The notes under the pieces are model-generated. The model was not told the DNA's origin, made no database searches, and worked only from the letters and a program-made list of their open reading frames with translations. The position numbers were made by a program, and so were the translations under genes. Shown piece after piece: positions 1 through 64,000 of a stretch of 64,000 bases of DNA (its first letter is position 1; every line of letters starts with the position of its first letter). Origin of the DNA: Picosynechococcus sp. PCC 7117 (GTDB lineage: Bacteria; Cyanobacteriota; Cyanobacteriia; Cyanobacteriales; MRBY01); NCBI RefSeq assembly GCF_001693275.1, contig NZ_CP016477.1:1612001-1676000 (forward strand), read 5' to 3'.

Positions 1-495
1 CAGGAATTAGGATGAAGACTGACGTACAAAACAGGATAAAAAATTGCATTGAGCAAGGCTCCTGGAATTTATATTCTGACCCAAGGATTCAGAACCTACT
101 AACAACACAGCTATCTACAGACGACCCCAAATTAGGGGCAGGCTAATGCTGATCGATTCAAAAGGGAGAAAATTTATTTAAATCCTATTGTAAAGTTACC
201 GTAAAGTGTCACTACCATAGGGCACAGGTTTAAAAGTGAGCAACCGATGACAAAAAGAAAGCAAATTCAATCCAGACGCCAGACATTATAGGTGCTTATT
301 CTAAAATTGTCAGTATAACAGTTAGATGAGCCAGGCTAATGTTAATGGTTGAGACTGATACCAATCTCTAAATTAGACACTTAGGAATAGTGTCGATGAG
401 TAGTATGTGTTAAGTGGCAAGCAATCACTATCCTTTTAGCGTTTTGTTTACCAATCAAGTTGTCTCGGCAATTGGGTCTACATTCATTCTGCGTC
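1..495. other. Left-edge region without a recognised gene
   Basis: No convincing coding region or RNA gene is visible. The stretch is fairly AT-rich and contains a short direct repeat of GTAAAGT around 190-207. It probably holds the promoter and leader of the gene starting at 496, but I see no clear -35/-10 pair. Confidence 0.4.
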
Positions 496-987
496 ATGAA
501 ACCAATCAACCGGAATTCTCATCCTGTCTCCCCAGACAATAGAAGTTCAGGCAAACAATCATCGACCAAGCGCCGCGATCGCCACCGTAAGCGTTCCAAG
601 CGCCGTGCTATCTTTTGCCCCATTCACCAGTGCTACTTAGATAGTGTGAGTCAGAAACACCGAATTTACGCCGACCAACCGGATCATCTCCAGAGCCGGG
701 GGCTAAGTCGGCGCAAGGCACTTTTACTCGTTGCAACAAAAACGACTGTGCCCTTAGATGGGGAGTGGCTAGAAGCCTTTTGGTGTAAGTGTTGTCAAGA
801 AACGAAATGGTACCATGTCCGCAAATGCGATCGCGAATATCAGTTATCGTTGGCCTCCCCTGAACTGTGGCAACAGGCAACTGGCGTAATTTCTGTTCAA
901 GGCAATCCTTCTGTCAGCGAGTTTACGCGCCGTCAATCGCAATGTCAGGGTTCTACCACAATCAAAGATTTCCGCTTCGTAAATTGA
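496..987 (+). CDS. Conserved-looking hypothetical protein with Cys-rich motifs
   Basis: A 163-residue basic protein that I do not recognise. Its N-terminal third is rich in Lys/Arg/Ser and probably disordered. Two cysteine clusters follow (CPIHQC and CKCCQ, with a later Cys in KCDRE) that could form a zinc-ribbon-like site. I chose the ATG at 496. An in-frame TTG at 460 would add twelve residues but has no good ribosome-binding site. A HIP1-like GCGATCGC lies in the coding sequence, so the gene looks native to the genome. No membrane segment or signal peptide is seen, and the function is unknown. Confidence 0.55.
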   Translation: MKPINRNSHPVSPDNRSSGKQSSTKRRDRHRKRSKRRAIFCPIHQCYLDSVSQKHRIYADQPDHLQSRGLSRRKALLLVATKTTVPLDGEWLEAFWCKCCQETKWYHVRKCDREYQLSLASPELWQQATGVISVQGNPSVSEFTRRQSQCQGSTTIKDFRFVN

Positions 988-1403
988 CCTCGACCAATTA
1001 GCGTAGATAGGATACAGTTTGAAGAAATTATGAAGAAAGCATGAGGGAGCGATGAAGGCTTCCCACCGTAGAGTGAGCTTCGATGGTCTATTTGATCTCA
1101 GTTTCTCTACCCTGCTTCTACTACTAGCAATGCCATCAGTTCGGCATCCAGGGTAGAACAGTCCCAGGATTCGTCTGTCTATTTTTTTCACAACCCAAGC
1201 TTGCTGCATTGCCGCGCAACGATCTCCCAGCTACAAGGGGATCACTAAAAGCGTTGCCTAGAAAGCTTTGCGTGTAGGGCGATCGCCTTTTTGGTTAACG
1301 GTTCAGCGATCACCGAATGGTGAAGATGAAGCAAAAGTGCATGGGTTCATTGCTTCGCCGATCCAAATCTTTAGCTTTATCTCCCCTTTAAAAAAGTTTA
1401 TCT
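988..1403. other. Intergenic region with a 9-bp inverted repeat
   Basis: About 416 bases lie between two same-strand genes. I see no reading frame with coding character on the plus strand, and the minus-strand open frame here looks incidental. TCTACCCTG at 1106-1114 is the exact inverse of CAGGGTAGA at 1149-1157, so a hairpin with a 34-base loop is possible. One HIP1 site lies near 1280. The region is a likely leader for the glycosyltransferase at 1404. Confidence 0.4.
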
Positions 1404-2711
1404 ATGTTGTTTGTTCATTACCTCAAGCGCTTGGTTTCTAGCCGTTCCCAGCCAACTATTGATCAGTCTTCTGGGGCTACGAATGAACCGCAACTCCGCT
1501 TAATGGTGCTTACCCAGTTTTTCCCCCCTGATTTTGCCCCGACAGGTCAGCTCATCGAGGAATTGACGCGGCACCTAAGCCAGCAAGGTTTAGATGTTGA
1601 TATCTTTACGGGGCAACCCGGATACGCCTTTCAAGCGACAGATGCTCCACGCCTTGAGCAAGTAGATAGTCTGAAAGTCAGGCGATCGCGGACAGCCCAG
1701 CTCTGGCCCCAGCGGATTCGCGGCAAAGCGATCAATGGCATTTTGTTCCTATTGCGGACAGTGCTCCATCTCGTCGGATGTGGGCGCAAAACAGAACTGC
1801 TGTTGATTACGACGGCCCCTCCCTTTTTACCCGTCGTGGGTTACTTTGCGAACCTGATTTTCCGAGTGCCCTATGTTTGTCTGCTTTATGATCTCTACCC
1901 CGATATTGCCGTTAAGCTTGGCGTGATCCCAGAACAGCACTGGTTAGCGCGATTTTGGCAAAATATGAACCTCAGGGTGTGGCGACGGGCGAAGGGCATT
2001 GTGGTATTAAGTCCGGCGAAAAAACAACACATTACCCAACTCTGCCCGGGGATCGAATCAAAGGTCAGCGTGATCCACAGTTGGGCAAATCCGGACTTAA
2101 TCGTGCCGATCCCCAAACAAGAGAATTGGTTTGCCCTGCGGTACGGACTGATTCAGCCATTTACGGTGCTCTATTCTGGCAATCTGGGCCGTTGCCATGA
2201 CGTTGAAACCTTCCTCGAAGCGGCCATTTTACTCAAGGATGAACCGATTAAGTTTGTCTGTATTGGCAATGGTGCCAAGCGGCAGGTGTTAATGGAAAAG
2301 CGCGAACAGTTGGGGTTATCGAACCTGCTGCTGCTGCCTTACCAAGATAAAGAAGTGCTGCCCTACTCTTTGACGGCCTGTGATTTGTCGTTGGTGAGTT
2401 TGAGTCCGGGGATGGAACGCCTGTTAGCACCGAGCAAGCTCTACTCAGCCTTGGCAGCGGGTCGGCCGATCGCTGTGGTCTGTCCGCCTAAGAGCTATTT
2501 AAAGGATCTAGTGCAGAAAACAAATTGTGGCCGGGCGATCGCCAATGGGGATGGCCAAGGGCTAGCAGATTTCATTCGGCAGTTGGCAGGCGATCGCCCC
2601 TTGGCAGAGGGTATGGGCCAAGCAGGACGCCGATATTTAGAAGAGAACTTCACACCGCAGCGAATTGCAGCGCAATATTTAGAGGTGTTGCAAAATTCCG
2701 TCAAACGGTAA
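1404..2711 (+). CDS. Family 4 glycosyltransferase (WcaI-like)
   Basis: A 435-residue GT-B fold glycosyltransferase, expected to move a sugar from a nucleotide-sugar donor to a growing surface polysaccharide at the cytoplasmic membrane. After a roughly 30-residue leader comes the typical N-terminal start (TQFFPPDFAPTGQ). The C-terminal donor domain starts near residue 250 (YSGNLGRCHDVETF) and carries APSKLYSALAAGRPI in place of the usual GT4 E-x7-E region. This order matches the WcaI-like branch of GT4. The ATG at 1404 is used; an internal ATG at 1503 begins right at the domain and is a possible shorter start. HIP1 sites in the gene suggest it is resident, unlike the AT-rich genes further right. 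Confidence 0.8.
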   Translation: MLFVHYLKRLVSSRSQPTIDQSSGATNEPQLRLMVLTQFFPPDFAPTGQLIEELTRHLSQQGLDVDIFTGQPGYAFQATDAPRLEQVDSLKVRRSRTAQLWPQRIRGKAINGILFLLRTVLHLVGCGRKTELLLITTAPPFLPVVGYFANLIFRVPYVCLLYDLYPDIAVKLGVIPEQHWLARFWQNMNLRVWRRAKGIVVLSPAKKQHITQLCPGIESKVSVIHSWANPDLIVPIPKQENWFALRYGLIQPFTVLYSGNLGRCHDVETFLEAAILLKDEPIKFVCIGNGAKRQVLMEKREQLGLSNLLLLPYQDKEVLPYSLTACDLSLVSLSPGMERLLAPSKLYSALAAGRPIAVVCPPKSYLKDLVQKTNCGRAIANGDGQGLADFIRQLAGDRPLAEGMGQAGRRYLEENFTPQRIAAQYLEVLQNSVKR

Positions 2712-2720
2712 TAGACAAAG

Positions 2721-2775
2721 ACTTAAAGGGGATCTTTTGATAGTGGCGATCGCCCAGGGCTCTACCCCTTAAAGT
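2721..2775. repeat. Perfect 11-bp inverted repeat enclosing a HIP1 site
   Basis: ACTTAAAGGGG at 2721-2731 is exactly complementary to CCCCTTAAAGT at 2765-2775. The 33-base loop contains GCGATCGC. It lies just after the glycosyltransferase stop. There is no T-run after it, so it is not a classical intrinsic terminator on the plus strand. Confidence 0.55.
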
Positions 2776-2866
2776 GAAATCATTCTTCACTAATTCTTCT
2801 GATGGTTTGATGAAAGGCGATCGCCAAATGAACTATTAAAATAAAATTATCTTCCCCTAGCCTTAG

Positions 2867-3298
2867 ATGTGGTTAAATTTCCTGGCATTATTGCCCTCAA
2901 CCGTCTTAACGGTGTTATTGATCGCGATCGCCTTTTTGAGGTTCTATGACCAAACCGACTTTGAATTCCTCGGACTCATTGCCAACCCCAGACAGTGGAG
3001 CAATGGATTCACTGTGGCAGCCCTCCTGGCTACATTGGCTAATTTCGGCGTTGAGTGGAACCGTCGAAATCGAGAAACAAACCGCTTGGCTGAAGAAAAG
3101 CAACGAAGAAGCGAGGATCGCGCACGAGCAGAGACTGAAAACGCTCAGAGAAGAGAACGCGAGGCTCGCCGAGCTAGAATCGAAACTCGATGCCGTATTG
3201 CCGAAATACAGTTCCAGCTCGACTCGACCGACCGAAACCGACGCGCCCTAAGGGAAGCGTTGGCTCTGCTGGCGGAATATGGCGACCTGTTCTCCTAA
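2867..3298 (+). CDS. Two-helix membrane protein, diverged fourth member of the tandem family at 20.6-21.9 kb (frame A)
   Basis: A 143-residue protein with two hydrophobic segments (about residues 3-24 and 48-63), then a long Arg/Glu-rich, probably helical tail ending in LLAEYGDLFS. It is clearly related to the three tandem proteins at 20565-21884: shared FLALLP start, LRFY motif, GVEW/GLEW after the second helix, a REREARRARI/RERAARRARI stretch and EYG near the end. As in those copies, a second long frame (+1, 2946-3251) runs through most of the gene. The function is unknown. The membrane topology is a prediction by eye. It sits among accessory genes (DUF29, Uma2). Confidence 0.6.
   Translation: MWLNFLALLPSTVLTVLLIAIAFLRFYDQTDFEFLGLIANPRQWSNGFTVAALLATLANFGVEWNRRNRETNRLAEEKQRRSEDRARAETENAQRREREARRARIETRCRIAEIQFQLDSTDRNRRALREALALLAEYGDLFS
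2946..3251 (+). CDS. Overlapping +1-frame coiled-coil reading frame (frame B of the family)
   Basis: A 101-codon frame nested in 2867-3298. It begins with ATG four bases after a GAGG. The C-terminal half is coiled-coil-like (RLKTLREENARLAELESKL), with leucines spaced seven and three/four apart. It matches frame B of the tandem copies at WLISALSGT(V/L)EIE and EN(A/E)RLA(E/V)LESK. The conservation across diverged copies, despite being out of frame with the membrane protein, is why I list it. Whether it is translated on its own, fused by frameshifting, or not at all is unknown. Confidence 0.3.
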   Translation: MTKPTLNSSDSLPTPDSGAMDSLWQPSWLHWLISALSGTVEIEKQTAWLKKSNEEARIAHEQRLKTLREENARLAELESKLDAVLPKYSSSSTRPTETDAP

Positions 3299-3369
3299 GG
3301 GCAATCGCCTTGCTTATCATCCTCAACATCCGGCTAGACTTAGATTAAAACAAAAAAACTTACACTCCC

Positions 3370-3801
3370 ATGGAACAACTTTACGAAAGAGACTTTAGTC
3401 AATGGGCAGAAACGATGGCCGATCTTCTTGCCGCTGGGGATTTTATGGCCCTTGATATTGAAAACTTGGTAGAAGAGGTGCGGGATTTGTCCAAGCGAGA
3501 ACGCGATCACCTCCTTAGCAGTATCCGGCTGATTTTACACTACCTATTAAAGTGGGATCATCAGCCCCAAAAACGGTCTCGCAGTTGGCGAAATACGATT
3601 GATCGAGAACGAAGTAATATTGAACTATATCTTGAGGACAGTCCGAGTCTGCGGCGCTATCTTAATGATGAGGTATCCCTAGCAAAAATATATCGGCTTG
3701 CCCGTGCTGACGCGATCCGGGAAACGGATTTAGATTTTCCTAAAGATTGCCCCTACGATATCGAAGATGTGTTAAGTCGCGTTATTTCCCTTGGTGAGTG
3801 A
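3370..3801 (+). CDS. DUF29 family protein
   Basis: A 143-residue acidic helical protein that matches the cyanobacterial DUF29 family. It starts with YERDFSQWAETMADLLAAGDF, followed by DIENLVEEVRDLSKRER and a central HYLLKWDHQP block, ending in a DLDFPKDCPYDIEDVL motif. DUF29 proteins are common in many copies in cyanobacteria and have no established biochemical role. The length is normal and no frameshift is seen. The next gene is a Uma2-type nuclease homologue, another multi-copy cyanobacterial accessory family. Confidence 0.85.
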   Translation: MEQLYERDFSQWAETMADLLAAGDFMALDIENLVEEVRDLSKRERDHLLSSIRLILHYLLKWDHQPQKRSRSWRNTIDRERSNIELYLEDSPSLRRYLNDEVSLAKIYRLARADAIRETDLDFPKDCPYDIEDVLSRVISLGE

Positions 3802-3872
3802 TCCTCTAGAGGGCGATCGCCTCAATGAGAACAAGTTGTTAAAATTAGCTTACTCCTCTAATCTGCATCATT

Positions 3873-4436
3873 ATGGCTACCGTTTTAGACCTTCAGCCAA
3901 TTGTTTCGTTAAATCGAGGGCAATTTTATCAGCTCTGCCAAAACAATCCTGACCTCAACTTAGAAAGAGACCCCCGAGGAAAGCTCATTATTATGTCTCC
4001 AGTTGGGGGTGAAAGCGGTGCCCAAGAAGCGAATCTTATTTTCAAAGTTTCTCTCTGGAATGATCAGAGTCAACTCGGAATTGTTTTTAGTTCTTCAACA
4101 ATATTTAGCTTGCCCCAGGGTGGCGATCGCTCCCCTGATGTGGCTTGGGTCTCCCGATGCAACTGGGAAAAACTAACCCACGCAGAACGAGAAGGATTTC
4201 CGCCAGTTTGCCCGGATTTTGTCATTGAGCTGAGGTCAAAAAGTGATCGCTTAAAACCCTTACAGAATAAAATGCAGGAATACCTAGGCTCTGGTTTAAG
4301 GCTAGGTTGGTTGATTAATCCACAACAAAAACAGGTAGAAATCTATCGCCCAAATCAAACCATACAAATCGTCAATTTACCGGCGACCTTATCTGGAGAA
4401 GAGGTTTTACCTGGACTAAGCATCAGCCTAGACTGA
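3873..4436 (+). CDS. Uma2 family endonuclease (DUF820)
   Basis: A 187-residue protein of the Uma2/DUF820 family, which has a PD-(D/E)XK nuclease-like fold. Typical features are visible: an N-terminal helix, KLIIMSPVGGESG, the metal-site Asp in DRSPDVAWVS, and FVIELRSKSD followed by a Lys-rich helix and the GLRLGWLINPQQKQVEIYRP strand pair. The usual second acidic residue (E in VIEL) is present. The length is normal for the family. The cellular substrate is unknown. HIP1 sites flank it. Confidence 0.85.
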   Translation: MATVLDLQPIVSLNRGQFYQLCQNNPDLNLERDPRGKLIIMSPVGGESGAQEANLIFKVSLWNDQSQLGIVFSSSTIFSLPQGGDRSPDVAWVSRCNWEKLTHAEREGFPPVCPDFVIELRSKSDRLKPLQNKMQEYLGSGLRLGWLINPQQKQVEIYRPNQTIQIVNLPATLSGEEVLPGLSISLD

Positions 4437-4520
4437 ACAAGTTCGAGATGTTAATTATTGGCCTTAGTTTTTCACTTAGCGATCGCTGTGATCGCCCAAA
4501 AATTTCTCCCTGAAAATGAA

Positions 4521-4625
4521 CTTATCCTCTACTGCCCTGCTGCTGGTGTGATAGAAGGCGATCGCCTTTTTGAGGTGCTATGACCAAGCCAACTTTGCAT
4601 GCCTCGAAGTCTCCTGTGGGCGACC
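4521..4625 (+). pseudogene. Fossil fragment of the two-frame membrane/coiled-coil family
   Basis: The stretch closely matches 2875-2975 of the intact member: GCGATCGCCTTTTTGAGG, then one substitution, then CTATGACCAA. It has a stop in frame A (GTGTGATAG) and loses similarity after about 4625. The internal ATG of frame B (4580) and its GAGG are retained, giving a reading frame of some 27 codons. It is best read as a decayed or truncated fifth copy. Confidence 0.55.
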
Positions 4626-4688
4626 GCCATTTTTTACACAACGACAGTAGTTTAAGATAACCTATTGCAAAGGTGACTTGTCCTGTCG

Positions 4689-6572
4689 ATGCAACTAAAA
4701 ATGACATGGGTCATGAACTTGACTCACTTTTGTATTTTTAAGAATCTATATTTAATTGTGAAAAAAATTTTGCGTAACTTGCGATCACCTGCTTATCAGT
4801 TAGTGTTCGAAACTGCACAGAAGAATTGGGGACTAATTGCCGTTAATTTGACGACGAATCTATTGAATGCCCTGCTAGAAGGAAGCACAGTAGGGGTGAT
4901 TTATCTGGCGGTGTCATATCTCTCGACGCCAAGTGAGGCCCAAGCTGATTCGCAAATTATGCAGACTCTTACGACGCTATTGCCGCTGCCTCCAGAGCAG
5001 ATGTTTTTAGTGTTAATCGGTGCTGCAGTAGGATTACAAATTCTGCTTAGTTTGAGCAACTATACTAATAAGGTATCGGCGGCGTCGCTATCAGCAAAGG
5101 CTCAGCCCTACGTGACAGGTAAGGTATTTGAACGAACAATGGCCTTTAGTTATGGTTGTGTCAGTCGTTATAAAGTAGGCGATCTAGTGCTATTTGCAAA
5201 TGATGCAGCCCTAGCGGTCGATCAACAAATTACACAATTCAATAATATTGCAGTGAGCTTATCATTCGCCGTCATGTATTTGATTGTGATTGTGCGCCTT
5301 TCGCCTGTGTTGGCTTTGGCTGCAGCTCTCTTGACATTGGCCGTTGCTCTGGTGCAATACAAGTTAATTCCACGACTAAGGTATGTAGTACATCGGGTAA
5401 CGGAAACACAGGTGGAGTCAGCAAAATATATTACGGAGAGTATTCAGGCATTGCGGCTGCTGCATACATTTGGCATGCAGCGAAAAATAGTTGAAATAGC
5501 AAGCCATCTGCTAGATAAAACGCAGGAACAGCTCCAAAAACGTGCCTATATTTTCTATTTACCCGAACCAATTATGGATGCAGTCCCCATGATTGCCATT
5601 GGCGTTCTAGCGATTTTAGCAGTGCTATTTCAGGGAACTGAGATGAATATTTTACCTATGTTGCTAACGTTTCTATTGGTATTGCAGCGACTATCAGCTC
5701 GACTTAAAGCAACGGTTAGTAGCATCACTATGTTTGTTGATAATAGTGCTCGCATGTTTCGATTAGATACTATTTTGAGTCGTCGAGACAAGGAGTTTGA
5801 GCAGTCGGGGAATGAGCCGTTTGTAGGGCTGAAGAATGATATTGAGTTTCAGTCGGTGAGTTTGTCCTATCTCAATGATGGGGCGTTTGCGCTGAAGGAT
5901 TTGACATTTACCATTCCCCGTAATCGAGTGCTTGCGCTGGTGGGAGAGTCGGGAGCAGGGAAGTCATCGATTGTAGATGTGTTGATGGGGCTGTATCGGC
6001 CTACTGCTGGAACGATATTAGTGAATGGTAAACCATTGGATGACTACCGACTAGAAGACTGGCGGCAACACATTGGGGTGGTCAGTCAAGATACATTCAT
6101 TTTCAATGACAGCATTTTGGAAAATTTGCGCTTTGGCTGTCAGGAGGCGTCGCTAGATGAGGTGATGGAGGCGGCGCAGGCGGCTCAAGCTCATGAGTTT
6201 ATTATAGCGCTGCCGGATGGATATAAAACGGTGGTGGGTGAGCGGGGCTATCGATTGTCGGGGGGGCAGCGGCAGCGGTTAGCGTTGGCGCGGGCGCTGA
6301 TTAAGCAGCCAGGGATTTTGGTGTTGGATGAGGCGACGAGTGCGCTCGATAGTGAGTCGGAGCGGTTGATTCAGCGGGCGCTAGAGCAGTTTCAAAAAGA
6401 TCGAACGGTGATTGTGGTGGCGCATCGACTTTCGACAATTATAAGAGCGGATGAGATTTTGGTGTTAGATCAAGGGCAGATTGTAGAGCGGGGATGCCAT
6501 TCTGTACTGTTGAGACAGGACGGGCGTTATGCACGGTACTGGAAGATACAAAGCAATACTGTTACTGCTTAG
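4689..6572 (+). CDS. ABC exporter, fused permease-ATPase (MsbA-like)
   Basis: A 627-residue half-transporter. The N-terminal half has about six membrane segments. The C-terminal ATPase shows Walker A GESGAGKSS (419-427), a Q-loop (VVSQDTF), the signature LSGGQ (about 523), Walker B ILVLDEATSALD and the H-loop VAHRLST. It should work as a homodimer in the plasma membrane. Its place at the head of a glycosyltransferase cluster suggests export of a lipid-linked saccharide, but lipid or peptide export is possible. The ATG at 4689 is assumed; in-frame ATGs at 4704 and 4713 are alternatives. The permease part is AT-rich and HIP1-free, while the ATPase part is more GC-rich. Confidence 0.85.
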   Translation: MQLKMTWVMNLTHFCIFKNLYLIVKKILRNLRSPAYQLVFETAQKNWGLIAVNLTTNLLNALLEGSTVGVIYLAVSYLSTPSEAQADSQIMQTLTTLLPLPPEQMFLVLIGAAVGLQILLSLSNYTNKVSAASLSAKAQPYVTGKVFERTMAFSYGCVSRYKVGDLVLFANDAALAVDQQITQFNNIAVSLSFAVMYLIVIVRLSPVLALAAALLTLAVALVQYKLIPRLRYVVHRVTETQVESAKYITESIQALRLLHTFGMQRKIVEIASHLLDKTQEQLQKRAYIFYLPEPIMDAVPMIAIGVLAILAVLFQGTEMNILPMLLTFLLVLQRLSARLKATVSSITMFVDNSARMFRLDTILSRRDKEFEQSGNEPFVGLKNDIEFQSVSLSYLNDGAFALKDLTFTIPRNRVLALVGESGAGKSSIVDVLMGLYRPTAGTILVNGKPLDDYRLEDWRQHIGVVSQDTFIFNDSILENLRFGCQEASLDEVMEAAQAAQAHEFIIALPDGYKTVVGERGYRLSGGQRQRLALARALIKQPGILVLDEATSALDSESERLIQRALEQFQKDRTVIVVAHRLSTIIRADEILVLDQGQIVERGCHSVLLRQDGRYARYWKIQSNTVTA

Positions 6573-6670
6573 AGGGTTTGTCAATCTTAAACGATAACAC
6601 TGATGAAATGAAACGTAGGGTGCTGTTAGGAGAAATTGTAACGCGCCCAATCACGAGGATTTAAAAGCAA

Positions 6671-7495
6671 ATGCCTAGAAGTTTGCCAAAGGTTACGGTC
6701 GTCACCGTCGTTAGAAATGCTGAGTTACTGATTGGGGCAACAATTCAAAGTATTCTTAATCAAGACTATCCCAATATTGAATATGTTGTTGTCGATGGCA
6801 ACTCTATTGACAGAACTAAGCAGATTATTCAATCCTATCAAGATCAAATTGATTGTTATGTAAGTGAATCTGATCAAGGAATTTATGATGCGATGAATAA
6901 GGGCTCAAGGCTAGCCTCTGGAGATTGGATCTTATATATGAATGCAGGAGATTATTTCTATGATAATCAATCCCTAAGCAGTATAGAAAATCTTTTAAAT
7001 AGTGATGCGGATGTAATTTTGGCGGGGGTGGAGGAAGTGTTGGTGGATGAGCTACAAACTAGGCGGTTTCAACGAATGCCTAAGCCTATATCAGAAATTT
7101 GGCGTTATATGCCTACCTCCCATCAAGCAATCCTTGTGAGGTTATCTTGTCAACAGGAATATGGTTTTGATACTAACTACCGTTGGTGTGGAGATCATGA
7201 TTTACTAGCGAGAATGTATCGAGACGGCAAAAAATTCGTGACTCAAAATACCTTATTCTGTGTTTTTGACTGCAATAGTGACAATTCAAGGGATATTATG
7301 CTTTTTATTAAAGAACGTTATCGACTGAGTAAGAGATTAGTTCCTTTTTATCTTCGCCTATGGCATTACGGTGGGGAGTGGGTACATTGTCGTATTTGGG
7401 GTAAGATTGTCGTTTTAATCAAGTTTTTTCTTCCTTCCCAAACTATTTTACAATTGAGAAAATGGAGGGGAACACAGGGATTAAAATCAATCTAA
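6671..7495 (+). CDS. Family 2 glycosyltransferase
   Basis: A 274-residue GT-A enzyme, expected to act in the cytoplasm on a polysaccharide precursor. The nucleotide-binding start (VTVVTVVRNAELLIGATI), VVVDGNSIDRT, the SESDQGIYDAMNKG block and a MNAGDYFYD metal-site region (about residues 90-98) are typical of the WcaA-like GT2 branch. A GAGGA ribosome-binding site precedes the ATG. The gene is AT-rich and lacks HIP1 sites. The donor and acceptor sugars cannot be told. Confidence 0.85.
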   Translation: MPRSLPKVTVVTVVRNAELLIGATIQSILNQDYPNIEYVVVDGNSIDRTKQIIQSYQDQIDCYVSESDQGIYDAMNKGSRLASGDWILYMNAGDYFYDNQSLSSIENLLNSDADVILAGVEEVLVDELQTRRFQRMPKPISEIWRYMPTSHQAILVRLSCQQEYGFDTNYRWCGDHDLLARMYRDGKKFVTQNTLFCVFDCNSDNSRDIMLFIKERYRLSKRLVPFYLRLWHYGGEWVHCRIWGKIVVLIKFFLPSQTILQLRKWRGTQGLKSI

Positions 7496-7515
7496 GAAAT
7501 TATCATAAATTAAGT

Positions 7516-8169
7516 ATGCGCTTTAATAAAATCTTTGGCATTGGTTTACCCCGTACAGGTACAACTTCTCTATATATGGCTTTGAACGAGTTGGGAATTC
7601 ATACCGTTCATTTTCCTTTCAGCCTTTATGAAACTGATGACTTATCAATACTAGACCAATATCAAGGATTTGTTGATACCCCCATCCCAATGCTTTATCA
7701 GAAGCTAGATAAAATGTGTCCTAATGCTGGTTTTGTTTTGACGACTAGACCTGTAGATGGATGGTTAAAAAGTATGGATTGGCTATTAAAGGAGGGGCGT
7801 TATATTTGGCAGTGGAAATCTAGTTATGATCAATTTAATCAGGAATTTTTCGGTTCTTCTGATTTTGATTTAGAGCTATATCAATCCCGTTACCATACTT
7901 TTCATCAAGAGGTTTTTAACCATTTTAAGGATCGAAATAATCTGTTAATCCTAGATTTAAAGATAGGCTATGGTTATAGAGAACTTTGTCAATTTTTAGA
8001 TATTCCCATATTGTCCAAAGAATACCCGAAAGGTAATGAATCTCGCCAAGCAAGATGGCTACAAAAATTAGCTTATCGTAGTGGCAAATACCATCCATCT
8101 TTGGAAGAGCTAATTCGCAAGGGAGACTACTATTGGCAAAGAGTTCAGCAAAAATTAGGATTCATGTAA
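7516..8169 (+). CDS. Sulfotransferase family protein
   Basis: A 217-residue P-loop sulfotransferase-like protein, predicted to move sulfate from PAPS to a sugar or other acceptor. The 5'-phosphosulfate loop is LPRTGTTS (residues 11-18), and the later LLILDLKIGYGYRELCQFL segment is typical of this family. I chose the ATG at 7516, close to the P-loop. An upstream in-frame ATG at 7462 would overlap the previous gene by 34 bases. Sulfation fits cyanobacterial exopolysaccharides, which are often sulfated. AT-rich, with no HIP1 site. Confidence 0.75.
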   Translation: MRFNKIFGIGLPRTGTTSLYMALNELGIHTVHFPFSLYETDDLSILDQYQGFVDTPIPMLYQKLDKMCPNAGFVLTTRPVDGWLKSMDWLLKEGRYIWQWKSSYDQFNQEFFGSSDFDLELYQSRYHTFHQEVFNHFKDRNNLLILDLKIGYGYRELCQFLDIPILSKEYPKGNESRQARWLQKLAYRSGKYHPSLEELIRKGDYYWQRVQQKLGFM

Positions 8170-8197
8170 TTAATTTTTTAATAAGGATTTATCAAAA

Positions 8198-9139
8198 GTG
8201 TTAGAACAAATACCAATCTTCCTTTCTGCTGACGATAACTATGCCCGTTATTGTGCAGTTACTATACTTTCCATTCTTAAAAATACACAAAAACCCGAAG
8301 AATTACACTTTTATATTTTCTCTCCAGATATAACTAATGAAAATACAAGAAAAATAGATCAATTATGTTCTTCTTTTAACTCGAATTTATCTATAATCAA
8401 AATCGATCTCAACTTGTTCAAATCTTTACCTGAAATTGAACATGTAAACTTAAATACATACACACGATTAATAACTCCTGAACTATCCAAAATAAATTGT
8501 AATATTATTTTACTGGATTGCGATATTATAGTTTTGAGTGAAATTGCTGATTTTTATAAATACAATTTGAAAACATTTTCTCTTGGTGCAATTCCTCATG
8601 TTCAATTTCCTTATCAAGAGATTTTTCTAAAAAAATTTGAGATACAAAATGAAGATTTTTATTTTAATGCTGGAGTAATGTTAATTAATGGTGATACATG
8701 GCAGAAAAATGATTATAGTGATAAAACTTTTGTTTTTGCTTCTGACAATGCAGATAAACTTCAATTTCAAGAACAGGATGCTTTAAATGCCGTTTTCTGG
8801 TGTAATTACTGCCATTTACCGGGGGAATGGAATGTAGAAGCTAGACTGTATAAGGAGAAGTTGTTAGGACTTCCTCAAACGGAAGAGATAACCCATCGGA
8901 TGAAAAATGCTAAGATTATCCACTATACAGGACCAGATAAACCGTGGAAGTCAAAAAATTATGTGCCAATGCGTCATCTTTATCTATATTATAGTGAGAT
9001 GTTGTCAGAGGAGTTTGGATGGCTTCCTAGTAAACCCGAACCTAAATCCTGTTCTCCTTTGGCGATGATTAAGTTTATTTGGTCTTGTATTTACTTTCGA
9101 ACTAGTTATATTTTTAAAAAAATATTTAAGTTTATTTAG
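8198..9139 (+). CDS. Family 8 glycosyltransferase
   Basis: A 313-residue GT8 enzyme (the LgtC/glycogenin-like family of retaining transferases). The metal-binding DCD motif is at about 107-109 in IILLDCDIIVLS. FNAGVMLINGDTW and the C-terminal IIHYTGPDKPWKS motif (HxxGxxKPW) are also present. The start is GTG at 8198, preceded by AAGGA. It probably adds a hexose to the polysaccharide or lipid-linked repeat unit made by this cluster. Strongly AT-rich. Confidence 0.85.
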   Translation: MLEQIPIFLSADDNYARYCAVTILSILKNTQKPEELHFYIFSPDITNENTRKIDQLCSSFNSNLSIIKIDLNLFKSLPEIEHVNLNTYTRLITPELSKINCNIILLDCDIIVLSEIADFYKYNLKTFSLGAIPHVQFPYQEIFLKKFEIQNEDFYFNAGVMLINGDTWQKNDYSDKTFVFASDNADKLQFQEQDALNAVFWCNYCHLPGEWNVEARLYKEKLLGLPQTEEITHRMKNAKIIHYTGPDKPWKSKNYVPMRHLYLYYSEMLSEEFGWLPSKPEPKSCSPLAMIKFIWSCIYFRTSYIFKKIFKFI

Positions 9140-9158
9140 TTATTATTATGTACTTGAT

Positions 9159-9926
9159 ATGGCTTCAATGATTAATAGTTTAATTAAAAAAACCTTTCGT
9201 TCATGGGGTTTTGATATTCGCCGAATTGGAACAATGCCTTTTGGAGTAGATTATTGTGCAGATATAAGGTATTGTCTCGATGGAAAAACATTAGATATAG
9301 TTTTTGATGTTGGTGCTAATAATGGACAAACTGCGTTGCACATTGCTAGAGAATTTCCCCAATCGCAAATCTATGCTTTTGAGCCTGTACCAGATACATA
9401 TCAACAACTGCAAAAAAATACATCAGAGCTCTCTAATATTAATCTTGTGAATCAAGCACTGAGTGACTTTGTTGGTGAGTCAACCTTTTATATCTCATCT
9501 AATTCTTTGCTATCTTCCCTTTGTCCAGAGGAAACTAATTCTATAAAGGCAAATGCAAAAGTATCCGTGAACACAGTTGATAATTTTTGCGAAGTTAATA
9601 ACATCAATAAAATTAGTTTACTTAAAACCGATACGGAAGGCTTTGACTTGAAAGTTGTTCAGGGGGCAAAAAACAATATCAAAAATAAGTGTATTGATTT
9701 TATTTACACAGAGTGTCGTTTTTTCAACAGAAATATTTCTAGCGACTTTATCGATATGATTTACTATTTGAATGAGAATGACTATGCTTTAGTCTGTATT
9801 TATACAGAGGCAGTGGATAATTTTGGATTTGTGTTTGGAAATGCTCTTTTTAAAGTTATAGATAAAGATCAAAAACCCTCGCGATTTTCTTGGTCTCCAT
9901 TTGGTAAACCTGTAAACTGGACTTAA
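9159..9926 (+). CDS. FkbM family methyltransferase
   Basis: A 255-residue S-adenosylmethionine-dependent methyltransferase. Motif I is FDVGANNGQTAL (about 49-60), followed by YAFEPVPDTYQQL and the FkbM-type LLKTDTEGFDLKVVQGA block. Such genes in polysaccharide clusters commonly O-methylate a sugar residue. The target here is unknown. AT-rich like its neighbours. Confidence 0.85.
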   Translation: MASMINSLIKKTFRSWGFDIRRIGTMPFGVDYCADIRYCLDGKTLDIVFDVGANNGQTALHIAREFPQSQIYAFEPVPDTYQQLQKNTSELSNINLVNQALSDFVGESTFYISSNSLLSSLCPEETNSIKANAKVSVNTVDNFCEVNNINKISLLKTDTEGFDLKVVQGAKNNIKNKCIDFIYTECRFFNRNISSDFIDMIYYLNENDYALVCIYTEAVDNFGFVFGNALFKVIDKDQKPSRFSWSPFGKPVNWT

Positions 9927-9939
9927 GCAAAAAGGTATA

Positions 9940-11027
9940 ATGAGAGTATTTATAAACTATATTGCAAATTACGGCTTTACGACAGATACAGATATTTTGT
10001 ATCCAAAGCATCTACTAAAACTAAAAGAATATTTTGATATTAACTCAGAGGTAAATAAAACTTTTTTTCAACCTTATTTGCTAAAATTTACAAGAAGAAT
10101 AAAACGGACTCGTTTTAATAAATATCTTCAAAAAATCCCTTCTGATATAGTATTTATACCTACTCTTAGCGTTTCAAAATATGATTTAGTTTATAGTTCT
10201 TATATTTATCCAAAATATATAGGCTTTGGAAAGATTCCTCCTAATATTTTGCGCATTAATTGGCAGACAGATCATGTATTAAACTATAGGGGAATAAAAG
10301 ATATTGTTAATACAAGATCACAAATGGTTTCAAGATGGTCTTTTTTTAATGCAATAGTAACTACTACTAAGTTTTCTGTGCCTTTAATTGAAAATCTCTT
10401 TGAAGACAAGGCAAAATTGGTTTATTATTCTCCTTTTTTTTGCCAGACTTAATTGAGATTCCGTCAAATAAATTTGAGAAAAAAATCAATGAAAAAACGA
10501 TTAAAATTTTATTTGTAGGTCGTGATGGTGTTCGCAAAGGTTTACTGGAATTCGTTTTAGCCTTATCTAAGTTAAATGTAGACACCAACGATATAGAAGT
10601 AGTGATAGTATCAGAAACTGATTTTGATCATAGTTTACTATCCAAAATAAAGCATCAAGTTTTTAAATCTTTATCCAATGTAGAAGTGTTAAAGCTAATG
10701 GAAGATTGTCAAGTATTTTGTCTTCCGACGAAAGAAGAAGCCTATGGAATTGTTTTTGTAGAGGCAATGAGTAAAGGATGTGCAATTTTGGCGGATCATG
10801 ATTTACCGAGGCTTGAATTAATCCGAGATAACCAAACAGGGATTTGCGTAAACCCAGCAAGTGTCGAGGATATAAAAGAAGGTTTAAAAAAGCTTATTCT
10901 TGATTCAGAGTTTAGAAAGAAATGTATGATTAATGCCAAAAATACTTATCTTGGAGAGTTTGCTCCTGAAGTGGTGGCTAAAAAGCATGAGCTTATATTT
11001 AATCAAGTAATTAACTATTCAAAGTAG
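9940..11027 (+). CDS. Family 4 glycosyltransferase split by a -1 frameshift at a T8 tract
   Basis: Two adjacent frames make one GT4 protein. The first part (9940-10452) carries the N-terminal domain and stops at TAA 10450-10452. The second, in the -1 frame to 11027, carries the C-terminal donor domain: KILFVGRDGVRKG, CLPTKEEAYGIVFVEAMSKG (the E-x7-E region) and VNPASVEDI. The junction is T8 at 10434-10441. One extra T, or a -1 slip, joins them as YYSPFFLPDLIEIP. The zero-frame codons read CCT TTT TTT, so the bases form an in-phase T-TTT-TTT heptamer, the classic -1 slippery sequence. It may be a phase-variable gene, a programmed shift, a pseudogene, or a base-calling error. Confidence 0.7.
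10434..10441 (+). repeat. T8 homopolymer at the frame break
   Basis: Eight T residues sit exactly where the glycosyltransferase changes frame. T9 would restore one continuous frame. The zero-frame stop follows ten bases later. Confidence 0.85.
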
Positions 11028-11035
11028 GAACTTTC

Positions 11036-12046
11036 ATGTCTTGCGAAATAGGAGTTTATTTTTCAGCCAATGATATTGTTTGCGATTGGGCGATCGCATT
11101 TTTGAATAGCTACCGTACCTTTAACCCTGATCTACGCCTCATCCTCATTCCTTTTAATGACCAGTGCGATCGCCTGCTGAAACTCCAGAACACCTATAAC
11201 TTTGAGATTTATACCGACTCTTCCTTTGAACGATTGGAAGCCATTGGTAAAGCCTTTGAGTTGGGACATACGCCCACAGGCCCCTACTGGTTCCGTCGCT
11301 ATGCTGCCTTTTGGGGTGAGTGCGATCGCTTTATGTATCTCGATGCCCGCCAGGTGGTGTTGGCTGATCTCAAACCAATCATTCAGGCCCTGGATGACTA
11401 CGATTTTGAGCTGCTCCATTTTGACTGTGCGATTAACCAAGTTTATGAACCGGGGGAACTGTGTCGAGTGTTACTACGGCAGGGAAAAGCCAGAGGATTT
11501 AATTCGGGTCGCTGGGCTGCCCGCAAGAAACTGTTTTCTCTCAAAGAATTTGAGCAGTTTGCGACTGATGCTCTTAAGGTGCGTGATCAGCTTAATCCCC
11601 GCAACACGGATCAGGCCTTTATCAACTACTGTTGTGATATGAAGCCTGTGCGCTATGGTCATGTTGCCGAAGTCCTAGGCGGCATTTGTCAAAGCAGTTG
11701 GGCTAGACAATCTGGTAAGGTTTACCAAAATAATGGAAGATATCATCTCTGGGATTATGGAGGATTAGACCACAAAAAACAGCTTATTTTACTCCATTGG
11801 GCAGGATATCAGCAAAATAAACCTAAACCTCACAGTTACCTATATTTCTACTATAAAAATCAAAGAACTAAATTACTTTTAAAATATCTTGATTTTTTTA
11901 AATACAAAATATTGTATTTTGAGAGGGTTTTAATCCGCTTAATTCTATCCAATAGGAAAATCAATACAACCTATCACCAAATAAAAAATGATAAAAATAA
12001 AACCCGGTCATTTATTTCGATTTTTTTTACAAAAACAACAGATTAG
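11036..12046 (+). CDS. Putative glycosyltransferase (GT-A-like), mosaic gene
   Basis: A 336-residue protein resembling nucleotide-diphospho-sugar transferases: a CEIGVYFSANDIVCDWAIAF start, GPYWFRRYAAFWGECDRFMYLDARQVV (a DxD-like region with only one Asp), LHFDCAINQ, and RNTDQAFINYCC followed by LILLHWAG. The specific activity is unknown. The first third is GC-richer and contains three GCGATCGC sites within about 240 bases (11089, 11166, 11323), whereas the part after about 11700 is AT-rich with poly-Lys/Tyr/Phe codon use. This points to a recombination joint inside or near the gene. The 3' end overlaps the next gene by 59 bases. Confidence 0.6.
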   Translation: MSCEIGVYFSANDIVCDWAIAFLNSYRTFNPDLRLILIPFNDQCDRLLKLQNTYNFEIYTDSSFERLEAIGKAFELGHTPTGPYWFRRYAAFWGECDRFMYLDARQVVLADLKPIIQALDDYDFELLHFDCAINQVYEPGELCRVLLRQGKARGFNSGRWAARKKLFSLKEFEQFATDALKVRDQLNPRNTDQAFINYCCDMKPVRYGHVAEVLGGICQSSWARQSGKVYQNNGRYHLWDYGGLDHKKQLILLHWAGYQQNKPKPHSYLYFYYKNQRTKLLLKYLDFFKYKILYFERVLIRLILSNRKINTTYHQIKNDKNKTRSFISIFFTKTTD

Positions 12047-13149
12047 AATCTTAAATTGGCTAAATAGTTTCTGGGAAAATAAATCTATTGATATTTACGT
12101 TATGGGTGCTTACCATGGCTTGAATGTTGGAGATATGTCCATGGGTATTTCAGTAAAAAAAATTGCCCATAGATTAGGACTAAAAGTCCAGTTAAAAAAA
12201 GTGGTTTCTTGTTCCTCCAAAAAACATAAATTTATCCTAGGTGGAGGAGCTATTTTTTCTCCTAAAAACCTAGAAATCATAATGCTCAATACAGATAATA
12301 ATCCAAGCAGAATTGCTATTTTAGGAGTAGACTTTCATCCAAATCATAATGATTTGACAATTCAGTATTTGCGTGGGGCAACTTTTTTAGGTTCGAGATC
12401 ATTCTCTACAGAAAAAGATAAAAAGATAATTTTCTCAAAGTTTCAAAGGCATGACATTGTATGGCATCCAGATCTAACTTTTGCTTTCTATCCTCTATTA
12501 CCCCCCCCCTAGAAAACAAAAGTTAAATCACGAGAAAACTATTGGCTTAAATGTTTTTCCTTGGTTTTATAAAAGATTGGGATACTCTTGGGACTTCAAT
12601 CTCTACAGTGATAGGAATCCGTATGATCCTTCAGTAAAATTATCAACACATGACCAAACAAAAATTGCGCAACAGTATGTAGACCTAGTAAGATATATTG
12701 CTCAAACATATATTGATCTTGGTTTTTACATTTCTCATATTCCCTTTGCTCTAGAAGATGATTTGTTTGCCAAATCTTGCTTATCAGATCTGCCAATAAA
12801 ATTTTATAAATTCACAAACAATCCATATCAGGTATTTGATAATCTACAAAGTCTGGAAGGCTTTATTCCCACTCGTCTACATGCACACATTTTTTCGGCT
12901 ATTGCTAGGATTCCATTTTTCTCAATTAGTTATGGTGCTAAAACCAAAAATATTTTAAGACTCCTCCAAGTTCCAAGGTCTAGCTCCGTTGACTATAATC
13001 TATTGCTGGAAATTCATAATTTTAGCCAAGATTTAGAATTGCCAAAACCACCAAATTTTGTTTGCAAAGAAAAGCACCTCTTATCCCTTTCAACAGAATC
13101 AAAAGTTGCTATAGAGAAGTGTCTTTTACGTCTAGCCAATGCAGATTAG
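11988..13149 (+). CDS. Polysaccharide pyruvyl-transferase-like gene split at a C9 tract
   Basis: The first frame (11988-12512) holds the N-terminal half (MGAYHGLNVGDMSMG, FILGGGAIFSP). The second (+1, to 13149) holds the C-terminal half (KTIGLNVFPWFYK, GFIPTRLHAHIFSAIARIPFFSISYG). Both match the WcaK/CsaB-like pyruvyl transferase family, which adds ketal pyruvate to glycans. C9 at 12501-12509 is followed at once by TAG. With C8 the frame reads through as LLPPPRKQKLN. A +1 slip on CCC-TAG would do the same. Options are a phase-off gene, programmed +1 shift, pseudogene, or sequencing error. AT-rich with no HIP1. Confidence 0.7.
12501..12509 (+). repeat. C9 homopolymer at the frame break, followed by TAG
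   Basis: Nine C residues in a locally AT-rich gene, directly followed by an in-frame TAG. Loss of one C restores the full pyruvyl-transferase frame. Poly-C tracts of this size are typical slipped-strand phase-variation sites in other bacteria. Confidence 0.85.
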
Positions 13150-13267
13150 AACCTTTGGTTTTCCTGGAATTCCAAAAAAATCTGAAATTTTAAGTGCAGG
13201 GGAACAATACTTTGAAGACTTTGATGTTAGAATTCATTTAGATCAAATTCTTTTGATTAGGAAATAA
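13139..13267 (+). CDS. Small 42-codon reading frame of unknown nature
   Basis: An ATG frame that overlaps the end of the previous gene by 11 bases and encodes a 42-residue peptide starting MQIRTFGFPGIPKK. It has no recognised domain and no obvious ribosome-binding site. It may be the remnant of a truncated polysaccharide gene or chance. Confidence 0.2.
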   Translation: MQIRTFGFPGIPKKSEILSAGEQYFEDFDVRIHLDQILLIRK

Positions 13268-13314
13268 TTTTTTCTTAGTCATTGTCTTCTAATTGCTAGA
13301 GAAATTACGGTAAG

Positions 13315-14256
13315 ATGCATTCACTAAAATATCTGGTATATCCCAAGCTTCCAAGAGCTGGTTTAGGCAATATGCTTTTTGTTTGGGCTAATGCATTAGT
13401 GTTTGCCGAAATCAATCAGCTTCCTATTGTGGCCCCAAATTGGGGAATGAATTCTATTCATTTAGGTTCATATTTAAGAAATGAAAAGTACAAGAGATTT
13501 TATGGTAGTTACTTTTCTAATCAAGAATATGTATCTCGATCGATTCTGTTGTTACAGCGTATGAAAGGTGCAAAAATCTATTTCAACCCTGATATATTAT
13601 CAAGGTTTTCATCTCAACCCAATACCAAGAAAAGCCATATCTTTGTATTTGATAAAATTTTGCGCTACCAAAACTGTTTTGCCGACATAAAAAGCCATCA
13701 AGAGTTAATAAAGGAAAAATTAATTTCTAACATCAAGGAAGAGTTACTCAAAGAAATTTTTACCAGAGAAATACCACGAATTGGCATTCATGTTAGATTG
13801 TCCGACTTTCAAAAACAAAAGATTGATATCAATAATTTAGAGCCCATACCTGGACTCACTCGAACACCAGTTCATTGGTTTGCTGATGTTTTAAACATTA
13901 TCCGAGATATTGCTGGTTATTCAATACCTGCTATCATTTTTTCAGATGGCTCTCAGCAAGAATTACAACCCCTCTTGAAACTAGATAGGGTTTTACTTGC
14001 ACCAAAAGCATCAGCTATAGAAGACCTAATAATTTTGTCAAAAAGCCAGTTGCTAATTGCCTCTTCAGGTAGTACTTTCAGTTCGTGGGCTTCATTCCTC
14101 GGTCAATGTCCTACAATTTGGTATCCTGCTAGAAATCTGCCTGCTAATACAATACTTGAAGAGTCTAAACTGGCTATATTTGAAGGAGCTTATAATCCTA
14201 AAGTTATGGAGGTTCCAGAATTATTAGCATGCAACGTATCAACTATTTTTAATTAA
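13315..14256 (+). CDS. Glycosyltransferase, GT11 fucosyltransferase-like
   Basis: A 313-residue protein with features of the alpha-1,2-fucosyltransferase-like family GT11: an N-terminal AGLGNMLFVWANAL motif (about 15-28) that resembles the GDP-binding start, the key basic motif GIHVRLSDF (His159/Arg161), IIFSDGSQQEL and IASSGSTFSSWASFLG near the C-terminus. Fucosyl transfer from GDP-fucose is the family expectation. The motif HVRLSD deviates from the usual HxRRxD, so another deoxy-sugar is possible. AT-rich. Confidence 0.65.
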   Translation: MHSLKYLVYPKLPRAGLGNMLFVWANALVFAEINQLPIVAPNWGMNSIHLGSYLRNEKYKRFYGSYFSNQEYVSRSILLLQRMKGAKIYFNPDILSRFSSQPNTKKSHIFVFDKILRYQNCFADIKSHQELIKEKLISNIKEELLKEIFTREIPRIGIHVRLSDFQKQKIDINNLEPIPGLTRTPVHWFADVLNIIRDIAGYSIPAIIFSDGSQQELQPLLKLDRVLLAPKASAIEDLIILSKSQLLIASSGSTFSSWASFLGQCPTIWYPARNLPANTILEESKLAIFEGAYNPKVMEVPELLACNVSTIFN

Positions 14257-14269
14257 TTAAGTTTCTTTT

Positions 14270-15397
14270 GTGCAAATTTCTTCTTATATTCATCCAGTCC
14301 GGACTTATCTTCCCTGTACGGGAGTGGGGCGACATATTAATGCAGTAGTTCAAGAATTGAGTTGCCAAAAGACGATTTCCCTTAATCTCCTCGTTTCTAA
14401 ACAATTGCTAGGAGCCGATCAAAAACTCGATCACCGATGCCCCTTACGGGACTTACCCACCCAGACCTTCCCCACACCCGAAAACCCTACTGAACGCAGT
14501 TGGAAACTCCTCGGCTTGCCTAAACTGGATCGCCATATTCCTGATGGTACTGATTGGGTTTATGCCCCGATGGAAACCTATCTCCCTGTTTCCAAATGTC
14601 CCGTTGCCATTACCCTCCACGACATCCAAGCCTTTGAGTCACAGTTGCCCTGGTCCCAGAGCTGGCAGCATCGCTGGTTTCGCTACAAGTGGGGGCGGTG
14701 GGTAAGGCGATCGCTGAACGATAGTCGAGTTGTCTTCACCGTGTCAGAATTTTCAAAACAGCGTATGGTGGCATTGTTAGGTGCAGACCCCAGAAAAATT
14801 GTGGTGATTGGCAATGGAATCGATCAACCTTTTTTCGATATTGCTACTACCCCACCTGACACCCTTCCTTCCCCAGTGGAAGCTCCCTACGTCTTTATGA
14901 TTGGCGGACTGCGCAAAAAGAAAGGCGGTGATTCTTTCCTCGAAGTTGCCAAGCACCTGCGCCAGCGAAAAAGCGATATTCACATCGTCATCGCAGGCAG
15001 ATCCGACCCCGACTACATCGAAGCCGCGAAAGATCATCCCAACATAACCTTGCTTGGCGTTGTCTCCGACGAAGACCTACCCCTCTTACTTCGCCGCTCC
15101 CTAGGACTGTTATTTCTCTCTCTCTACGAAGGCTTTGGCATTCCTGCCTTGGAAGCAATGGCTGCTGGAGTACCCGCTGTAGTTGCTAATCGTGCCTCTC
15201 TCCCCGAAGTTGTTGGTGATGCAGGGATCATCGTTGACCCGGATAAGCCTGATAACATTGTGGATATTTTAATAACACTGGAAAACAATACTCGCTTCCG
15301 ACAAGACTATATCCAACGCGGGCAGCAGCACGCTGCTGCCCACACCTGGTCTGCCTGTGCTGACCGAGTTATTGAGGCATTTCAAACCTTTGCATAA
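14270..15397 (+). CDS. Family 4 glycosyltransferase (mannosyltransferase-like)
   Basis: A 375-residue GT-B enzyme. The acceptor-side start (SYIHPVRTYLPCTGVGRHI) and the donor domain (MIGGLRKKKGGDSFL, IVIAGRSDPDY, YEGFGIPALEAMAAGVP with the E-x7-E pair) match the MtfB-like group of GT4. The start is GTG at 14270, only 13 bases after the previous stop. From about here to the right, GC content rises and HIP1 sites return (first at about 14707), so the gene looks resident. Confidence 0.85.
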   Translation: MQISSYIHPVRTYLPCTGVGRHINAVVQELSCQKTISLNLLVSKQLLGADQKLDHRCPLRDLPTQTFPTPENPTERSWKLLGLPKLDRHIPDGTDWVYAPMETYLPVSKCPVAITLHDIQAFESQLPWSQSWQHRWFRYKWGRWVRRSLNDSRVVFTVSEFSKQRMVALLGADPRKIVVIGNGIDQPFFDIATTPPDTLPSPVEAPYVFMIGGLRKKKGGDSFLEVAKHLRQRKSDIHIVIAGRSDPDYIEAAKDHPNITLLGVVSDEDLPLLLRRSLGLLFLSLYEGFGIPALEAMAAGVPAVVANRASLPEVVGDAGIIVDPDKPDNIVDILITLENNTRFRQDYIQRGQQHAAAHTWSACADRVIEAFQTFA

Positions 15398-15414
15398 CAA
15401 TAATTAATTTGATT

Positions 15415-16518
15415 GTGAGTTTAAACATTGTTTTTTGTTGGTCAGACATTTCTGGCTATATGGCTGCCTGTTGGCGAGAACTGCAAAAAATTCCTGAAGT
15501 TGACTCCTTTGTCCTCGCATTTCAAGCCAAAACCCAAACTGCCTTTAACGACCAACTCGTGGAGGGCATTCCCCATCGACTGCTCGACCTAGAAGAACGC
15601 CAGCAAACAAGCTTAATTCAGCAAATTGTCAGCGAACAAAAGCCAGACGTGATTTTTATCGGTGGGTGGTTCCATCCCCCCTATCGTCAATTGGCCTTTA
15701 CCCCAGACCTGAAATCCAGTCAATTTATTATGGGTATGGATACCCCTTGGTGGGGCACCTGGAAACAACGGTGTGCTCCCTGGGTACTGCGTCCCTACCT
15801 GAATCGCTTTTCCCATGTGGTTGTTACCGGAGAACGCAGTTGGCAGTATGCCCGCCGGTTAGGCATTGCCCCAGACCACATTAGTACCGGCCTCTATGGC
15901 ATTGACTACCAAACCCTCTCTCCTCTCCTTAATGTCCGTTGCCAATCTTCCTGGCCCCGGTCGTTTCTGTTTGTGGGGCGCTACAGTGAAGAAAAAGGTC
16001 TCCAAGAGCTGGTGGCCGCCTATCAACAATATCGCCAACAGGTAACAAATCCATGGCAGTTGGTCTGTTGTGGCAAGGGTGAATTAGAACATCTCTTAAC
16101 AAATCAAGCTGGCATCATCAACCGAGGCTTTGTTCAACCCGATGCCATGACAAAAATGTGGAGTCAGGCAGGTGCCTTTGTCCTCCCCAGTCGCTTTGAC
16201 CCCTGGCCCCTAGCCCTAGTGGAGGCCGCCGCCGCTGGTTTGCCAATTGTTTGTACTGATGTTTGTGGTTCTGCCGTTGAAGTAGTCCGCTCCTGGTATA
16301 ACGGTCTAGTGGTTACACAAGAGAATGTTGAGGCTCTGGTGACTGCCTTGCTGAGTATTCATAAAGCCTATGATAAACTCTCGGCCTGGGGCAGGCGATC
16401 GCAGCAACTTGCCGCCCCCTATGCTGCCGATGTTTGGGCAACGCGATGGGTTGCATTGTTGAATGAGTTAGTGCCCGCCCATCAGTCAAATTCCCCGTCA
16501 CTCATAAGCAATAAATAG
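15415..16518 (+). CDS. Family 4 glycosyltransferase
   Basis: A 367-residue GT-B enzyme with a clear C-terminal donor-binding domain: FLFVGRYSEEKGLQELV, VCCGKGELEHLL, INRGFVQPDAM, and FVLPSRFDPWPLALVEAAAAGLP, where the second Glu of the usual pair is kept but the first is replaced by Asp. The start is GTG at 15415; TTG at 15409 is an alternative. It follows the previous glycosyltransferase closely and precedes the polymerase gene by 13 bases, so they are probably one transcript. Confidence 0.85.
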   Translation: MSLNIVFCWSDISGYMAACWRELQKIPEVDSFVLAFQAKTQTAFNDQLVEGIPHRLLDLEERQQTSLIQQIVSEQKPDVIFIGGWFHPPYRQLAFTPDLKSSQFIMGMDTPWWGTWKQRCAPWVLRPYLNRFSHVVVTGERSWQYARRLGIAPDHISTGLYGIDYQTLSPLLNVRCQSSWPRSFLFVGRYSEEKGLQELVAAYQQYRQQVTNPWQLVCCGKGELEHLLTNQAGIINRGFVQPDAMTKMWSQAGAFVLPSRFDPWPLALVEAAAAGLPIVCTDVCGSAVEVVRSWYNGLVVTQENVEALVTALLSIHKAYDKLSAWGRRSQQLAAPYAADVWATRWVALLNELVPAHQSNSPSLISNK

Positions 16519-16531
16519 TAAGGACTCCTTT

Positions 16532-17905
16532 ATGGGCTCAGCATTTCTTAGCCAATTTATTAATCTTCTCAGCAGCCCCCTGGGCATGGTGTGTGCAGTT
16601 ATTGGCGTTATTTTGGCTTATCAAGCCCGGCGATCGCCTCGTATGGCCTGGTTGCTAGTTGCTCTTTGCTGTTTTGCTGCATCTCTCAGTGAGTTCCGAG
16701 ACCAATACGTTCTCGATCCCCCAGATCTCGTCTTTCCTCTGGAGCAACTCCGCGCCGCCGGTCGGCCCCTGAGTCTTCTTCTGGTTGGTTTGTTGCTTTG
16801 GCTTGGCGTTGAAACTCCCAATAAACAGAGCTGGCGACAACGTTTTATGCCTTCAGCTGTATGGTGTTTGATGGCGATCCAAGGACTGATTTTCTTCAAA
16901 ACTTTTGCCTCTGGTAGTCTTTCCTTCGCCTTACTAGCATTCATGACCTTTGCGAGTACTGTGTTGATGGTCTGGCTCGGCCCATCCCGTTGGCTCCAGG
17001 ACGATGGACAATTCTATTTGGCGATTTGGGCGATCGCTAGTGTGGGAGTTTTATTCGTGATTGCCAATGGCTATCAGGCATTCTTTGACCTCTATCCCAT
17101 CACTTTCGTCCATGGGGCCTTACTCGGTACCACTGGCAACCCCCAACATGCGGCAACTCTCTTGGCAACCACAGTGCCTTGCTTGCTCTTCTTGATGCAG
17201 GCTCAAAGACAACAGCGACAGCAAATCTTTTGGGTGATCGCTCTGGTACTGGTTCTCATTGCCCTATTTCTAACTGCCTCGCGTACGGGAGCACTCATGG
17301 GATGTTTGGCTGTTCTACTCTTTTTTCGCCGGGGCAAGAACCAATTTATTCGCGTTGCATTTTTCATTGGTTTATTTGTGGCAGTGCTTGTTCCGATCTT
17401 AAGCACATTGGATACAAATAGTGTGGCTAACCAGTTGCTTGATACTGAGCTGGAAAATTCCCGACTCCGCGTCTGGCGAGCCATGTGGAATGCTTTTAGC
17501 TCCCATCCATTTTTTGGCGCTCCCCTCCAAAGCGATCGCCTTGGCTATGGCGAAAACTCGTGGTTAGCCATTGCTGCTAACCTAGGCATCGTTGGGCTGA
17601 TTCCTCTCTTTTTTTTCGGGGTCAGTTGTATTCGTCTGATTCTCAAACTAGATCAGATTGCAACCCGTAGCCCTATGTATTCGCTCCATAGCAATACTAT
17701 TATTGCCGGATTAGCTGCCCTGCTAGTAGGTAGTATCTTCGAAGCATTTCTACTTGGTACGATCACTTTCCCATCACTGGCATTGTTGCTATATCTATCG
17801 CTCGGGCAATATCTTATCGAGTTACATCAAGCTATGAATTCCAGGCTTCCATCCGGAGAAGCGCCAGGTTCCTATTATCCTGAACAGCTTTACCCCAATA
17901 TCTAA
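16532..17905 (+). CDS. O-antigen ligase/polymerase-like membrane protein (Wzy/WaaL type)
   Basis: A 457-residue very hydrophobic protein with about ten to twelve membrane segments and a long loop near LENSRLRVWRAMWNAFSSHP, the conserved region of the Wzy_C/O-antigen ligase family. The loop Arg and His residues are the expected functional ones. It should act on the outer face of the plasma membrane, polymerising or ligating undecaprenyl-linked repeat units. AGGA precedes the ATG. The surrounding glycosyltransferases support a polysaccharide role. Confidence 0.8.
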   Translation: MGSAFLSQFINLLSSPLGMVCAVIGVILAYQARRSPRMAWLLVALCCFAASLSEFRDQYVLDPPDLVFPLEQLRAAGRPLSLLLVGLLLWLGVETPNKQSWRQRFMPSAVWCLMAIQGLIFFKTFASGSLSFALLAFMTFASTVLMVWLGPSRWLQDDGQFYLAIWAIASVGVLFVIANGYQAFFDLYPITFVHGALLGTTGNPQHAATLLATTVPCLLFLMQAQRQQRQQIFWVIALVLVLIALFLTASRTGALMGCLAVLLFFRRGKNQFIRVAFFIGLFVAVLVPILSTLDTNSVANQLLDTELENSRLRVWRAMWNAFSSHPFFGAPLQSDRLGYGENSWLAIAANLGIVGLIPLFFFGVSCIRLILKLDQIATRSPMYSLHSNTIIAGLAALLVGSIFEAFLLGTITFPSLALLLYLSLGQYLIELHQAMNSRLPSGEAPGSYYPEQLYPNI

Positions 17906-17912
17906 AAGTGAA

Positions 17913-19109
17913 ATGCGTATTCTTCACGTTATTGCCTCTATCTCAAAAGTTAAAGGCGGTACTAGTCAAGCAGTTTTAGAAATGGTCAGAGCCTTACAAA
18001 GCTCTGGTGTTACGGCTGAAATTGCCACCATCAATGACTCTGGCCGCAATTTGCTTGATGTACCGTTAGCCCAAAAGGTACTGTACTGCCAAGTCCCCAT
18101 TTACTTTTTTCCACGGTTTTCTCCTCCACTGCGAGCAATACGAGAGTTTGCAATTTCACCACCCTTTATCACCTGGCTGTCGCAAAATCTACATCGCTAC
18201 GATCTTGTCCATGTCCATGCCCTCTTTTCTTTGCCTTGTACTTTAACAATGGCTCTAGCCCAATTCAGGGATATTCCTTATGTTGTTTCTCTGCATGGAT
18301 TACTGTGCCAGTGGTCGCTACAACAAAGTGCTCTAAAAAAGCAAATATATCTCCATTTAATCGAACGTTGGAATTTGAATGGTAGTTCAGGATTGCATCT
18401 CAATTCCTACCTTGAGCAGAGTGAAATATCTAAGTTGGGATTAGCTGCACCTTCATTTATCCTGCCTCATGGTCTACAGATTTCCTCAAAATATCCTGAT
18501 GCTCACCAAAAGTTACGCTATTGGCTAAATCTACCTAGTGACGAACCCATTATCCTATTTCTTTCGCGTCTCCATCCAAAAAAAGGCATAGAAATACTAA
18601 TTCAGGCTCTAGCGCAACTGGTAGATCAACGATTTACCTTCCTTATCGCAGGCAGTGGTGATCCCAATTATGAAAATGAAATTTATACTTGCCTTCAACA
18701 ATCAGGAATAGGCGATCGCACCCGGATGTTGGGCTTCATCGAAGGAGAAAAGAAAGATCTCCTTTTGCAAGGTGCCGATCTGTTTGCTCTCACGTCTTAC
18801 TCCGAAAACTTTGGTATCGCCGTCCTGGAAGCTCTCGCCGCAGGACTTCCCTGTGTTGTCACGCCTGGAGTGGCTCTTTCGGAAGTTATTAAACAGCAGG
18901 ATCTAGGAATGGTTCCAGAGATGAATGAAGCGGCGATCGCCAATGCAATCCGCACCTGTTTGCTTCAACCTGAAGTCACGAAAGAAAAAGGCGATCGCGC
19001 GCGACAGTTTATTGTTGAAAACTACACCTGGGACAAAATCGCCGCGAATTTAGTCGAAATATACGACGCCATCATCCAGAATCAACCCTTGCCCCATCGC
19101 CATGCTTGA
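17913..19109 (+). CDS. Family 4 glycosyltransferase
   Basis: A 398-residue GT-B protein. The N-terminal ILHVIASISKVKGGTSQAV, LVHVHALFSLP, then the donor domain ILFLSRLHPKKGIEILI, FLIAGSGDPNYE, and YSENFGIAVLEALAAGLPCVV (E-x7-E) are all standard GT4 features. It starts seven bases after the polymerase stop and overlaps the next GT2 gene by eight bases, so translation is probably coupled. HIP1 sites are present. Confidence 0.88.
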   Translation: MRILHVIASISKVKGGTSQAVLEMVRALQSSGVTAEIATINDSGRNLLDVPLAQKVLYCQVPIYFFPRFSPPLRAIREFAISPPFITWLSQNLHRYDLVHVHALFSLPCTLTMALAQFRDIPYVVSLHGLLCQWSLQQSALKKQIYLHLIERWNLNGSSGLHLNSYLEQSEISKLGLAAPSFILPHGLQISSKYPDAHQKLRYWLNLPSDEPIILFLSRLHPKKGIEILIQALAQLVDQRFTFLIAGSGDPNYENEIYTCLQQSGIGDRTRMLGFIEGEKKDLLLQGADLFALTSYSENFGIAVLEALAAGLPCVVTPGVALSEVIKQQDLGMVPEMNEAAIANAIRTCLLQPEVTKEKGDRARQFIVENYTWDKIAANLVEIYDAIIQNQPLPHRHA

Positions 19110-19893
19110 GTCAATCACACCACTGATCCTGACCTATAACGAAGCCCCAAATATCGAGCGTACCCTGCAACAACTCCAGTGGGCAAGCCGCATTGTGGTC
19201 ATTGATAGCTTCAGCACAGATGCTACCCTTGAGATTCTTAAGCGCTATCCCCAAGTAGAAATATTCCAGCGAAAATTCGATACCCACGCCAAGCAATGGA
19301 ACTTTGGCCTTGAACAGATTCAATCCGAATGGGGACTTTCCCTCGATGCTGATTATGCCCTCACTGATGCCCTCATTGATAAACTCAAAATCTTGTCTCC
19401 CTCTCCAGAGATCGATGGTTATTTTATTCCCTTTAAATATTGCGTTTTTGGAAAACCACTGCGCGGCACCATTCTTCCTCCTCGTCAGGCTCTCTTCCGT
19501 AAAGGGCGATCACATTACATTGACGATGGACATACCCAGCTTTTAGTGGTTCAAGGGCAGTCTGAGTCCTTATCAAACCCTATTCTTCATGATGATCGTA
19601 AATCCCTTAGTCGCTGGCTCTGGGCACAGGATCGCTATATGGTGCTCGAAGTTAAAAAGCTTCAGAAAACTCCCCTATCAGAATTAGGTTGGGGCGATCG
19701 CCTCCGCAAACAAAAGATCCTTGCGCCTATCATCATCTTTTTCTATTGCCTCATCCTTAAGGGCGGCATTTTTGACGGTTGGCACGGCTGGTACTATGCC
19801 TTTCAGCGCGTCTTTGCTGAAACCCTCCTTAGCCTACGCCTTATCGAAGCTGACCTTTCTACAACGACTCGACCCCCACAAAAACTAAACTAG
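19102..19893 (+). CDS. Family 2 glycosyltransferase (WaaE/KdtX-like)
   Basis: A 263-residue GT-A enzyme. Motifs are PLILTYNEAPNIERTL, IVVIDSFSTDAT and LSLDADYALTD (the D-x-D region). The spacing and the FQRKFDTHAKQWNFGL block resemble the WaaE branch, which transfers glucose in lipopolysaccharide core synthesis. A C-terminal hydrophobic segment (IIIFFYCLILKGGIF) may touch the membrane. The ATG overlaps the preceding gene by eight bases. Confidence 0.82.
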   Translation: MLESITPLILTYNEAPNIERTLQQLQWASRIVVIDSFSTDATLEILKRYPQVEIFQRKFDTHAKQWNFGLEQIQSEWGLSLDADYALTDALIDKLKILSPSPEIDGYFIPFKYCVFGKPLRGTILPPRQALFRKGRSHYIDDGHTQLLVVQGQSESLSNPILHDDRKSLSRWLWAQDRYMVLEVKKLQKTPLSELGWGDRLRKQKILAPIIIFFYCLILKGGIFDGWHGWYYAFQRVFAETLLSLRLIEADLSTTTRPPQKLN

Positions 19894-19929
19894 AGAAGCA
19901 CGCTGACCATCTTTATTAGCCGAAATTCG

Positions 19930-20571
19930 ATGCTGCGTTGCGCAAAAAACTACCGCAAACCGTGGGTAATCTTTACTACCACGAGCCTCATTTTTCTTAT
20001 TGGGTTTATTCCCGTCCGCTTAATTTTCGCACAGATTCAAGCTCCTACACCTCAAGCCATCCTAGCCCTTGGAGGTGGTTTAGGTCGGGAAGAATTTGCC
20101 GCAAGCTTTGCCCAGCAGCACCCAACCCTCGACATTTGGGTGTCCTCCGGTGTGCCTACCCTCCAGGCCAAAGCCATTTTCCAACAAGCCGCCATTCCTG
20201 AGAACCGTCTTCATATCGATCGCCGCGCCGTGGATACTGTCACCAATTTCACTTCCCTCGTTAAAGACTTTGGCGATCGCCACATGCAGCACGTTTACCT
20301 AATCACCTCTGATTTTCACATGCGCCGCGCCCAGGCGATCGCCTTCTTTGTTTTCGGCAGTCGCGGCATTATCACCACCCCCATCCCCATTCCCTCCAAC
20401 CAACCTAACGAAACCCTCTGGCATGTCTCCCATGATATCGGGCGAGCAATCCTCTGGATCATCACCGGCCGTACCGGAGCCAGCCTACATCCCCAGTTGG
20501 GAGCAGCATTTCCTTCAAGCAGCCTGTACATATTTCACCAAGTCAGAAAGGTTAAAATGGGATCATGGTAA
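19930..20571 (+). CDS. YdcF family protein (DUF218)
   Basis: A 213-residue protein with one N-terminal membrane anchor (about residues 12-34) and a DUF218/YdcF domain: AILALGGGLGREEF, IDRRAVDTVTN and YLITSDFHMRRAQAIAFFVFG. Members are linked to envelope polysaccharide or vancomycin-related phenotypes but have no settled reaction. The stop codon overlaps the ATG of the first tandem repeat gene (ATGGTAA). A segment of this gene (20334-20382) reappears after the third repeat. Confidence 0.8.
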   Translation: MLRCAKNYRKPWVIFTTTSLIFLIGFIPVRLIFAQIQAPTPQAILALGGGLGREEFAASFAQQHPTLDIWVSSGVPTLQAKAIFQQAAIPENRLHIDRRAVDTVTNFTSLVKDFGDRHMQHVYLITSDFHMRRAQAIAFFVFGSRGIITTPIPIPSNQPNETLWHVSHDIGRAILWIITGRTGASLHPQLGAAFPSSSLYIFHQVRKVKMGSW

Positions 20572-20954
20572 GCTTTTTAGCCCTGTTACCCCGTGCCCTC
20601 ACCACCTTTCTCTATGCCGTTGCCGCCCTCCTGAGGTTTTATGCCGACACCGACACCACCCCAATCCAACTCTTCCCCCTCACCATTCTCCAGTGGAGTT
20701 TCCTGGCGTTCGCGTTGGGCACAGCGGCTCTCCTGGCTAATCTCGGCCTTGAGTGGCACGCTGGAAATCAAAGCCGATACCGAGAGATTGAAAAACGAGA
20801 CCGAGCAGCTCAAGAAAGAGAACGAGCGGCTCGCCGTGCTCGAATCCAAAATCGAGGCTTTATTCTCCAAACACGGTATCAACTTACCCCTGGCCGAGAA
20901 ACCGGAGCAGCCCTAACCGATTTTCTCAGTTTTCTTCAGGAATATGGGGAGTAA
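20565..20954 (+). CDS. Tandem family copy 1, two-helix membrane protein (frame A)
   Basis: A 129-residue protein of unknown function. Two hydrophobic helices (about 3-23 and 40-62, the second starting LQWSFLAFALG) are followed by a short Arg/Glu-rich helix and a C-terminal FLSFLQEYGE. The first half and the last 45 residues are nearly identical in the two following copies; only the charged middle differs in length. The ATG overlaps the ydcF stop by seven bases. A +1 frame (20641-20916) runs through most of the gene. Confidence 0.6.
   Translation: MVSFLALLPRALTTFLYAVAALLRFYADTDTTPIQLFPLTILQWSFLAFALGTAALLANLGLEWHAGNQSRYREIEKRDRAAQERERAARRARIQNRGFILQTRYQLTPGRETGAALTDFLSFLQEYGE
20641..20916 (+). 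CDS. Overlapping coiled-coil frame of copy 1 (frame B)
   Basis: A 91-codon +1 frame starting at an ATG that follows GAGG by four bases. After a Ser/Pro-rich start it encodes a leucine-zipper-like helix (TERLKNETEQLKKENERL, then LAVLESKIEAL) with Leu/Ile at heptad a and d positions. Of the two frames, this one carries the clearer coiled coil. Translation is unproven. Confidence 0.3.
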   Translation: MPTPTPPQSNSSPSPFSSGVSWRSRWAQRLSWLISALSGTLEIKADTERLKNETEQLKKENERLAVLESKIEALFSKHGINLPLAEKPEQP

Positions 20955-20987
20955 AGAAGGCGATCGCCTTTTGGCTAAACTAAAACC

Positions 20988-21440
20988 ATGGTTAGTTTTC
21001 TCGCTCTACTGCCCCGTGCCCTCACCACCTTTCTCTATGCTGTTGCCGCCCTCCTGAGGTTCTATGCCGACACCGACACCACCCCAATCCAACTCTTCCC
21101 CCTCACCATCCTCCAGTGGAGTTTCCTGGCGTTCGCGTTGGGGACAGCGGCTCTCCTGGCTAATCTCGGCCTTGAGTGGCACGCTGGAAATCGAAGCCGA
21201 TACCGAGAGGCTGAAGAAAGAGAACGCGAAACTCGACGCGATGCTCTTGCGGACGAAGAACGACGTAAAGCAGATCGAGAAAGAGACCAAGCAGCTCAAG
21301 AAAGAGAACGAGCGGCTCGCCGTGCTCGAATCCAAAATCGAGGCTTTATTCTCCAAACACGGTATCAACTTACCCCTGGCCGAGAAACCGGAGCAGCCCT
21401 AGCAGACTTTCTCAGTTTTCTTCAGGAATATGGGGAGTAA
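20988..21440 (+). CDS. Tandem family copy 2, two-helix membrane protein (frame A)
   Basis: A 150-residue member, the longest of the three. Its first 68 residues match copy 1 apart from one Gln/Arg change at the end of that stretch. The charged segment is longer by 21 residues (AEERERETRRDALADEERR region), which is three heptads in the overlapping frame. The C-terminus (RGFILQTRYQLTPGRETGAA, then FLSFLQEYGE) is conserved. It starts 33 bases after copy 1. The function is unknown. Confidence 0.6.
   Translation: MVSFLALLPRALTTFLYAVAALLRFYADTDTTPIQLFPLTILQWSFLAFALGTAALLANLGLEWHAGNRSRYREAEERERETRRDALADEERRKADRERDQAAQERERAARRARIQNRGFILQTRYQLTPGRETGAALADFLSFLQEYGE
21064..21402 (+). CDS. Overlapping coiled-coil frame of copy 2 (frame B)
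   Basis: A 112-codon +1 frame with the same GAGG-N4-ATG start. The coiled coil is extended by three heptads relative to copy 1 (ERLKKENAKLDAMLLRTK, then VKQIEKETKQL). The heptad register is kept on both sides of the insertion. Translation is unproven. Confidence 0.3.
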   Translation: MPTPTPPQSNSSPSPSSSGVSWRSRWGQRLSWLISALSGTLEIEADTERLKKENAKLDAMLLRTKNDVKQIEKETKQLKKENERLAVLESKIEALFSKHGINLPLAEKPEQP

Positions 21441-21473
21441 AGAAGGCGATCGCCTTTTGGCTAAACTAAAACC

Positions 21474-21884
21474 ATGGTTAGTTTTCTCGCTCTACTGCCC
21501 CGTGCCCTCACCACCTTTCTCTATGCCGTTGCTGCCCTCCTGAGGTTCTATGCCGACACCGATACAATCCCAATCCAACTCTTCCCCCTCACCATCCTCC
21601 AGTGGAGTTTCCTGGCGTTCACGTTGGGGACAACGGCTCTCCTGGCTAATCTCGGCCTTGAGTGGCACGCTGGAAATCGAGCAAAGAACGAGAGAACACG
21701 AGCAGAGGACGAAGCAAATCGAGAACGAGATCGAGCAAATCAAGAAAGAGAACGAGCGGCTCGCCGTGCTCGAATCCAAAATCGAGGCTTTATTCTCCAA
21801 ACACGGTATCAACTTACCCCTGGCCGAGAAACCGGAGCAGCCCTAGCAGACTTTCTCAGTTTTCTTCAAGAATATGGGGAGTAA
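21474..21884 (+). CDS. Tandem family copy 3, two-helix membrane protein (frame A)
   Basis: A 136-residue member, seven residues longer than copy 1. The membrane helices and C-terminus are nearly identical to copies 1 and 2; the charged segment reads NRAKNERTRAEDEANRERD. Its stop runs into a long A-run, HIP1 and T-run palindrome (21883-21904). The function is unknown. Confidence 0.6.
   Translation: MVSFLALLPRALTTFLYAVAALLRFYADTDTIPIQLFPLTILQWSFLAFTLGTTALLANLGLEWHAGNRAKNERTRAEDEANRERDRANQERERAARRARIQNRGFILQTRYQLTPGRETGAALADFLSFLQEYGE
21550..21846 (+). CDS. Overlapping coiled-coil frame of copy 3 (frame B)
   Basis: A 98-codon +1 frame, again with GAGG-N4-ATG. The helical part (REHEQRTKQIENEIEQIKK, then ENERLAVLESKIEAL) is one heptad longer than in copy 1. 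Translation is unproven. Confidence 0.3.
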   Translation: MPTPIQSQSNSSPSPSSSGVSWRSRWGQRLSWLISALSGTLEIEQRTREHEQRTKQIENEIEQIKKENERLAVLESKIEALFSKHGINLPLAEKPEQP

Positions 21885-21904
21885 AAAAGGCGATCGCCTT
21901 TTTT
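21883..21904. terminator. 22-bp perfect palindrome: A6, HIP1 core, T6
   Basis: Six A residues, GGCGATCGCC and six T residues form a perfect palindrome directly at the stop of copy 3. It could work as an intrinsic terminator in either direction, though such AT-flanked HIP1 palindromes may have another role. Confidence 0.4.
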
Positions 21905-21937
21905 GTCTTCGGCCATTAAGACATTATCACCATCCCT
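21889..21937 (+). repeat. Relic duplicate of an internal ydcF segment
   Basis: The stretch starting GGCGATCGCCTT and containing TCTTCGGCC and ACATTATCACCA matches 20334-20382 in the YdcF gene at most positions. It encodes the same AIAFFVFG peptide before a stop. It suggests that the three repeats were duplicated into, or together with, the end of ydcF. Confidence 0.5.
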
Positions 21938-21982
21938 GCCTTTGAATTTTCGCTCAATTTGCTCAATTTAAAGATTGCTGTT

Positions 21983-22561
21983 GTGAGTTTTATCCATCTC
22001 GACCGCTATACCACCGGAGACTACACTCCCGGCGCTTCCTTTCTAAGGCAACTCTTGTGGTTTTTTATCGGTGATCCTGTGGTGCGAACTCGGTTGATCC
22101 CCCCATCCTCTTTTAAAGTTTGGGTATTGAGACGCTTTGGCGCCACCATCGGTCAAGGGGCGAGGCTTAAACCCGGCGTGCGCATTAAATTTCCCTGGCG
22201 ACTGACCATCGGCGATCATTGCTGGATTGGCGAAAACACTTGGTTTGATAACTTGGCACCAATTACCCTTGCTGACCATGTTTGTATTTCCCAGGATGTC
22301 TATCTCTGCACCGGTAACCACGACTGGAGCGACCCCACCTTTAAACTAATCACCCGTGCCATCCACATTGAACGGGGCAGTTGGCTGGGGGCCCGCAGTA
22401 GCATTGCCCCCGGTGTCACCATCGGCGAAGGGGCGGTGCTTTGTTTAGGGAGTGTTGCCTTGCGATCGCTCGACCCGATGACGATCTATGGTGGCAATCC
22501 GGCGATCGCCTTAAAACCCCGCATCATTCATCTGCAATGCGAAGACTGTCAAGATCCATGA
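21983..22561 (+). CDS. WcaF-like acyltransferase (left-handed beta-helix)
   Basis: A 192-residue protein of the hexapeptide acyltransferase superfamily, most like colanic-acid acetyltransferase WcaF: DRYTTGDYTPGASFLRQLLW at the start, then hexapeptide turns (TIGQGARLKPGVRI, LTIGDHCWIGENTWF), VYLCTGNHDWSDPTF with the catalytic-type His, and WLGARSSIAPGVTIGEGAVL. It probably O-acetylates a sugar in the cytoplasm using acetyl-CoA. GTG at 21983 is the likely start; an in-frame TTG lies at 21959. Its 3' end overlaps obgE on the opposite strand by 38 bases. Confidence 0.85.
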   Translation: MSFIHLDRYTTGDYTPGASFLRQLLWFFIGDPVVRTRLIPPSSFKVWVLRRFGATIGQGARLKPGVRIKFPWRLTIGDHCWIGENTWFDNLAPITLADHVCISQDVYLCTGNHDWSDPTFKLITRAIHIERGSWLGARSSIAPGVTIGEGAVLCLGSVALRSLDPMTIYGGNPAIALKPRIIHLQCEDCQDP

Positions 22562-23588
22562 CTGAGGTTTCGGGTGCTTCATTTCGGCTGATCTCTTTGA
22601 GGTGGTCTAAGACGTCCCAAATCTCTTGTAGCAACTGTTCTAGACCGGTTCTGGATACCGCTGAAACGGTCAGAATTTTGGCGTCGGTCAGCTGCCGTAA
22701 TTCCTCCGTGATGAAATCTGCAAATTCGCGATCGCCTGCATCGAGTTTATTGAGGGCAATGATCTGGGGGAGTTCTGGCAAACCGCGACCATAAGCTTCT
22801 AGTTCTCCTTGGATCGTTTTGTAATTTTTAATTGGATCTTCTGCATTGAGATCCACTAAATGCACCAAAACCTTCGTGCGCTCAATGTGACGTAAAAATT
22901 CATGGCCCAAGCCCACCCCCTGGTGTGCCCCCTCAATTAAGCCTGGAATATCCGCAAATACCGTGCCGTCCCCTGTGGGCCGTTTCACCACCCCTAAATT
23001 AGGGATTAAAGTTGTAAACGGATAAGCGCCGATTTTGGGCCGAGCCGCCGACAACGCAGAGATTAGGGTCGATTTCCCGGCATTGGGGAGGCCGATAATG
23101 CCCACTTCTGCCAGTAATTTCAGCTCTAGGCGCAGTTGCTTGATTTCCCCTTCTAAGCCGGGGAGAGCATATTCTGGGGCGCGGTTTTTATTACTGAGAA
23201 AATGCTTGTTTCCCAGGCCTCCCTTACCGCCTTTGGCGACGCAGAAGGTTTGTCCGTGGAAAACTAAATCACCAATTTCTTCGTCGGTTTCCCGGTCGTA
23301 AATCACCGTGCCGCAGGGCACATCCACAATCAGATCCTCCCCAGATGCCCCGGTGCAATTGTTGGGGCCACCCCGTTCGCCGTCCGGTGCTTTGAAGGTG
23401 CGGGCATAACGAAAATCGAGGAGGGTTTGCAGGTTTTCTTCTGCCCGAAAGATCACTGAACCTCCCCAGCCGCCATTGCCCCCCGCCGGGCCACCAGCAG
23501 GCACGTATTTTTCACGACGAAAGGCAACGATTCCATCTCCCCCTTTTCCGGCGATAACTTCAATTTCAGCGTGGTCAATAAATTGCAT
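22524..23588 (-). CDS. obgE: GTPase ObgE/CgtA
   Basis: A 354-residue GTPase involved in late 50S ribosome assembly and stress control. The glycine-rich Obg domain (VIAGKGGDGIVAFRREKYVP and later repeats) covers about residues 1-158. The G domain follows with G1 GLPNAGKST, the G2-region TT in PFTTLIPNLG, G3 DIPGLIEGA, G4 NKLD and a G5-like SAVS. I start at the ATG at 23588 (MQFIDHAEIE); longer in-frame starts have no family support. The short tail lacks the OCT domain of some Gram-positive members. Confidence 0.95.
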   Translation of the reverse strand: MQFIDHAEIEVIAGKGGDGIVAFRREKYVPAGGPAGGNGGWGGSVIFRAEENLQTLLDFRYARTFKAPDGERGGPNNCTGASGEDLIVDVPCGTVIYDRETDEEIGDLVFHGQTFCVAKGGKGGLGNKHFLSNKNRAPEYALPGLEGEIKQLRLELKLLAEVGIIGLPNAGKSTLISALSAARPKIGAYPFTTLIPNLGVVKRPTGDGTVFADIPGLIEGAHQGVGLGHEFLRHIERTKVLVHLVDLNAEDPIKNYKTIQGELEAYGRGLPELPQIIALNKLDAGDREFADFITEELRQLTDAKILTVSAVSRTGLEQLLQEIWDVLDHLKEISRNEAPETSVMDLDSLRIADE

Positions 23589-23741
23589 GGGAAATAGAAT
23601 CTGGTGATTTTGGGCAATCAATTATTATACTCTGCTTTTCCGCCATCGGATGCGCCAGATGGGAACTGTAATCTAGCGGAAGTCTTGGGAAAAAAATAGA
23701 ATTGTTATGCTAGAGGAAATTTTCGACATTGAGGGAAATCC

Positions 23742-24200
23742 ATGGAACGACGCAGCATCATCGTAAGCTTTCTCGCGGGATGTTTATGGCTTTGTTTGGG
23801 GTTATTTCCCTTCAGCCAGGCCTTGGCCCTCACGCCGATTCAGTTGTCTGACTTGAGCTATGAGCGCTGTCCCGCAGAGATGCAGGGAATTGTGACCAGC
23901 GGCTCCAATGAAGATGCAAACTGTTTCATGATTAAAGGCAAAGCGAAAAACACATCGGGTAAATATATTGTTGATGCGGATGTGTTTGGGCGAATTTATG
24001 ATGCCAATGGTTCGCCGACCTTTGAGAATCGTGGTCGTGTGGGCACCATTTTAGAAGTACCACCGGGCATTAGTGAGTTTCAGATCCCGGTATCGGTCGC
24101 CGCCAATCAGCCGGAACCCCTCCAACTGAAAAAATTTAAGGCGTCTGGGTTCACGTCCCGGGTGCGTCCTTTCTATTACGATAACGAGGATGTGGAATAA
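23742..24200 (+). CDS. Exported hypothetical protein
   Basis: A 152-residue protein with a typical signal peptide (basic ERR, hydrophobic core, cleavage after about residue 29 at ALA). The mature part is a single small beta-rich domain (KGKAKNTSGKYIVDADVFGR, GTILEVPPGISEF) of the kind seen in FxLYD-like modules. It probably sits in the periplasm. The function is unknown. The next gene starts 11 bases before its end, so the two are likely cotranscribed. Confidence 0.65.
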   Translation: MERRSIIVSFLAGCLWLCLGLFPFSQALALTPIQLSDLSYERCPAEMQGIVTSGSNEDANCFMIKGKAKNTSGKYIVDADVFGRIYDANGSPTFENRGRVGTILEVPPGISEFQIPVSVAANQPEPLQLKKFKASGFTSRVRPFYYDNEDVE

Positions 24201-25065
24201 GACGCGCAGTTGGCAACGGTTTTGCCGCAATCGTTTGGCGGTACTTGGGGGGATTGTCCTGGGGGCGATCGCCTTGTTGGTTTTTGGCCTACCGCTGATT
24301 TACCAGACCCCCATTGATGGTATTGACTTTGCCAGAAGTGCCCTTGCACCAAGCTGGGAACACCCCTTTGGCACCGATGACCTCGGACAGGATCAATTGG
24401 CGCGGGTGTTGTTTGGGGGCAAAGTTTCTCTGACGGTCGGGCTGGCTGCGATGGCCGTAGCGATTAGTTTAGGGACTGTGATTGGGGCGATCGCCGGCTT
24501 TTATGGTGGCTGGCTCGATCAATTGTTGATGCGTTTGACGGATCTATTTCTATCCCTCCCCCAACTGCCGGTGTTACTCCTGGTGGTCTATCTGTTTCGG
24601 GAATCCCTCCGGGCGATCGCCGGGGCAGAATGGGGCACTTTTCTCCTGGTAGTGTTGGTGATCGGCAGTCTGAATTGGATGGCGATCGCCCGGTTAGTCC
24701 GCGCCCAATGCTTAACCCTCAAAAACCGAGAATTTGTGACCGCGGCCCAGGCCATGGGGGCCAATCCCCTCCGCACCCTCAGGACACATCTTTTGCCGAA
24801 TCTGGTCAGTCTCATTGCCGTCGCCGCTACCCTATCCGTGAGTAACGCGATCATCACCGAATCAACCCTCAGCTTTCTTGGTTTGGGTTTTCCACCGGAT
24901 ATTCCGACTTGGGGACGGATGCTGTATGATGCCCAAAATTTCGTGACCACAGCTCCCCACATGGCGCTATTTCCAGGCTTAGCGATTTTTTTGACGGTGC
25001 TCAGTTTAAATTACCTTGGCGATGGCCTCCGAGACGCCTTTGATCCGAAAAGCGCGTCCCACTAA
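24190..25065 (+). CDS. ABC transporter permease, peptide/nickel type (DppC-like)
   Basis: A 291-residue inner-membrane permease with six predicted helices. The N-terminal DppC signature HPFGTDDLGQDQLARVLFGG, the EAA-loop region (NREFVTAAQAMGANPLRTL, then HLLPN) and STLSFLGLGFPPDIPTWGRML identify the binding-protein-dependent oligopeptide/dipeptide/nickel family. The partner permease, ATPases and binding protein are not in this window, as is common in cyanobacteria where these genes are scattered. Confidence 0.9.
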   Translation: MWNKTRSWQRFCRNRLAVLGGIVLGAIALLVFGLPLIYQTPIDGIDFARSALAPSWEHPFGTDDLGQDQLARVLFGGKVSLTVGLAAMAVAISLGTVIGAIAGFYGGWLDQLLMRLTDLFLSLPQLPVLLLVVYLFRESLRAIAGAEWGTFLLVVLVIGSLNWMAIARLVRAQCLTLKNREFVTAAQAMGANPLRTLRTHLLPNLVSLIAVAATLSVSNAIITESTLSFLGLGFPPDIPTWGRMLYDAQNFVTTAPHMALFPGLAIFLTVLSLNYLGDGLRDAFDPKSASH

Positions 25066-25116
25066 GCTAGAATAAACGACCCCGATTTTAGGGTGTGATC
25101 GAGCATCAATTCAGCC

Positions 25117-25386
25117 ATGGCGAAGAAACAAAAACAACGCTTTCCCCATCTCCTTGGGTCTAAATGGACCGCCACCCAAAAGACTTTCGGTTGGCGACAT
25201 TTCCAGGTGATGAACCGCCGCAATGAAGGGAAATGGGTGTTTGCCGAATTAGTATCCTCCTGTGACCCTGACACCCGATTTTGGATCAATGCCAAACAAC
25301 TCAAAGATCAACGACTATGGGAAGCGGGCTGGAAAACCCTCGAAGAGATGAATCAGCCCCCCGAAGTCCCCTTCTGGCAAGATTAG
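25117..25386 (+). CDS. Tryptophan-rich conserved protein (TIGR02450 family)
   Basis: An 89-residue protein with seven Trp residues and the family pattern LLGSKWTATQKTFGWRHFQV, RRNEGKWVFAELVSSCD and LKDQRLWEAGW. The family is common in cyanobacteria and some gamma-proteobacteria. Its role is unknown. The length is normal. Confidence 0.88.
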   Translation: MAKKQKQRFPHLLGSKWTATQKTFGWRHFQVMNRRNEGKWVFAELVSSCDPDTRFWINAKQLKDQRLWEAGWKTLEEMNQPPEVPFWQD

Positions 25387-25511
25387 TCATGGCGAATAAA
25401 ATGCCCTGTAAAATTGGCGACAAATAGGCGATCGCCTTGATCTCTTGATCCCCACGGGAGCTATCCATAGACGCTAGACGCCGGTGAACAAACATAATAA
25501 AATCCAAAAGT

Positions 25512-25517
25512 TATAAT
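25512..25517 (+). promoter_or_regulatory. Possible -10 box upstream of mreB
   Basis: A consensus TATAAT lies 105 bases before the mreB GTG. No good -35 is seen. A 9-base near-repeat (ATGTAAATC, ATGTAAATG) lies at 25551-25568 in the presumed leader. Confidence 0.3.
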
Positions 25518-25622
25518 TTTTCGCTAAAGATCCGCCGACACAATACATCGATGTAAATCATGTAAATGTGTTCAAGGTTCAAAACCAGCTCAACACACAG
25601 CAGATAAGGGGTCAGCGTACAA

Positions 25623-26672
25623 GTGGGTTTATTTAGTCGCTTTTCATTTTCACGGGACATGGGTATCGATCTCGGTACCGCCAACACCCTTGTATACGTC
25701 TCTGGTAAAGGGATTGTCCTCCAGGAACCGTCTGTTGTGGCCATCAACAAAAATAACCAAGAAGTCCTGGCGGTTGGCCTAGAAGCAAAGCGAATGTTAG
25801 GGCGCACCCCTGACAATGTGATTGCCATTCGCCCCCTTCGGGATGGGGTGATTGCAGACTTTGACACCGCTGAGGCAATGCTGAAGCATTTCATTAAACG
25901 CGTTCACGATAACCGCAATCCCCTGATTCGGCCCCGGATGGTGATCGGGATTCCCAGTGGGGTTACAGGGGTAGAACGGCGGGCCGTCGAAGAAGCAGCC
26001 AAAGAAGCCGGGGCCAGCGATGTTTATCTCATCGATGAACCCGTTGCCGCTGCCATTGGCGCAGGGCTACCCGTTTCTGAACCCACCGGTAACATGATTA
26101 TTGATATTGGTGGCGGCACCACAGAAGTGGCCGTTTTAAGTTTACAGGGCACTGTTCTGAGCGAATCGGTACGGGTTGCGGGGGATGAACTCAGCGACTC
26201 GATTATGCTCTACATGAAAAAAGTCCACAATTTGGTCATTGGGGAACGCACCGCCGAGGATATCAAAATTCAACTGGGATCTGCCTATCCCACCGACGAA
26301 GAAGAGCCGATCATGGAAGTGCGTGGCTTACATTTACTTTCCGGATTACCCCGCACCGTCACCATCAAGGCCCCTGAAATCCGTGAAAGTATGTCTGAAC
26401 CGCTTTCGATCATCGTTGAAGCCGTGAAGCGCACCCTAGAACGAATTCCACCGGAATTGGCTGCTGATATTATTGACCGGGGAATTATGCTGGCCGGGGG
26501 GGGCGCCCTGCTCAAGGGACTCGATACCCTGATTAGCCACGAAACAGGCATCGTTACCCACGTGGCGGCCAATGCTGAAAGCTGTGTTGCTTTGGGTACA
26601 GGTCGTGTTTTGGAAAACTTTAAAGATAAGGATATGGAGCGGGTCTTTAAGAGCCATACTCGCTACGAATAG
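25623..26672 (+). CDS. mreB: Rod-shape actin homologue MreB
   Basis: A 349-residue bacterial actin that forms membrane-bound filaments guiding cell-wall synthesis. The N-terminal GLFSRFSFSRDMGIDLGTANT, the phosphate and adenosine motifs DIGGGTTEV and MLAGGGALLKGL, and VIAIRPLRDGVIADF are all family standards. The start is GTG at 25623, giving the usual MreB N-terminus. It begins the mreB-mreC-mreD cluster, with mreC 32 bases downstream. Confidence 0.97.
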   Translation: MGLFSRFSFSRDMGIDLGTANTLVYVSGKGIVLQEPSVVAINKNNQEVLAVGLEAKRMLGRTPDNVIAIRPLRDGVIADFDTAEAMLKHFIKRVHDNRNPLIRPRMVIGIPSGVTGVERRAVEEAAKEAGASDVYLIDEPVAAAIGAGLPVSEPTGNMIIDIGGGTTEVAVLSLQGTVLSESVRVAGDELSDSIMLYMKKVHNLVIGERTAEDIKIQLGSAYPTDEEEPIMEVRGLHLLSGLPRTVTIKAPEIRESMSEPLSIIVEAVKRTLERIPPELAADIIDRGIMLAGGGALLKGLDTLISHETGIVTHVAANAESCVALGTGRVLENFKDKDMERVFKSHTRYE

Positions 26673-26704
26673 CCTAGGATGGATTACATCGTTTTCTTGA
26701 GTGA

Positions 26705-27505
26705 ATGTTAATGTTCCGCCGTTGGTGGCAACGCTATGGGATGACCTTAATTTTTATTGGGGTTGGCCTTTCGGCTGCTTTATTTTTGCGCCAGACCCAG
26801 GGGGGCGCAATTCAGGAATTTTATGGGCTTTTCTTCCGGCGTCAGGGCAATCTCACCGCCGCTGAAACGGAAATTTTGCTCCAGAATAGTAAGCTGCGGG
26901 AACTGCAAAATCGAGTCGAGGAACTCGAAGCCCAGAACCAACAGCTACAAGATTTATTGGATTATCGACAAACGCTCCAGACAGAGGCGATCGCCGCTCC
27001 GGTCATTGGTCGAAGTGCCGATGCTTGGTGGCAGCAAATTATTATCGGCCAGGGGAGCCAAGCCGGGATCAAGGTCGGAGACACTGTGACCGGCATCGGT
27101 GGACTTGTGGGCAGGGTGGTACAAGTTACCCCCCACAGTAGTCGCGTTGCTTTGGTGAGTGACCTCAACCAACAAGTGGGTGTGATGTTGTCCCGGAGTC
27201 GTTTCCAGGGCTATCTCCGGGGCCAAAATGATCCCCAACAGGCCCAGATGGTCTTCTATGAGAAAGTTCCAGACGTCAAGGTGGGCGATATGGTCACCAC
27301 CTCAAACCTGAGCACCCTGTACGCCCCAGGTCTCCCCATTGGTCGCATTGCCGCAATTGATTTTAATGCGGGGCCAGCCCCCATCGCGACGGTGGAGTTG
27401 ACGGTACCGCTGGGGTCGTTGGAATGGGTATTGGTGGCACCTTTTGAGCAGAAGCCCTTAAATTTTGAGCTGCAACCGGAGCAAGATGTTTCGCAAACTC
27501 CCTAG
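26705..27505 (+). CDS. mreC: Rod-shape-determining protein MreC
   Basis: A 266-residue bitopic protein with one membrane helix (about 13-30), a coiled coil (about 52-85, ENSKL-type heptads around LRELQNRVEELEAQNQQLQ) and the two-barrel MreC periplasmic domain (APVIGRSADAWWQQIIIGQG, GLVGRVVQVTPHSSRVALV). It links MreB to the peptidoglycan machinery. In-frame ATGs at 26705 and 26711 are both usable. It overlaps mreD by 20 bases. Confidence 0.95.
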   Translation: MLMFRRWWQRYGMTLIFIGVGLSAALFLRQTQGGAIQEFYGLFFRRQGNLTAAETEILLQNSKLRELQNRVEELEAQNQQLQDLLDYRQTLQTEAIAAPVIGRSADAWWQQIIIGQGSQAGIKVGDTVTGIGGLVGRVVQVTPHSSRVALVSDLNQQVGVMLSRSRFQGYLRGQNDPQQAQMVFYEKVPDVKVGDMVTTSNLSTLYAPGLPIGRIAAIDFNAGPAPIATVELTVPLGSLEWVLVAPFEQKPLNFELQPEQDVSQTP

Positions 27506-28028
27506 AGGGGCACTGCCCTGGATGAATGGTTTGGTGAGCATTGGCTCGCTGCTGCTGTGTAGCCAGCTTTTGTTACTCCGCATTCCTGGGATGACAATCC
27601 TCGGTTTCAGTCCCCAGTGGCTTTTGATGTGGGTGATTGCTTGGAGTGTGAAGCGGGAGATGATTTACGCACTCCTGGGGGCGATCGCCGCTGCTTGGAT
27701 CCATGACAGCTTAATGGTGAGTGCTTTGCCCTCCCACCTTCCAGGCTTTGTGCTGGTCGCCTATTTTGTTTCCCGCTGGCGACAACAACGCTATCTCCAG
27801 GAAGACTCTATTATTCTGGCGCTACTGGTCTTCGTGATGACCCTAGCCGCAGAAGTGATTATGGCATTTCAATATCTGCTGTGGGGGTTGGGTTCCCCAG
27901 GGATGCTCTGGGGTGAACTGCAACGGATCGGTCTCGCAACGGCAATTTTAAGTAGCCTCTGGGCACCGCTCCTTTGTACGCCTCTGGTGCGTTGGTGGGA
28001 TTACGTGAGAATGCTCGATAGGCAGTAG
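27486..28028 (+). CDS. mreD: Rod-shape-determining protein MreD
   Basis: A 180-residue integral membrane protein with about five helices, third in the mreBCD cluster. Sequence is weakly conserved in this family; the assignment rests on size, hydrophobicity and order, plus the FSPQWLLMWVIAWSVKR region. I use the ATG at 27486; an upstream TTG at 27465 would only add seven residues. Its last 28 bases overlap a convergent HAD-family gene. Confidence 0.88.
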   Translation: MFRKLPRGALPWMNGLVSIGSLLLCSQLLLLRIPGMTILGFSPQWLLMWVIAWSVKREMIYALLGAIAAAWIHDSLMVSALPSHLPGFVLVAYFVSRWRQQRYLQEDSIILALLVFVMTLAAEVIMAFQYLLWGLGSPGMLWGELQRIGLATAILSSLWAPLLCTPLVRWWDYVRMLDRQ

Positions 28029-28783
28029 TGATGGCCCTGGGGCTTGGGAGAGTGACCATAGCGCTCCGCCAGAAAATGGGCCACAGAGAGAAGATCATTG
28101 CAATAATGATCGGGCTGATAGGTTTTGAGGTAGGCCGTATCGCGAATGCCACAGGTCACGGCGATCGCCGGAATGTTCATATTTTTTGCGGCGATAATAT
28201 CTGCTTCGGTATCGCCCACCATGAGCCATTGATCGCTTAGTTCTCCTTGTTCGGCGATCGCCTCCTTAAGGAGGGCAGTTTTCACATCCACATTATTCAC
28301 ATAGGCCGTGTGGCGATCGTCGCTACCGTAAATCCCACTAAATAGACGTTTTAGGCCATATTGATCGAGCATTTTCCGCACCTGCTGTTCTTCCCGGAGC
28401 GTCACCAGTACCAATTTCACCCCGTAGGAATGGAGTAAGGCCAAAGACCAGTTCACGCCCCCCTGCATTTTGTCGAGGTGGAGTAGGGCTTCATCGTTGA
28501 CGATGGTGCGGACATGGTCGAGGAAAAAGGCAATTTGCTCTTCCTGGAGTCCGGACTGCATTGCAATTTCGATATCACTGACCCGTTGGCGCTTCATTTG
28601 CCAAAATTGGTCCTTGCCGAGGTATTTGAGGGGAATGGCGATGCCCTGTTGGGCGTAAATCTGTTGCGTATGCTGGAGAGCGGCTTGGTACGTACCATAG
28701 TATCGCTCCGAAACATCGACCAATGGCCCATCGAAGTCACAAAATAGCGTCAAACGGAGACGTCTTGCGGTGGGAGAGTTCAT
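28001..28783 (-). CDS. HAD-superfamily hydrolase (phosphoglycolate-phosphatase-like)
   Basis: A 260-residue HAD phosphatase. Motif I is LFCDFDGPLVDVS (nucleophile Asp in CDFDG), the cap domain follows, motif II is VLVTLREEQ, motif III has a Lys in DVKTALLKE, and motif IV is VGDTEADIIAAKN. The substrate is unknown; sugar phosphates or phosphoglycolate are typical. I start at the ATG 28783; an ATG at 28831 would add 16 residues. Confidence 0.82.
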   Translation of the reverse strand: MNSPTARRLRLTLFCDFDGPLVDVSERYYGTYQAALQHTQQIYAQQGIAIPLKYLGKDQFWQMKRQRVSDIEIAMQSGLQEEQIAFFLDHVRTIVNDEALLHLDKMQGGVNWSLALLHSYGVKLVLVTLREEQQVRKMLDQYGLKRLFSGIYGSDDRHTAYVNNVDVKTALLKEAIAEQGELSDQWLMVGDTEADIIAAKNMNIPAIAVTCGIRDTAYLKTYQPDHYCNDLLSVAHFLAERYGHSPKPQGHHYCLSSILT

Positions 28784-29137
28784 AGTTTGAAAACGGGCAG
28801 CGGTTCTCTGGAACAAGCCTGGGATACTCATGGTGCTTTTCGGTCAATGCTCTATCTTTAGCATGATTTACTTTTGTGGTTTTGTTGTCTGCGTCACACA
28901 TTTATTGGTGATTTGTAGACTTGTTTATAAATTTGGATAACTTACTTAAACTTTCTTTACAATAGCAAATTTTTATCGAAACAGCGGTAGAAAAAACCGT
29001 CGGAATGATGAAAAAATTAGGGGTTGATGATAAACGAAGCTGAATAGTAACGGCGATCGCCTTTTGGGGGCCGGGGAGAAAATCCCAGGGAATGCCACAA
29101 TAAACAGAGATTTTTAAAGAGAGAGGCCCAAAGCACC
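28784..29137. promoter_or_regulatory. Divergent intergenic region with weak promoter-like boxes
   Basis: The left end may be the 5' end of the HAD gene. The rest is AT-rich and has no gene. TTGGAT (28933-28938) and TACAAT (28958-28963) are separated by 19 bases and could form a weak plus-strand promoter for the gene at 29138. A HIP1 site lies near 29053. Confidence 0.3.
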
Positions 29138-29545
29138 ATGGCTCAGCTAGAGAAATTGATTCAGATGGCGGAAAATGAACTGACAGAATACAGTACCGAC
29201 GCCCGCAAGATTGAAAAGTTGCGCCGCAAATTTGCGTTTATGTTGAATCCTCGACAACAGCAGCAAATTAAGGATGAACTCTTGGCCCAGATGCCCCAGG
29301 GATTTTTCGGAAAAATGGTACTGGAAAATCGACAGACAGTCGCTTTACCTTTTTGGGGCATTGCGGGTTTGGGTTTACTGTTCGGCATTTCTCTCCAGCA
29401 GCCCCTCGATTTCCTCGCCCCGGCGATCGCCCTACCCGCTGCCATCCAAATTCAACGCTGGGGCTGGCAACTAGAAGCAAAGCGGTTGGTTTTGCAAACC
29501 CTCGAAGATCTCGAAGCCCGCGCCAAAAATCCGACGGCATCTTAA
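29138..29545 (+). CDS. Hypothetical protein with two membrane segments
   Basis: A 135-residue protein. A charged helical N-terminus (LEKLIQMAENELTEYSTDAR) is followed by two hydrophobic stretches (about 70-86 and 92-104) and a charged C-terminal helix. I do not recognise the family. Its end overlaps the Uma2-like gene on the other strand by four bases. Confidence 0.65.
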   Translation: MAQLEKLIQMAENELTEYSTDARKIEKLRRKFAFMLNPRQQQQIKDELLAQMPQGFFGKMVLENRQTVALPFWGIAGLGLLFGISLQQPLDFLAPAIALPAAIQIQRWGWQLEAKRLVLQTLEDLEARAKNPTAS

Positions 29546-30018
29546 ATGCGGCTTTCGAGACTGGTGCCCCGATACAGTTCTGATATAGGCATTTCAAGGT
29601 TGATGCTGGTGAGCTTGACCGGATCAATCGTCCGGTAAATTTGACTCGTCCAACCCTGGGGTGATCGCCGCCAGACCTCTACTTCCTGTTGCGTTTGGGA
29701 AATCAAAACATACTCTTCTAAGGTCGTAATCCGTTGATAATCTTGGAATTTTTCTGCGCGGTCAAAGTTCTCTGTGGCTAGAGATAAAACCTCAAGGATT
29801 AACTTGGGAAATTGTTTTACATAGCGATTTTGTTGATCCCTGGGGTCGCAGGTGACAAAAGCATCAGGATAATAAAAAAACTGGTCTCGATAATTAACTT
29901 TTACGTCCCCCGCAAAAAATCGGCATGGGCCATCCCGGAGATGCAAATTAAGCGCCGTTAAAAAATTAATGGCAATGCGACTATGGTCATCACTACCACC
30001 GGCCATCGCATAAACCAA
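29542..30018 (-). pseudogene. Uma2 family endonuclease homologue, N-terminally damaged
   Basis: A Uma2/DUF820-like frame with GLVYAMAGGSDDHSRIAIN, YYPDAFVTCDPRD, LILEVLSLATENFDRAEKF and EEYVLISQ. Typical members start about 30 residues earlier with a helix ending in IRHEYRDG. Here that segment (FSPQAYLELESESTIRHEYR) is still encoded in frame upstream to about 30095, but no ATG or GTG precedes it and an in-frame TGA lies at about 30105. Only a TTG at 30018 gives a start. The gene is either started unusually or recently lost its start. Confidence 0.6.
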
Positions 30019-30174
30019 TCCCTGGCGATACTCATGGCGAATTGTGCTTTCGGACTCAAGTTCGAGGTATGCCTGGGGAGAAAAACCAGAGGGTAAAAAT
30101 CATGCCAAAAGACTGAAAATCAGTGCTTTAATTGTACCCTGGTTGATCTGGGAGCATAATTCAACACGAAAGGT

Positions 30175-31902
30175 ATGGGTCTAGATTTTAGTAATCTTAA
30201 TAGTCTCTGGGCGGGTGTGATGGTAGAAACCCTCGCGCGCCTAGGTTTGCAATCGGCAGTGATTTGTCCTGGATCCCGCTCTACGCCCCTCACCGTTGCC
30301 CTGGCCCGTCACCCCCAGATTAAAGCGATCCCGATTTTAGATGAACGCTCGGCGGCGTTTTTTGCCCTGGGTTTAGCGAAAAGTTCTGGTTTACCGACGG
30401 TGCTGGTCTGTACGTCGGGGACAGCGGGAGCCAATTTCTATCCGGCGGTGATCGAAGCCTACCAGAGTGCGGTGCCTTTAATTATCCTCACAGGCGATCG
30501 CCCCCCAGAATTGCGGGATTGCCATTCAGGGCAAACCATTGACCAGATCAAGTTATTTGGAAATTTTGCCCAGTGGTTTAGTGAAATGGCGACGCCCCTG
30601 GGCACCGTTGAAATGTTGCGCTATGCCCGGCAAACTATGGTGCAAGCTTGGCGGCGATCGCAGTTTCCCCAGAAAGGAGTCGTGCATCTCAATTGTCCGT
30701 TTCGAGATCCCCTTGCCCCCATTGCCGATGGCTCAGTGACGCACCTCAAAGATGTGATCAAAGCGGATTTTTTTGCCGGGATTCAGCCCCTGGAAAAGGC
30801 AGAATTTTCTGCGGATATTTTGCCCACGGAAGCTTGGAAAAATTATGCCCGGGGGCTAATTATTGCTGGGGTGAATCAGCCCGATGATCCCGATGTATAT
30901 TGTCAGGCGATCGCCCAGTTGTCGGGTTATTTGAGTTTTCCAGTTTTAACCGAAGCCCTCTCCCCCGTGCGGAATTATGCCCATTATTTTCCCCAGGGTT
31001 TAGTCATCACCTACGATTTTATTTTGCGGGATCAAAACCTAGCAGAAACCCTCAAACCAGAAATTGTGATTCAAATTGGCGCTTTACCCACCAGTAAAAT
31101 TTTGCGGGCCTGGCTCGAAAAGCAGCAGATTCAAACCTATATCTTGAGTGAGCGGGCCGATAATTTTGACCCCCTCCATCGTCCCCACCAATATCTCGCC
31201 GTTAATCTTCGTACCATGAAGTATTTGGGGATCTTTCCCGACAACGAAAAAGGTTTGCCCTACTTGGATCTATGGCAGACCCAAGATGCAAAAATTCGCG
31301 CCAAATTAGCCGCAGTTTTCCAGGCAGAACAAAATCTCAACGAAGCGGCGATCGCCTACTGTTTAGCCAGAGCGTTACCAGAGGAAACAGCTATTTTCTT
31401 TGCCAATAGCATGGTGGTGCGCTATGCCGAATTTTTCTGGCAGTTGAATGATCAACAAATTTTGCCTTACTTTAACCGGGGGGCCAATGGCATTGATGGT
31501 ACCCTGTCAACGGCTTTAGGCATTGCAGAGAATCATTCGCCTGCTGTGCTACTCACGGGGGATCTCGCTCTCCTCCACGATATCAATGGCTTTTTGATAT
31601 TATCAAAATTTACCGGCTCCCTGACGATTATTGTGATCAATAACCAAGGCGGCGGCATCTTTGCAATGTTACCCATCGCCGAAGAAAAAGATATTTTTGA
31701 GGATTATTTTGCGACGCCCCAAACCGTTGAATTTTCTAAAGTATGCGATTTATATGGCATTGCATATCAGGCGATCCAAACCAAAGCTGACCTGATGCAA
31801 ACCTGTGCTACTTTGCCACCCAGGGGAGTAAGGTTATTAGAAGTAAAAATAAACCGTAACCAAGCGATGACTTGGCTGAAAGATTTATTCCAAGGTTTTT
31901 AA
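30175..31902 (+). CDS. menD: MenD, SEPHCHC synthase
   Basis: A 575-residue thiamine-diphosphate enzyme that joins isochorismate and 2-oxoglutarate in the menaquinone/phylloquinone pathway; phylloquinone is the photosystem I cofactor in cyanobacteria. Visible features: VICPGSRSTPLTVALARHP, LDERSAAFFALGLAKS with the catalytic Glu, TSGTAGANFYPAVIEA, DRPPELRDC, and the C-terminal ThDP motif LTGDLALLHDINGFLI. Full length. Downstream, glgA ends only eight bases away on the other strand. Confidence 0.96.
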   Translation: MGLDFSNLNSLWAGVMVETLARLGLQSAVICPGSRSTPLTVALARHPQIKAIPILDERSAAFFALGLAKSSGLPTVLVCTSGTAGANFYPAVIEAYQSAVPLIILTGDRPPELRDCHSGQTIDQIKLFGNFAQWFSEMATPLGTVEMLRYARQTMVQAWRRSQFPQKGVVHLNCPFRDPLAPIADGSVTHLKDVIKADFFAGIQPLEKAEFSADILPTEAWKNYARGLIIAGVNQPDDPDVYCQAIAQLSGYLSFPVLTEALSPVRNYAHYFPQGLVITYDFILRDQNLAETLKPEIVIQIGALPTSKILRAWLEKQQIQTYILSERADNFDPLHRPHQYLAVNLRTMKYLGIFPDNEKGLPYLDLWQTQDAKIRAKLAAVFQAEQNLNEAAIAYCLARALPEETAIFFANSMVVRYAEFFWQLNDQQILPYFNRGANGIDGTLSTALGIAENHSPAVLLTGDLALLHDINGFLILSKFTGSLTIIVINNQGGGIFAMLPIAEEKDIFEDYFATPQTVEFSKVCDLYGIAYQAIQTKADLMQTCATLPPRGVRLLEVKINRNQAMTWLKDLFQGF

Positions 31903-31910
31903 AGTCATTT

Positions 31911-33347
31911 TTAAATGGCGTGTTTTTTCACTAAATAGGTGATTTTTTCGGCTTCATCGGTCGTTAATTCCGGAGCTTCTTTAATGCTTTGGCGATACAT
32001 CTTGAGATACTCCCCGGCGGATTTGTACCAACTAAAGTCATGGCTCATGCCTCGTCTTTGTAGTTCAGCCCAGTCTTTTTTGTAGCGGAAACTTTCCCAG
32101 GCCCGCACCATGCAGGTGTACATATCCAGCGGTTCGTAGCGGTCAAAACTAAAGCCTGTCCCGGTTTGGTGAATCGGATCATGGAAAGAAACCGTATCCA
32201 CCAAGCCCCCAGTACGGCGCACAATGGGCACAGAACCGTAGCGCATCGCCATCATTTGACTAATGCCACAGGGCTCAAAGCGTGACGGCATCAAAAAGAC
32301 ATCAGATCCAGCATAGATGCGGCGGGAGAGGGCATCGTTATAGAGCAGTTGCACAGACATCCGCCCCTTAAAGCGGTAGGCAGTCTGCCAGAGTTGGGTT
32401 TCGTAGTGGCGATCGCCAGTGCCGAGAATAATGAGCTGGGCGTCGGTGTAGGCCATAAACTGCTCCAGGATATTCAGCAGCAGATCAATTCCCTTTTGTT
32501 CCACTAAGCGGGTGACCATTGCCATCAAAAAAGCCTTGGAGTTGACCTCTAGCCCCGTTTCTTCTTGGATGATCACTTTGTTGGCGGCCCGATCTTCAAG
32601 ATTGGTGGTAGAAAATTGTTTTACCAGGGCTTGGTCGTTAGAAGGGTTATATAGTTCCACATCAATACCATTCACAATGCCGCGACTTTTGCCACTGATC
32701 CAAGACAATAAACCCTCTAATTTTTCACCATAGACTTTGGTTTGGATCTGTCGGGCATAGGTGGGAGATACGGTGTTCACTTGATCGGCGAACATCAGCG
32801 CCGAGGCCATTACATTATCACCGTCCATGTACCAAGGGCACCAAGTGTTGCGCTCCAAGAAACCCCGCCAAGGCCCCTGGTAAGCCAAGTTGTGGATCGT
32901 AAATACCGTACTGATATCCGGCGATTGGTGCATCCACACCGGAATCATACCCGTGTGCCAGTCGTGACAGTGGGCAATCTGCGGTTTCCAGTGGTTCCAC
33001 ATAAATTCAGCGGCCCCATTGGCAAAAAAGGTAAAGCGCCAAAATTCGTCCTGCCCACCATAGATATGTCGTCCATCGAAGGCGGGATGGCCAAACAGAT
33101 AAAGGGGGACATCGGTATTGGGTAATACGGTTTCATACACGGCAAACGTATTGAACATTGCACTGCCCCACCACACGGGTTCCGCAGGGATGTCCAGTTT
33201 GTCGTTGAGAAAGCCGTAATAGGGTAAGAAAATTCTCGCGTCATGTCCTAACTGCCGTAAAACTTTGGGCAGTGATCCCACCACATCTCCCATACCTCCA
33301 GCTTTAGCGATGGGAGCAGCCTCGGCAGAAACAAACAAAATACGCAT
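31911..33347 (-). CDS. glgA: Glycogen synthase GlgA
   Basis: A 478-residue GT5 enzyme that extends alpha-1,4-glucan from ADP-glucose. The N-terminus [22 protein letters not shown] has the Lys-x-Gly-Gly ADP-glucose motif. The C-terminal domain has [20 protein letters not shown] with the Glu pair and [11 protein letters not shown] start at the ATG 33347, which begins exactly at the family N-terminus. It should act in photosynthate storage. Confidence 0.96.
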
Positions 33348-33418
33348 CAGAATTTTCTCGTCAATTTTTGAGGTTCTGTTAGAGCGTATCATTCTTTGAG
33401 GGATCCCAAGAATAAATA

Positions 33419-34267
33419 CTATCCGGGAAATTTGTCCCTGAGAAATTGCTGGATTTCGGCCTGGTAGAGGTGGGGATTTTCGAGCATGGGGAAGTGTCCC
33501 ACCTGGGGAATTTCAATGTATCGAAAGTTTGGGTTTAAGGCGATCGCCCTTTTGGCCATGGCCGCCGGAATGATTTGATCTTTTTCCCCGGCGAGGAACA
33601 GGGTCGGACATTGGATATTGCGAAATGCCTGGGGCAAGCGGGTCACCATCATTTCATTCACCGAGGCCAGCAGGGTGCCAGCGGCAGCGCGATTATCAGC
33701 GCTCAAAAAATCCTCCAGGAATTGCCGCCGCTCTGTGGGCGCAATTGGTTGCTGTAAAAAACGGGCGATCGCCAACCGATCCAGCCCCGGTACCTGACGC
33801 AACCACGGAAACCGTAAGCGCACAATGGTGCCAGCAATTTTCTGAAACGTCCCAAAGGCGCGGGCATCATATTCAAAAATCCCGTTGCAGTTCAAAATGG
33901 CCCGGTCTAGGCGTTGGGGAAACTGCGCCGCAAAAATTGCCCCGATGGAAGCCCCCATGGAATGGGCATTGAGAATAATTGGGCTGTTGATGTCTAACTG
34001 CCGCAGCAGTACTTCTAGATCCAGAGCATAATCGTCTAGGGCATAGTCACCACTGTAATCGACAGGGAGCTCAGAACGACCAAAGCCCCGCAGGTCATAG
34101 ATCAGACAGTGGAAAGATTCACTGAAGGCCGTGGCAGTGCTGCGCCAATAATGGCTCGACCCGCCCCAACCGTGGACAAATAACATCACTGGTTTGGGAA
34201 GATCGCAGCCCCCGCGACAAATCCATTCGTAATAGTGGGGGACTCCCTGCACCTGGGCGATCGCCAT
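33419..34267 (-). CDS. Alpha/beta-fold hydrolase
   Basis: A 282-residue alpha/beta hydrolase. The oxyanion-side [11 protein letters not shown], the nucleophile elbow [11 protein letters not shown] (Ser in HSMGA), an acid Asp near [10 protein letters not shown] and His in [11 protein letters not shown] form the usual triad. The substrate is unknown. It lies five bases downstream of clpX on the same strand, so it may be in the same transcript. Confidence 0.85.
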
Positions 34268-34272
34268 TGGCC

Positions 34273-35604
34273 CTAAGCAGATTCTGGTTTGGGTAAGGAG
34301 GACGGATGGAGTAGGAGTTCAGCCGTAGAACGTTTTTCGACCATTTCCGGTGTAATCGTGCAGCGGTTGACATCCTTACGGGAAGGCAGTTCGTACATCA
34401 CATCGAGCATTAATTCTTCGACAATGCCCCGTAGCGCCCTGGCCCCGGTTTTGCGGCGGTAAGCTTCCTGGGCGATCGCCCGGATGGCCGTGGGTTCAAA
34501 CTCCAACTGCACACTGTCCATCTTCAGGAGTTTTTTGTATTGCTTGACGAGGGCATTTTTCGGCTGGGTCAAAATTTCAACTAGCGCTTCCTCATCGAGG
34601 GGACTGAGGGACGCAATCACCGGAATCCGCCCGATAAACTCTGGAATCATCCCGTACTTAACGAGATCCTCCGGAGAAAGATGCTGGAGCAATTCAGCGG
34701 TACGTTGTTCCTTGGCACTGCCCTCTTCCCCGGGCCGCACAAAGCCCATACTTTTTTTGCCGACCCGCCGCTCAATCACCTTATCGAGACCGACAAAGGC
34801 TCCACCACAAATAAATAAAATATTGCGGGTATCAATTTGAATGCAATCTTGGTACGGGTGCTTTCGGCCTCCCTGGGGGGGCACGTTGGCGACGGTACCC
34901 TCCAGCATTTTCAACAGGGCCTGTTGTACCCCTTCCCCGGACACATCACGGGTAATGGAGGGGTTTTCACTTTTGCGGGCAATTTTATCGATTTCGTCAA
35001 TGTAGATAATCCCCCGCTGGGCTTCGGCCACATCGAGATCGGCCACCTGCAAGAGGCGCAGCAAAATATTTTCGACATCTTCGCCCACATAGCCCGCCTC
35101 GGTGAGGGTCGTGGCATCGGCGACGGCAAAGGGCACATCAAGGATCTTCGCGAGGGTCTGGGCGAGGAGGGTTTTACCACAGCCCGTTGGCCCGATCAAA
35201 AGAATATTGGATTTGTGAAGTTCGATGCCATCGGCGACGGGATCAGCGTCGTCATCTTCCATCAAACTCAGGCGCTTGTAATGGTTGTAGACAGCCACGG
35301 AAAGGACTTTTTTCGCTTCATCCTGGCCGATGACATGTTCATCGAGGTAATGCTTAATTTCCCTGGGTTTGGGAATGTCTTCAAAGTTGATTTTTTCGGG
35401 GGGAGCCTTGGGGGGATTTTTTTCAGGCGATCGCCCCATCCCCATGCCCGCTGCATTTTCCATCAGCTCCTCATCGAGGATTTCATTACACAGCTCGACA
35501 CATTCGTCACAAATATAGACCCCTGGCCCAGCAATGAGCTTTCTAACCTGTTCTTGGGACTTACCACAAAAGGAACATTTGAGATGGGAGTCGTATTTAG
35601 ACAT
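34273..35604 (-). CDS. clpX: ClpX, ATP-dependent unfoldase
   Basis: A 443-residue AAA+ unfoldase that feeds substrates to ClpP. The zinc-binding C4 domain is at the N-terminus (CSFCGKSQ and CDECVELC). Then come Walker [15 protein letters not shown], Walker [12 protein letters not shown], the sensor region and EFIGRIPVI, and a C-terminal sensor-2 helix (TGARALRGI). I start at the ATG 35604 next to the C4 domain. clpP lies 41 bases upstream. Confidence 0.97.
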
Positions 35605-35645
35605 GGGTTTTGGAGTAGGGCCTCTGGATAACGTGAGCGATGGGG

Positions 35646-36302
35646 TTAAGCGGCGTTCGGGGCGATCACTTGGTCGATCAAACCATACTGGCAAGCCTCT
35701 TCGGCGGACATATAGAAGTCCCGCTCGGTATCTTCTGCCACCTTATCAAAGGGTTGACCCGTATGATCGGCGATCAACGTATTTAATTTATCTTTGATGT
35801 AGAGGATTTCCTTAGCTTGAATCTCGATATCCACCGCTTGGCCTTGGGCACCACCGAGGGGTTGGTGAATCATAATCCGAGAACTGGGCAGGGCCATCCG
35901 CTTACCCTTGGTGCCCCCTGATAGGAGAAAAGCGCCCATACTGGCAGCGATGCCGTAGCAAATGGTCACCACATTGGGGCGAATCTGTTGCATGGTGTCG
36001 TAAATCGCCATTCCTGCGTAAACAGAACCACCGGGGGAGTTGATGTAGAGTTGGATGTCTTTGTCGGCATCCTCAGCGTCTAAAAAGAGCAACTGGGCCA
36101 CCACAGAGTCAGCAACGGTGTCATCAATGGCGGTACCGAGGAACACAATCCGTTCCCGCAGGAGACGGGAGTAAATATCGAAGGCCCGTTCTCCCATGCC
36201 AGATTGTTCGACAACCATCGGCACCACCGTCCCACCCATGGAATAGCTGTAGGGGACGGCTTGGCTAGAAAGGTGTTGATAGGAGGTAGTTGATTGAACC
36301 AT
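35646..36302 (-). CDS. clpP: ClpP, ATP-dependent protease subunit
   Basis: A 218-residue serine protease subunit forming heptameric rings. The catalytic Ser121 is in [11 protein letters not shown] and His146 in [10 protein letters not shown]; the Asp is expected around residues 190-200. [19 protein letters not shown] is the usual substrate-binding strand. It is full length and has an N-terminal extension of about 28 residues before [19 protein letters not shown]. The clpP-clpX order is common in cyanobacteria. Confidence 0.96.
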
Positions 36303-36417
36303 GGAAGCTCGATGCTAATGTTTTGGGGGATGAACAGGAAAAAAACTGGGGAAAAATCAGGGGCAGACCTTGATGACCGTTGGGTGAGGCCGAGCAATGA
36401 TTTCCCACATAGCCTTT

Positions 36418-36423
36418 ATTATA
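36418..36423 (-). promoter_or_regulatory. Possible -10 box for clpP-clpX
   Basis: Read on the minus strand, TATAAT lies about 116 bases upstream of the clpP ATG. No consensus -35 is seen. Confidence 0.35.
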
Positions 36424-36499
36424 TAGTCGCATTGCCTGAGATGGGAGCCACCAGCAGAGGGCGATCGCCCCTTGGTCGATTTCACTGAGATCGTCCGCT

Positions 36500-37165
36500 T
36501 TAGAGATGGACAAGGGGTTGGGCCTGGGATAGGGCGATCGCCTGTTGTAACTTGGGGTAGGCCCCCGCTAGATAACCTGTCCCCCGGAGAAAACCCGTAT
36601 TCGCAGCGGGCAGCAGATATTCTAGGGGCTGATTTTTAAACGTTTCGATTAACTTTTCGATGCCTTTGAGTTGGCGGCCCCAGTGGAAGGTTTTGGCGGT
36701 GCGCAGGGCGAGAATTTCACCCTTTTGGTTGGGGAGGAGATGCCGCCCCGTGAACAGACAGCCTCCCCATTGGCCATAATAGAGACAGGAAGCACCAGGG
36801 GAAAATCCGGGGGTCCAAATGCCGCGAAAATCACCACCCTGCCAATCATCCCGAAAGGGCGTCACGTCGGCTTCTGGCATCAGGTAGGCTTCTTGCTCTT
36901 GGATCACAATCGCACAACCGAGGGCCTGTTGAATTTTCGCGACTTGGTTACTGATGGCGGCCCGCTGGGTGATGTAGAGGGTTTTGACGCCGCCCTGGGC
37001 CTGCAAAAAGTTGAGGGTCTCTGGGTGCCAAGGGGGACAATCAACCAACAGACCACCACCGGCTTTTGCGATAAAGTAGGCTGTGCCACCGAGGGTTTCT
37101 CGATTGGGGGCAAAGGCGTAGATGTCTTCAAAAAGTTTGCGGGGCGGTTTGGGGGGAGTCTGCAC
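36500..37165 (-). CDS. Metallo-beta-lactamase-fold protein with lost metal ligands
   Basis: A 221-residue protein whose order of strands follows the MBL fold (GGTAYFIAKAGGGLLVDCPP, VKTLYITQR, GIWTPGFSPGASCLYY, LFTGRHLLP). The metal-binding residues are gone: the HxHxDH motif reads TQRAAISNQ, the TPGH motif reads TPGF and TGD reads TGR. It is therefore unlikely to be a typical hydrolase and may bind a ligand or a partner instead. Function unknown. Confidence 0.65.
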   Translation of the reverse strand: MQTPPKPPRKLFEDIYAFAPNRETLGGTAYFIAKAGGGLLVDCPPWHPETLNFLQAQGGVKTLYITQRAAISNQVAKIQQALGCAIVIQEQEAYLMPEADVTPFRDDWQGGDFRGIWTPGFSPGASCLYYGQWGGCLFTGRHLLPNQKGEILALRTAKTFHWGRQLKGIEKLIETFKNQPLEYLLPAANTGFLRGTGYLAGAYPKLQQAIALSQAQPLVHL

Positions 37166-37326
37166 GGGGGGAGTCCCTACTCATGTTGAAATTTTAAACA
37201 GTCGCTACCATTGTTGCATTGGGGTGAGGTTTCGACAATTTTCTCTCTAGGGGCGATCGCCACAAAGCAGGGGCAATTATTTTGCTTGTGCCACACATTT
37301 TCTAGTAAGGATTCAATTGAAAGTTC

Positions 37327-38841
37327 ATGGAAGTTTGGCTGCTTTTCTTCGTTATGGGGGTGTTGACCTACGCCCTCATCCGCCGCACTGTACCACCAGA
37401 AAATAAAGCACCATTAAGCTTACTCTGGCTGGTGATGATGTTGCCTGCTTCCGCCTGGCTAGTCTGGATTTTAATTTTTGGGGCAACCCAGCCGATGCCC
37501 TTGTTGCTGATGTTGCCACTGTTGATCCTTTCGCCGTTTATGTATTGGAGTTTGTTGGACTGGGGTAAACCTAAACCGGACGAATCTGCTGATCCCAGCC
37601 CTCCACCGGCCACGCCCCAGACCCCAAGCCTAGATTTAGAAAAATTAGACCAAGCTGCTGCCCTGAAAAAGGAAGGCTCTAAGCTCCGCCCGATCAGTAC
37701 CAAGGAGGAAAAAGCACTCCGGGATTGTTTTCCCTGGGGAGTTTATTATCTTCAGAATATTGACTACTATCCCCAGGCGATCCTCTGTCGGGGCAAACTG
37801 CGGGCGGTCCCCCAGGAAGCCTACCAAACGATTCGGGATAATATCGAACAGCTCTTTGGCGATCGCTTTATTGTGGTCTTCCAAGAAAGTCTGCGGGGGC
37901 AACCGTTTTTTGCCCTTGTTCCCAACCCTTGGAAAGCAGCCCAACAATCCCAAACCAAAGAGGAACCCCTAACGCGCCCAGATTTGGCGATCGCCTTGGT
38001 GTTAATTACTTTATTTACCACCACCGTGATGGGTTTGGAATTGCAGGGAGTGGCTCCGGAGGTGATCCAACAGAACCCGAGCATGCTTTGGCAGGGCTTA
38101 CCCTATGGTCTGCTGTTAGTCGCAATTCTCGGTTGCCATGAACTGGGCCATTACGGTGCGGCGGCCTATTACAAAATTAAAACGACGCTCCCCTATTTCG
38201 TCCCGATTCCCTTTTTTATCGGTACCCTGGGGGCCTATACCCAGCGGAAATCACCCATTCCCCATCGCCAAGCCCTATTTGATTTTGCGGTGGCAGGCTC
38301 TTGGGTGGGGATGCTCCTGACCCTGCCGTGTTTGTGGGTGGGCCTGGGTCTGTCCCAAGTGGTGCCCTTGCCAGAGGAATCAACGCTGTTGGCCTTTAAT
38401 GAGTTTAATCCAAGGTTTTCCCTCCTCCTAGGACTGATGAGCCGTTTGGCCCTAGGAAATCAGTTCACCCCGGATATGGCCCTGGATTTACACCCGGTGG
38501 CGATCGCCGGTTATATGGCCCTGATGTTGGGGGGCTTGCAACTCTTGCCCATCGGTCAATTGGATGGTGGTTTGATGACCCACGCCGTTTTCGGTCAACG
38601 GACGGCGAGCATTATTGCTCAGGTGACAAGGATTTGTATGATTGCGATCGCCTTTGTGCAGCCGAATTTTCTCTTTCTGGCGATTTTCGCCCTGCTGATG
38701 CCCATCGCGAACCAGCCCGCCCTTAACGATGTGACGGATTTGGACAATCGTCGCGACCTGTTGGGGATGTTTACCCTGGTTTTTGTGGCGTTGATTTTCT
38801 TGCCGTTGCCCGCTGGCCTGAGTAATTGGCTCAATTTTTAG
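37327..38841 (+). CDS. Site-2 protease family zinc metalloprotease (M50, EGY-like)
   Basis: A 504-residue intramembrane protease with about eight membrane helices. The zinc motif is HELGH (His271-His275) and the third ligand Asp413 lies in IGQLDGG. The soluble N-terminal region between the first helices and the core (about 95-200) and the YFVPIPFFIGTLGAY loop resemble the plant/cyanobacterial EGY proteins. It probably cleaves membrane-anchored regulators. The last four bases overlap a convergent gene. Confidence 0.9.
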   Translation: MEVWLLFFVMGVLTYALIRRTVPPENKAPLSLLWLVMMLPASAWLVWILIFGATQPMPLLLMLPLLILSPFMYWSLLDWGKPKPDESADPSPPPATPQTPSLDLEKLDQAAALKKEGSKLRPISTKEEKALRDCFPWGVYYLQNIDYYPQAILCRGKLRAVPQEAYQTIRDNIEQLFGDRFIVVFQESLRGQPFFALVPNPWKAAQQSQTKEEPLTRPDLAIALVLITLFTTTVMGLELQGVAPEVIQQNPSMLWQGLPYGLLLVAILGCHELGHYGAAAYYKIKTTLPYFVPIPFFIGTLGAYTQRKSPIPHRQALFDFAVAGSWVGMLLTLPCLWVGLGLSQVVPLPEESTLLAFNEFNPRFSLLLGLMSRLALGNQFTPDMALDLHPVAIAGYMALMLGGLQLLPIGQLDGGLMTHAVFGQRTASIIAQVTRICMIAIAFVQPNFLFLAIFALLMPIANQPALNDVTDLDNRRDLLGMFTLVFVALIFLPLPAGLSNWLNF

Positions 38842-41351
38842 GGGTTAGCGTTTGTTTCAAAAGCGGCATAAAGACTGTCCCTGAGGGGTTGTAATTGCAA
38901 GTCAAAACTAGGTTCATAGACAACGGACGGGAAAAATTCGCCGAACCAGGTGTTAATTGCGAGGTTTTCGCTCACCGTCCAAAAATCCGTGGGATTGTCC
39001 CCATCAATGTGGCGACTGTTCACATTAAATCCACTGCGCTGGCGACGGTACTGGAGAACTGGGGCACCGACGCGGATCCAAGTGGCAAAATCTGGACTAT
39101 TGGCCATGGTGGCTAAAAATTCTTGCCGTTGTTGGTCGGTGAGGGGCTGTTGGGGCGAAACCTTAGCCCAGGCTTCCTCTAGGAGTTCTAGGCGTTTTTC
39201 TGGGTTTTCCCAGGTGGCTTGCAACAGGGCGATCGCCGCTTCCTGACCTAGGGCTTCCCGACCGGGGAGTAAACTGAGGGCCGTGGCGTCGAAATACTGG
39301 CGAAATTCCGTTTCGGCCAGGGCAAAATCCCCAATCCACCAGGCGATGCCACCCCGACAGCGATGTAACAACGGATCATCGGGATATTGCGCCAGTAGCT
39401 GTTCGTAGTGACCCATCACCCGCGCCACCACCGCTGGATAAAGCTCTCCCAAGCCCCCGTCTCGCCAAATGGGACTGGTGATAAATGGGGGATCCCGGAG
39501 AATTTCTAAGGCGATCGCCTCGACCGCAAGATCTGTTTTGTCCTGGGCCAACAAACTTAACCCCAACCCGTAGAAAATGCCTCGTTTCGCGGGCACAAGC
39601 TGGGCCGATTGGTAAAATTCCGCCGTTGCTAGATTGGGTTCATTGTTGGCGATGTGGAGCCAGGCCACGTTGCTGCGGCCAAATTCCCGGTAGGGAGATG
39701 CTTGGTTGCCCTGGTCAAACCATTGGATCGCCTCCTGGAGATAGCGTTGCCGTTGTTCTAAGTCTGTGGTCTGGAGAGCTAATTCACCGAGATTCCAGCC
39801 CAACTGATAGGAATAGTAAGGCTCCCAGGGAGCGAGGTCATGGGCGGCGGTCAAATTTTCCACAAAACGGTCATAATCGGGGGTTTCCTGGCGCAATGCT
39901 AAAAATCCGGTGCTGGATCGCTCCCAGGCGGCTTGGATCGGCGCTAACCAGATGGCAACGGCACCGTAAATCCCCACTAGACCAAGGGCGACGAGACGGG
40001 GTTTTCCTAAAAATTTTTCTGGGTTTGGTTGGGACGGGAGAGATATTTGGGGTTGATCTTGACGGGCGATCGCCGCGAGCAGGGCAACCAGAATTGTAAT
40101 AATGCCGCTAATGGCCACATTATCCAGTTGATAATCGCTCCAACTCAAGGCCCAATAGCCAACTAGCCCAGTGTAAATGCTGCCCAATAAAATACGATCT
40201 TCCCGTGCCATCGCTTTAACACGGCCCCGCAGTCGCCAGAGGATTCCCCCCAGAAAAACAATGGAGCCAAAGAATAGGCCCAAGCCCCAGATGCCCATTT
40301 CGGCCCAGAGTTGCACCGGGGTACTGTGGAGTTGGTAGATAATTTCCGAGAGGCGACCCGCTGTGATTGGGCGGTAGTTTTGATACAACAGGAATGCATT
40401 TCCTAAACCAGCCCCCGTCCACCAATGGTCGAGGCCCGTGGCCCCACCCACCTGGGCATTGACCCAACGGTAATTTAATTCCCCAAATTCTCCCTGCAAA
40501 ATCGGCACCACGAGATTGTAGAGGCGGTTATTGGTCAGCACAAAAATCCCTAAAACTCCCGTGGAAATAATCCCCGCTAGCAGTAAATAAAATTTGCGAA
40601 TCTGACTAAATCCCCAGGCAAACCCAAAGGCCACCACCGAGGCGATCGCCAACCCAAGCCACCCCCCCCGAGAGCTCGTGGTATAGAGATCTACCGCCCC
40701 AATCACCACCCCCGTCAGCCAAAGCCAGCGCCGCCAATCCCGATGTAAAATCGCCAAGCCCAGGAGGGTCGGTAAACAAAGAATGAGATAACCGGCCACA
40801 TAATTTTGGTGACCCAAGGGAGCCCAGTTACGCAGTTCCAGCAACGAAAAATCAAACTGTTGCACCGCCCCATCAACGCCCAAATCCCGGAGCCGCTCAA
40901 TTTCCGGCAAAAATGTCCGACTCAGCCACAGCGCCAAACTAAAAGCAACGAAGGCCAAACTTAAATATCCTTGTCCCAAAAATAATCGATAACGACCAGT
41001 CACACTATTCAGCCAACGACTAATGGGGTAGAGCGCGGCGATAAACCCTAAACAGGCCCAGGCTTGCCAGCGGGCTTGCTGGGGAAATTCTGCCCCCAGG
41101 GTGGAAATCCCCAAGCTGATTAAAATTGCAATTAGACCCTGATCAAACCCGTTGCCCAACAGATAGAGGCGGCGGTTATCCCATAGCTGCACCAAAAACC
41201 ACAACAAAGGACAGAACAGACCCACCTGCCACACAAACACCCATGACCAGGCCACCATCATGCTATGGCTATCGGGAATGAGGCTAAAGAGAATGTAAAA
41301 AAAAGCGGTGAAGTAGGCCAATAAAGGGGCTGGAGACTTAGAAGCAGACAT
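38838..41351 (-). CDS. O-antigen ligase family protein with C-terminal TPR region
   Basis: An 837-residue protein. The first half has about ten to twelve membrane segments and the Wzy_C/WaaL-type loop (VGGATGLDHWWTGAGLGNAFLLYQ, YQLHSTPVQLWAEMG). After about residue 450 comes a long helical region with TPR-like repeats (AIQWFDQGNQASPY, NEPNLATAEFYQSAQLVPA). Such proteins ligate or polymerise saccharides on the periplasmic side, and the TPRs may bind partners. I use the ATG at 41351. It is the second ligase-like gene of this window, separate from the main polysaccharide cluster. Confidence 0.8.
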   Translation of the reverse strand: MSASKSPAPLLAYFTAFFYILFSLIPDSHSMMVAWSWVFVWQVGLFCPLLWFLVQLWDNRRLYLLGNGFDQGLIAILISLGISTLGAEFPQQARWQAWACLGFIAALYPISRWLNSVTGRYRLFLGQGYLSLAFVAFSLALWLSRTFLPEIERLRDLGVDGAVQQFDFSLLELRNWAPLGHQNYVAGYLILCLPTLLGLAILHRDWRRWLWLTGVVIGAVDLYTTSSRGGWLGLAIASVVAFGFAWGFSQIRKFYLLLAGIISTGVLGIFVLTNNRLYNLVVPILQGEFGELNYRWVNAQVGGATGLDHWWTGAGLGNAFLLYQNYRPITAGRLSEIIYQLHSTPVQLWAEMGIWGLGLFFGSIVFLGGILWRLRGRVKAMAREDRILLGSIYTGLVGYWALSWSDYQLDNVAISGIITILVALLAAIARQDQPQISLPSQPNPEKFLGKPRLVALGLVGIYGAVAIWLAPIQAAWERSSTGFLALRQETPDYDRFVENLTAAHDLAPWEPYYSYQLGWNLGELALQTTDLEQRQRYLQEAIQWFDQGNQASPYREFGRSNVAWLHIANNEPNLATAEFYQSAQLVPAKRGIFYGLGLSLLAQDKTDLAVEAIALEILRDPPFITSPIWRDGGLGELYPAVVARVMGHYEQLLAQYPDDPLLHRCRGGIAWWIGDFALAETEFRQYFDATALSLLPGREALGQEAAIALLQATWENPEKRLELLEEAWAKVSPQQPLTDQQRQEFLATMANSPDFATWIRVGAPVLQYRRQRSGFNVNSRHIDGDNPTDFWTVSENLAINTWFGEFFPSVVYEPSFDLQLQPLRDSLYAAFETNANP

Positions 41352-41469
41352 AGAACAAGGGTTAAAAAACTTCGGGAAATGGCAGCCTTTCCCATTAAAT
41401 CCCATTTTCTAGAACTCCCATGGCCATGGGCTAAAATAGATAGGATTTTTAAGTCATCCCCCTCAACCC

Positions 41470-41922
41470 ATGCCTCTTTTCTCTGATAAGGCCACCACAG
41501 GCAAACAAAAGAAACAGAAATTTTGGACAAAAGTGATCCTGATTATTGGTGCGGGCTCCTTTGCGGGAACTGCGATGGTGCCAGTGATCGGGGGCATCAT
41601 TAATAGCGTGCGACAACCAACAACCGAAGTGGCTCGGAATCCCCAGGCGGATCAAGAAGCTCAACTGAAGCAACAAGAAGCCGGATTTCTAGCCGTTTTA
41701 GAACGGGAGCCAGACAATACAAATGCGCTGCAAGGTTTGGTACAAGCCCGTTTAGCCCTGGGGGATTTAGCAGGGGCGCGTCCCCATCTGCAACGGTTAG
41801 TGGAGTTATATCCAGATGAACAGGTGCTTAAAGATCTCTTAGCCCAAGTGGACGAGGCTTTAGCACGCACTGGCACGACAACTCCGGCCCAGTCTCCCAC
41901 CGAAAATCCGGAAACGCCCTAG
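41470..41922 (+). CDS. Membrane-anchored TPR-like protein
   Basis: A 150-residue protein with one N-terminal membrane helix (about 20-45) and a TPR-type helical part (LKQQEAGFLAVLEREPDNTN, RLALGDLAGARPHLQRLVEL), ending in a Pro/Thr tail. It is probably a small scaffold facing the periplasm or lumen. No specific family is assigned. It starts 118 bases from the divergent ligase gene. Confidence 0.7.
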   Translation: MPLFSDKATTGKQKKQKFWTKVILIIGAGSFAGTAMVPVIGGIINSVRQPTTEVARNPQADQEAQLKQQEAGFLAVLEREPDNTNALQGLVQARLALGDLAGARPHLQRLVELYPDEQVLKDLLAQVDEALARTGTTTPAQSPTENPETP

Positions 41923-41942
41923 GCGATCGCCGTTGCTTGTTT

Positions 41943-42611
41943 ATGGAGTCTAGGTCGCCACTGTTATTGTTGTTGCTACTCTGCTTTGGGGGTGGAGCAG
42001 TTCTGCTGCTGCAAAATAGTCAAGCGCTGGGTCTTGTTTTATTTAATCGCACCGTTCCCTGGCAGTTGCCCCTCAGCATTTGGTTTATCGCAGCGGTCTT
42101 GCTTGGATTGCTCCTGAGTTTGCTCTTGCAGCTTTTTTTAAAAGGGACAAATCCTAGTCCTAATAATCGGGGCGATCGCCCGAATCCTCGCCTTGAACGC
42201 CTGAAACAACGTCCCCCTCGCCAGCCCGATCGCCGCACTGGTCGTTCCGATTGGGAACGGAGCCGCGCTAATTATGACTGGACTGACAAGGAACTAGAAA
42301 CCCAGGATGAAGAAACTTGGGACATTGAATCACCCCCCAAACAGTCGACCCGTCCCCAGCCGCCCCAGGCGGGTGAAGGAGGACCCCAGATTCGCCCCCA
42401 ACCGAAACCCCAGCGTCCCCGTCCTAGTCCCGGCCCAGAGGCTGCGATGCCAAAGCCACCGGCCCCAAAACCGTCTGCAAAGCCTGCCAAAGCGTCAGAT
42501 GAAACGGGTACTGTCTATGATGCTGACTATCGAATTTTGACGCCCCCCTACACTTCCGAAGAGGAAGCTTCCCCTAGGGTAGACCCCGACGAAGATGGAG
42601 AATGGATCTAG
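41943..42611 (+). CDS. LapA-domain-like membrane protein with Pro-rich tail
   Basis: A 222-residue protein. Two hydrophobic helices (about 6-24 and 41-62) enclose a short LLQNSQALGLVLFNRTVPW loop, typical of DUF1049/LapA proteins. A long, basic then Pro-rich, disordered tail (RPQPPQAGEG, PKPPAPKPSAKPAKA) follows and ends with an acidic patch. I use the ATG at 41943. The tail suggests a partner-binding role; the function is unknown. Confidence 0.65.
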   Translation: MESRSPLLLLLLLCFGGGAVLLLQNSQALGLVLFNRTVPWQLPLSIWFIAAVLLGLLLSLLLQLFLKGTNPSPNNRGDRPNPRLERLKQRPPRQPDRRTGRSDWERSRANYDWTDKELETQDEETWDIESPPKQSTRPQPPQAGEGGPQIRPQPKPQRPRPSPGPEAAMPKPPAPKPSAKPAKASDETGTVYDADYRILTPPYTSEEEASPRVDPDEDGEWI

Positions 42612-42660
42612 CCCCAGGGAGTCTGCTAGGCTAAACCGAGCCTATTTTGTGACATAACCG

Positions 42661-43074
42661 ATGAGTATCTCCCCAGAGTTGACGGCGGTGATCGCCCTTT
42701 TGCAGCAAAAAAGCTGTGTGACTACCCCCGTCCGAGAATCAGAAGCCGAACGAGAAACCCTCCGGCAAAATTTGCGTTTGGCTTGTCAGGCGGCGGACTG
42801 GGAAAATATTGGCATCTGCGCAGATAACGTTGCCGTCGCCACAACAACGGTGCAGCAGTATCTCCGGGGTTTAGGCTACGATGGAACGATCGCCATTGAT
42901 CCAGGCGAATGGGGCGATCACCCAGTGTATTTAAAATTCAATACCCAAAAAATGAGCCATTACCTCGATGACTATGTGGGGCAGTATCGGGGCGTTTTAG
43001 TGGCATTGCAATCCCCTGAACCGGAACTCGCTGGTACCTATGGCCATTTCCCCCTCGATCTGTTTGCGGGATAG
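42661..43074 (+). CDS. DUF1824 family protein
   Basis: A 137-residue soluble protein that matches the cyanobacterial DUF1824 family by eye: LRLACQAADWENIGICADN, VQQYLRGLGYDG, GDHPVYLKFN and YRGVLVALQS. No catalytic motif is known. It is probably conserved in cyanobacteria and chloroplast lineages. No frameshift or odd composition. Confidence 0.75.
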   Translation: MSISPELTAVIALLQQKSCVTTPVRESEAERETLRQNLRLACQAADWENIGICADNVAVATTTVQQYLRGLGYDGTIAIDPGEWGDHPVYLKFNTQKMSHYLDDYVGQYRGVLVALQSPEPELAGTYGHFPLDLFAG

Positions 43075-43117
43075 TCTAGGATAGGAAAAATATTTGTTGC
43101 GGTGGGGAGCATTAACC

Positions 43118-43807
43118 TTGAGAAACGGATTACAGAACGTTGTGCTGGCCAGTAGTTTGGCGATCGCCTTTGCCCCTTTAGGTCTAGCCCAAACCCTCAC
43201 CCCAGAGCAACTTGATTTGCCCCCAGAAACCTTTGACAATAGCCCCGTACTGCAACGGTGGAGCGAAGCAGGGATCCCCGATGTGCTCCATAGCATTCGC
43301 CACGAACCGAGTTTTCAGACCCGCTGGCGGCTTGGGTACGCCCAATTTCCCAGCAATGATCGCCAGGGGGGCATCAGTGTCGGCGTTGAAGATATTTTTG
43401 TAAAACCCGATTTTCCGCTGACCCTCAGTGCCGAAGGTCATACCCTGTTTAGTGGCGATCGCACCCAGGTGGCCGCCCGTGCCAACTATTACTTACTCCC
43501 CCTCGGCAACCGCTTTAATATTGCCCCTAGTCTCGGCTATCAATCCTTTTCTGGCCCAGATTACGAACGGGAAGGCCTAGAGGTGGGCGCCAAGTTGCAG
43601 CTTAATTTGTCGCGCTCTGGGGCCTCGACCATTAGCCTGAGTCAACAGTTTGTTAACTTAGCGACCCCAGAGGAAATGGGGATCACGACCCTAGGGGCCG
43701 GCTATGCCTTCACATCCCACTGGCGGGCGGCGACGGAAATTCAAAAACATAATTCGAGTGCGGCAAAGGAAAGTAAGGTGGGTTTTTTCCTGGAGTGGAT
43801 GCCCTAG
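43118..43807 (+). CDS. Exported beta-barrel-like hypothetical protein
   Basis: A 229-residue protein with a signal peptide (NVVLASSLAIAFAPLGLAQ) and a mature part of many amphipathic strands, such as FNIAPSLGYQSF and EVGAKLQLNLSRSGASTIS, ending in the aromatic VGFFLEWMP. This pattern suggests an outer-membrane or periplasmic beta-sheet protein. The best start is TTG at 43118, because GGGGAG lies eight bases before it. Earlier TTGs at 43094 and 43097 are possible. Confidence 0.65.
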   Translation: MRNGLQNVVLASSLAIAFAPLGLAQTLTPEQLDLPPETFDNSPVLQRWSEAGIPDVLHSIRHEPSFQTRWRLGYAQFPSNDRQGGISVGVEDIFVKPDFPLTLSAEGHTLFSGDRTQVAARANYYLLPLGNRFNIAPSLGYQSFSGPDYEREGLEVGAKLQLNLSRSGASTISLSQQFVNLATPEEMGITTLGAGYAFTSHWRAATEIQKHNSSAAKESKVGFFLEWMP

Positions 43808-43836
43808 GCCTAGGCCACCGGGGGCCGTATCGTCAC

Positions 43837-43866
43837 AAAAAAAGAGGGAAGCATTTAACGCTTCCC
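43837..43866 (-). terminator. Intrinsic terminator of the RNase II/R-like gene
   Basis: GGGAAGC (43846-43852) pairs with GCTTCCC (43860-43866). Read on the minus strand, the hairpin is followed by a U7 run (43837-43843). It sits 27 bases past the minus-strand stop. Confidence 0.8.
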
Positions 43867-43892
43867 CCATCAGCTGAGTCATAGACGGGTGA

Positions 43893-46166
43893 TTATTCTT
43901 CTTCCCAATTTTCCGCAGCCGCGCCATCTGGGTCTGAATTGGTATTTTTGGCGATCGCCAGATCAATCTGTTGCCGATAATAATCGACACTCTTCACTTC
44001 CACATCGACGGTATTGCCGAGGCGATAGGCAGTGCGATTTTTCCGACCCACCAGACAACTGTGTCGGGCGCGATATTCGTACCAGTCATCCTTGAGGGAG
44101 CTGACATGGACAAGACCTTCCACGAGCAGATCCTCGATTTCCACAAAGAAACCATAGGACTGCACCCCGGTGATCAATCCCTTAAAAGTGTGCCCCGTGT
44201 GGGCTTTCATCTTTTCAGCCTTTTGGAGTCCCTGAAGATCTTTTTCGGCGTCATCGGCCACCTTCTCTTGGTCGTTGAGTTGCAAAATTAGGCTGGCAAT
44301 GGTTTCTTCTAATTCCGTTTGGATCGGCGTTGGTAGCACTTTCCAGTTCACCTGGTTATGACAAGTGCTGCTGCCGAGGTTAACCCCAACCTTGACGCGA
44401 CTCGAACGGCGATCGCGCCCCTCAGAGAAAATGAGTTTTAAAATGCGCTGCATTACCAAATCACCATAGCGTTGTCCCGGCGCACAGACACGGCTATAAC
44501 CGTCCCGGTAGGCCAAGCCAAAATGGGGGTGGGGATGGGCACCATAGCGGGGAACATCCAGGGTTTCCTGAAGCAGATAGTTCAGGATCTTTGTCATATC
44601 CGTCTGGCTGAACTCTTGGATAAAGTGCTGATAATCGTGGGGTAACAGCTCTTCTTCCGATTCGAGCTTGAGCTTCAGGTTCAGATTATTGCCCAACTTA
44701 ATTAGATTTTCGAGGCTCTCAAAATCAGGATTCGCTTGGTAGCAATAGATGGCTGGCAGTTCTAGGGCCAGCATATGTTGGGCTACGGCTCGACCCGCCA
44801 GGATCATCACCTCTGCCAAGAGAGACCGCACCGGCAAACTTGGTGAAACAATCATCGTCCCAAAACGCCCTTCATCCTTAAAGGCAGAAGTTACTTCGGG
44901 TAGAGAAATCTGGAAACCGCCCCGTTGCAGGCGCTGGGCTTTGACTAAAGGACTGAGGTTAAAAATTAAATCATTCAGCAGGGTTGCCACATCGGCCAAC
45001 TCAGCCTCTGCAGTTTCTCCGCTACTGAGGAGATGCTGAATCTTTTGGTAACTCAGGCTCTGGTCAACGCGGATCACACTGGGGGTAATTTCAAATTCTG
45101 CCACGTTCCCCTGATCATCAAAGGTGAGGAGAATGGACATTGTCAGGCGATCTGCCCCAGGACGAAGCTCTACTTTCTCCTTAAATTCTGGCGGAAATAG
45201 CGGAATGGTCATTTGACCGAGAAATACTGCCGTGCCGTGTTTTTTCGCCCACCGATCCAAAACACCCTGGGCCGGAACGAATTCTGCCACATCCGCCAAA
45301 TGAATGCCCAGTTGCCACTGGCCAGCTTCGGTTTTTTGGAGCGTAAATGCATTTTCAATAAAGGCTTGACTCTCCGGGGTGAGGTGAATTTCATCCTCGA
45401 TGGTGATGGTTAATTGGTCGCGAAAATCCCGCCGCTTGGCGAGCATTTTTTTGGTTAGTTTTGTGGGAATGTCTTTAACGGCAGCCAAAACCTCCTCGGG
45501 AAATTGGCGCAGTAAATCATGTTTACAACAGACAATATCGGTGTCAGCGGCAGCCTCGGCATCACTCCCCAACACCTTGGTGACAGACCCCTGGGGGAGG
45601 TACTGGGCAATGGGATATTGCACCACCGAAACATGGACGAGGTGATCAATGGCCTGCTGGAGCCGATCTGTTTCGTCCTGGAGTTCAAGTTCAAACAAAA
45701 GGCGATCGTCAAGGGGCACTGCCCGGAAGCCTTCGTCTTTTTGGACCACCCGCGCTAGGAGGGAAGGATTGGCCCGTTCTAAAATTAAACGGACTACTCC
45801 CTCTGGCGATCGCCGCCGCGTTCCTTCTTTGATGATTTTGACTAAAACGCGATCGCCATTCCAAGCATTGCTGAGATAACTTTCCCGGATATAAATATCA
45901 TCAGCATCCTCAGAATCCTGGATCGCAAAACAAAAACCCTTACTCGAACACCGTAGCTTTGCCTCGACCACATCCGCTTCCGGCACCCGGCGGTATTTGC
46001 CCCGTTCCTTCACCAAAATATTCGAGCGCTCCAGGGCATCAAGAATAATCTGGAGTTGTTCTGTATCTTCCTCAGAGCGACACTCTAATTTCTTTTCGAG
46101 GAATTTACCGGCAACCAATTTGTCATCTGTAAAGAAAGACAGCAGTGTGGCGATTGAAAAATCCAT
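43893..46166 (-). CDS. RNase II/R family protein with missing catalytic aspartates
   Basis: A 757-residue protein of the RNB family with N-terminal winged-helix/cold-shock-like regions, the RNB domain and a C-terminal S1 domain (GLITGVQSYGFFVEIEDLLVEGLVHVSSL). In active enzymes four Asp residues (TID...EDMDDA in RNase II) hold the magnesium. Here the aligned stretch reads HLTPESQAFIENAFTL just before LGIHLADVAEFV, and none of the four is Asp. The C-terminal RRY is QRY. The protein may bind RNA without cutting it. It resembles the cyanobacterial RNB paralogue group that includes Zam (acetazolamide resistance), but that link is weak. AAGGA precedes the ATG. Confidence 0.85.
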   Translation of the reverse strand: MDFSIATLLSFFTDDKLVAGKFLEKKLECRSEEDTEQLQIILDALERSNILVKERGKYRRVPEADVVEAKLRCSSKGFCFAIQDSEDADDIYIRESYLSNAWNGDRVLVKIIKEGTRRRSPEGVVRLILERANPSLLARVVQKDEGFRAVPLDDRLLFELELQDETDRLQQAIDHLVHVSVVQYPIAQYLPQGSVTKVLGSDAEAAADTDIVCCKHDLLRQFPEEVLAAVKDIPTKLTKKMLAKRRDFRDQLTITIEDEIHLTPESQAFIENAFTLQKTEAGQWQLGIHLADVAEFVPAQGVLDRWAKKHGTAVFLGQMTIPLFPPEFKEKVELRPGADRLTMSILLTFDDQGNVAEFEITPSVIRVDQSLSYQKIQHLLSSGETAEAELADVATLLNDLIFNLSPLVKAQRLQRGGFQISLPEVTSAFKDEGRFGTMIVSPSLPVRSLLAEVMILAGRAVAQHMLALELPAIYCYQANPDFESLENLIKLGNNLNLKLKLESEEELLPHDYQHFIQEFSQTDMTKILNYLLQETLDVPRYGAHPHPHFGLAYRDGYSRVCAPGQRYGDLVMQRILKLIFSEGRDRRSSRVKVGVNLGSSTCHNQVNWKVLPTPIQTELEETIASLILQLNDQEKVADDAEKDLQGLQKAEKMKAHTGHTFKGLITGVQSYGFFVEIEDLLVEGLVHVSSLKDDWYEYRARHSCLVGRKNRTAYRLGNTVDVEVKSVDYYRQQIDLAIAKNTNSDPDGAAAENWEEE

Positions 46167-46863
46167 GCAAAACTATCCTTTTCGTTAGAAAGTAAAGTGA
46201 AACGACAACAGTCCACCAGAAAAGCAGTATCAGTCTGTTGTTTGTCGCTATCATTAAACCTAGACAGTCAACAGACCTGTATTTCTGATGGGAAACGCCA
46301 CAAATTCCCCAGGAACCCCAAGGTTGACTGATCAAAACAATGCCCTTTCCGAAAGGATGGCCCGTTTCACAAAAGAAACAAAGCCTAATGGGGGCGAGGC
46401 CGATAACACCTCAGGAAATGACAAGTTCGCAAGTACACAGTCGAAAAACTTGAGCAAACATCGAACAGGGGAGCTCCCACACCAACCCTTCTAGAGGTCA
46501 TTACGTTTAGGAAACGGCTATGGCGGGGACTTGGTTCTGAAACTGACCCAAAAAGACGTGTTTCAGGAAAAGAGCAGGGACTGCCTGTGGCTAAGCAAAC
46601 CCGACGGAAAAACAAGCAATGTGATTAAAGGAGGATCGTCCGATACAATCGCGGCTGGGACAAGGGCAAAATCTGAATGACCAAGCCACTAGACGTATGT
46701 GTTGACTATCTTGTCACAATGCTTTTTCGATATTGTACCCTGTCAAGGGAATTCTCTCCATGGCCTCCAGGGAATTCACCAGCAAATTGCCCTGAATTAG
46801 GAAGAATAAGGGTACAATTGCACTCAACTAATAAATTGAGTCAAATTTTTCCTATTGCGTTCC
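46167..46863. promoter_or_regulatory. Long divergent intergenic region
   Basis: Nearly 700 bases without a credible gene or a recognised RNA. Features seen: ACAACAG (46205-46211) pairing with CTGTTGT (46235-46241) just upstream of the RNase-like gene; a 9-bp dyad TTGTACCCT (46733-46741) and AGGGTACAA (46809-46817); and a direct repeat AGGGAATTC at 46746-46754 and 46769-46777. The latter group lies 45-130 bases before the next ATG. The region has no GCGATCGC site. It may encode a long leader or small RNA. Confidence 0.4.
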
Positions 46864-47526
46864 ATGACACCAGAGATTTTTCGGCAGCGTTATCCCTACG
46901 GGGGCTTAATCAGTGAACTGGCAGCCATTGAACATGGCCAGTTTATTGTGCGGGTTGTGGTGGAATTGGAAGGGAAAAAACTCGCCAGTGGTTTGGCGGC
47001 AGCCCCCTCTGTGGAACAGGCGGAGGATCAAGCAAGAATCCGGGCGTTAAATCTTTTGGGATCTGGGGCAATTCCGGCACCAGCCCCCACGAAGCAGACC
47101 ATGCCCGTTCAATCTCCTCCAGCAGCTCCGGTCGTCTCTGCAAAACCAGTACCTGTCATGGCTACCTCCACACCAACGGTTGCAACCCCGACAAATCCAG
47201 TCTCAATACCGAGCCATCAAAATGATTTGCCCTTGCCATCTCCGGCTCAGGTCGTAGACCAGACTCCCCAAATCCCCCTAGAGCAACCCCAAGCGACACC
47301 TGATACGAGCTTAGATTTAGGGTCAGCAGGCAGCTCGACAAATGCGTTAGATTTTTCTGAGATTATTGCCCGCACTGATGTGGAGCTCAAGCGTTTGCGC
47401 TGGTCTAGTGAGCAGGGCCGCACTTATTTGCTAGAAACCTATGGCAAGCGATCGCGCCAATTGTTATCCGATGATGAGTTGCTAGAATTTCTACGCTACC
47501 TGGAGTCTCAACCGACGCCCTCTTAA
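46864..47526 (+). CDS. Conserved hypothetical protein with dsRBD-like N-terminus
   Basis: A 220-residue protein with three parts. Residues 1-65 (IFRQRYPYGGLISELAAIEH, then FIVRVVVELEGKKLASG and EQAEDQARIRALNLL) have the alpha-beta-beta-beta-alpha look of a double-stranded-RNA-binding domain, with a possible but unproven fit. A Pro/Thr/Ala-rich linker of about 95 residues follows. The C-terminal 55 residues form a small helical module (RWSSEQGRTYLLETYGKRSR, LSDDELLEFLRYLES). I do not recognise the whole. The ATG 46864 is used. Confidence 0.6.
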   Translation: MTPEIFRQRYPYGGLISELAAIEHGQFIVRVVVELEGKKLASGLAAAPSVEQAEDQARIRALNLLGSGAIPAPAPTKQTMPVQSPPAAPVVSAKPVPVMATSTPTVATPTNPVSIPSHQNDLPLPSPAQVVDQTPQIPLEQPQATPDTSLDLGSAGSSTNALDFSEIIARTDVELKRLRWSSEQGRTYLLETYGKRSRQLLSDDELLEFLRYLESQPTPS

Positions 47527-47612
47527 TTTTTGGGATTGAGCGGTTAGATACTCGTTTCGCACCTTAATGGTCGTCTAGAGCGGCTTTTTGCTGCTTTCGC
47601 CTAATCCTTAAG

Positions 47613-48305
47613 CTATCCGGCAACGAGGTTTAAGAGCCCTTCAAACAAGCCTTTCCCGTCTACTAAACCGAGACTGCCATCGGCGGCCCGTTCTGGGTGG
47701 GGCATCATCCCTAAAACATTGCCAGCTTGGTTGGTAATACCGGCGATGTTATTGAGAGAACCGTTGGGATTGGCAGCCTCATTTACATTGCCTTGGGCAT
47801 CGCAGTAACGGAAGAGAACTTGACCTTTATCTTCGATCGCCTTGAGGGTGTCGGGGTCGGCATGGTAGCGTCCTTCTCCGTGGGCGATGGGAATATTGAT
47901 CACCTGGTTTTGGCGATAACCCCTTGTCCACACCTGGTCGTTGTTTTCAACCCGGAGATATTGGCGATCGCAAATGAAGTGCAGATTTCGGTTGCGCACC
48001 AAAGCCCCAGGCAGCAGACCCACTTCCGTCAACACCTGGAAGCCATTACAAACCCCCAACACGTATTTTCCTTGGTTGGCGTGATCGATGACGCTCTGCA
48101 TTACCGGAGAAAAGCGGGCGATCGCCCCACAACGGAGATAATCCCCGTAGCTAAAGCCCCCAGGCACCGCAATCACATCGATGTCCGTAATATCTGTTTC
48201 CTGGTGCCAGACCATCCGTGTCGGCTGCCCAAAAATCCCTTCCGTCACCATTGCCATGTCACGGTCACAGTTTGAGCCAGGGAAAACAATTACACCAAAT
48301 TTCAT
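47613..48305 (-). CDS. purQ: PurQ, FGAM synthase glutaminase subunit
   Basis: A 230-residue class I glutamine amidotransferase that supplies ammonia for formylglycinamidine ribonucleotide synthesis in purine biosynthesis. The nucleophile Cys is in GVCNGFQVLTE, and the His/Glu pair in MMPHPERA. VIVFPGSNCDRD is the normal start. It works with PurS and PurL; purS lies 57 bases upstream on the same strand. Confidence 0.97.
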   Translation of the reverse strand: MKFGVIVFPGSNCDRDMAMVTEGIFGQPTRMVWHQETDITDIDVIAVPGGFSYGDYLRCGAIARFSPVMQSVIDHANQGKYVLGVCNGFQVLTEVGLLPGALVRNRNLHFICDRQYLRVENNDQVWTRGYRQNQVINIPIAHGEGRYHADPDTLKAIEDKGQVLFRYCDAQGNVNEAANPNGSLNNIAGITNQAGNVLGMMPHPERAADGSLGLVDGKGLFEGLLNLVAG

Positions 48306-48362
48306 CGTGTCGTTACCAATTAATTGAAGGATTGCAAGGGAAGATCGGGCGGAAACTTATCG

Positions 48363-48626
48363 TTATTTCAGGGGGGTGAGGTCGAAGCGATAATTTTCAA
48401 TCACTGGGTTGGTAAGCAGTTGATCACACATTTGATCCACTTTCGCCTTGGCTTCTGCTTCGTCAGCGGCGGCAAGATTTAATTCGATATATTTCCCAAT
48501 GCGTACCCCAGAGACGCCCCCATGGCCCAATTGACTTAGACCTGATTCGACAGCGGCACCAGCCGGATCAAGAACAGAGGGACGGAGAGTAACATAAACT
48601 TGTGCGTGGTACTGCATAGAACTCAA
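48363..48626 (-). CDS. purS: PurS, FGAM synthase small subunit
   Basis: An 87-residue protein of normal length. YHAQVYVTLRPSVLDPAGAA, GVSGVRIGKYIEL and the C-terminal NPVIENYRFDL are family marks. It bridges PurL and PurQ in the purine pathway. Upstream of purQ in one operon. Confidence 0.95.
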   Translation of the reverse strand: MSSMQYHAQVYVTLRPSVLDPAGAAVESGLSQLGHGGVSGVRIGKYIELNLAAADEAEAKAKVDQMCDQLLTNPVIENYRFDLTPLK

Positions 48627-48709
48627 ACTGTGAAGACGGTTTTTATTGTACGTTGCGGCGGACTTCTGGAAAACTGAAACGCGTCTCCCCGCAAAAATTC
48701 CCTGGCCCC

Positions 48710-49729
48710 CTAAAGGAAATAGCTATAGCCGAGGGCAAAAAGAAAGGTGAGCTGACCCGCCAAGAGGAAAAAATACAGGATAAAGCGGGGTTTAAAAATT
48801 GAGAGCATCAGGCCGACTGCTTTGATATCGATCATTGGCCCGAAAATCAAAAAGGCTAGTAGGGAACCCGTCGTGAAGGTGGAAGCAAAGGACAGGGCAA
48901 AGAAAGAATCCACCGTCGAACAGATGGAAACAATCGCCGCCAACAGCATCATCGCCACAATGGAGGTAATCGTCCCTTGGCCGAGGCTCAAGACGACTTC
49001 CCTGGGCACAAAGACTTGGATCAACGCGGCGATCGCACTGCCGAAAATCAATACCGCCCCCAGTTCCCGCAATTCCACAGAAATATTGTTAATCAAGGCC
49101 CCAAAGAGGGTTTTAAAGCTCCGATCTTGGGTCGTCGCTGGTGCTGGCATTTGGGTCGCCACTGTTTCGAGGGGGACTGTCTGCTGGGCACCGAGGAAAA
49201 ATGTCCCCGATTGGAGCAGAGGACTGGTGTTCGCTGCCTGGGCCTGGTTTTCGTTGACCTGCTGGACAAATTTTAAGCGTTGGGCCAGTTTCGGTTGGAG
49301 CAGCTTTTTGGGATCTGATTCGACGCTAAACACTGTCCCGACGATGGTGGCGATCGCCAAGGAACCCAGCACCCGATAGAGGACAATTTCCGGTTGGCCC
49401 CGAAAGGCGATCCAAGTCGACCAAATTACCACCGGATTTAGGGTGGGGGCCGACAACAAAAAACCTACCGCCACAGAAGTGGGAATTCCCTGGAGCATAA
49501 AGCGACGGGCCACGGGCACATTGCCGCATTCACACACCGGAAACAAAAACCCGATGCAACTGCCCATAAAAGCCCCTAAAACCGGATTTTTCGGTAAACG
49601 CTGGATCAGTTGGCGTTCATCTACACACACCAACAGCACACTCGAAAGGATTACCCCCAGTAGCAGAAAGGGCATCGCCTCCACCAACAGGCTGACAAAC
49701 AGGGTAAAGGCATTGTGTAATTGACTCAT
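48710..49729 (-). CDS. Predicted permease (DUF318/YraQ, ArsP-like)
   Basis: A 339-residue membrane protein with about eight helices in two halves. The conserved CECGNVPVARRF motif and GFLLSAPTLNPVVIWST in the first half, and ICSTVDSFFALSF with IFGPMIDIK in the second, are typical of the DUF318 permease family. ArsP members export organoarsenicals; the substrate here is unknown. I use the ATG 49729. It starts 22 bases after the histidine kinase gene on the same strand, so the two are probably one operon. Confidence 0.85.
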   Translation of the reverse strand: MSQLHNAFTLFVSLLVEAMPFLLLGVILSSVLLVCVDERQLIQRLPKNPVLGAFMGSCIGFLFPVCECGNVPVARRFMLQGIPTSVAVGFLLSAPTLNPVVIWSTWIAFRGQPEIVLYRVLGSLAIATIVGTVFSVESDPKKLLQPKLAQRLKFVQQVNENQAQAANTSPLLQSGTFFLGAQQTVPLETVATQMPAPATTQDRSFKTLFGALINNISVELRELGAVLIFGSAIAALIQVFVPREVVLSLGQGTITSIVAMMLLAAIVSICSTVDSFFALSFASTFTTGSLLAFLIFGPMIDIKAVGLMLSIFKPRFILYFFLLAGQLTFLFALGYSYFL

Positions 49730-49751
49730 GGAGAAAAAGTAACAGCGGGCA

Positions 49752-50891
49752 CTAACTGAGGCGGTTTTCTGTCGGAATTTGTTCCGAAGTCGCAGTCGGA
49801 AATGTGACAATCACCGTGGTTCCTGTCCCTACAGTACTCTTAATCGTCACCGTCCCATTATAAATTTTTGCGATCCGTTCGGCGATCGCCAATCCGAGAC
49901 CAGATCCCTGCTGCTCATACTGTTGACGGTCAAACTGCATATAGGCACCTAAGGCCCGAATCTGCTCTGGGCTCATGCCACGACCATGGTCTTTGATCGC
50001 TAACTGCCATACATTGCCATTGATCCGACTTTTCAGCAGAATGTGTTTCTTGGTTTGGGAAGTGTGCTCCGAAAATTTAAACGCATTATCGACAATTTCC
50101 TGCACCAGGGTAACAAGCCACTTCTCTGAGATGGCAACCTTCGCCGCACATAACTCCAGCTTCAAGTCCTCTGGTCGCTGGTATTGTTTGGCAATTTGTC
50201 GGGCCAAAGTAGTGATGAGCGTGTCACTTTTCTCGGTGACAGGGCTATACCAGAGGTGAAAATCATCGGGATCGTGGGTGGCTAAATCGAGCTTGGTGTA
50301 TAGCAAGAACTTTTGGATTAAATTATGGAGGCGACTGGCTGAAATACGAATGCTCTCACTAATTTCTCGGATTTCTTGGCGGTCTAGGGTTTCCCAACAT
50401 TCCCCCAGCAACTCCGCTGAGGTCATGATGCCTTGGAGGGGAGTGCGCAGCTCATGGGGGAGGGCCATGGTTAAATTGCGTCGCAGTTGCTCTAACTGTT
50501 GCGCTGAATGTTGGGCGAGACCCTGACGGCGACTGAGGCGTCCCCGGATCGCATTGAGCAGTTCCTGACGGGTAAAAGGCTTGGGAATGTAGTCATCTGC
50601 CCCTAGATCCATCCCTTGGCGTTGGGCGGAACGGGAAGCGCGGGCTGACAGAAAAATAAACGGAATAGTGGTGGTGGTTGAGTTGCTATGGAGTGCTTTG
50701 AGAACACCGTACCCGTCTAATCGCGGTAAATTTACATCGCAAATAATGAGATCGGGGAGTTGCGCATAGGCCGTTTCTAAGCCGATTTGCCCATCGGTCG
50801 CTGTGATTACAGCAAACCCTTCGGCGGTTAGAATGTCCCGCAAAATATTTAAAACACTGAGTTCATCTTCAATGACTAAAATGGTCGCCAC
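49752..50891 (-). CDS. Receiver-histidine kinase hybrid
   Basis: A 379-residue cytoplasmic signalling protein. An N-terminal receiver domain has the phospho-acceptor Asp in IICDVNLPRLDGYG and Lys in DYIPKPF. A short coiled coil leads to HisKA with the His in MALPHELRTPLQG, then HATPase_c with N-box EIVDNAFKF, DHGRGMS and GSGLGLAIAERI. It has no membrane segment, so it needs a separate sensor. The best start is GTG at 50891, because GGAGG lies eleven bases before it; an ATG at 50909 is the alternative. Confidence 0.88.
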   Translation of the reverse strand: MATILVIEDELSVLNILRDILTAEGFAVITATDGQIGLETAYAQLPDLIICDVNLPRLDGYGVLKALHSNSTTTTIPFIFLSARASRSAQRQGMDLGADDYIPKPFTRQELLNAIRGRLSRRQGLAQHSAQQLEQLRRNLTMALPHELRTPLQGIMTSAELLGECWETLDRQEIREISESIRISASRLHNLIQKFLLYTKLDLATHDPDDFHLWYSPVTEKSDTLITTLARQIAKQYQRPEDLKLELCAAKVAISEKWLVTLVQEIVDNAFKFSEHTSQTKKHILLKSRINGNVWQLAIKDHGRGMSPEQIRALGAYMQFDRQQYEQQGSGLGLAIAERIAKIYNGTVTIKSTVGTGTTVIVTFPTATSEQIPTENRLS

Positions 50892-51117
50892 AAAGTGTAG
50901 AACCTCCATCGGATGAGCGTTGAGGGAAAAGGGTATGGCCTAGGGCCCACAGTCCCGCCCGGAGAGACATTAGGGACATGGGGTGGGCGACCTTACGCTG
51001 GGGTTGGGGGATGTTGTGATGGGAAATCTTAGGTTGGAGAACCACATCAGCAGCCCGTGGGGGGTGATTTTTCCCTATTATGATAAGTGCTTAAGCCTGC
51101 TTTTTTCTGGTGATTTC

Positions 51118-54012
51118 ATGGTTAATTTGCAACAGTTGCCGCCGCTTTCTCATGCTTCTGAGGATCATTCTTTTGCTCGCCGTCACATTGGTCTTAGTGA
51201 TGGGGCAATGGCAAAAATGCTGGCATTTTTAGGGTATGACGCGTTGGAAACCTTGATTGATCAAGCGGTTCCCGCCAAGATTCGTCAAAAATTAGCAATG
51301 AATTTACCCGCCGCGAAGGGGGAACAAGAAGCTTTACAAACCCTGGCGGCGATCGCCAACCAAAATCAGGTTTACAAAAATTTCATCGGCATGGGCTATT
51401 ACGACTGTGTGACCCCGCCCGTGATTCAGCGCAACATTTTAGAAAATCCGGGTTGGTACACGGCTTATACGCCCTACCAGGCGGAGATTGCCCAAGGTCG
51501 TCTAGAGGCGTTGTTAAATTTCCAGACGATGGTGATCGAGTTGACGGGGCTGGAGATTGCCAATGCGTCGTTGTTGGATGAGGGGACAGCGGCGGCGGAG
51601 GCGATGGCGATGAGCTATGGACTCTGTAAAAAGAAGCAGGCGAATACGTTTTTTGTGTCGGAATTGTGCCATCCGCAAACGATTGAGGTGGTGCGGACAC
51701 GGGCGATTCCCTTAGACATTCAGGTGATCGTTGGTGATCATCGCACCTTTGAGATGACTGATGCTGTGTTTGGGGTGTTGCTGCAATATCCGGCGACGGA
51801 TGGGGCAATTTTTGATTATCGGGCGTTTATTCAAAAAGCTCACGACCAAAAGGCGATCGCCACGGTGGCAGCGGATTTATTGAGTTTATGTGTCCTCACG
51901 CCGCCGGGAGAAATGGGTGCTGATATTGCGGTGGGAACGAGTCAACGGTTTGGAGTTCCCCTCGGTTATGGTGGCCCCCACGCGGCTTATTTTGCGACGA
52001 AAGAAAAATATCAACGGCAAATTCCGGGGCGCATCGTCGGCGTTTCTAAAGATAGTCACGGGCAACCGGCGTTACGGCTGGCATTGCAAACCCGTGAACA
52101 GCACATCCGACGGGACAAGGCGACCAGTAATATTTGTACGGCCCAGGTGCTGCTGGCGGTGATGGCTTCGATGTATGGGGTCTACCACGGTGCGGCTGGG
52201 TTGCAGGCGATCGCTACCCAAGTGCAGCAACACACGCAAATCTTGGCAACGGGGTTAGATAAACTCGGTTTTGCGTCCAATCAGGAACCAATTTTTGACA
52301 CGCTTAAAGTTCAAACCACGGCAGAGCAAGCGCAAGCCATTCGTCAACGCGCCGAGGCACAGGGCTATAATTTCCGCTACTTTGCGGACGGTAATATCGG
52401 CATCAGTTGCGATGAAACAACAACCAGCGCAGATATCGAAACCATTTGGGCAATTTTTAGCGATGCTGAAATTCCCTTTACCTACGCCCAGCTCGCCCAG
52501 AATTTTACGCCGAACTTCCCTGAAACGCTCCGCCGTACCAGTGACTTTTTAACGGATCCCGTCTTCAATCGCTATCGTTCCGAAACGGAGTTGCTACGCT
52601 ATATTCACCACCTCCAGAGCAAAGATTTATCGCTGACCACCTCGATGATTCCGCTGGGTTCCTGCACGATGAAACTCAACGCGACGGCGGAAATGATGCC
52701 GGTCACCTGGGCAAGTTTTGGCAAAATGCATCCCTTTGCACCCCGCAGTCAAACCAAAGGCTATCAGCAAATGTGTGACCAGTTGGCGCATTGGCTGGCT
52801 GAAATTACGGGTTTTGCCGGAGTTTCTCTCCAACCCAATGCCGGCTCTCAAGGGGAATATGCGGGGTTACAGGTGATTCGTCAGTACCACATTAAAAACG
52901 GCGATCGCCAGCGGAATATTTGTCTGATTCCCGAATCCGCCCACGGCACAAACCCGGCCAGTGCAGTGATGTGTGGTTTTAAGGTGATCCCGATTAAATG
53001 TTGCAGTAGCCAAGGGGATATTGAACTAGAGGATCTCAAAGCTAAAGCCGAAAAATACAAAGAGAATCTCGCCGCGTTAATGGTCACCTATCCCTCGACC
53101 CACGGGGTTTTTGAGGTGGGAATCAAAGACATCTGCCAAGTGATCCATGACAACGGCGGCCAGGTGTACCTCGATGGCGCAAACATGAATGCGATGGTGG
53201 GCATTTGTCGGCCGGGAGATTTCGGTGCGGATGTTTGTCACCTGAATTTACATAAAACCTTCTGTATTCCCCATGGGGGCGGTGGCCCCGGTGTCGGGCC
53301 GATTGGTGTCGCCGCCCATCTCGTCCCCTATCTGCCCAAGACCAATTTAGACGGGAATACCGACAATATTGGCTTAATTTCGGCAGCTCCTTTTGGGAGT
53401 GCGAGTATTCTGCCGATCTCTTGGATGTACATCGCCATGATGGGAACAGCCGGTTTAACGAAAGCGACAAAAGCGGCAATCCTCAGTGCCAACTACATCG
53501 CCAAACGCTTGGATGACCATTATCCGGTGTTGTTTAAAGGGACGAATGGTTGCGTGGCCCATGAATGCATTATCGACCTGCGGGATCTGCGGAAATTGGC
53601 AGACATTACGGTGGAGGATGTGGCAAAACGTTTGATGGATTATGGTTTCCATGCGCCGACAATCTCTTGGCCCGTGGCGGGGACGATGATGATCGAACCC
53701 ACTGAAAGTGAATCTTTAGAGGAGTTAGACCGTTTCTGTGAGGCGATGATTGCGATTCGGAAGGAAATTCGCCTGATTGAAGCGGGCAAAATTTCTAAGG
53801 AAGATAATCCGGTGAAAAATGCGCCCCATACGGCAGAGTCGGTTATTTGTGGTGAATGGAATCATCCCTATTCCCGTGAGGTGGCGGCCTATCCTGCCCC
53901 TTGGCTGAAACAGCATAAGTTCTGGGCGACGGTGGGGCGGATTGATAATGCCTATGGGGACAGAAATTTGGTGTGTTCCTGTGAGGGGATGGAGGCATAC
54001 AAGGAAAGTTAG
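51118..54012 (+). CDS. gcvP: Glycine dehydrogenase (decarboxylating) GcvP, P protein
   Basis: A 964-residue PLP enzyme of the glycine cleavage system, needed in cyanobacteria for photorespiratory glycine use. The N-terminal [10 protein letters not shown] and the two homologous halves are present. The PLP-binding lysine is Lys713 in [16 protein letters not shown]. It is a single fused polypeptide, unlike the split P protein of some bacteria. I use the ATG at 51118, which gives the normal N-terminus; the longer open frame upstream is not family-like. Confidence 0.97.
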
Positions 54013-54027
54013 TTGCTCCTGTTAGTC

Positions 54028-54048
54028 GGGGTTGACGCTGTGAACCCC
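54028..54048 (+). terminator. Candidate terminator after gcvP
   Basis: GGGGTT (54028-54033) pairs with AACCCC (54043-54048), starting 16 bases after the stop. There is no T-run right after it; a second palindrome (AGCGATCGCT then TTTT) follows at about 54063-54077. Confidence 0.35.
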
Positions 54049-54157
54049 TGCTACGATTAGGGAGCGATCGCTTTTTGGATTGGATATTTACTCCCAAGAT
54101 TAATAACACATCATATTTTCATCGCCGAAAAGATCACGATGGTCTGGTGTGAGATAT

Positions 54158-55006
54158 CTATAAACTTCTAGTGAGAAAATTGGCGATCGCCTGATTAAAG
54201 GCTTCCGGTTCAACCATGTGGGCCCAGTGGTTGCCGGGGACTTTTTGCCATTGGAGATTCGTTAAATATTGACGGTAGGGCTTGAGCTGAAATTCGAGGC
54301 GATTTAACCCTCCCTCTGGCTGCACAAACAGGCTCGGCATCCCTAGGGGTTGTGTGAGGCCATTGACCCGGAGAATATCGAGGAAAATTTCATCGCAGGC
54401 GCGTTTCACGAATTTGCTTGTCCAGGTGCCGTCGGGATTTTCCAGAAAGCTTTCCCGACAAATCGCCTGTTGCCACTCGTTCCAGCCGCGATATTGCTTC
54501 AATTTTTTGGCGATCGCCTCGGCCTGGTGATAGCTCTCGAACTGACCCAACAGTTTTAAAAAGGGCAGCACCCGGTAGCCAATGGGGAAGGTGTAGCGCC
54601 ACCAGAGGGGCAGTTGTCCCATAAAAAACGGATCAACGAGAATCAAACTTTTCACTTTCTCAGGATTTTGGGTTGCCCAAACAGCAGCAATTTTTGCCCC
54701 CCAACTGTGACCAAGGAGATTCACCTGCGACCAGCCGAAATGCTGACAAATGCCGTCTAGATCAGCGTTGTAATCGGCGAAAGTATAACCCGTTTCCGGT
54801 TTACCACTGTCCCCATGACCCCGCAGATCCAGGGCAACCACATGGTATTTTTTCCCTAGACTTTCCCCCAAGCTGGCCCACACCAAACCATGATCCGCGA
54901 GACCATGGAGTAATAACACTGGTTCACCACCCGGATGCCATTCGTAGTAGCTCAAGGGTAGACCGTTAATTGCCGCAGTATGCTTCTTTGGGGGAATAAA
55001 AGTCAT
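54158..55006 (-). CDS. Alpha/beta-fold hydrolase
   Basis: A 282-residue alpha/beta hydrolase. The start of the core is VLLLHGLADHGLVW, then VALDLRGHGDSGKPETGY, the nucleophile elbow LLGHSWGAKIA (Ser), and a C-terminal His in GNHWAHMVEPEAFN. These fit the epoxide hydrolase/haloperoxidase-like esterases. The substrate is unknown. A paralogue of the same class lies at 33419-34267 but is not a close duplicate. Confidence 0.85.
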   Translation of the reverse strand: MTFIPPKKHTAAINGLPLSYYEWHPGGEPVLLLHGLADHGLVWASLGESLGKKYHVVALDLRGHGDSGKPETGYTFADYNADLDGICQHFGWSQVNLLGHSWGAKIAAVWATQNPEKVKSLILVDPFFMGQLPLWWRYTFPIGYRVLPFLKLLGQFESYHQAEAIAKKLKQYRGWNEWQQAICRESFLENPDGTWTSKFVKRACDEIFLDILRVNGLTQPLGMPSLFVQPEGGLNRLEFQLKPYRQYLTNLQWQKVPGNHWAHMVEPEAFNQAIANFLTRSL

Positions 55007-55017
55007 GGTAAAAAAGT

Positions 55018-55263
55018 CTAAGATTCTGCTTTGTCGTCGCTGTTATTGCGGGGAAAGCCACCAATCAGGCCACTTTCGATCATCAGCCCCAGGCCAGCAT
55101 TGACGACAATTAGGCTCACAGTGCCCCACCAAAACCAAGGTTCCCCATTAATGCGACGGGTGATCGATTCCCCCAGGAGACAGAGGCCAAAGGGAAACAT
55201 CAAAACCCCAATCTGGGCGGTGATGTACCAGGTCAATTTGTTTTTTCTGACATTAAAATTCAT
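55018..55263 (-). CDS. Small membrane protein, hypothetical
   Basis: An 81-residue protein with two membrane segments (about 12-32 and 43-64) joined by a charged ITRRINGEP loop. It starts upstream of and on the same strand as the hydrolase, 11 bases away, so they may be cotranscribed. The family is not recognised. Confidence 0.6.
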   Translation of the reverse strand: MNFNVRKNKLTWYITAQIGVLMFPFGLCLLGESITRRINGEPWFWWGTVSLIVVNAGLGLMIESGLIGGFPRNNSDDKAES

Positions 55264-55414
55264 GGGCGATCGCCTTTGCTACGGTAAATTTTGCTCCAAA
55301 AATTATAAAGAGTTGTGGCCGTTCTCGCAGGAAACTTGCTCTCGATAGCGGCTATTCTGCATCGGGCTTGGGGAAACTATATACTGTTGAGTTGTCCGCC
55401 ATCTCCCCAAATCT

Positions 55415-56014
55415 ATGACTGCTGCGACTTTACCCCGGATCAAGTTTCTCCAGGAGCCGACCCGCCCGGAATGGATCGAACTCGCCCTCGCTAATTTGGA
55501 TACGATTTTGCTGGATCACTCCCACTGTGAACGGAAAGCGGCAGGGGTCGCCCTCAATATGATGTTCCGGTATCCGTCGGCGGTGGAACTGGTGAAAGCA
55601 TTAACGGCGATCGCCAAGGAAGAATTAGAGCATTTCGAGCTGGTGAACCAGTGGCTAGAACGGAAAAATATTTCCCTCGCGCCGTTGAATGCGCCCCCCT
55701 ATGGCGGCCAGTTGCGCAAATTGATCCGACCCCAGGAACCGGAACGGCTATTGGATTCGTTGTTAATTTCGGCGTTAATCGAAGCCCGCTCCCACGAACG
55801 TTTAGGGCTTTTGGGAGAACATTGCCCGGAGCCGGATTTGGCAAAATTTTATCGGGGGTTAATGGCCTCGGAAGCGCGGCATTATGGGGCTTATTGGGTA
55901 TTAGCAACGACTTATTATGATCAAGATTTAGTCAATCAGCGGCTTGAAGAATTGGCGATCGCCGAAAGTGAAATTCTCTCGACCCTCCACCCGGAACCCC
56001 GAATCCATAGCTAG
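55415..56014 (+). CDS. miaE: tRNA-(ms2io6A)-hydroxylase MiaE
   Basis: A 199-residue ferritin-like di-iron enzyme that hydroxylates the isopentenyl group at tRNA position 37. Iron ligands are in HCERKAAGVALNM (Glu/His) and IAKEELEHFELVNQW (Glu, Glu-x-x-His), with a second pair in IEARSHERLGLL and SEARHYGAYW. Normal length. The adjacent small membrane protein is probably in the same operon. Confidence 0.93.
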   Translation: MTAATLPRIKFLQEPTRPEWIELALANLDTILLDHSHCERKAAGVALNMMFRYPSAVELVKALTAIAKEELEHFELVNQWLERKNISLAPLNAPPYGGQLRKLIRPQEPERLLDSLLISALIEARSHERLGLLGEHCPEPDLAKFYRGLMASEARHYGAYWVLATTYYDQDLVNQRLEELAIAESEILSTLHPEPRIHS

Positions 56015-56053
56015 AATCAACGGCAACGGCATTTACCAAGAGAATTTTGCAGG

Positions 56054-56260
56054 ATGGATCGGGATACAAAATTTATTTTGCTGGTTTTGGGCTTGCCCGT
56101 GGCGGGGCTAGTGTACTGTGGCCTCATCATTGCCCTAATGATCAGCCAGCCCTTTGTACGGGCAAATTCCCTCTGGTTTGGCTTTTTATTTTTCTTGATC
56201 CCCTTTACCATTGCTGCTGTAACCTGGATTCGCGCTTCGGCGAAGGCCTACCGTAATTAA
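56054..56260 (+). CDS. Small two-helix membrane protein
   Basis: A 68-residue protein with two hydrophobic helices (about 7-29 and 42-60) and short charged ends. No family is recognised. It lies between miaE and a mannose-1-phosphate guanylyltransferase on the same strand, 13 bases before the latter. Confidence 0.6.
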   Translation: MDRDTKFILLVLGLPVAGLVYCGLIIALMISQPFVRANSLWFGFLFFLIPFTIAAVTWIRASAKAYRN

Positions 56261-56273
56261 GCACTCCCAACCT

Positions 56274-57302
56274 ATGACTTTCATCCCCGTAATTTTGGCT
56301 GGTGGTAAGGGCGAACGTTTTTGGCCCCTCAGTCGTCAAGACCGCCCGAAACAGTTCCTCAGCCTCGATGGGTCTGGGGTGAGTTTGCTCCAAGCGACGG
56401 CAAATCGTTTAGTTTCCCAAGACAATTGGACAGATCTCTGGGTGATTACGGCGGCGCAAATTGCCGATTTGGTGCGGGAACAACTGCCCCAACTGCCCCA
56501 GCGTAATATTTTGGTAGAACCAGAACGGCGGGATACGGCCGCAGCGATCGCCTGGACTTGTTTAGAGTTGGCGAAATACTACCCAGAGGATACGGTGGTG
56601 GCCTTTTTCCCGGCGGATCATTGGATTGGCGACCCAGATAAATTCCGGGCAACCCTCGACCAAGCGGCGAATTTTGTCAAAGATAAATTGGCGATCGCCA
56701 CCATCGGCATCAAACCGGACTATCCCGCCACGGGTTATGGTTATATCGAGCAGGGGGAAGCGGTTGAAACGGGCATTTTTAAGGTGAATCAGTTCTACGA
56801 AAAACCCGGTACGGCTGTGGCGAAATCTTTTTTGGAAACGGGCAAATTTAGCTGGAATAGCGGGATTTTTCTCTTTTCGATCCGCACGGTACTCCAGGAA
56901 CTTGCTAGTTACGCCCCCGAAATCCTTGAACCGCTCCAAAATGAAGGCATCGACGCCTACAATAGCTTGCCAAAAATTAGTATCGACTATGCTCTAATGG
57001 AAAAAACCGAGCACGCCTATGTATTGCCCGCAGAATTCGGTTGGGATGATCTGGGGGATTGGCGATCGCTCGAAAGATTGTTACCCCCTGATGCGGTGAC
57101 GAATGTTTGTGTGGGGAATCACCATGCCTTCGAGACGGAACGGGCGATTGTCTACAGTGACAACCCCGACGAAACGGTAGTAACCCTAGGAGTTGCGGAT
57201 GTGGTGGTGGTGCGCCAGGGGGATGTGACCCTGATTGTGGATAAGCACCGCACCCAGGACATTAAAAAAATCCTCGGCTATCTCCCGAAAAATCTTTTGT
57301 AA
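56274..57302 (+). CDS. Mannose-1-phosphate guanylyltransferase
   Basis: A 342-residue nucleotidyltransferase making GDP-mannose, the donor for mannose and GDP-fucose in surface glycans. The signature VILAGGKGERFWPLSRQDRPKQF, AFFPADHWIGD and VDKHRTQDIKKIL match ManC/CpsB. It lacks the C-terminal isomerase domain of bifunctional ManC. The stop (TAA) overlaps the ATG of the next gene by one base, so translation is coupled. It can supply the polysaccharide region at the left of this window. Confidence 0.9.
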   Translation: MTFIPVILAGGKGERFWPLSRQDRPKQFLSLDGSGVSLLQATANRLVSQDNWTDLWVITAAQIADLVREQLPQLPQRNILVEPERRDTAAAIAWTCLELAKYYPEDTVVAFFPADHWIGDPDKFRATLDQAANFVKDKLAIATIGIKPDYPATGYGYIEQGEAVETGIFKVNQFYEKPGTAVAKSFLETGKFSWNSGIFLFSIRTVLQELASYAPEILEPLQNEGIDAYNSLPKISIDYALMEKTEHAYVLPAEFGWDDLGDWRSLERLLPPDAVTNVCVGNHHAFETERAIVYSDNPDETVVTLGVADVVVVRQGDVTLIVDKHRTQDIKKILGYLPKNLL

Positions 57303-58021
57303 TGACTGGAGTTTGGCACTATATTCCACCCATCGAAGCGTCTGGGGAAACCCAAATGGCGATCGATGCCTGGCTTTTGGATCAGCATCTCCAGGGCAAA
57401 ATCCCTTCTGTGCTGCGATTTTACACCTGGCAGCCTGTGGCGATTTCCCTGGGCTACCATCAGCGAAAATATCCTGATTTTTGGAATGATTTGACCTACC
57501 AAGGCAAAAAAATCGATCTGGTGCGGCGTCCGAGCGGTGGACGAGCAGTGCTTCATCAGGGAGACCTCACCTACGCGATTATTACGTCTGGGCTAAAAGG
57601 AAGTCGCCAAACAAACTACGAAACCCTCTGCCAATTTCTCATTGCTGGGTTTGGGGAACTGGGAATTCCTTTAAGTTATGGCCACCAGCAACGGAATTAT
57701 GGGCATTTTGATAGTTGTTTTCGCACCCATACCAAGGCAGATTTGGTAACGGAATCTGGTTATAAACTGATTGGATCAGCGCAATTGCGTCGCCAAGGGG
57801 CAATTTTGCAACACGGTTCAATTCGTCTTAATCCCGATCCAGAACTATATGAAAAAGTTTTTGGGGAGACTTTACAACCTATTTCACATAGTAAATGGTA
57901 TTCCTATAGTCAAATTATTTCTATTCTTTTCCAAGCTCTTCAAAATTGTCTTGATATTACTTTTTTAGAAATTGCATCGAGTTTCGATTTAGTAGAAATG
58001 TATAAAATAGAAAACTATTAG
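57302..58021 (+). CDS. Lipoate-protein ligase/octanoyltransferase-like protein
   Basis: A 239-residue member of the biotin/lipoate ligase fold. RFYTWQPVAISLGYHQ, VRRPSGGRAVLHQGDLTYA and KLIGSAQLRR with LQHGSI carry the expected ligand-binding and Lys residues. It may attach octanoyl or lipoyl to carrier proteins such as the glycine cleavage H protein. The gene starts at the stop of the previous gene. The last about 60 codons turn AT-rich compared with the rest, which coincides with the start of an AT-rich stretch. Confidence 0.82.
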   Translation: MTGVWHYIPPIEASGETQMAIDAWLLDQHLQGKIPSVLRFYTWQPVAISLGYHQRKYPDFWNDLTYQGKKIDLVRRPSGGRAVLHQGDLTYAIITSGLKGSRQTNYETLCQFLIAGFGELGIPLSYGHQQRNYGHFDSCFRTHTKADLVTESGYKLIGSAQLRRQGAILQHGSIRLNPDPELYEKVFGETLQPISHSKWYSYSQIISILFQALQNCLDITFLEIASSFDLVEMYKIENY

Positions 58022-58066
58022 TTTTTTTAACGAATCTTTCTTTCATGCTGTTTTTAGAGAACACCA

Positions 58067-58179
58067 AAACATGTTCTAGTTATGACAATTGAGTTTGATA
58101 GGCTATATTGACACAATATAAGTTCAAAACAAATCTTTAAGCTTATTTTAGCAGGCATAACCGCTTTGAAACATGTTCT
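58067..58179. repeat. Two copies of AAACATGTTCT in an AT-rich gap
   Basis: The 11-base sequence occurs at 58067-58077 and 58169-58179, each with the palindromic core AACATGTT. The gap lies between convergent genes and has no coding frame. Its role is unknown; a protein-binding site is possible. Confidence 0.45.
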
Positions 58180-58206
58180 TAATAACAATCTTTAGGTACA
58201 AAAAAA

Positions 58207-60168
58207 TCAAGCAGATAAAGCAACACGAAATCCCAAATAAAAAAAATCAAAACTTCGGGAATGCATACTACGCTCTGCAGATTGAGCTATTTTTGGAGAA
58301 AAGCACCAAGCACCGCCGCGTGCTACTTGATTACCCAATGTAAAAAACCCTTTCTCTACCCATGCACTACCATCCGTAGGTGACCCTAGGTAATTATCAT
58401 GCCAGTGGTCTTCACACCATTCCATTACATTTCCATGCATTTCATACAATCCCCATCCATTAGGAGGGAAAGTTCCTACATCTACTGTTTTTCCCCAATC
58501 AATATTATAGTCAATATGATTCTTTTTTAATGATATATATTTGTGATTTCTTGAATCAAAATTAACATTGGCAATTGATTTGTTAATTGTTTTTCCGTAA
58601 CAAAAAGGTGTCTTTGTACCTGCTCGACAAGCATATTCCCACTCCGCTTCACTTGGTAATCTATAGTCTCTACCTGTCTTTTCAGATAGTCTTTGACAAA
58701 ATATTTTGGCCTGTTTCCAAGAAATACTATCCACTGGTTTTTTTGGGCCTTGATACCTCGATGGATTATCTCCCATGACTGCTTGCCATTGTTCCTGCGT
58801 TACAGCATACTTGCCCATCCAGAATCCTTTGACGTTGACTTCATGTTGTGGACTTGCATTCTTGATTTGCGATGAACCCATCGTAAAACTTCCATCTCTA
58901 ATCCATAACATCTCTAAAGGAATATTTTTTGAAAGTTTCTCGATGTAGTAAACTGCTTGTTTTTGACTTTTCTTAATAATATGACCAGAGTTGTCAAATT
59001 CATCAGTTTCAAAATTCAGTACTGGATAACCAGGCATTGATTGTTGAATTTCCAAATAAAGATCACTTCTGATATTCGTTTGGGTATTAATCAATCCTTT
59101 TCCTTTGATTTTTAGTTTTTGGCCTTCTCGTGTTCCAGGTGGGCTTTTGATAGTTAATATTTCTTGTTGTAATTGAATTGGCTTTATACATCCTTCTTTC
59201 ATTTCTTGCTGATTCAGAAAAAGACTTAGGTAAAGATCAATATTTTTTGTTGTCGTCGGTAGTTTTGTTGTTTTTTGTATCAATGACTGAGCTGACGATA
59301 ACAAATCAGCCAATACTTCATTGGCAGAATGATATCTTTTGCTAGTAGCAGGAAGGATTAATTTATCTAAGATACAAGCCAACTTGTCATCAATAGAGCT
59401 ATTGATAAATTGACGCCAAATCCATTCGTACTCATCTATGTCAAATAATTCAATGGGATCTATACCAGTTAGAAGCTCCAAGCAAGTCACACCTAAACTA
59501 TATAAGTCACTAGAATATCTGGGTTTTCCTCTTTGTTGTTCTGGTGCAGTATAACCATAGGAACCAATTACTGTTCCTGTTATGCTGAGATTGCTGAACA
59601 TTTGTTTTGCGGCCCCAAAATCTACTAATATCAGTTTTTTGTCAGACTGACGACGGATAATATTTTCTGGCTTGATGTCTCGGTGAATCACATTTTGGCT
59701 ATGGATAAATTTTAGAATTGGTAAAATGTCCAATAAAACAGCTTTGACTTGTTCCTGAGTGAAAACACCGGACTTTAGTTCATCAGCAAGGGTTTGTCCA
59801 TCGATAAATTCTTGAATTAGATATTGGCGGTTATCGACAGTGAAGTGAGCGAATAGACTTGGAATTTGATCATGTTGACTGCCGAGCTTGTCGAGTTGGA
59901 TCGCTTCTGCCTCAAATAATTCCTCTGCTTTTTTGATTGTGGCTGTGCCCTGGGCCTGGGGTAAAAATTGCTTAATCACCCGAAAAGGTTTTGAGGGAAG
60001 ATCCTCATCAATAGCAAGAAACGTGCGGCCAAATCCGCCTTGCCCCAAAATGCTAATTGCTCGGTAACGGCCTTTTAGCACCAAAGGGGTGCGGCATTGA
60101 GAACAAAAATTGTGGTGAATTGGGTTGAAGCTGGAGCAAACAGGGTTGAGACAGATAGATTGTTGCAT
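58207..60168 (-). CDS. Ser/Thr protein kinase fused to DnaJ-C-like and SUMF1 domains
   Basis: A 653-residue protein. A zinc-ribbon (Cys 6, 11, 22, 25) leads to a full kinase domain: ILGQGGFGRTF, Lys66, catalytic HRDIKPEN (Asp164) and DFGAAK (Asp183). About residues 334-375 resemble the C-terminal peptide-binding part of DnaJ (ILTIKSPPGTREGQKLKIKG, KGL and DLYLEIQ). The last about 235 residues are a SUMF1/FGE-like domain (MLWIRDGSFTMGSS, YRLPSEAEWEYACRAG, GNVMEWCEDHW, RGGAWCFSP, GFRVALS). No membrane segment is seen. The gene is AT-rich with no HIP1 site, so transfer is likely. The order is unusual. Confidence 0.88.
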   Translation of the reverse strand: MQQSICLNPVCSSFNPIHHNFCSQCRTPLVLKGRYRAISILGQGGFGRTFLAIDEDLPSKPFRVIKQFLPQAQGTATIKKAEELFEAEAIQLDKLGSQHDQIPSLFAHFTVDNRQYLIQEFIDGQTLADELKSGVFTQEQVKAVLLDILPILKFIHSQNVIHRDIKPENIIRRQSDKKLILVDFGAAKQMFSNLSITGTVIGSYGYTAPEQQRGKPRYSSDLYSLGVTCLELLTGIDPIELFDIDEYEWIWRQFINSSIDDKLACILDKLILPATSKRYHSANEVLADLLSSAQSLIQKTTKLPTTTKNIDLYLSLFLNQQEMKEGCIKPIQLQQEILTIKSPPGTREGQKLKIKGKGLINTQTNIRSDLYLEIQQSMPGYPVLNFETDEFDNSGHIIKKSQKQAVYYIEKLSKNIPLEMLWIRDGSFTMGSSQIKNASPQHEVNVKGFWMGKYAVTQEQWQAVMGDNPSRYQGPKKPVDSISWKQAKIFCQRLSEKTGRDYRLPSEAEWEYACRAGTKTPFCYGKTINKSIANVNFDSRNHKYISLKKNHIDYNIDWGKTVDVGTFPPNGWGLYEMHGNVMEWCEDHWHDNYLGSPTDGSAWVEKGFFTLGNQVARGGAWCFSPKIAQSAERSMHSRSFDFFYLGFRVALSA

Positions 60169-60307
60169 AGCTTAGGGGCATAGATGCTAGATTTACACCT
60201 AAAATTATAGGAACCCTACACCGTTCCGAAGACAGACTTGAAAAATTTTCTCTGAAAGTGACTTATACAATGGAATGGTTTGAATTTTCTAAACTTCGGG
60301 GCGGCCC

Positions 60308-61012
60308 ATGTTTTCCCAGTTACCCACCGACAACCGCGAATTAAATTGGTTTACCCTCACGGAGGCGATCGCCAAACGTTTCGACGCAGAATATCAAAAC
60401 CAAAAACCCGATCTCCCCGACGAAGTACAAGCCCTGCCCATTTTCCTTGACTGGCAATCCGGTAAGCTCCAGAACCGCGTCACCTCGAAGTTTTGGGAAC
60501 TGGCCCAACCGAAAAAAAACCAAGCTTGCCTCGATCTCGGTTGCGGAATCAGCTTTTTGATCTATCCTTGGCGCGACTGGAATGCTTATTTTTATGGCCA
60601 AGACGTCAGCAAAGTTGCCACAGAAATCCTCCAATCCCGCGCCCCCCAGCTCAATTCCAAACTGTTTAAAGGCATCTCGAACAAACCCGCCCATCACCTC
60701 GAAAGCTATCAGGACAGTTTTTTCGAGTTGGCGATCGCCACCGGATTTAGCTGTTACTATCCCTTGGAATATTGGGAAACCGTGTTAGAACAAGTCCGGC
60801 GCGTCCTCAAACCAGGGGGCTTTTTTGTCTTTGATGTGATTGACCCAAGCCAAGACATGGCCGAAGACTGGTCAATCCTCGAAACCTACCTGGGCGCGGA
60901 AGTATTCCTCGAAGACCTAAGCGACTGGCAAGCCCTGATCAAAAAATCCGGCGCAAAAATCGTCAAAGAACAATCGGGCGAACTGTTCCATCTCTACAAA
61001 ATTCGCTGGTAA
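60308..61012 (+). CDS. Class I SAM-dependent methyltransferase
   Basis: A 234-residue protein with SAM motif I CLDLGCGISFLIYPW, the acidic loop YGQDVS and a post-I LKPGGFFVFDVID strand. The N-terminal 70 residues carry a helical cap. The substrate is not clear. It is transcribed divergently from the kinase. Confidence 0.8.
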   Translation: MFSQLPTDNRELNWFTLTEAIAKRFDAEYQNQKPDLPDEVQALPIFLDWQSGKLQNRVTSKFWELAQPKKNQACLDLGCGISFLIYPWRDWNAYFYGQDVSKVATEILQSRAPQLNSKLFKGISNKPAHHLESYQDSFFELAIATGFSCYYPLEYWETVLEQVRRVLKPGGFFVFDVIDPSQDMAEDWSILETYLGAEVFLEDLSDWQALIKKSGAKIVKEQSGELFHLYKIRW

Positions 61013-61093
61013 AGCCATTCTTCTGATTGGATGTTGGCGGTTTGTCAGGTCAGTGAGAAGATAAAAAGCGTGGCTTATCAAGGACTGTGGGAA

Positions 61094-62524
61094 ATGTTTA
61101 AGCGGATTATTCTCCTCGTTATTTTGGCATTGGGCCTGTGGAGTTGTGGCGATCGCCTCGATGCCCGCCTCGCCAGTGATCTCAATCGCGAACCGACGCC
61201 CGTCACCACCCAAGCCCTCACAGAAGTGGCGACGCCCAGCCTAATTACCGAACTGCGCCAAGAATTAGACCAGTACCAACCCCAAATTAAAATTCTCAGT
61301 CCCCGTCCCGACGAAACCTTTAACAGCACTACCATCGACGTCCAACTCCAGGTCAATGACCTACCCATTTTCAAGGACGAAGAACTAGGCATGGGGCCGC
61401 ACATTCACCTCTTTGTCGATGACCAGCCCTACATTGCCGTCTACGACACCAGCAAACCCGTCACCCTCGAAAACCTCAGTCCCGGTAGCCACTTAATCCG
61501 CGCCTTCGCCTCCCGTCCTTGGCACGAAAGCTTTAAAAACGAAGGAGCCTACGCCGAAACTACTTTTAATATCTTCACCAAAAGTAATAACAATATTCCC
61601 GATTTCCAACAGCCCCTCCTCACCTATAGCCGCCCCCAGGGAACCTACGGTGCTGAGCCGATCATGTTGGATTTTTATCTGACCAATGCCCCACTGCACT
61701 TCATTGCCCAGGCCGACAATAGTGATGATGTGAATGACTGGCGTATCCGGATCACCATCAATGGTGAGAGCTTTATTCTCGATGATTGGCATCCCATTTA
61801 CCTCGAAGGCTTCAAGAAAGGCGAAAACTGGCTCAAGCTAGAATTTATCGATGATCAAGGGGAACTGTTAGAAAATACCTACAATAGCCCTGTCCGCGTC
61901 ATCAACTACGATCCGAAGCTCAACGATACCCTTGCCAAGCTCGTCCAAAATAAACTCTCTCTCAGAACCGCGAAGCGCCTCGTCACCACCAAACCTCTAC
62001 CCCCCGAAGTCGAAACGGCTGCCCCAGAAGAAACATTAGAGCCAGCACCAACCGTTGTTCCGGAAGTTGATGAAGCGACGCCACCAGCAGAAACAGAAGC
62101 GGCCCCTGCTCCAGAAGAAATCTTGCCAACCTTGGAAGAAGAGGTAGCACCAGAAGCAGAATCCAGCCCCTCGCCTGATCTCCCTGAGGCAATGCCAACC
62201 GAAGAAGAACCCGCTGCGACCGTTGAGGAGTCAAACCCGAATCAATCTGAGTCAGTGCTAGAGGTTGAACAACCTGCTCCCGCGCCCGAAATTGAAGCAG
62301 TCCCTCCAGATACTCCAGAGATTGAAACCCCACAATCAACCGCGCCCGAATCAACACTAGAACCAGAAACATCGTCTCCCCCAGCAACCGCTGAAAGTGC
62401 TCCTGAGCCAGAGGTTGAGCCACGCCCCACTGTGCCAGAGTCGGATATTTCCCCAGAGACAGATCCCCTAGAACAGGGCACAGATGATCTAGAGTCTCCG
62501 GAAATTCAGTTGTTCCCGGAGTAA
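61094..62524 (+). CDS. Lipoprotein with DUF4399-like domain and long Pro/Glu-rich tail
   Basis: A 476-residue predicted lipoprotein. The signal sequence ends in LWSC (lipobox, Cys18). Residues about 60-165 form a beta-rich domain (DVQLQVNDLPIF, MGPHIHLFVDDQPYIAVYD, LSPGSHLIRAFASRPWHESF), and a second similar module follows at about 180-280. The last 150 residues are almost only Pro, Glu, Ala, Thr and Ser and must be disordered. It likely sits in the periplasm or outer membrane. I use the ATG at 61094, as the lipobox then falls at the normal distance. Confidence 0.75.
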   Translation: MFKRIILLVILALGLWSCGDRLDARLASDLNREPTPVTTQALTEVATPSLITELRQELDQYQPQIKILSPRPDETFNSTTIDVQLQVNDLPIFKDEELGMGPHIHLFVDDQPYIAVYDTSKPVTLENLSPGSHLIRAFASRPWHESFKNEGAYAETTFNIFTKSNNNIPDFQQPLLTYSRPQGTYGAEPIMLDFYLTNAPLHFIAQADNSDDVNDWRIRITINGESFILDDWHPIYLEGFKKGENWLKLEFIDDQGELLENTYNSPVRVINYDPKLNDTLAKLVQNKLSLRTAKRLVTTKPLPPEVETAAPEETLEPAPTVVPEVDEATPPAETEAAPAPEEILPTLEEEVAPEAESSPSPDLPEAMPTEEEPAATVEESNPNQSESVLEVEQPAPAPEIEAVPPDTPEIETPQSTAPESTLEPETSSPPATAESAPEPEVEPRPTVPESDISPETDPLEQGTDDLESPEIQLFPE

Positions 62525-62561
62525 CCTAGAGGCGATCTTGATCATCATTGATACTGAAACG

Positions 62562-63425
62562 ATGACGAAAAAAATTGCATTTCTCGGAATAGGGGTCATG
62601 GGGGCACCGATGAGCCTCAACCTCCAGAAAAAAGGTTATCAAGTTACTGTGTGGAACCGTTCCGCTGCCAGTCCCCACTTAGCTAGGGTCGTCACAGCGG
62701 GTTTGTCCGTTACACCGGCGATCGCCACTGCGGTACAGGATGCAGATTACATTTTTAGTTGTGTGAGCGATGTCCCCGACGTTAAAGCAGTTCTCTTAGG
62801 AGAAGAAGGGGTAATCCACGACGCAAAACCCAATGCCCTAATTATTGATTTCAGCACCATTGGAAAACCGGCGGCCCAAGAAATTACCGAAACACTCAAA
62901 ACAAAAAATCTCCGGTTCCTCGATGCCCCCATCAGTGGCGGGGATGTTGGCGCAGAAAATGGCACCTTGACGATTATGGTCGGAGGCGATCGCCCGGATT
63001 TTGACGACGCCAAACCTTACCTCGAAGCCATGGGAAAAAATATTTATTACTGTGGAGATACAGGCAGTGGTCAAGCCGTGAAAATGTGCAACCAAGTCCT
63101 CTGTGCAATCCACATGGTGGCCCTCTGTGAAGCGATTCAGTTGGCTCAATCCCAAGGCCTTGACCCAGATTTAATGATCGAAGTTTGTCAGACTGGGGCG
63201 GCTGGTTCCTGGGCGATCGCCAACCTCGGTCACAAAATTACCGCCAGGGATTTTCGACCGGGCTTTATGATCAAGCACATCATCAAAGACCTCCGCCTAG
63301 TCAATGAAAGTCTCTCAGACTTGGAATTACCCGGTTTAACCTTAGCAACCCAAAAATTTAAAAACACCGCCCAGTTAGCTGATGCCCTCGAACAAGGCAC
63401 CCAAGCCATGTTCCGCTCGTATTGA
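62562..63425 (+). CDS. Beta-hydroxyacid dehydrogenase family (NAD(P)-dependent)
   Basis: A 287-residue enzyme like 3-hydroxyisobutyrate/tartronate semialdehyde dehydrogenase. The Rossmann motif FLGIGVMGAPMSLNLQKKG, the substrate motif LDAPISGGDVGAENGTLTIM, the catalytic Lys in GQAVKMCNQ and the C-terminal helical domain are seen. The substrate may be succinic semialdehyde, glyoxylate or hydroxyisobutyrate. I use the ATG at 62562; a TTG at 62538 is less likely. Confidence 0.88.
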   Translation: MTKKIAFLGIGVMGAPMSLNLQKKGYQVTVWNRSAASPHLARVVTAGLSVTPAIATAVQDADYIFSCVSDVPDVKAVLLGEEGVIHDAKPNALIIDFSTIGKPAAQEITETLKTKNLRFLDAPISGGDVGAENGTLTIMVGGDRPDFDDAKPYLEAMGKNIYYCGDTGSGQAVKMCNQVLCAIHMVALCEAIQLAQSQGLDPDLMIEVCQTGAAGSWAIANLGHKITARDFRPGFMIKHIIKDLRLVNESLSDLELPGLTLATQKFKNTAQLADALEQGTQAMFRSY

Positions 63426-63450
63426 TTCTTCTAAGACTTTCCCAAAAGCA

Positions 63451-63481
63451 AAAAACTCCTACCCTAGGGGCAGGAGTTTTT
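63451..63481. terminator. Bidirectional intrinsic terminator
   Basis: A long near-perfect hairpin: AAAAACTCCT and CCC on the left pair with GGG and AGGAGTTTTT on the right, around a short loop. It has T5 on the plus strand and A5 on the left, so it can end both the plus-strand dehydrogenase and the minus-strand psbC. Confidence 0.85.
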
Positions 63482-63523
63482 ATTCATGAAACTCAGTAAC
63501 TAAACTGACGCCTCAACAGATTC

Positions 63524-64000
63524 TTAGTCGAGTTCGTTCATGTTCAGTACAGGCTCAGTCTCACGGTCAATCCCTTTCTCGAAACCAGCCTCAGCCGCCC
63601 GTGCACGACCAGCATGCCACAGGTGACCAACGAGGAAGAAGAAGGAAAGAACAAAGTGAGAACCAGCCAACCACTGACGGAGGTTCACAAAGTTGAAGGA
63701 GTTAGGCTCCGTAATAATCCCACCAACAGAGTTAATGGAAGCATTAGGGGCGTGGGTCATGTATTCAGCCGCACGACGAAGCTGCCAAGGCTGAATGTCA
63801 TTGCGGATTTTATCGAGGTCAAGACCATTGGGGCCACGGAGGGGCTCCAGCCAAGGACCACGGAAATCCCAGAAGCGCATGGTTTCACCACCGAGAATGA
63901 TTTCACCGGTAGGAGAACGCATCAGGTACTTACCAAGACCAGTGGGACCTTGGGCAGAACCAACGTTCGCACCCATAGATTGGTCACGGGCCAAGAAAAT
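63524..64000 (-). CDS. psbC: Photosystem II CP43 (psbC), C-terminal part, cut by the window edge
   Basis: The C-terminal 158 residues of CP43, the inner chlorophyll antenna of photosystem II, are encoded. [20 protein letters not shown] includes the Glu and Arg of the large lumenal loop that contact the oxygen-evolving Mn cluster. [11 protein letters not shown] and [20 protein letters not shown], the last helix with chlorophyll-binding His, follow, then [14 protein letters not shown]. The frame is open to position 64000 (reads [10 protein letters not shown]), so the 5' part lies outside. Confidence 0.96.

Follow-up and report, generated by a model that had tools for sequence, protein, structure and literature searches.

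Four related genes in a window of 64,000 nucleotides (the whole stretch of DNA analysed) from the chromosome of the cyanobacterium Picosynechococcus sp. PCC 7117 very probably encode two proteins each, the second (B) nested within the first (A) on the same strand, in the +1 frame, and starting at an ATG that coincides with the LRFY(D) motif of A. Judging from sequence comparisons, this protein-coding pair would be conserved across Cyanobacteria, where it is multicopy and often found in tandem. In the relatives compared here, both frames are constrained as proteins, the start of B is conserved and stop codons are avoided in B; internal initiation would be the route by which B is reached, and the helices of both proteins would lie in the cytoplasm. 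The original prediction had described three genes in tandem, plus a diverged one at 2867-3298, each with a membrane-protein frame A and an overlapping frame B, and the listing of open reading frames (ORFs) confirms this layout, with a +1 relation in 4/4 window copies and B frames of 91-112 aa:

20565..20954, + strand: copy 1, frame A, membrane protein of 129 aa (ORF listing)
20633..20636, + strand: GAGG ahead of the copy 1 B start, SD-like, spacing 4 (raw sequence)
20641..20916, + strand: copy 1, nested frame B, coiled-coil protein of 91 aa (ORF listing)
20988..21440, + strand: copy 2, frame A, 150 aa (ORF listing, AlphaFold)
21056..21059, + strand: GAGG ahead of the copy 2 B start (raw sequence)
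21064..21402, + strand: copy 2, nested frame B, 112 aa (ORF listing, AlphaFold)
21474..21884, + strand: copy 3, frame A, 136 aa (ORF listing)
21542..21545, + strand: GAGG ahead of the copy 3 B start (raw sequence)
21550..21846, + strand: copy 3, nested frame B, 98 aa (ORF listing)
2867..3298, + strand: diverged copy, frame A, 143 aa (ORF listing, raw sequence)
2938..2941, + strand: GAGG ahead of the diverged copy B start (raw sequence)
2946..3251, + strand: diverged copy, nested frame B, 101 aa (ORF listing, raw sequence)

In these copies the B ATG lies within the LRFY motif of A, read in +1. The codon differences between copy 2 and the diverged copy that first suggested selection on B (GGC/GGA, ACG/ACC and CTG/GTC) are present in the raw sequence and do change A (His/Asn, Ala/Arg and Gly/Arg, respectively). 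A further set quoted for the LESK stretch (CTC/CTA, TCC/TCG and GCT/GCC) is also there, but that stretch holds unlisted changes that alter B as well (Val/Glu, Ile/Leu and Glu/Asp). The window genome has one further copy outside the window (C1:441498-442028, locus L043). Antisense ORFs of 98-120 aa occur in the three tandem copies (window 21006-21368, minus strand, and equivalents). To the eye, the sequence beyond copy 3 (window 21880-21960) is similar to a section (20335-20390) of the DUF218 gene that precedes the tandem array, as if the array had a duplication on its two sides.

Relatives, copies and neighbours

Profile searches with A matched 26/388 genomes of the order and, with a broader profile, 27/386 genomes of a phylum sample, while those with B matched 25/388 and 25/386, respectively. 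One set of 23 relatives carries cyanobacterial names, among them Synechocystis, Nodosilinea, Leptolyngbya and Chrysosporum, and the two-frame pattern, which was at first known from four copies, extends across the cyanobacterial phylum. A second species of the genus of the window has 10 A matches (14 pieces in another search), and a search of four other genomes of that genus found the family absent. One genome (G156) was matched by A, in one short piece, and not by B in the order-level searches; G551, G580 and G656 were matched by A and not by B in the phylum sample. The B profile had missed these last three, since all eight A matches in four genomes of the distant family f41 (G551, G580 and G656 plus four places in G576) have an open +1 frame with a Ser/Pro start and a coil; at L240, one of these eight, the codon at the B start position is one for Leu. 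At the f41 loci L238 and L241-L244, the middle of B is another conserved block, SLPRWRxFLxxLNWRRDP, instead of WLISALSGTVEIE, with the nesting retained. At the distant loci L180-L199, 27/30 ORFs matched by the B profile overlap an ORF matched by the A profile, 27/27 of them in +1, and three show no overlap. The core set comprises 72 distinct full-length A genes from 123 ORF hits (loci L043-L071, L100-L139 and the window), partial and repeated ORFs being left out; here, as in all counts for the family, the genes are related and are not independent samples.

Tandem arrays contain up to 8 recognised genes, and those examined are flanked by unrelated genes, often across gaps of tens of bases. These neighbours, which include glycosyltransferases, a hexapeptide transferase, DUF218, DUF29, Uma2, MFS and PDDEXK_3 (Pfam was run on 20 chosen of the 63 flanking genes listed), together with what we take to be an RluD-like gene, are heterogeneous, with no constant partner gene among the examined flanks. 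The window array presumably has a DUF218 gene on one side and a hexapeptide transferase on the other, within a region of glycosyltransferases (most of these names are our own assignments from the sequences). DUF29 genes (window 3370-3801, L216 and L220) and Uma2 genes (L212, and L201 by eye) recur beside arrays; both families are multicopy in cyanobacteria.

This setting bears on what the pair might be for. A selfish or conflict module of toxin-antitoxin type, with A as a hairpin membrane protein and B as a coil, would be compatible with the nested pair and would fit its patchy distribution in the order, the size of its arrays, the presence of DUF29, Uma2 and PDDEXK_3 among such varied neighbours, and the existence of decayed copies. 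No toxin, antitoxin or defence family, however, has a match that passes its curated cut-off or covers protein A or B, and we regard such a role as possible but unlikely.

The start of B and the route to it

In all 72 full-length A genes, the +1 frame contains an ATG for B where A encodes LRFY(D), or at the equivalent place. The Tyr codon of A over this ATG is TAT in 70/72 genes (67/87 elsewhere in the same genes), and in the two copies with TAC, both at L056, the ATG is shifted one codon later, not lost. Four divergent members (two at L112, the others at L130 and L131) have the ATG without the LRFY motif, while at L180, L183 and L185 of the distant family f41 it is found at another codon of A; L180 additionally has decayed pieces without a clear start. 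Upstream, GAGG or GAGA is common, and Arg is encoded by AGG/AGA in 50/68 cases at LRFY, against 37/117 after the overlap and 56/560 in the window genes. The energy of the anti-SD duplex before the B ATG averages -3.30 vs -1.23 expected (an expectation built from the codon usage of the window and applied to all genomes), and strong SD-like pairing (-4 or below) is seen in 19/47 distinct upstream stretches only, with a median P of 0.335, making the SD-like signal ahead of B suggestive but not universal.

The conserved ATG, often with GAGG/GAGA before it, would favour internal initiation over frameshifting. On a single mRNA with two starts, ribosomes loading at the start of A would make the membrane hairpin protein and others, starting 76-79 nt downstream (in the window copies) at the B ATG, would make the coil protein; the two would thus be produced next to each other, and their helices would match in length.

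The original prediction had offered two readings, overprinting or a frameshift fusion, and it is the nested gene that has come out better supported. Programmed +1 frameshifting near a rare Arg codon, joining the first transmembrane (TM) segment of A to the coil of B in a membrane-tethered coiled coil, would account for the enrichment of AGG/AGA exactly at the boundary between the frames, which is also where constraint on B begins. That boundary, however, is the ATG itself, which is kept in 72/72 genes, displaced in two and moved to another A codon at L180, L183 and L185; the Leu, Arg and Phe codons around it all vary, and there is therefore no invariant slippery heptamer. We consider such a fusion improbable.

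Constraint on two overlapping frames

The B ATG lies within a stop-free stretch of 78-197 codons in 71/72 genes, the exception (L049|1600) being a copy with shifts. Synonymous shuffling of the codons of A within genes predicts 181.1 B stops over the 72 members vs 0 seen; the B spans are the longest open ones, so that zero stops is partly built in, but the contrast with the expectation is not. Upstream of the B ATG, the same +1 frame has 222 stops in 1795 codons. For the window copies, with the codon usage of the window, 2.5-3.0 B stops are expected per copy and the chance of none is 0.02-0.06. Over 7956 codons of these spans, which were picked as stop-free in +1, there are 577 stops in the +2 frame and 49, 144 and 308 in the antisense frames. 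The antisense frame in the codon register of A is stop-free in 41/71 genes, which is probably due to the few TTA/CTA/TCA codons that A has there; composition accounts for part of the openness, but not for that of the +1 frame. Stops in the B frame of many diverged homologues had been named at the outset as the sign that would speak against B, and only 3/97 copies are odd or broken.

How the two frames fare in broken copies can be compared directly. Full-length B ORFs, 111 of them distinct, were taken from loci L043-L071, L100-L139 and L180-L199 and from the window, and the A frame carries a stop in 13; in one of these 13, L123|4985, other sequence stands in place of the 5' part of A. At the same loci, the matched B region is without a stop in 94/97 full-length A ORFs (3 of the 94 being matched by the profile in the C-terminal part only), and the remaining three are L128|844, which has lost an internal segment, L139|659, which contains a run of N, and the relic L049|1600. 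With each set selected for one intact frame, Fisher's test of broken A vs broken B gives 0.034 if all three are counted as B losses and 0.0018 if one is; the nested B seems to be at least as constrained as its host frame. At least 12 of the 13 broken-A copies (those other than L065) are in genomes or contigs with other copies, from which A could be supplied in trans.

Two kinds of unusual copy deserve description. At L049:1619-2086 (+), which is probably a relic, the A frame runs into B coil sequence and then back, a natural double shift. At L125 and L126 (G100), a short insertion, where B reads ..SAIAFGGERSSIAQ.., leaves B open, with a stop close by in A; a GCGATCGC-type palindrome may be part of this insertion.

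Selection was assessed mainly from dSN (changes silent in A and replacing in B), in the 704 of 2485 pairs that share 60-97 % identity in A. This measure is saturated both before and after B; inside, it is lowest in the neck (0.16) and TM2 (0.18) and higher in the shared C-terminal part (0.48), the coil (0.51) and the N-terminal part of B (0.54); the uncorrected SN distance is 0.78 before, 0.29 inside and 0.87 after B. The W-type group (659 pairs) shows the same SN pattern, while the V-type group alone (37 pairs) has SN distances of 0.43 before, 0.21 inside and 0.99 after, with a modest drop at the B start. At the third codon positions of A, diversity is 0.47-0.74 ahead of the ATG, with the exception of one Trp column; it drops to 0.05 at the ATG and is 0.05-0.11 along the ANFGVEW stretch, intermediate in the N-terminal part of B and in the coil, and 0.35-0.72 past the B stop. 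The N-terminal 16 codons of B are only moderately constrained (dNN/dNS 0.69, CI 0.39-1.22), but since values of 0.5-0.6 are found for this ratio outside the overlap as well, it was not used as the main test, and the case rests on dSN. In the +2 control, dNN/dNS is 1.2-2.8, as in a frame without constraint, and dSN dips within B here too, an unavoidable effect of counting the same A-silent sites. The collapse of dSN, the third-base diversity and the SN distances bear out the earlier claim that B is under purifying selection: far from being unconstrained, it is strongly depleted of A-silent changes that would alter it. Purifying selection is found on both frames across the shared DNA, and the diverged relatives have kept the start codon (72/72) and the open frame (71/72).

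These results bear on two further readings. It is very improbable that A alone is a gene and that B is kept open by codon bias and purine-rich heptad repeats: low-complexity E/R-rich DNA does give charged sequence in several frames, and the antisense frame is often free of stops too, but the collapse of dSN is bounded by the ATG and the stop of B, none of the 181 expected stops is seen, and B remains open in the 13/111 copies in which A is broken by a stop. Just as hard to credit is an RNA structure or DNA element, instead of a second protein, as what constrains the silent sites of A: doubly silent (SS) changes are rarer inside the overlap (0.62, CI 0.40-0.85) than before (1.60) or after it (1.02), but they are twice the B-altering ones inside (0.62 vs 0.29), which argues against such an element as sole cause, and the ATG, the stop avoidance and the conserved amphipathic coil are signs of a protein. 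In the overlap, proteins thus appear to be constrained more than RNA.

Predicted proteins and known systems

In the AlphaFold models, A has helices at 3-27, 41-128 and 132-149 (mean pLDDT 83) and B at 22-38 and 40-99 (pLDDT 77). By eye, the first helix of A and the start of its second would be TM segments, and A is predicted to have two TM helices and a long charged helix, with a helical hairpin at its C-terminus. B begins with a Ser/Thr/Pro-rich part, followed by a helix that contains Trp and by a leucine-zipper-like coil. Over the shared coil DNA (68 genes), LIVMFWY residues make up 22 % of B, with a periodicity near 104 degrees, and 7 % of A. The heptads of B have L/I at d and N/T at a, which is the pattern of parallel coiled coils. 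Linker length falls into two residue classes mod 7 in 63/72 genes, five of the other nine linkers fit two added 11-residue units (our own count), and coil length changes mostly by 7- and 11-residue steps. The longest B (195 aa, L124:889-1473, + strand) is built from several repeats of an 18-residue unit (7+11), and A follows in step.

The code itself ties the two sequences together: B Leu falls on A Ala or Thr in 76 % of cases, B Glu coincides with A Arg in 95 % and B Lys with A Glu in 76 %, and the mean same-codon charge product of A and B is -0.40. Mean g-e' charges are -0.11 for an A-B heterodimer, +0.27 for A-A and -0.12 for B-B, and by these charges the heterodimer beats the mean of the homodimers in 38/70 genes (10 ties); charge matching favours A-B over A-A but not over B-B, and is not decisive. 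That A and B act jointly at the membrane is a tentative proposal, the weakest step of our reading and one that stands apart from the nested pair itself. Bolder, and rather doubtful, is the idea that the overlap would be a device, in which a single heptad/hendecad run of DNA encodes two equally long helices, so that each gain or loss of 21 or 33 nt changes the length of both together, while the +1 code sets B Leu on A Ala/Thr and gives opposite charges; A and B would then pair at the membrane and diversify as matched sets between tandem copies.

Pfam and NCBIfam gave sub-cut-off matches only, for both A and B, and searches with A against the PDB had a best E of 0.049 by sequence and 5.1 by Foldseek. 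With PADLOC, we saw and set aside scattered matches to long coil proteins, in at most 4/27 B members (LmuB). Matches in PHROGs were to phrog_3671 (10/27 B proteins, best E 2.2e-6) and phrog_1536 (6/27), both of function not known, to the Rz-like spanin phrog_739 (4/27 B) and to the holin phrog_20 (3/12 A, best 0.0017), while Rz-like profiles matched 4/27 B proteins (best E 2.9e-4) and, for two families, 1/12 A each (best 0.0049). We read the PHROGs and Rz-like matches as probable coil or helix similarity.

In phage lambda, Rz is a host ORF with TM and coil, and Rz1 lies in its +1 frame. The A/B pair is like these spanins, of which Rz1 is nested within Rz (according to the accessible part of PMC5418858), in that a small gene is nested on the same strand, in another frame of a host ORF with TM and coil. 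Unlike Rz1, however, B has no lipobox, and Cys in 3/72 B proteins only, which is not the make-up of a lipoprotein; unlike Rz, A is predicted to have two TM helices. A further difference from both is that A/B relatives were found neither in plasmid or phage records (with the diverged A as query) nor in viral contigs (with B and A alignments as queries), and that the examined flanks are chromosomal and varied, not those of a lysis cassette. The antisense overlapping genes of E. coli O157:H7, called probably evolutionarily young in the part of PMC9927249 available to us, resemble A/B as a long overlap of two bacterial chromosomal genes, but A and B are on the same strand, multicopy and phylum-wide. 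Annotated same-strand phase-1 overlaps, which have the strand and phase of A/B, show a phase bias that is explained by composition without selection in the accessible portion of PMC2542354, whereas both A/B frames show selection.

A literature search found no paper describing the A/B family. To our knowledge, a same-strand nested pair that is phylum-wide and present in many copies per genome is unusual, and the reading of DNA in two frames is rarely reported outside viruses. Long out-of-frame pairs of bacterial chromosomal genes are reported as few (PMC9927249, in the same part). The A/B family is a natural replicate set for the evolution of two proteins on one DNA, in which a one-base change of Tyr TAT to TAC, silent in A, separates the two products, and the pair represents a class of genes that annotation programs tend to suppress.
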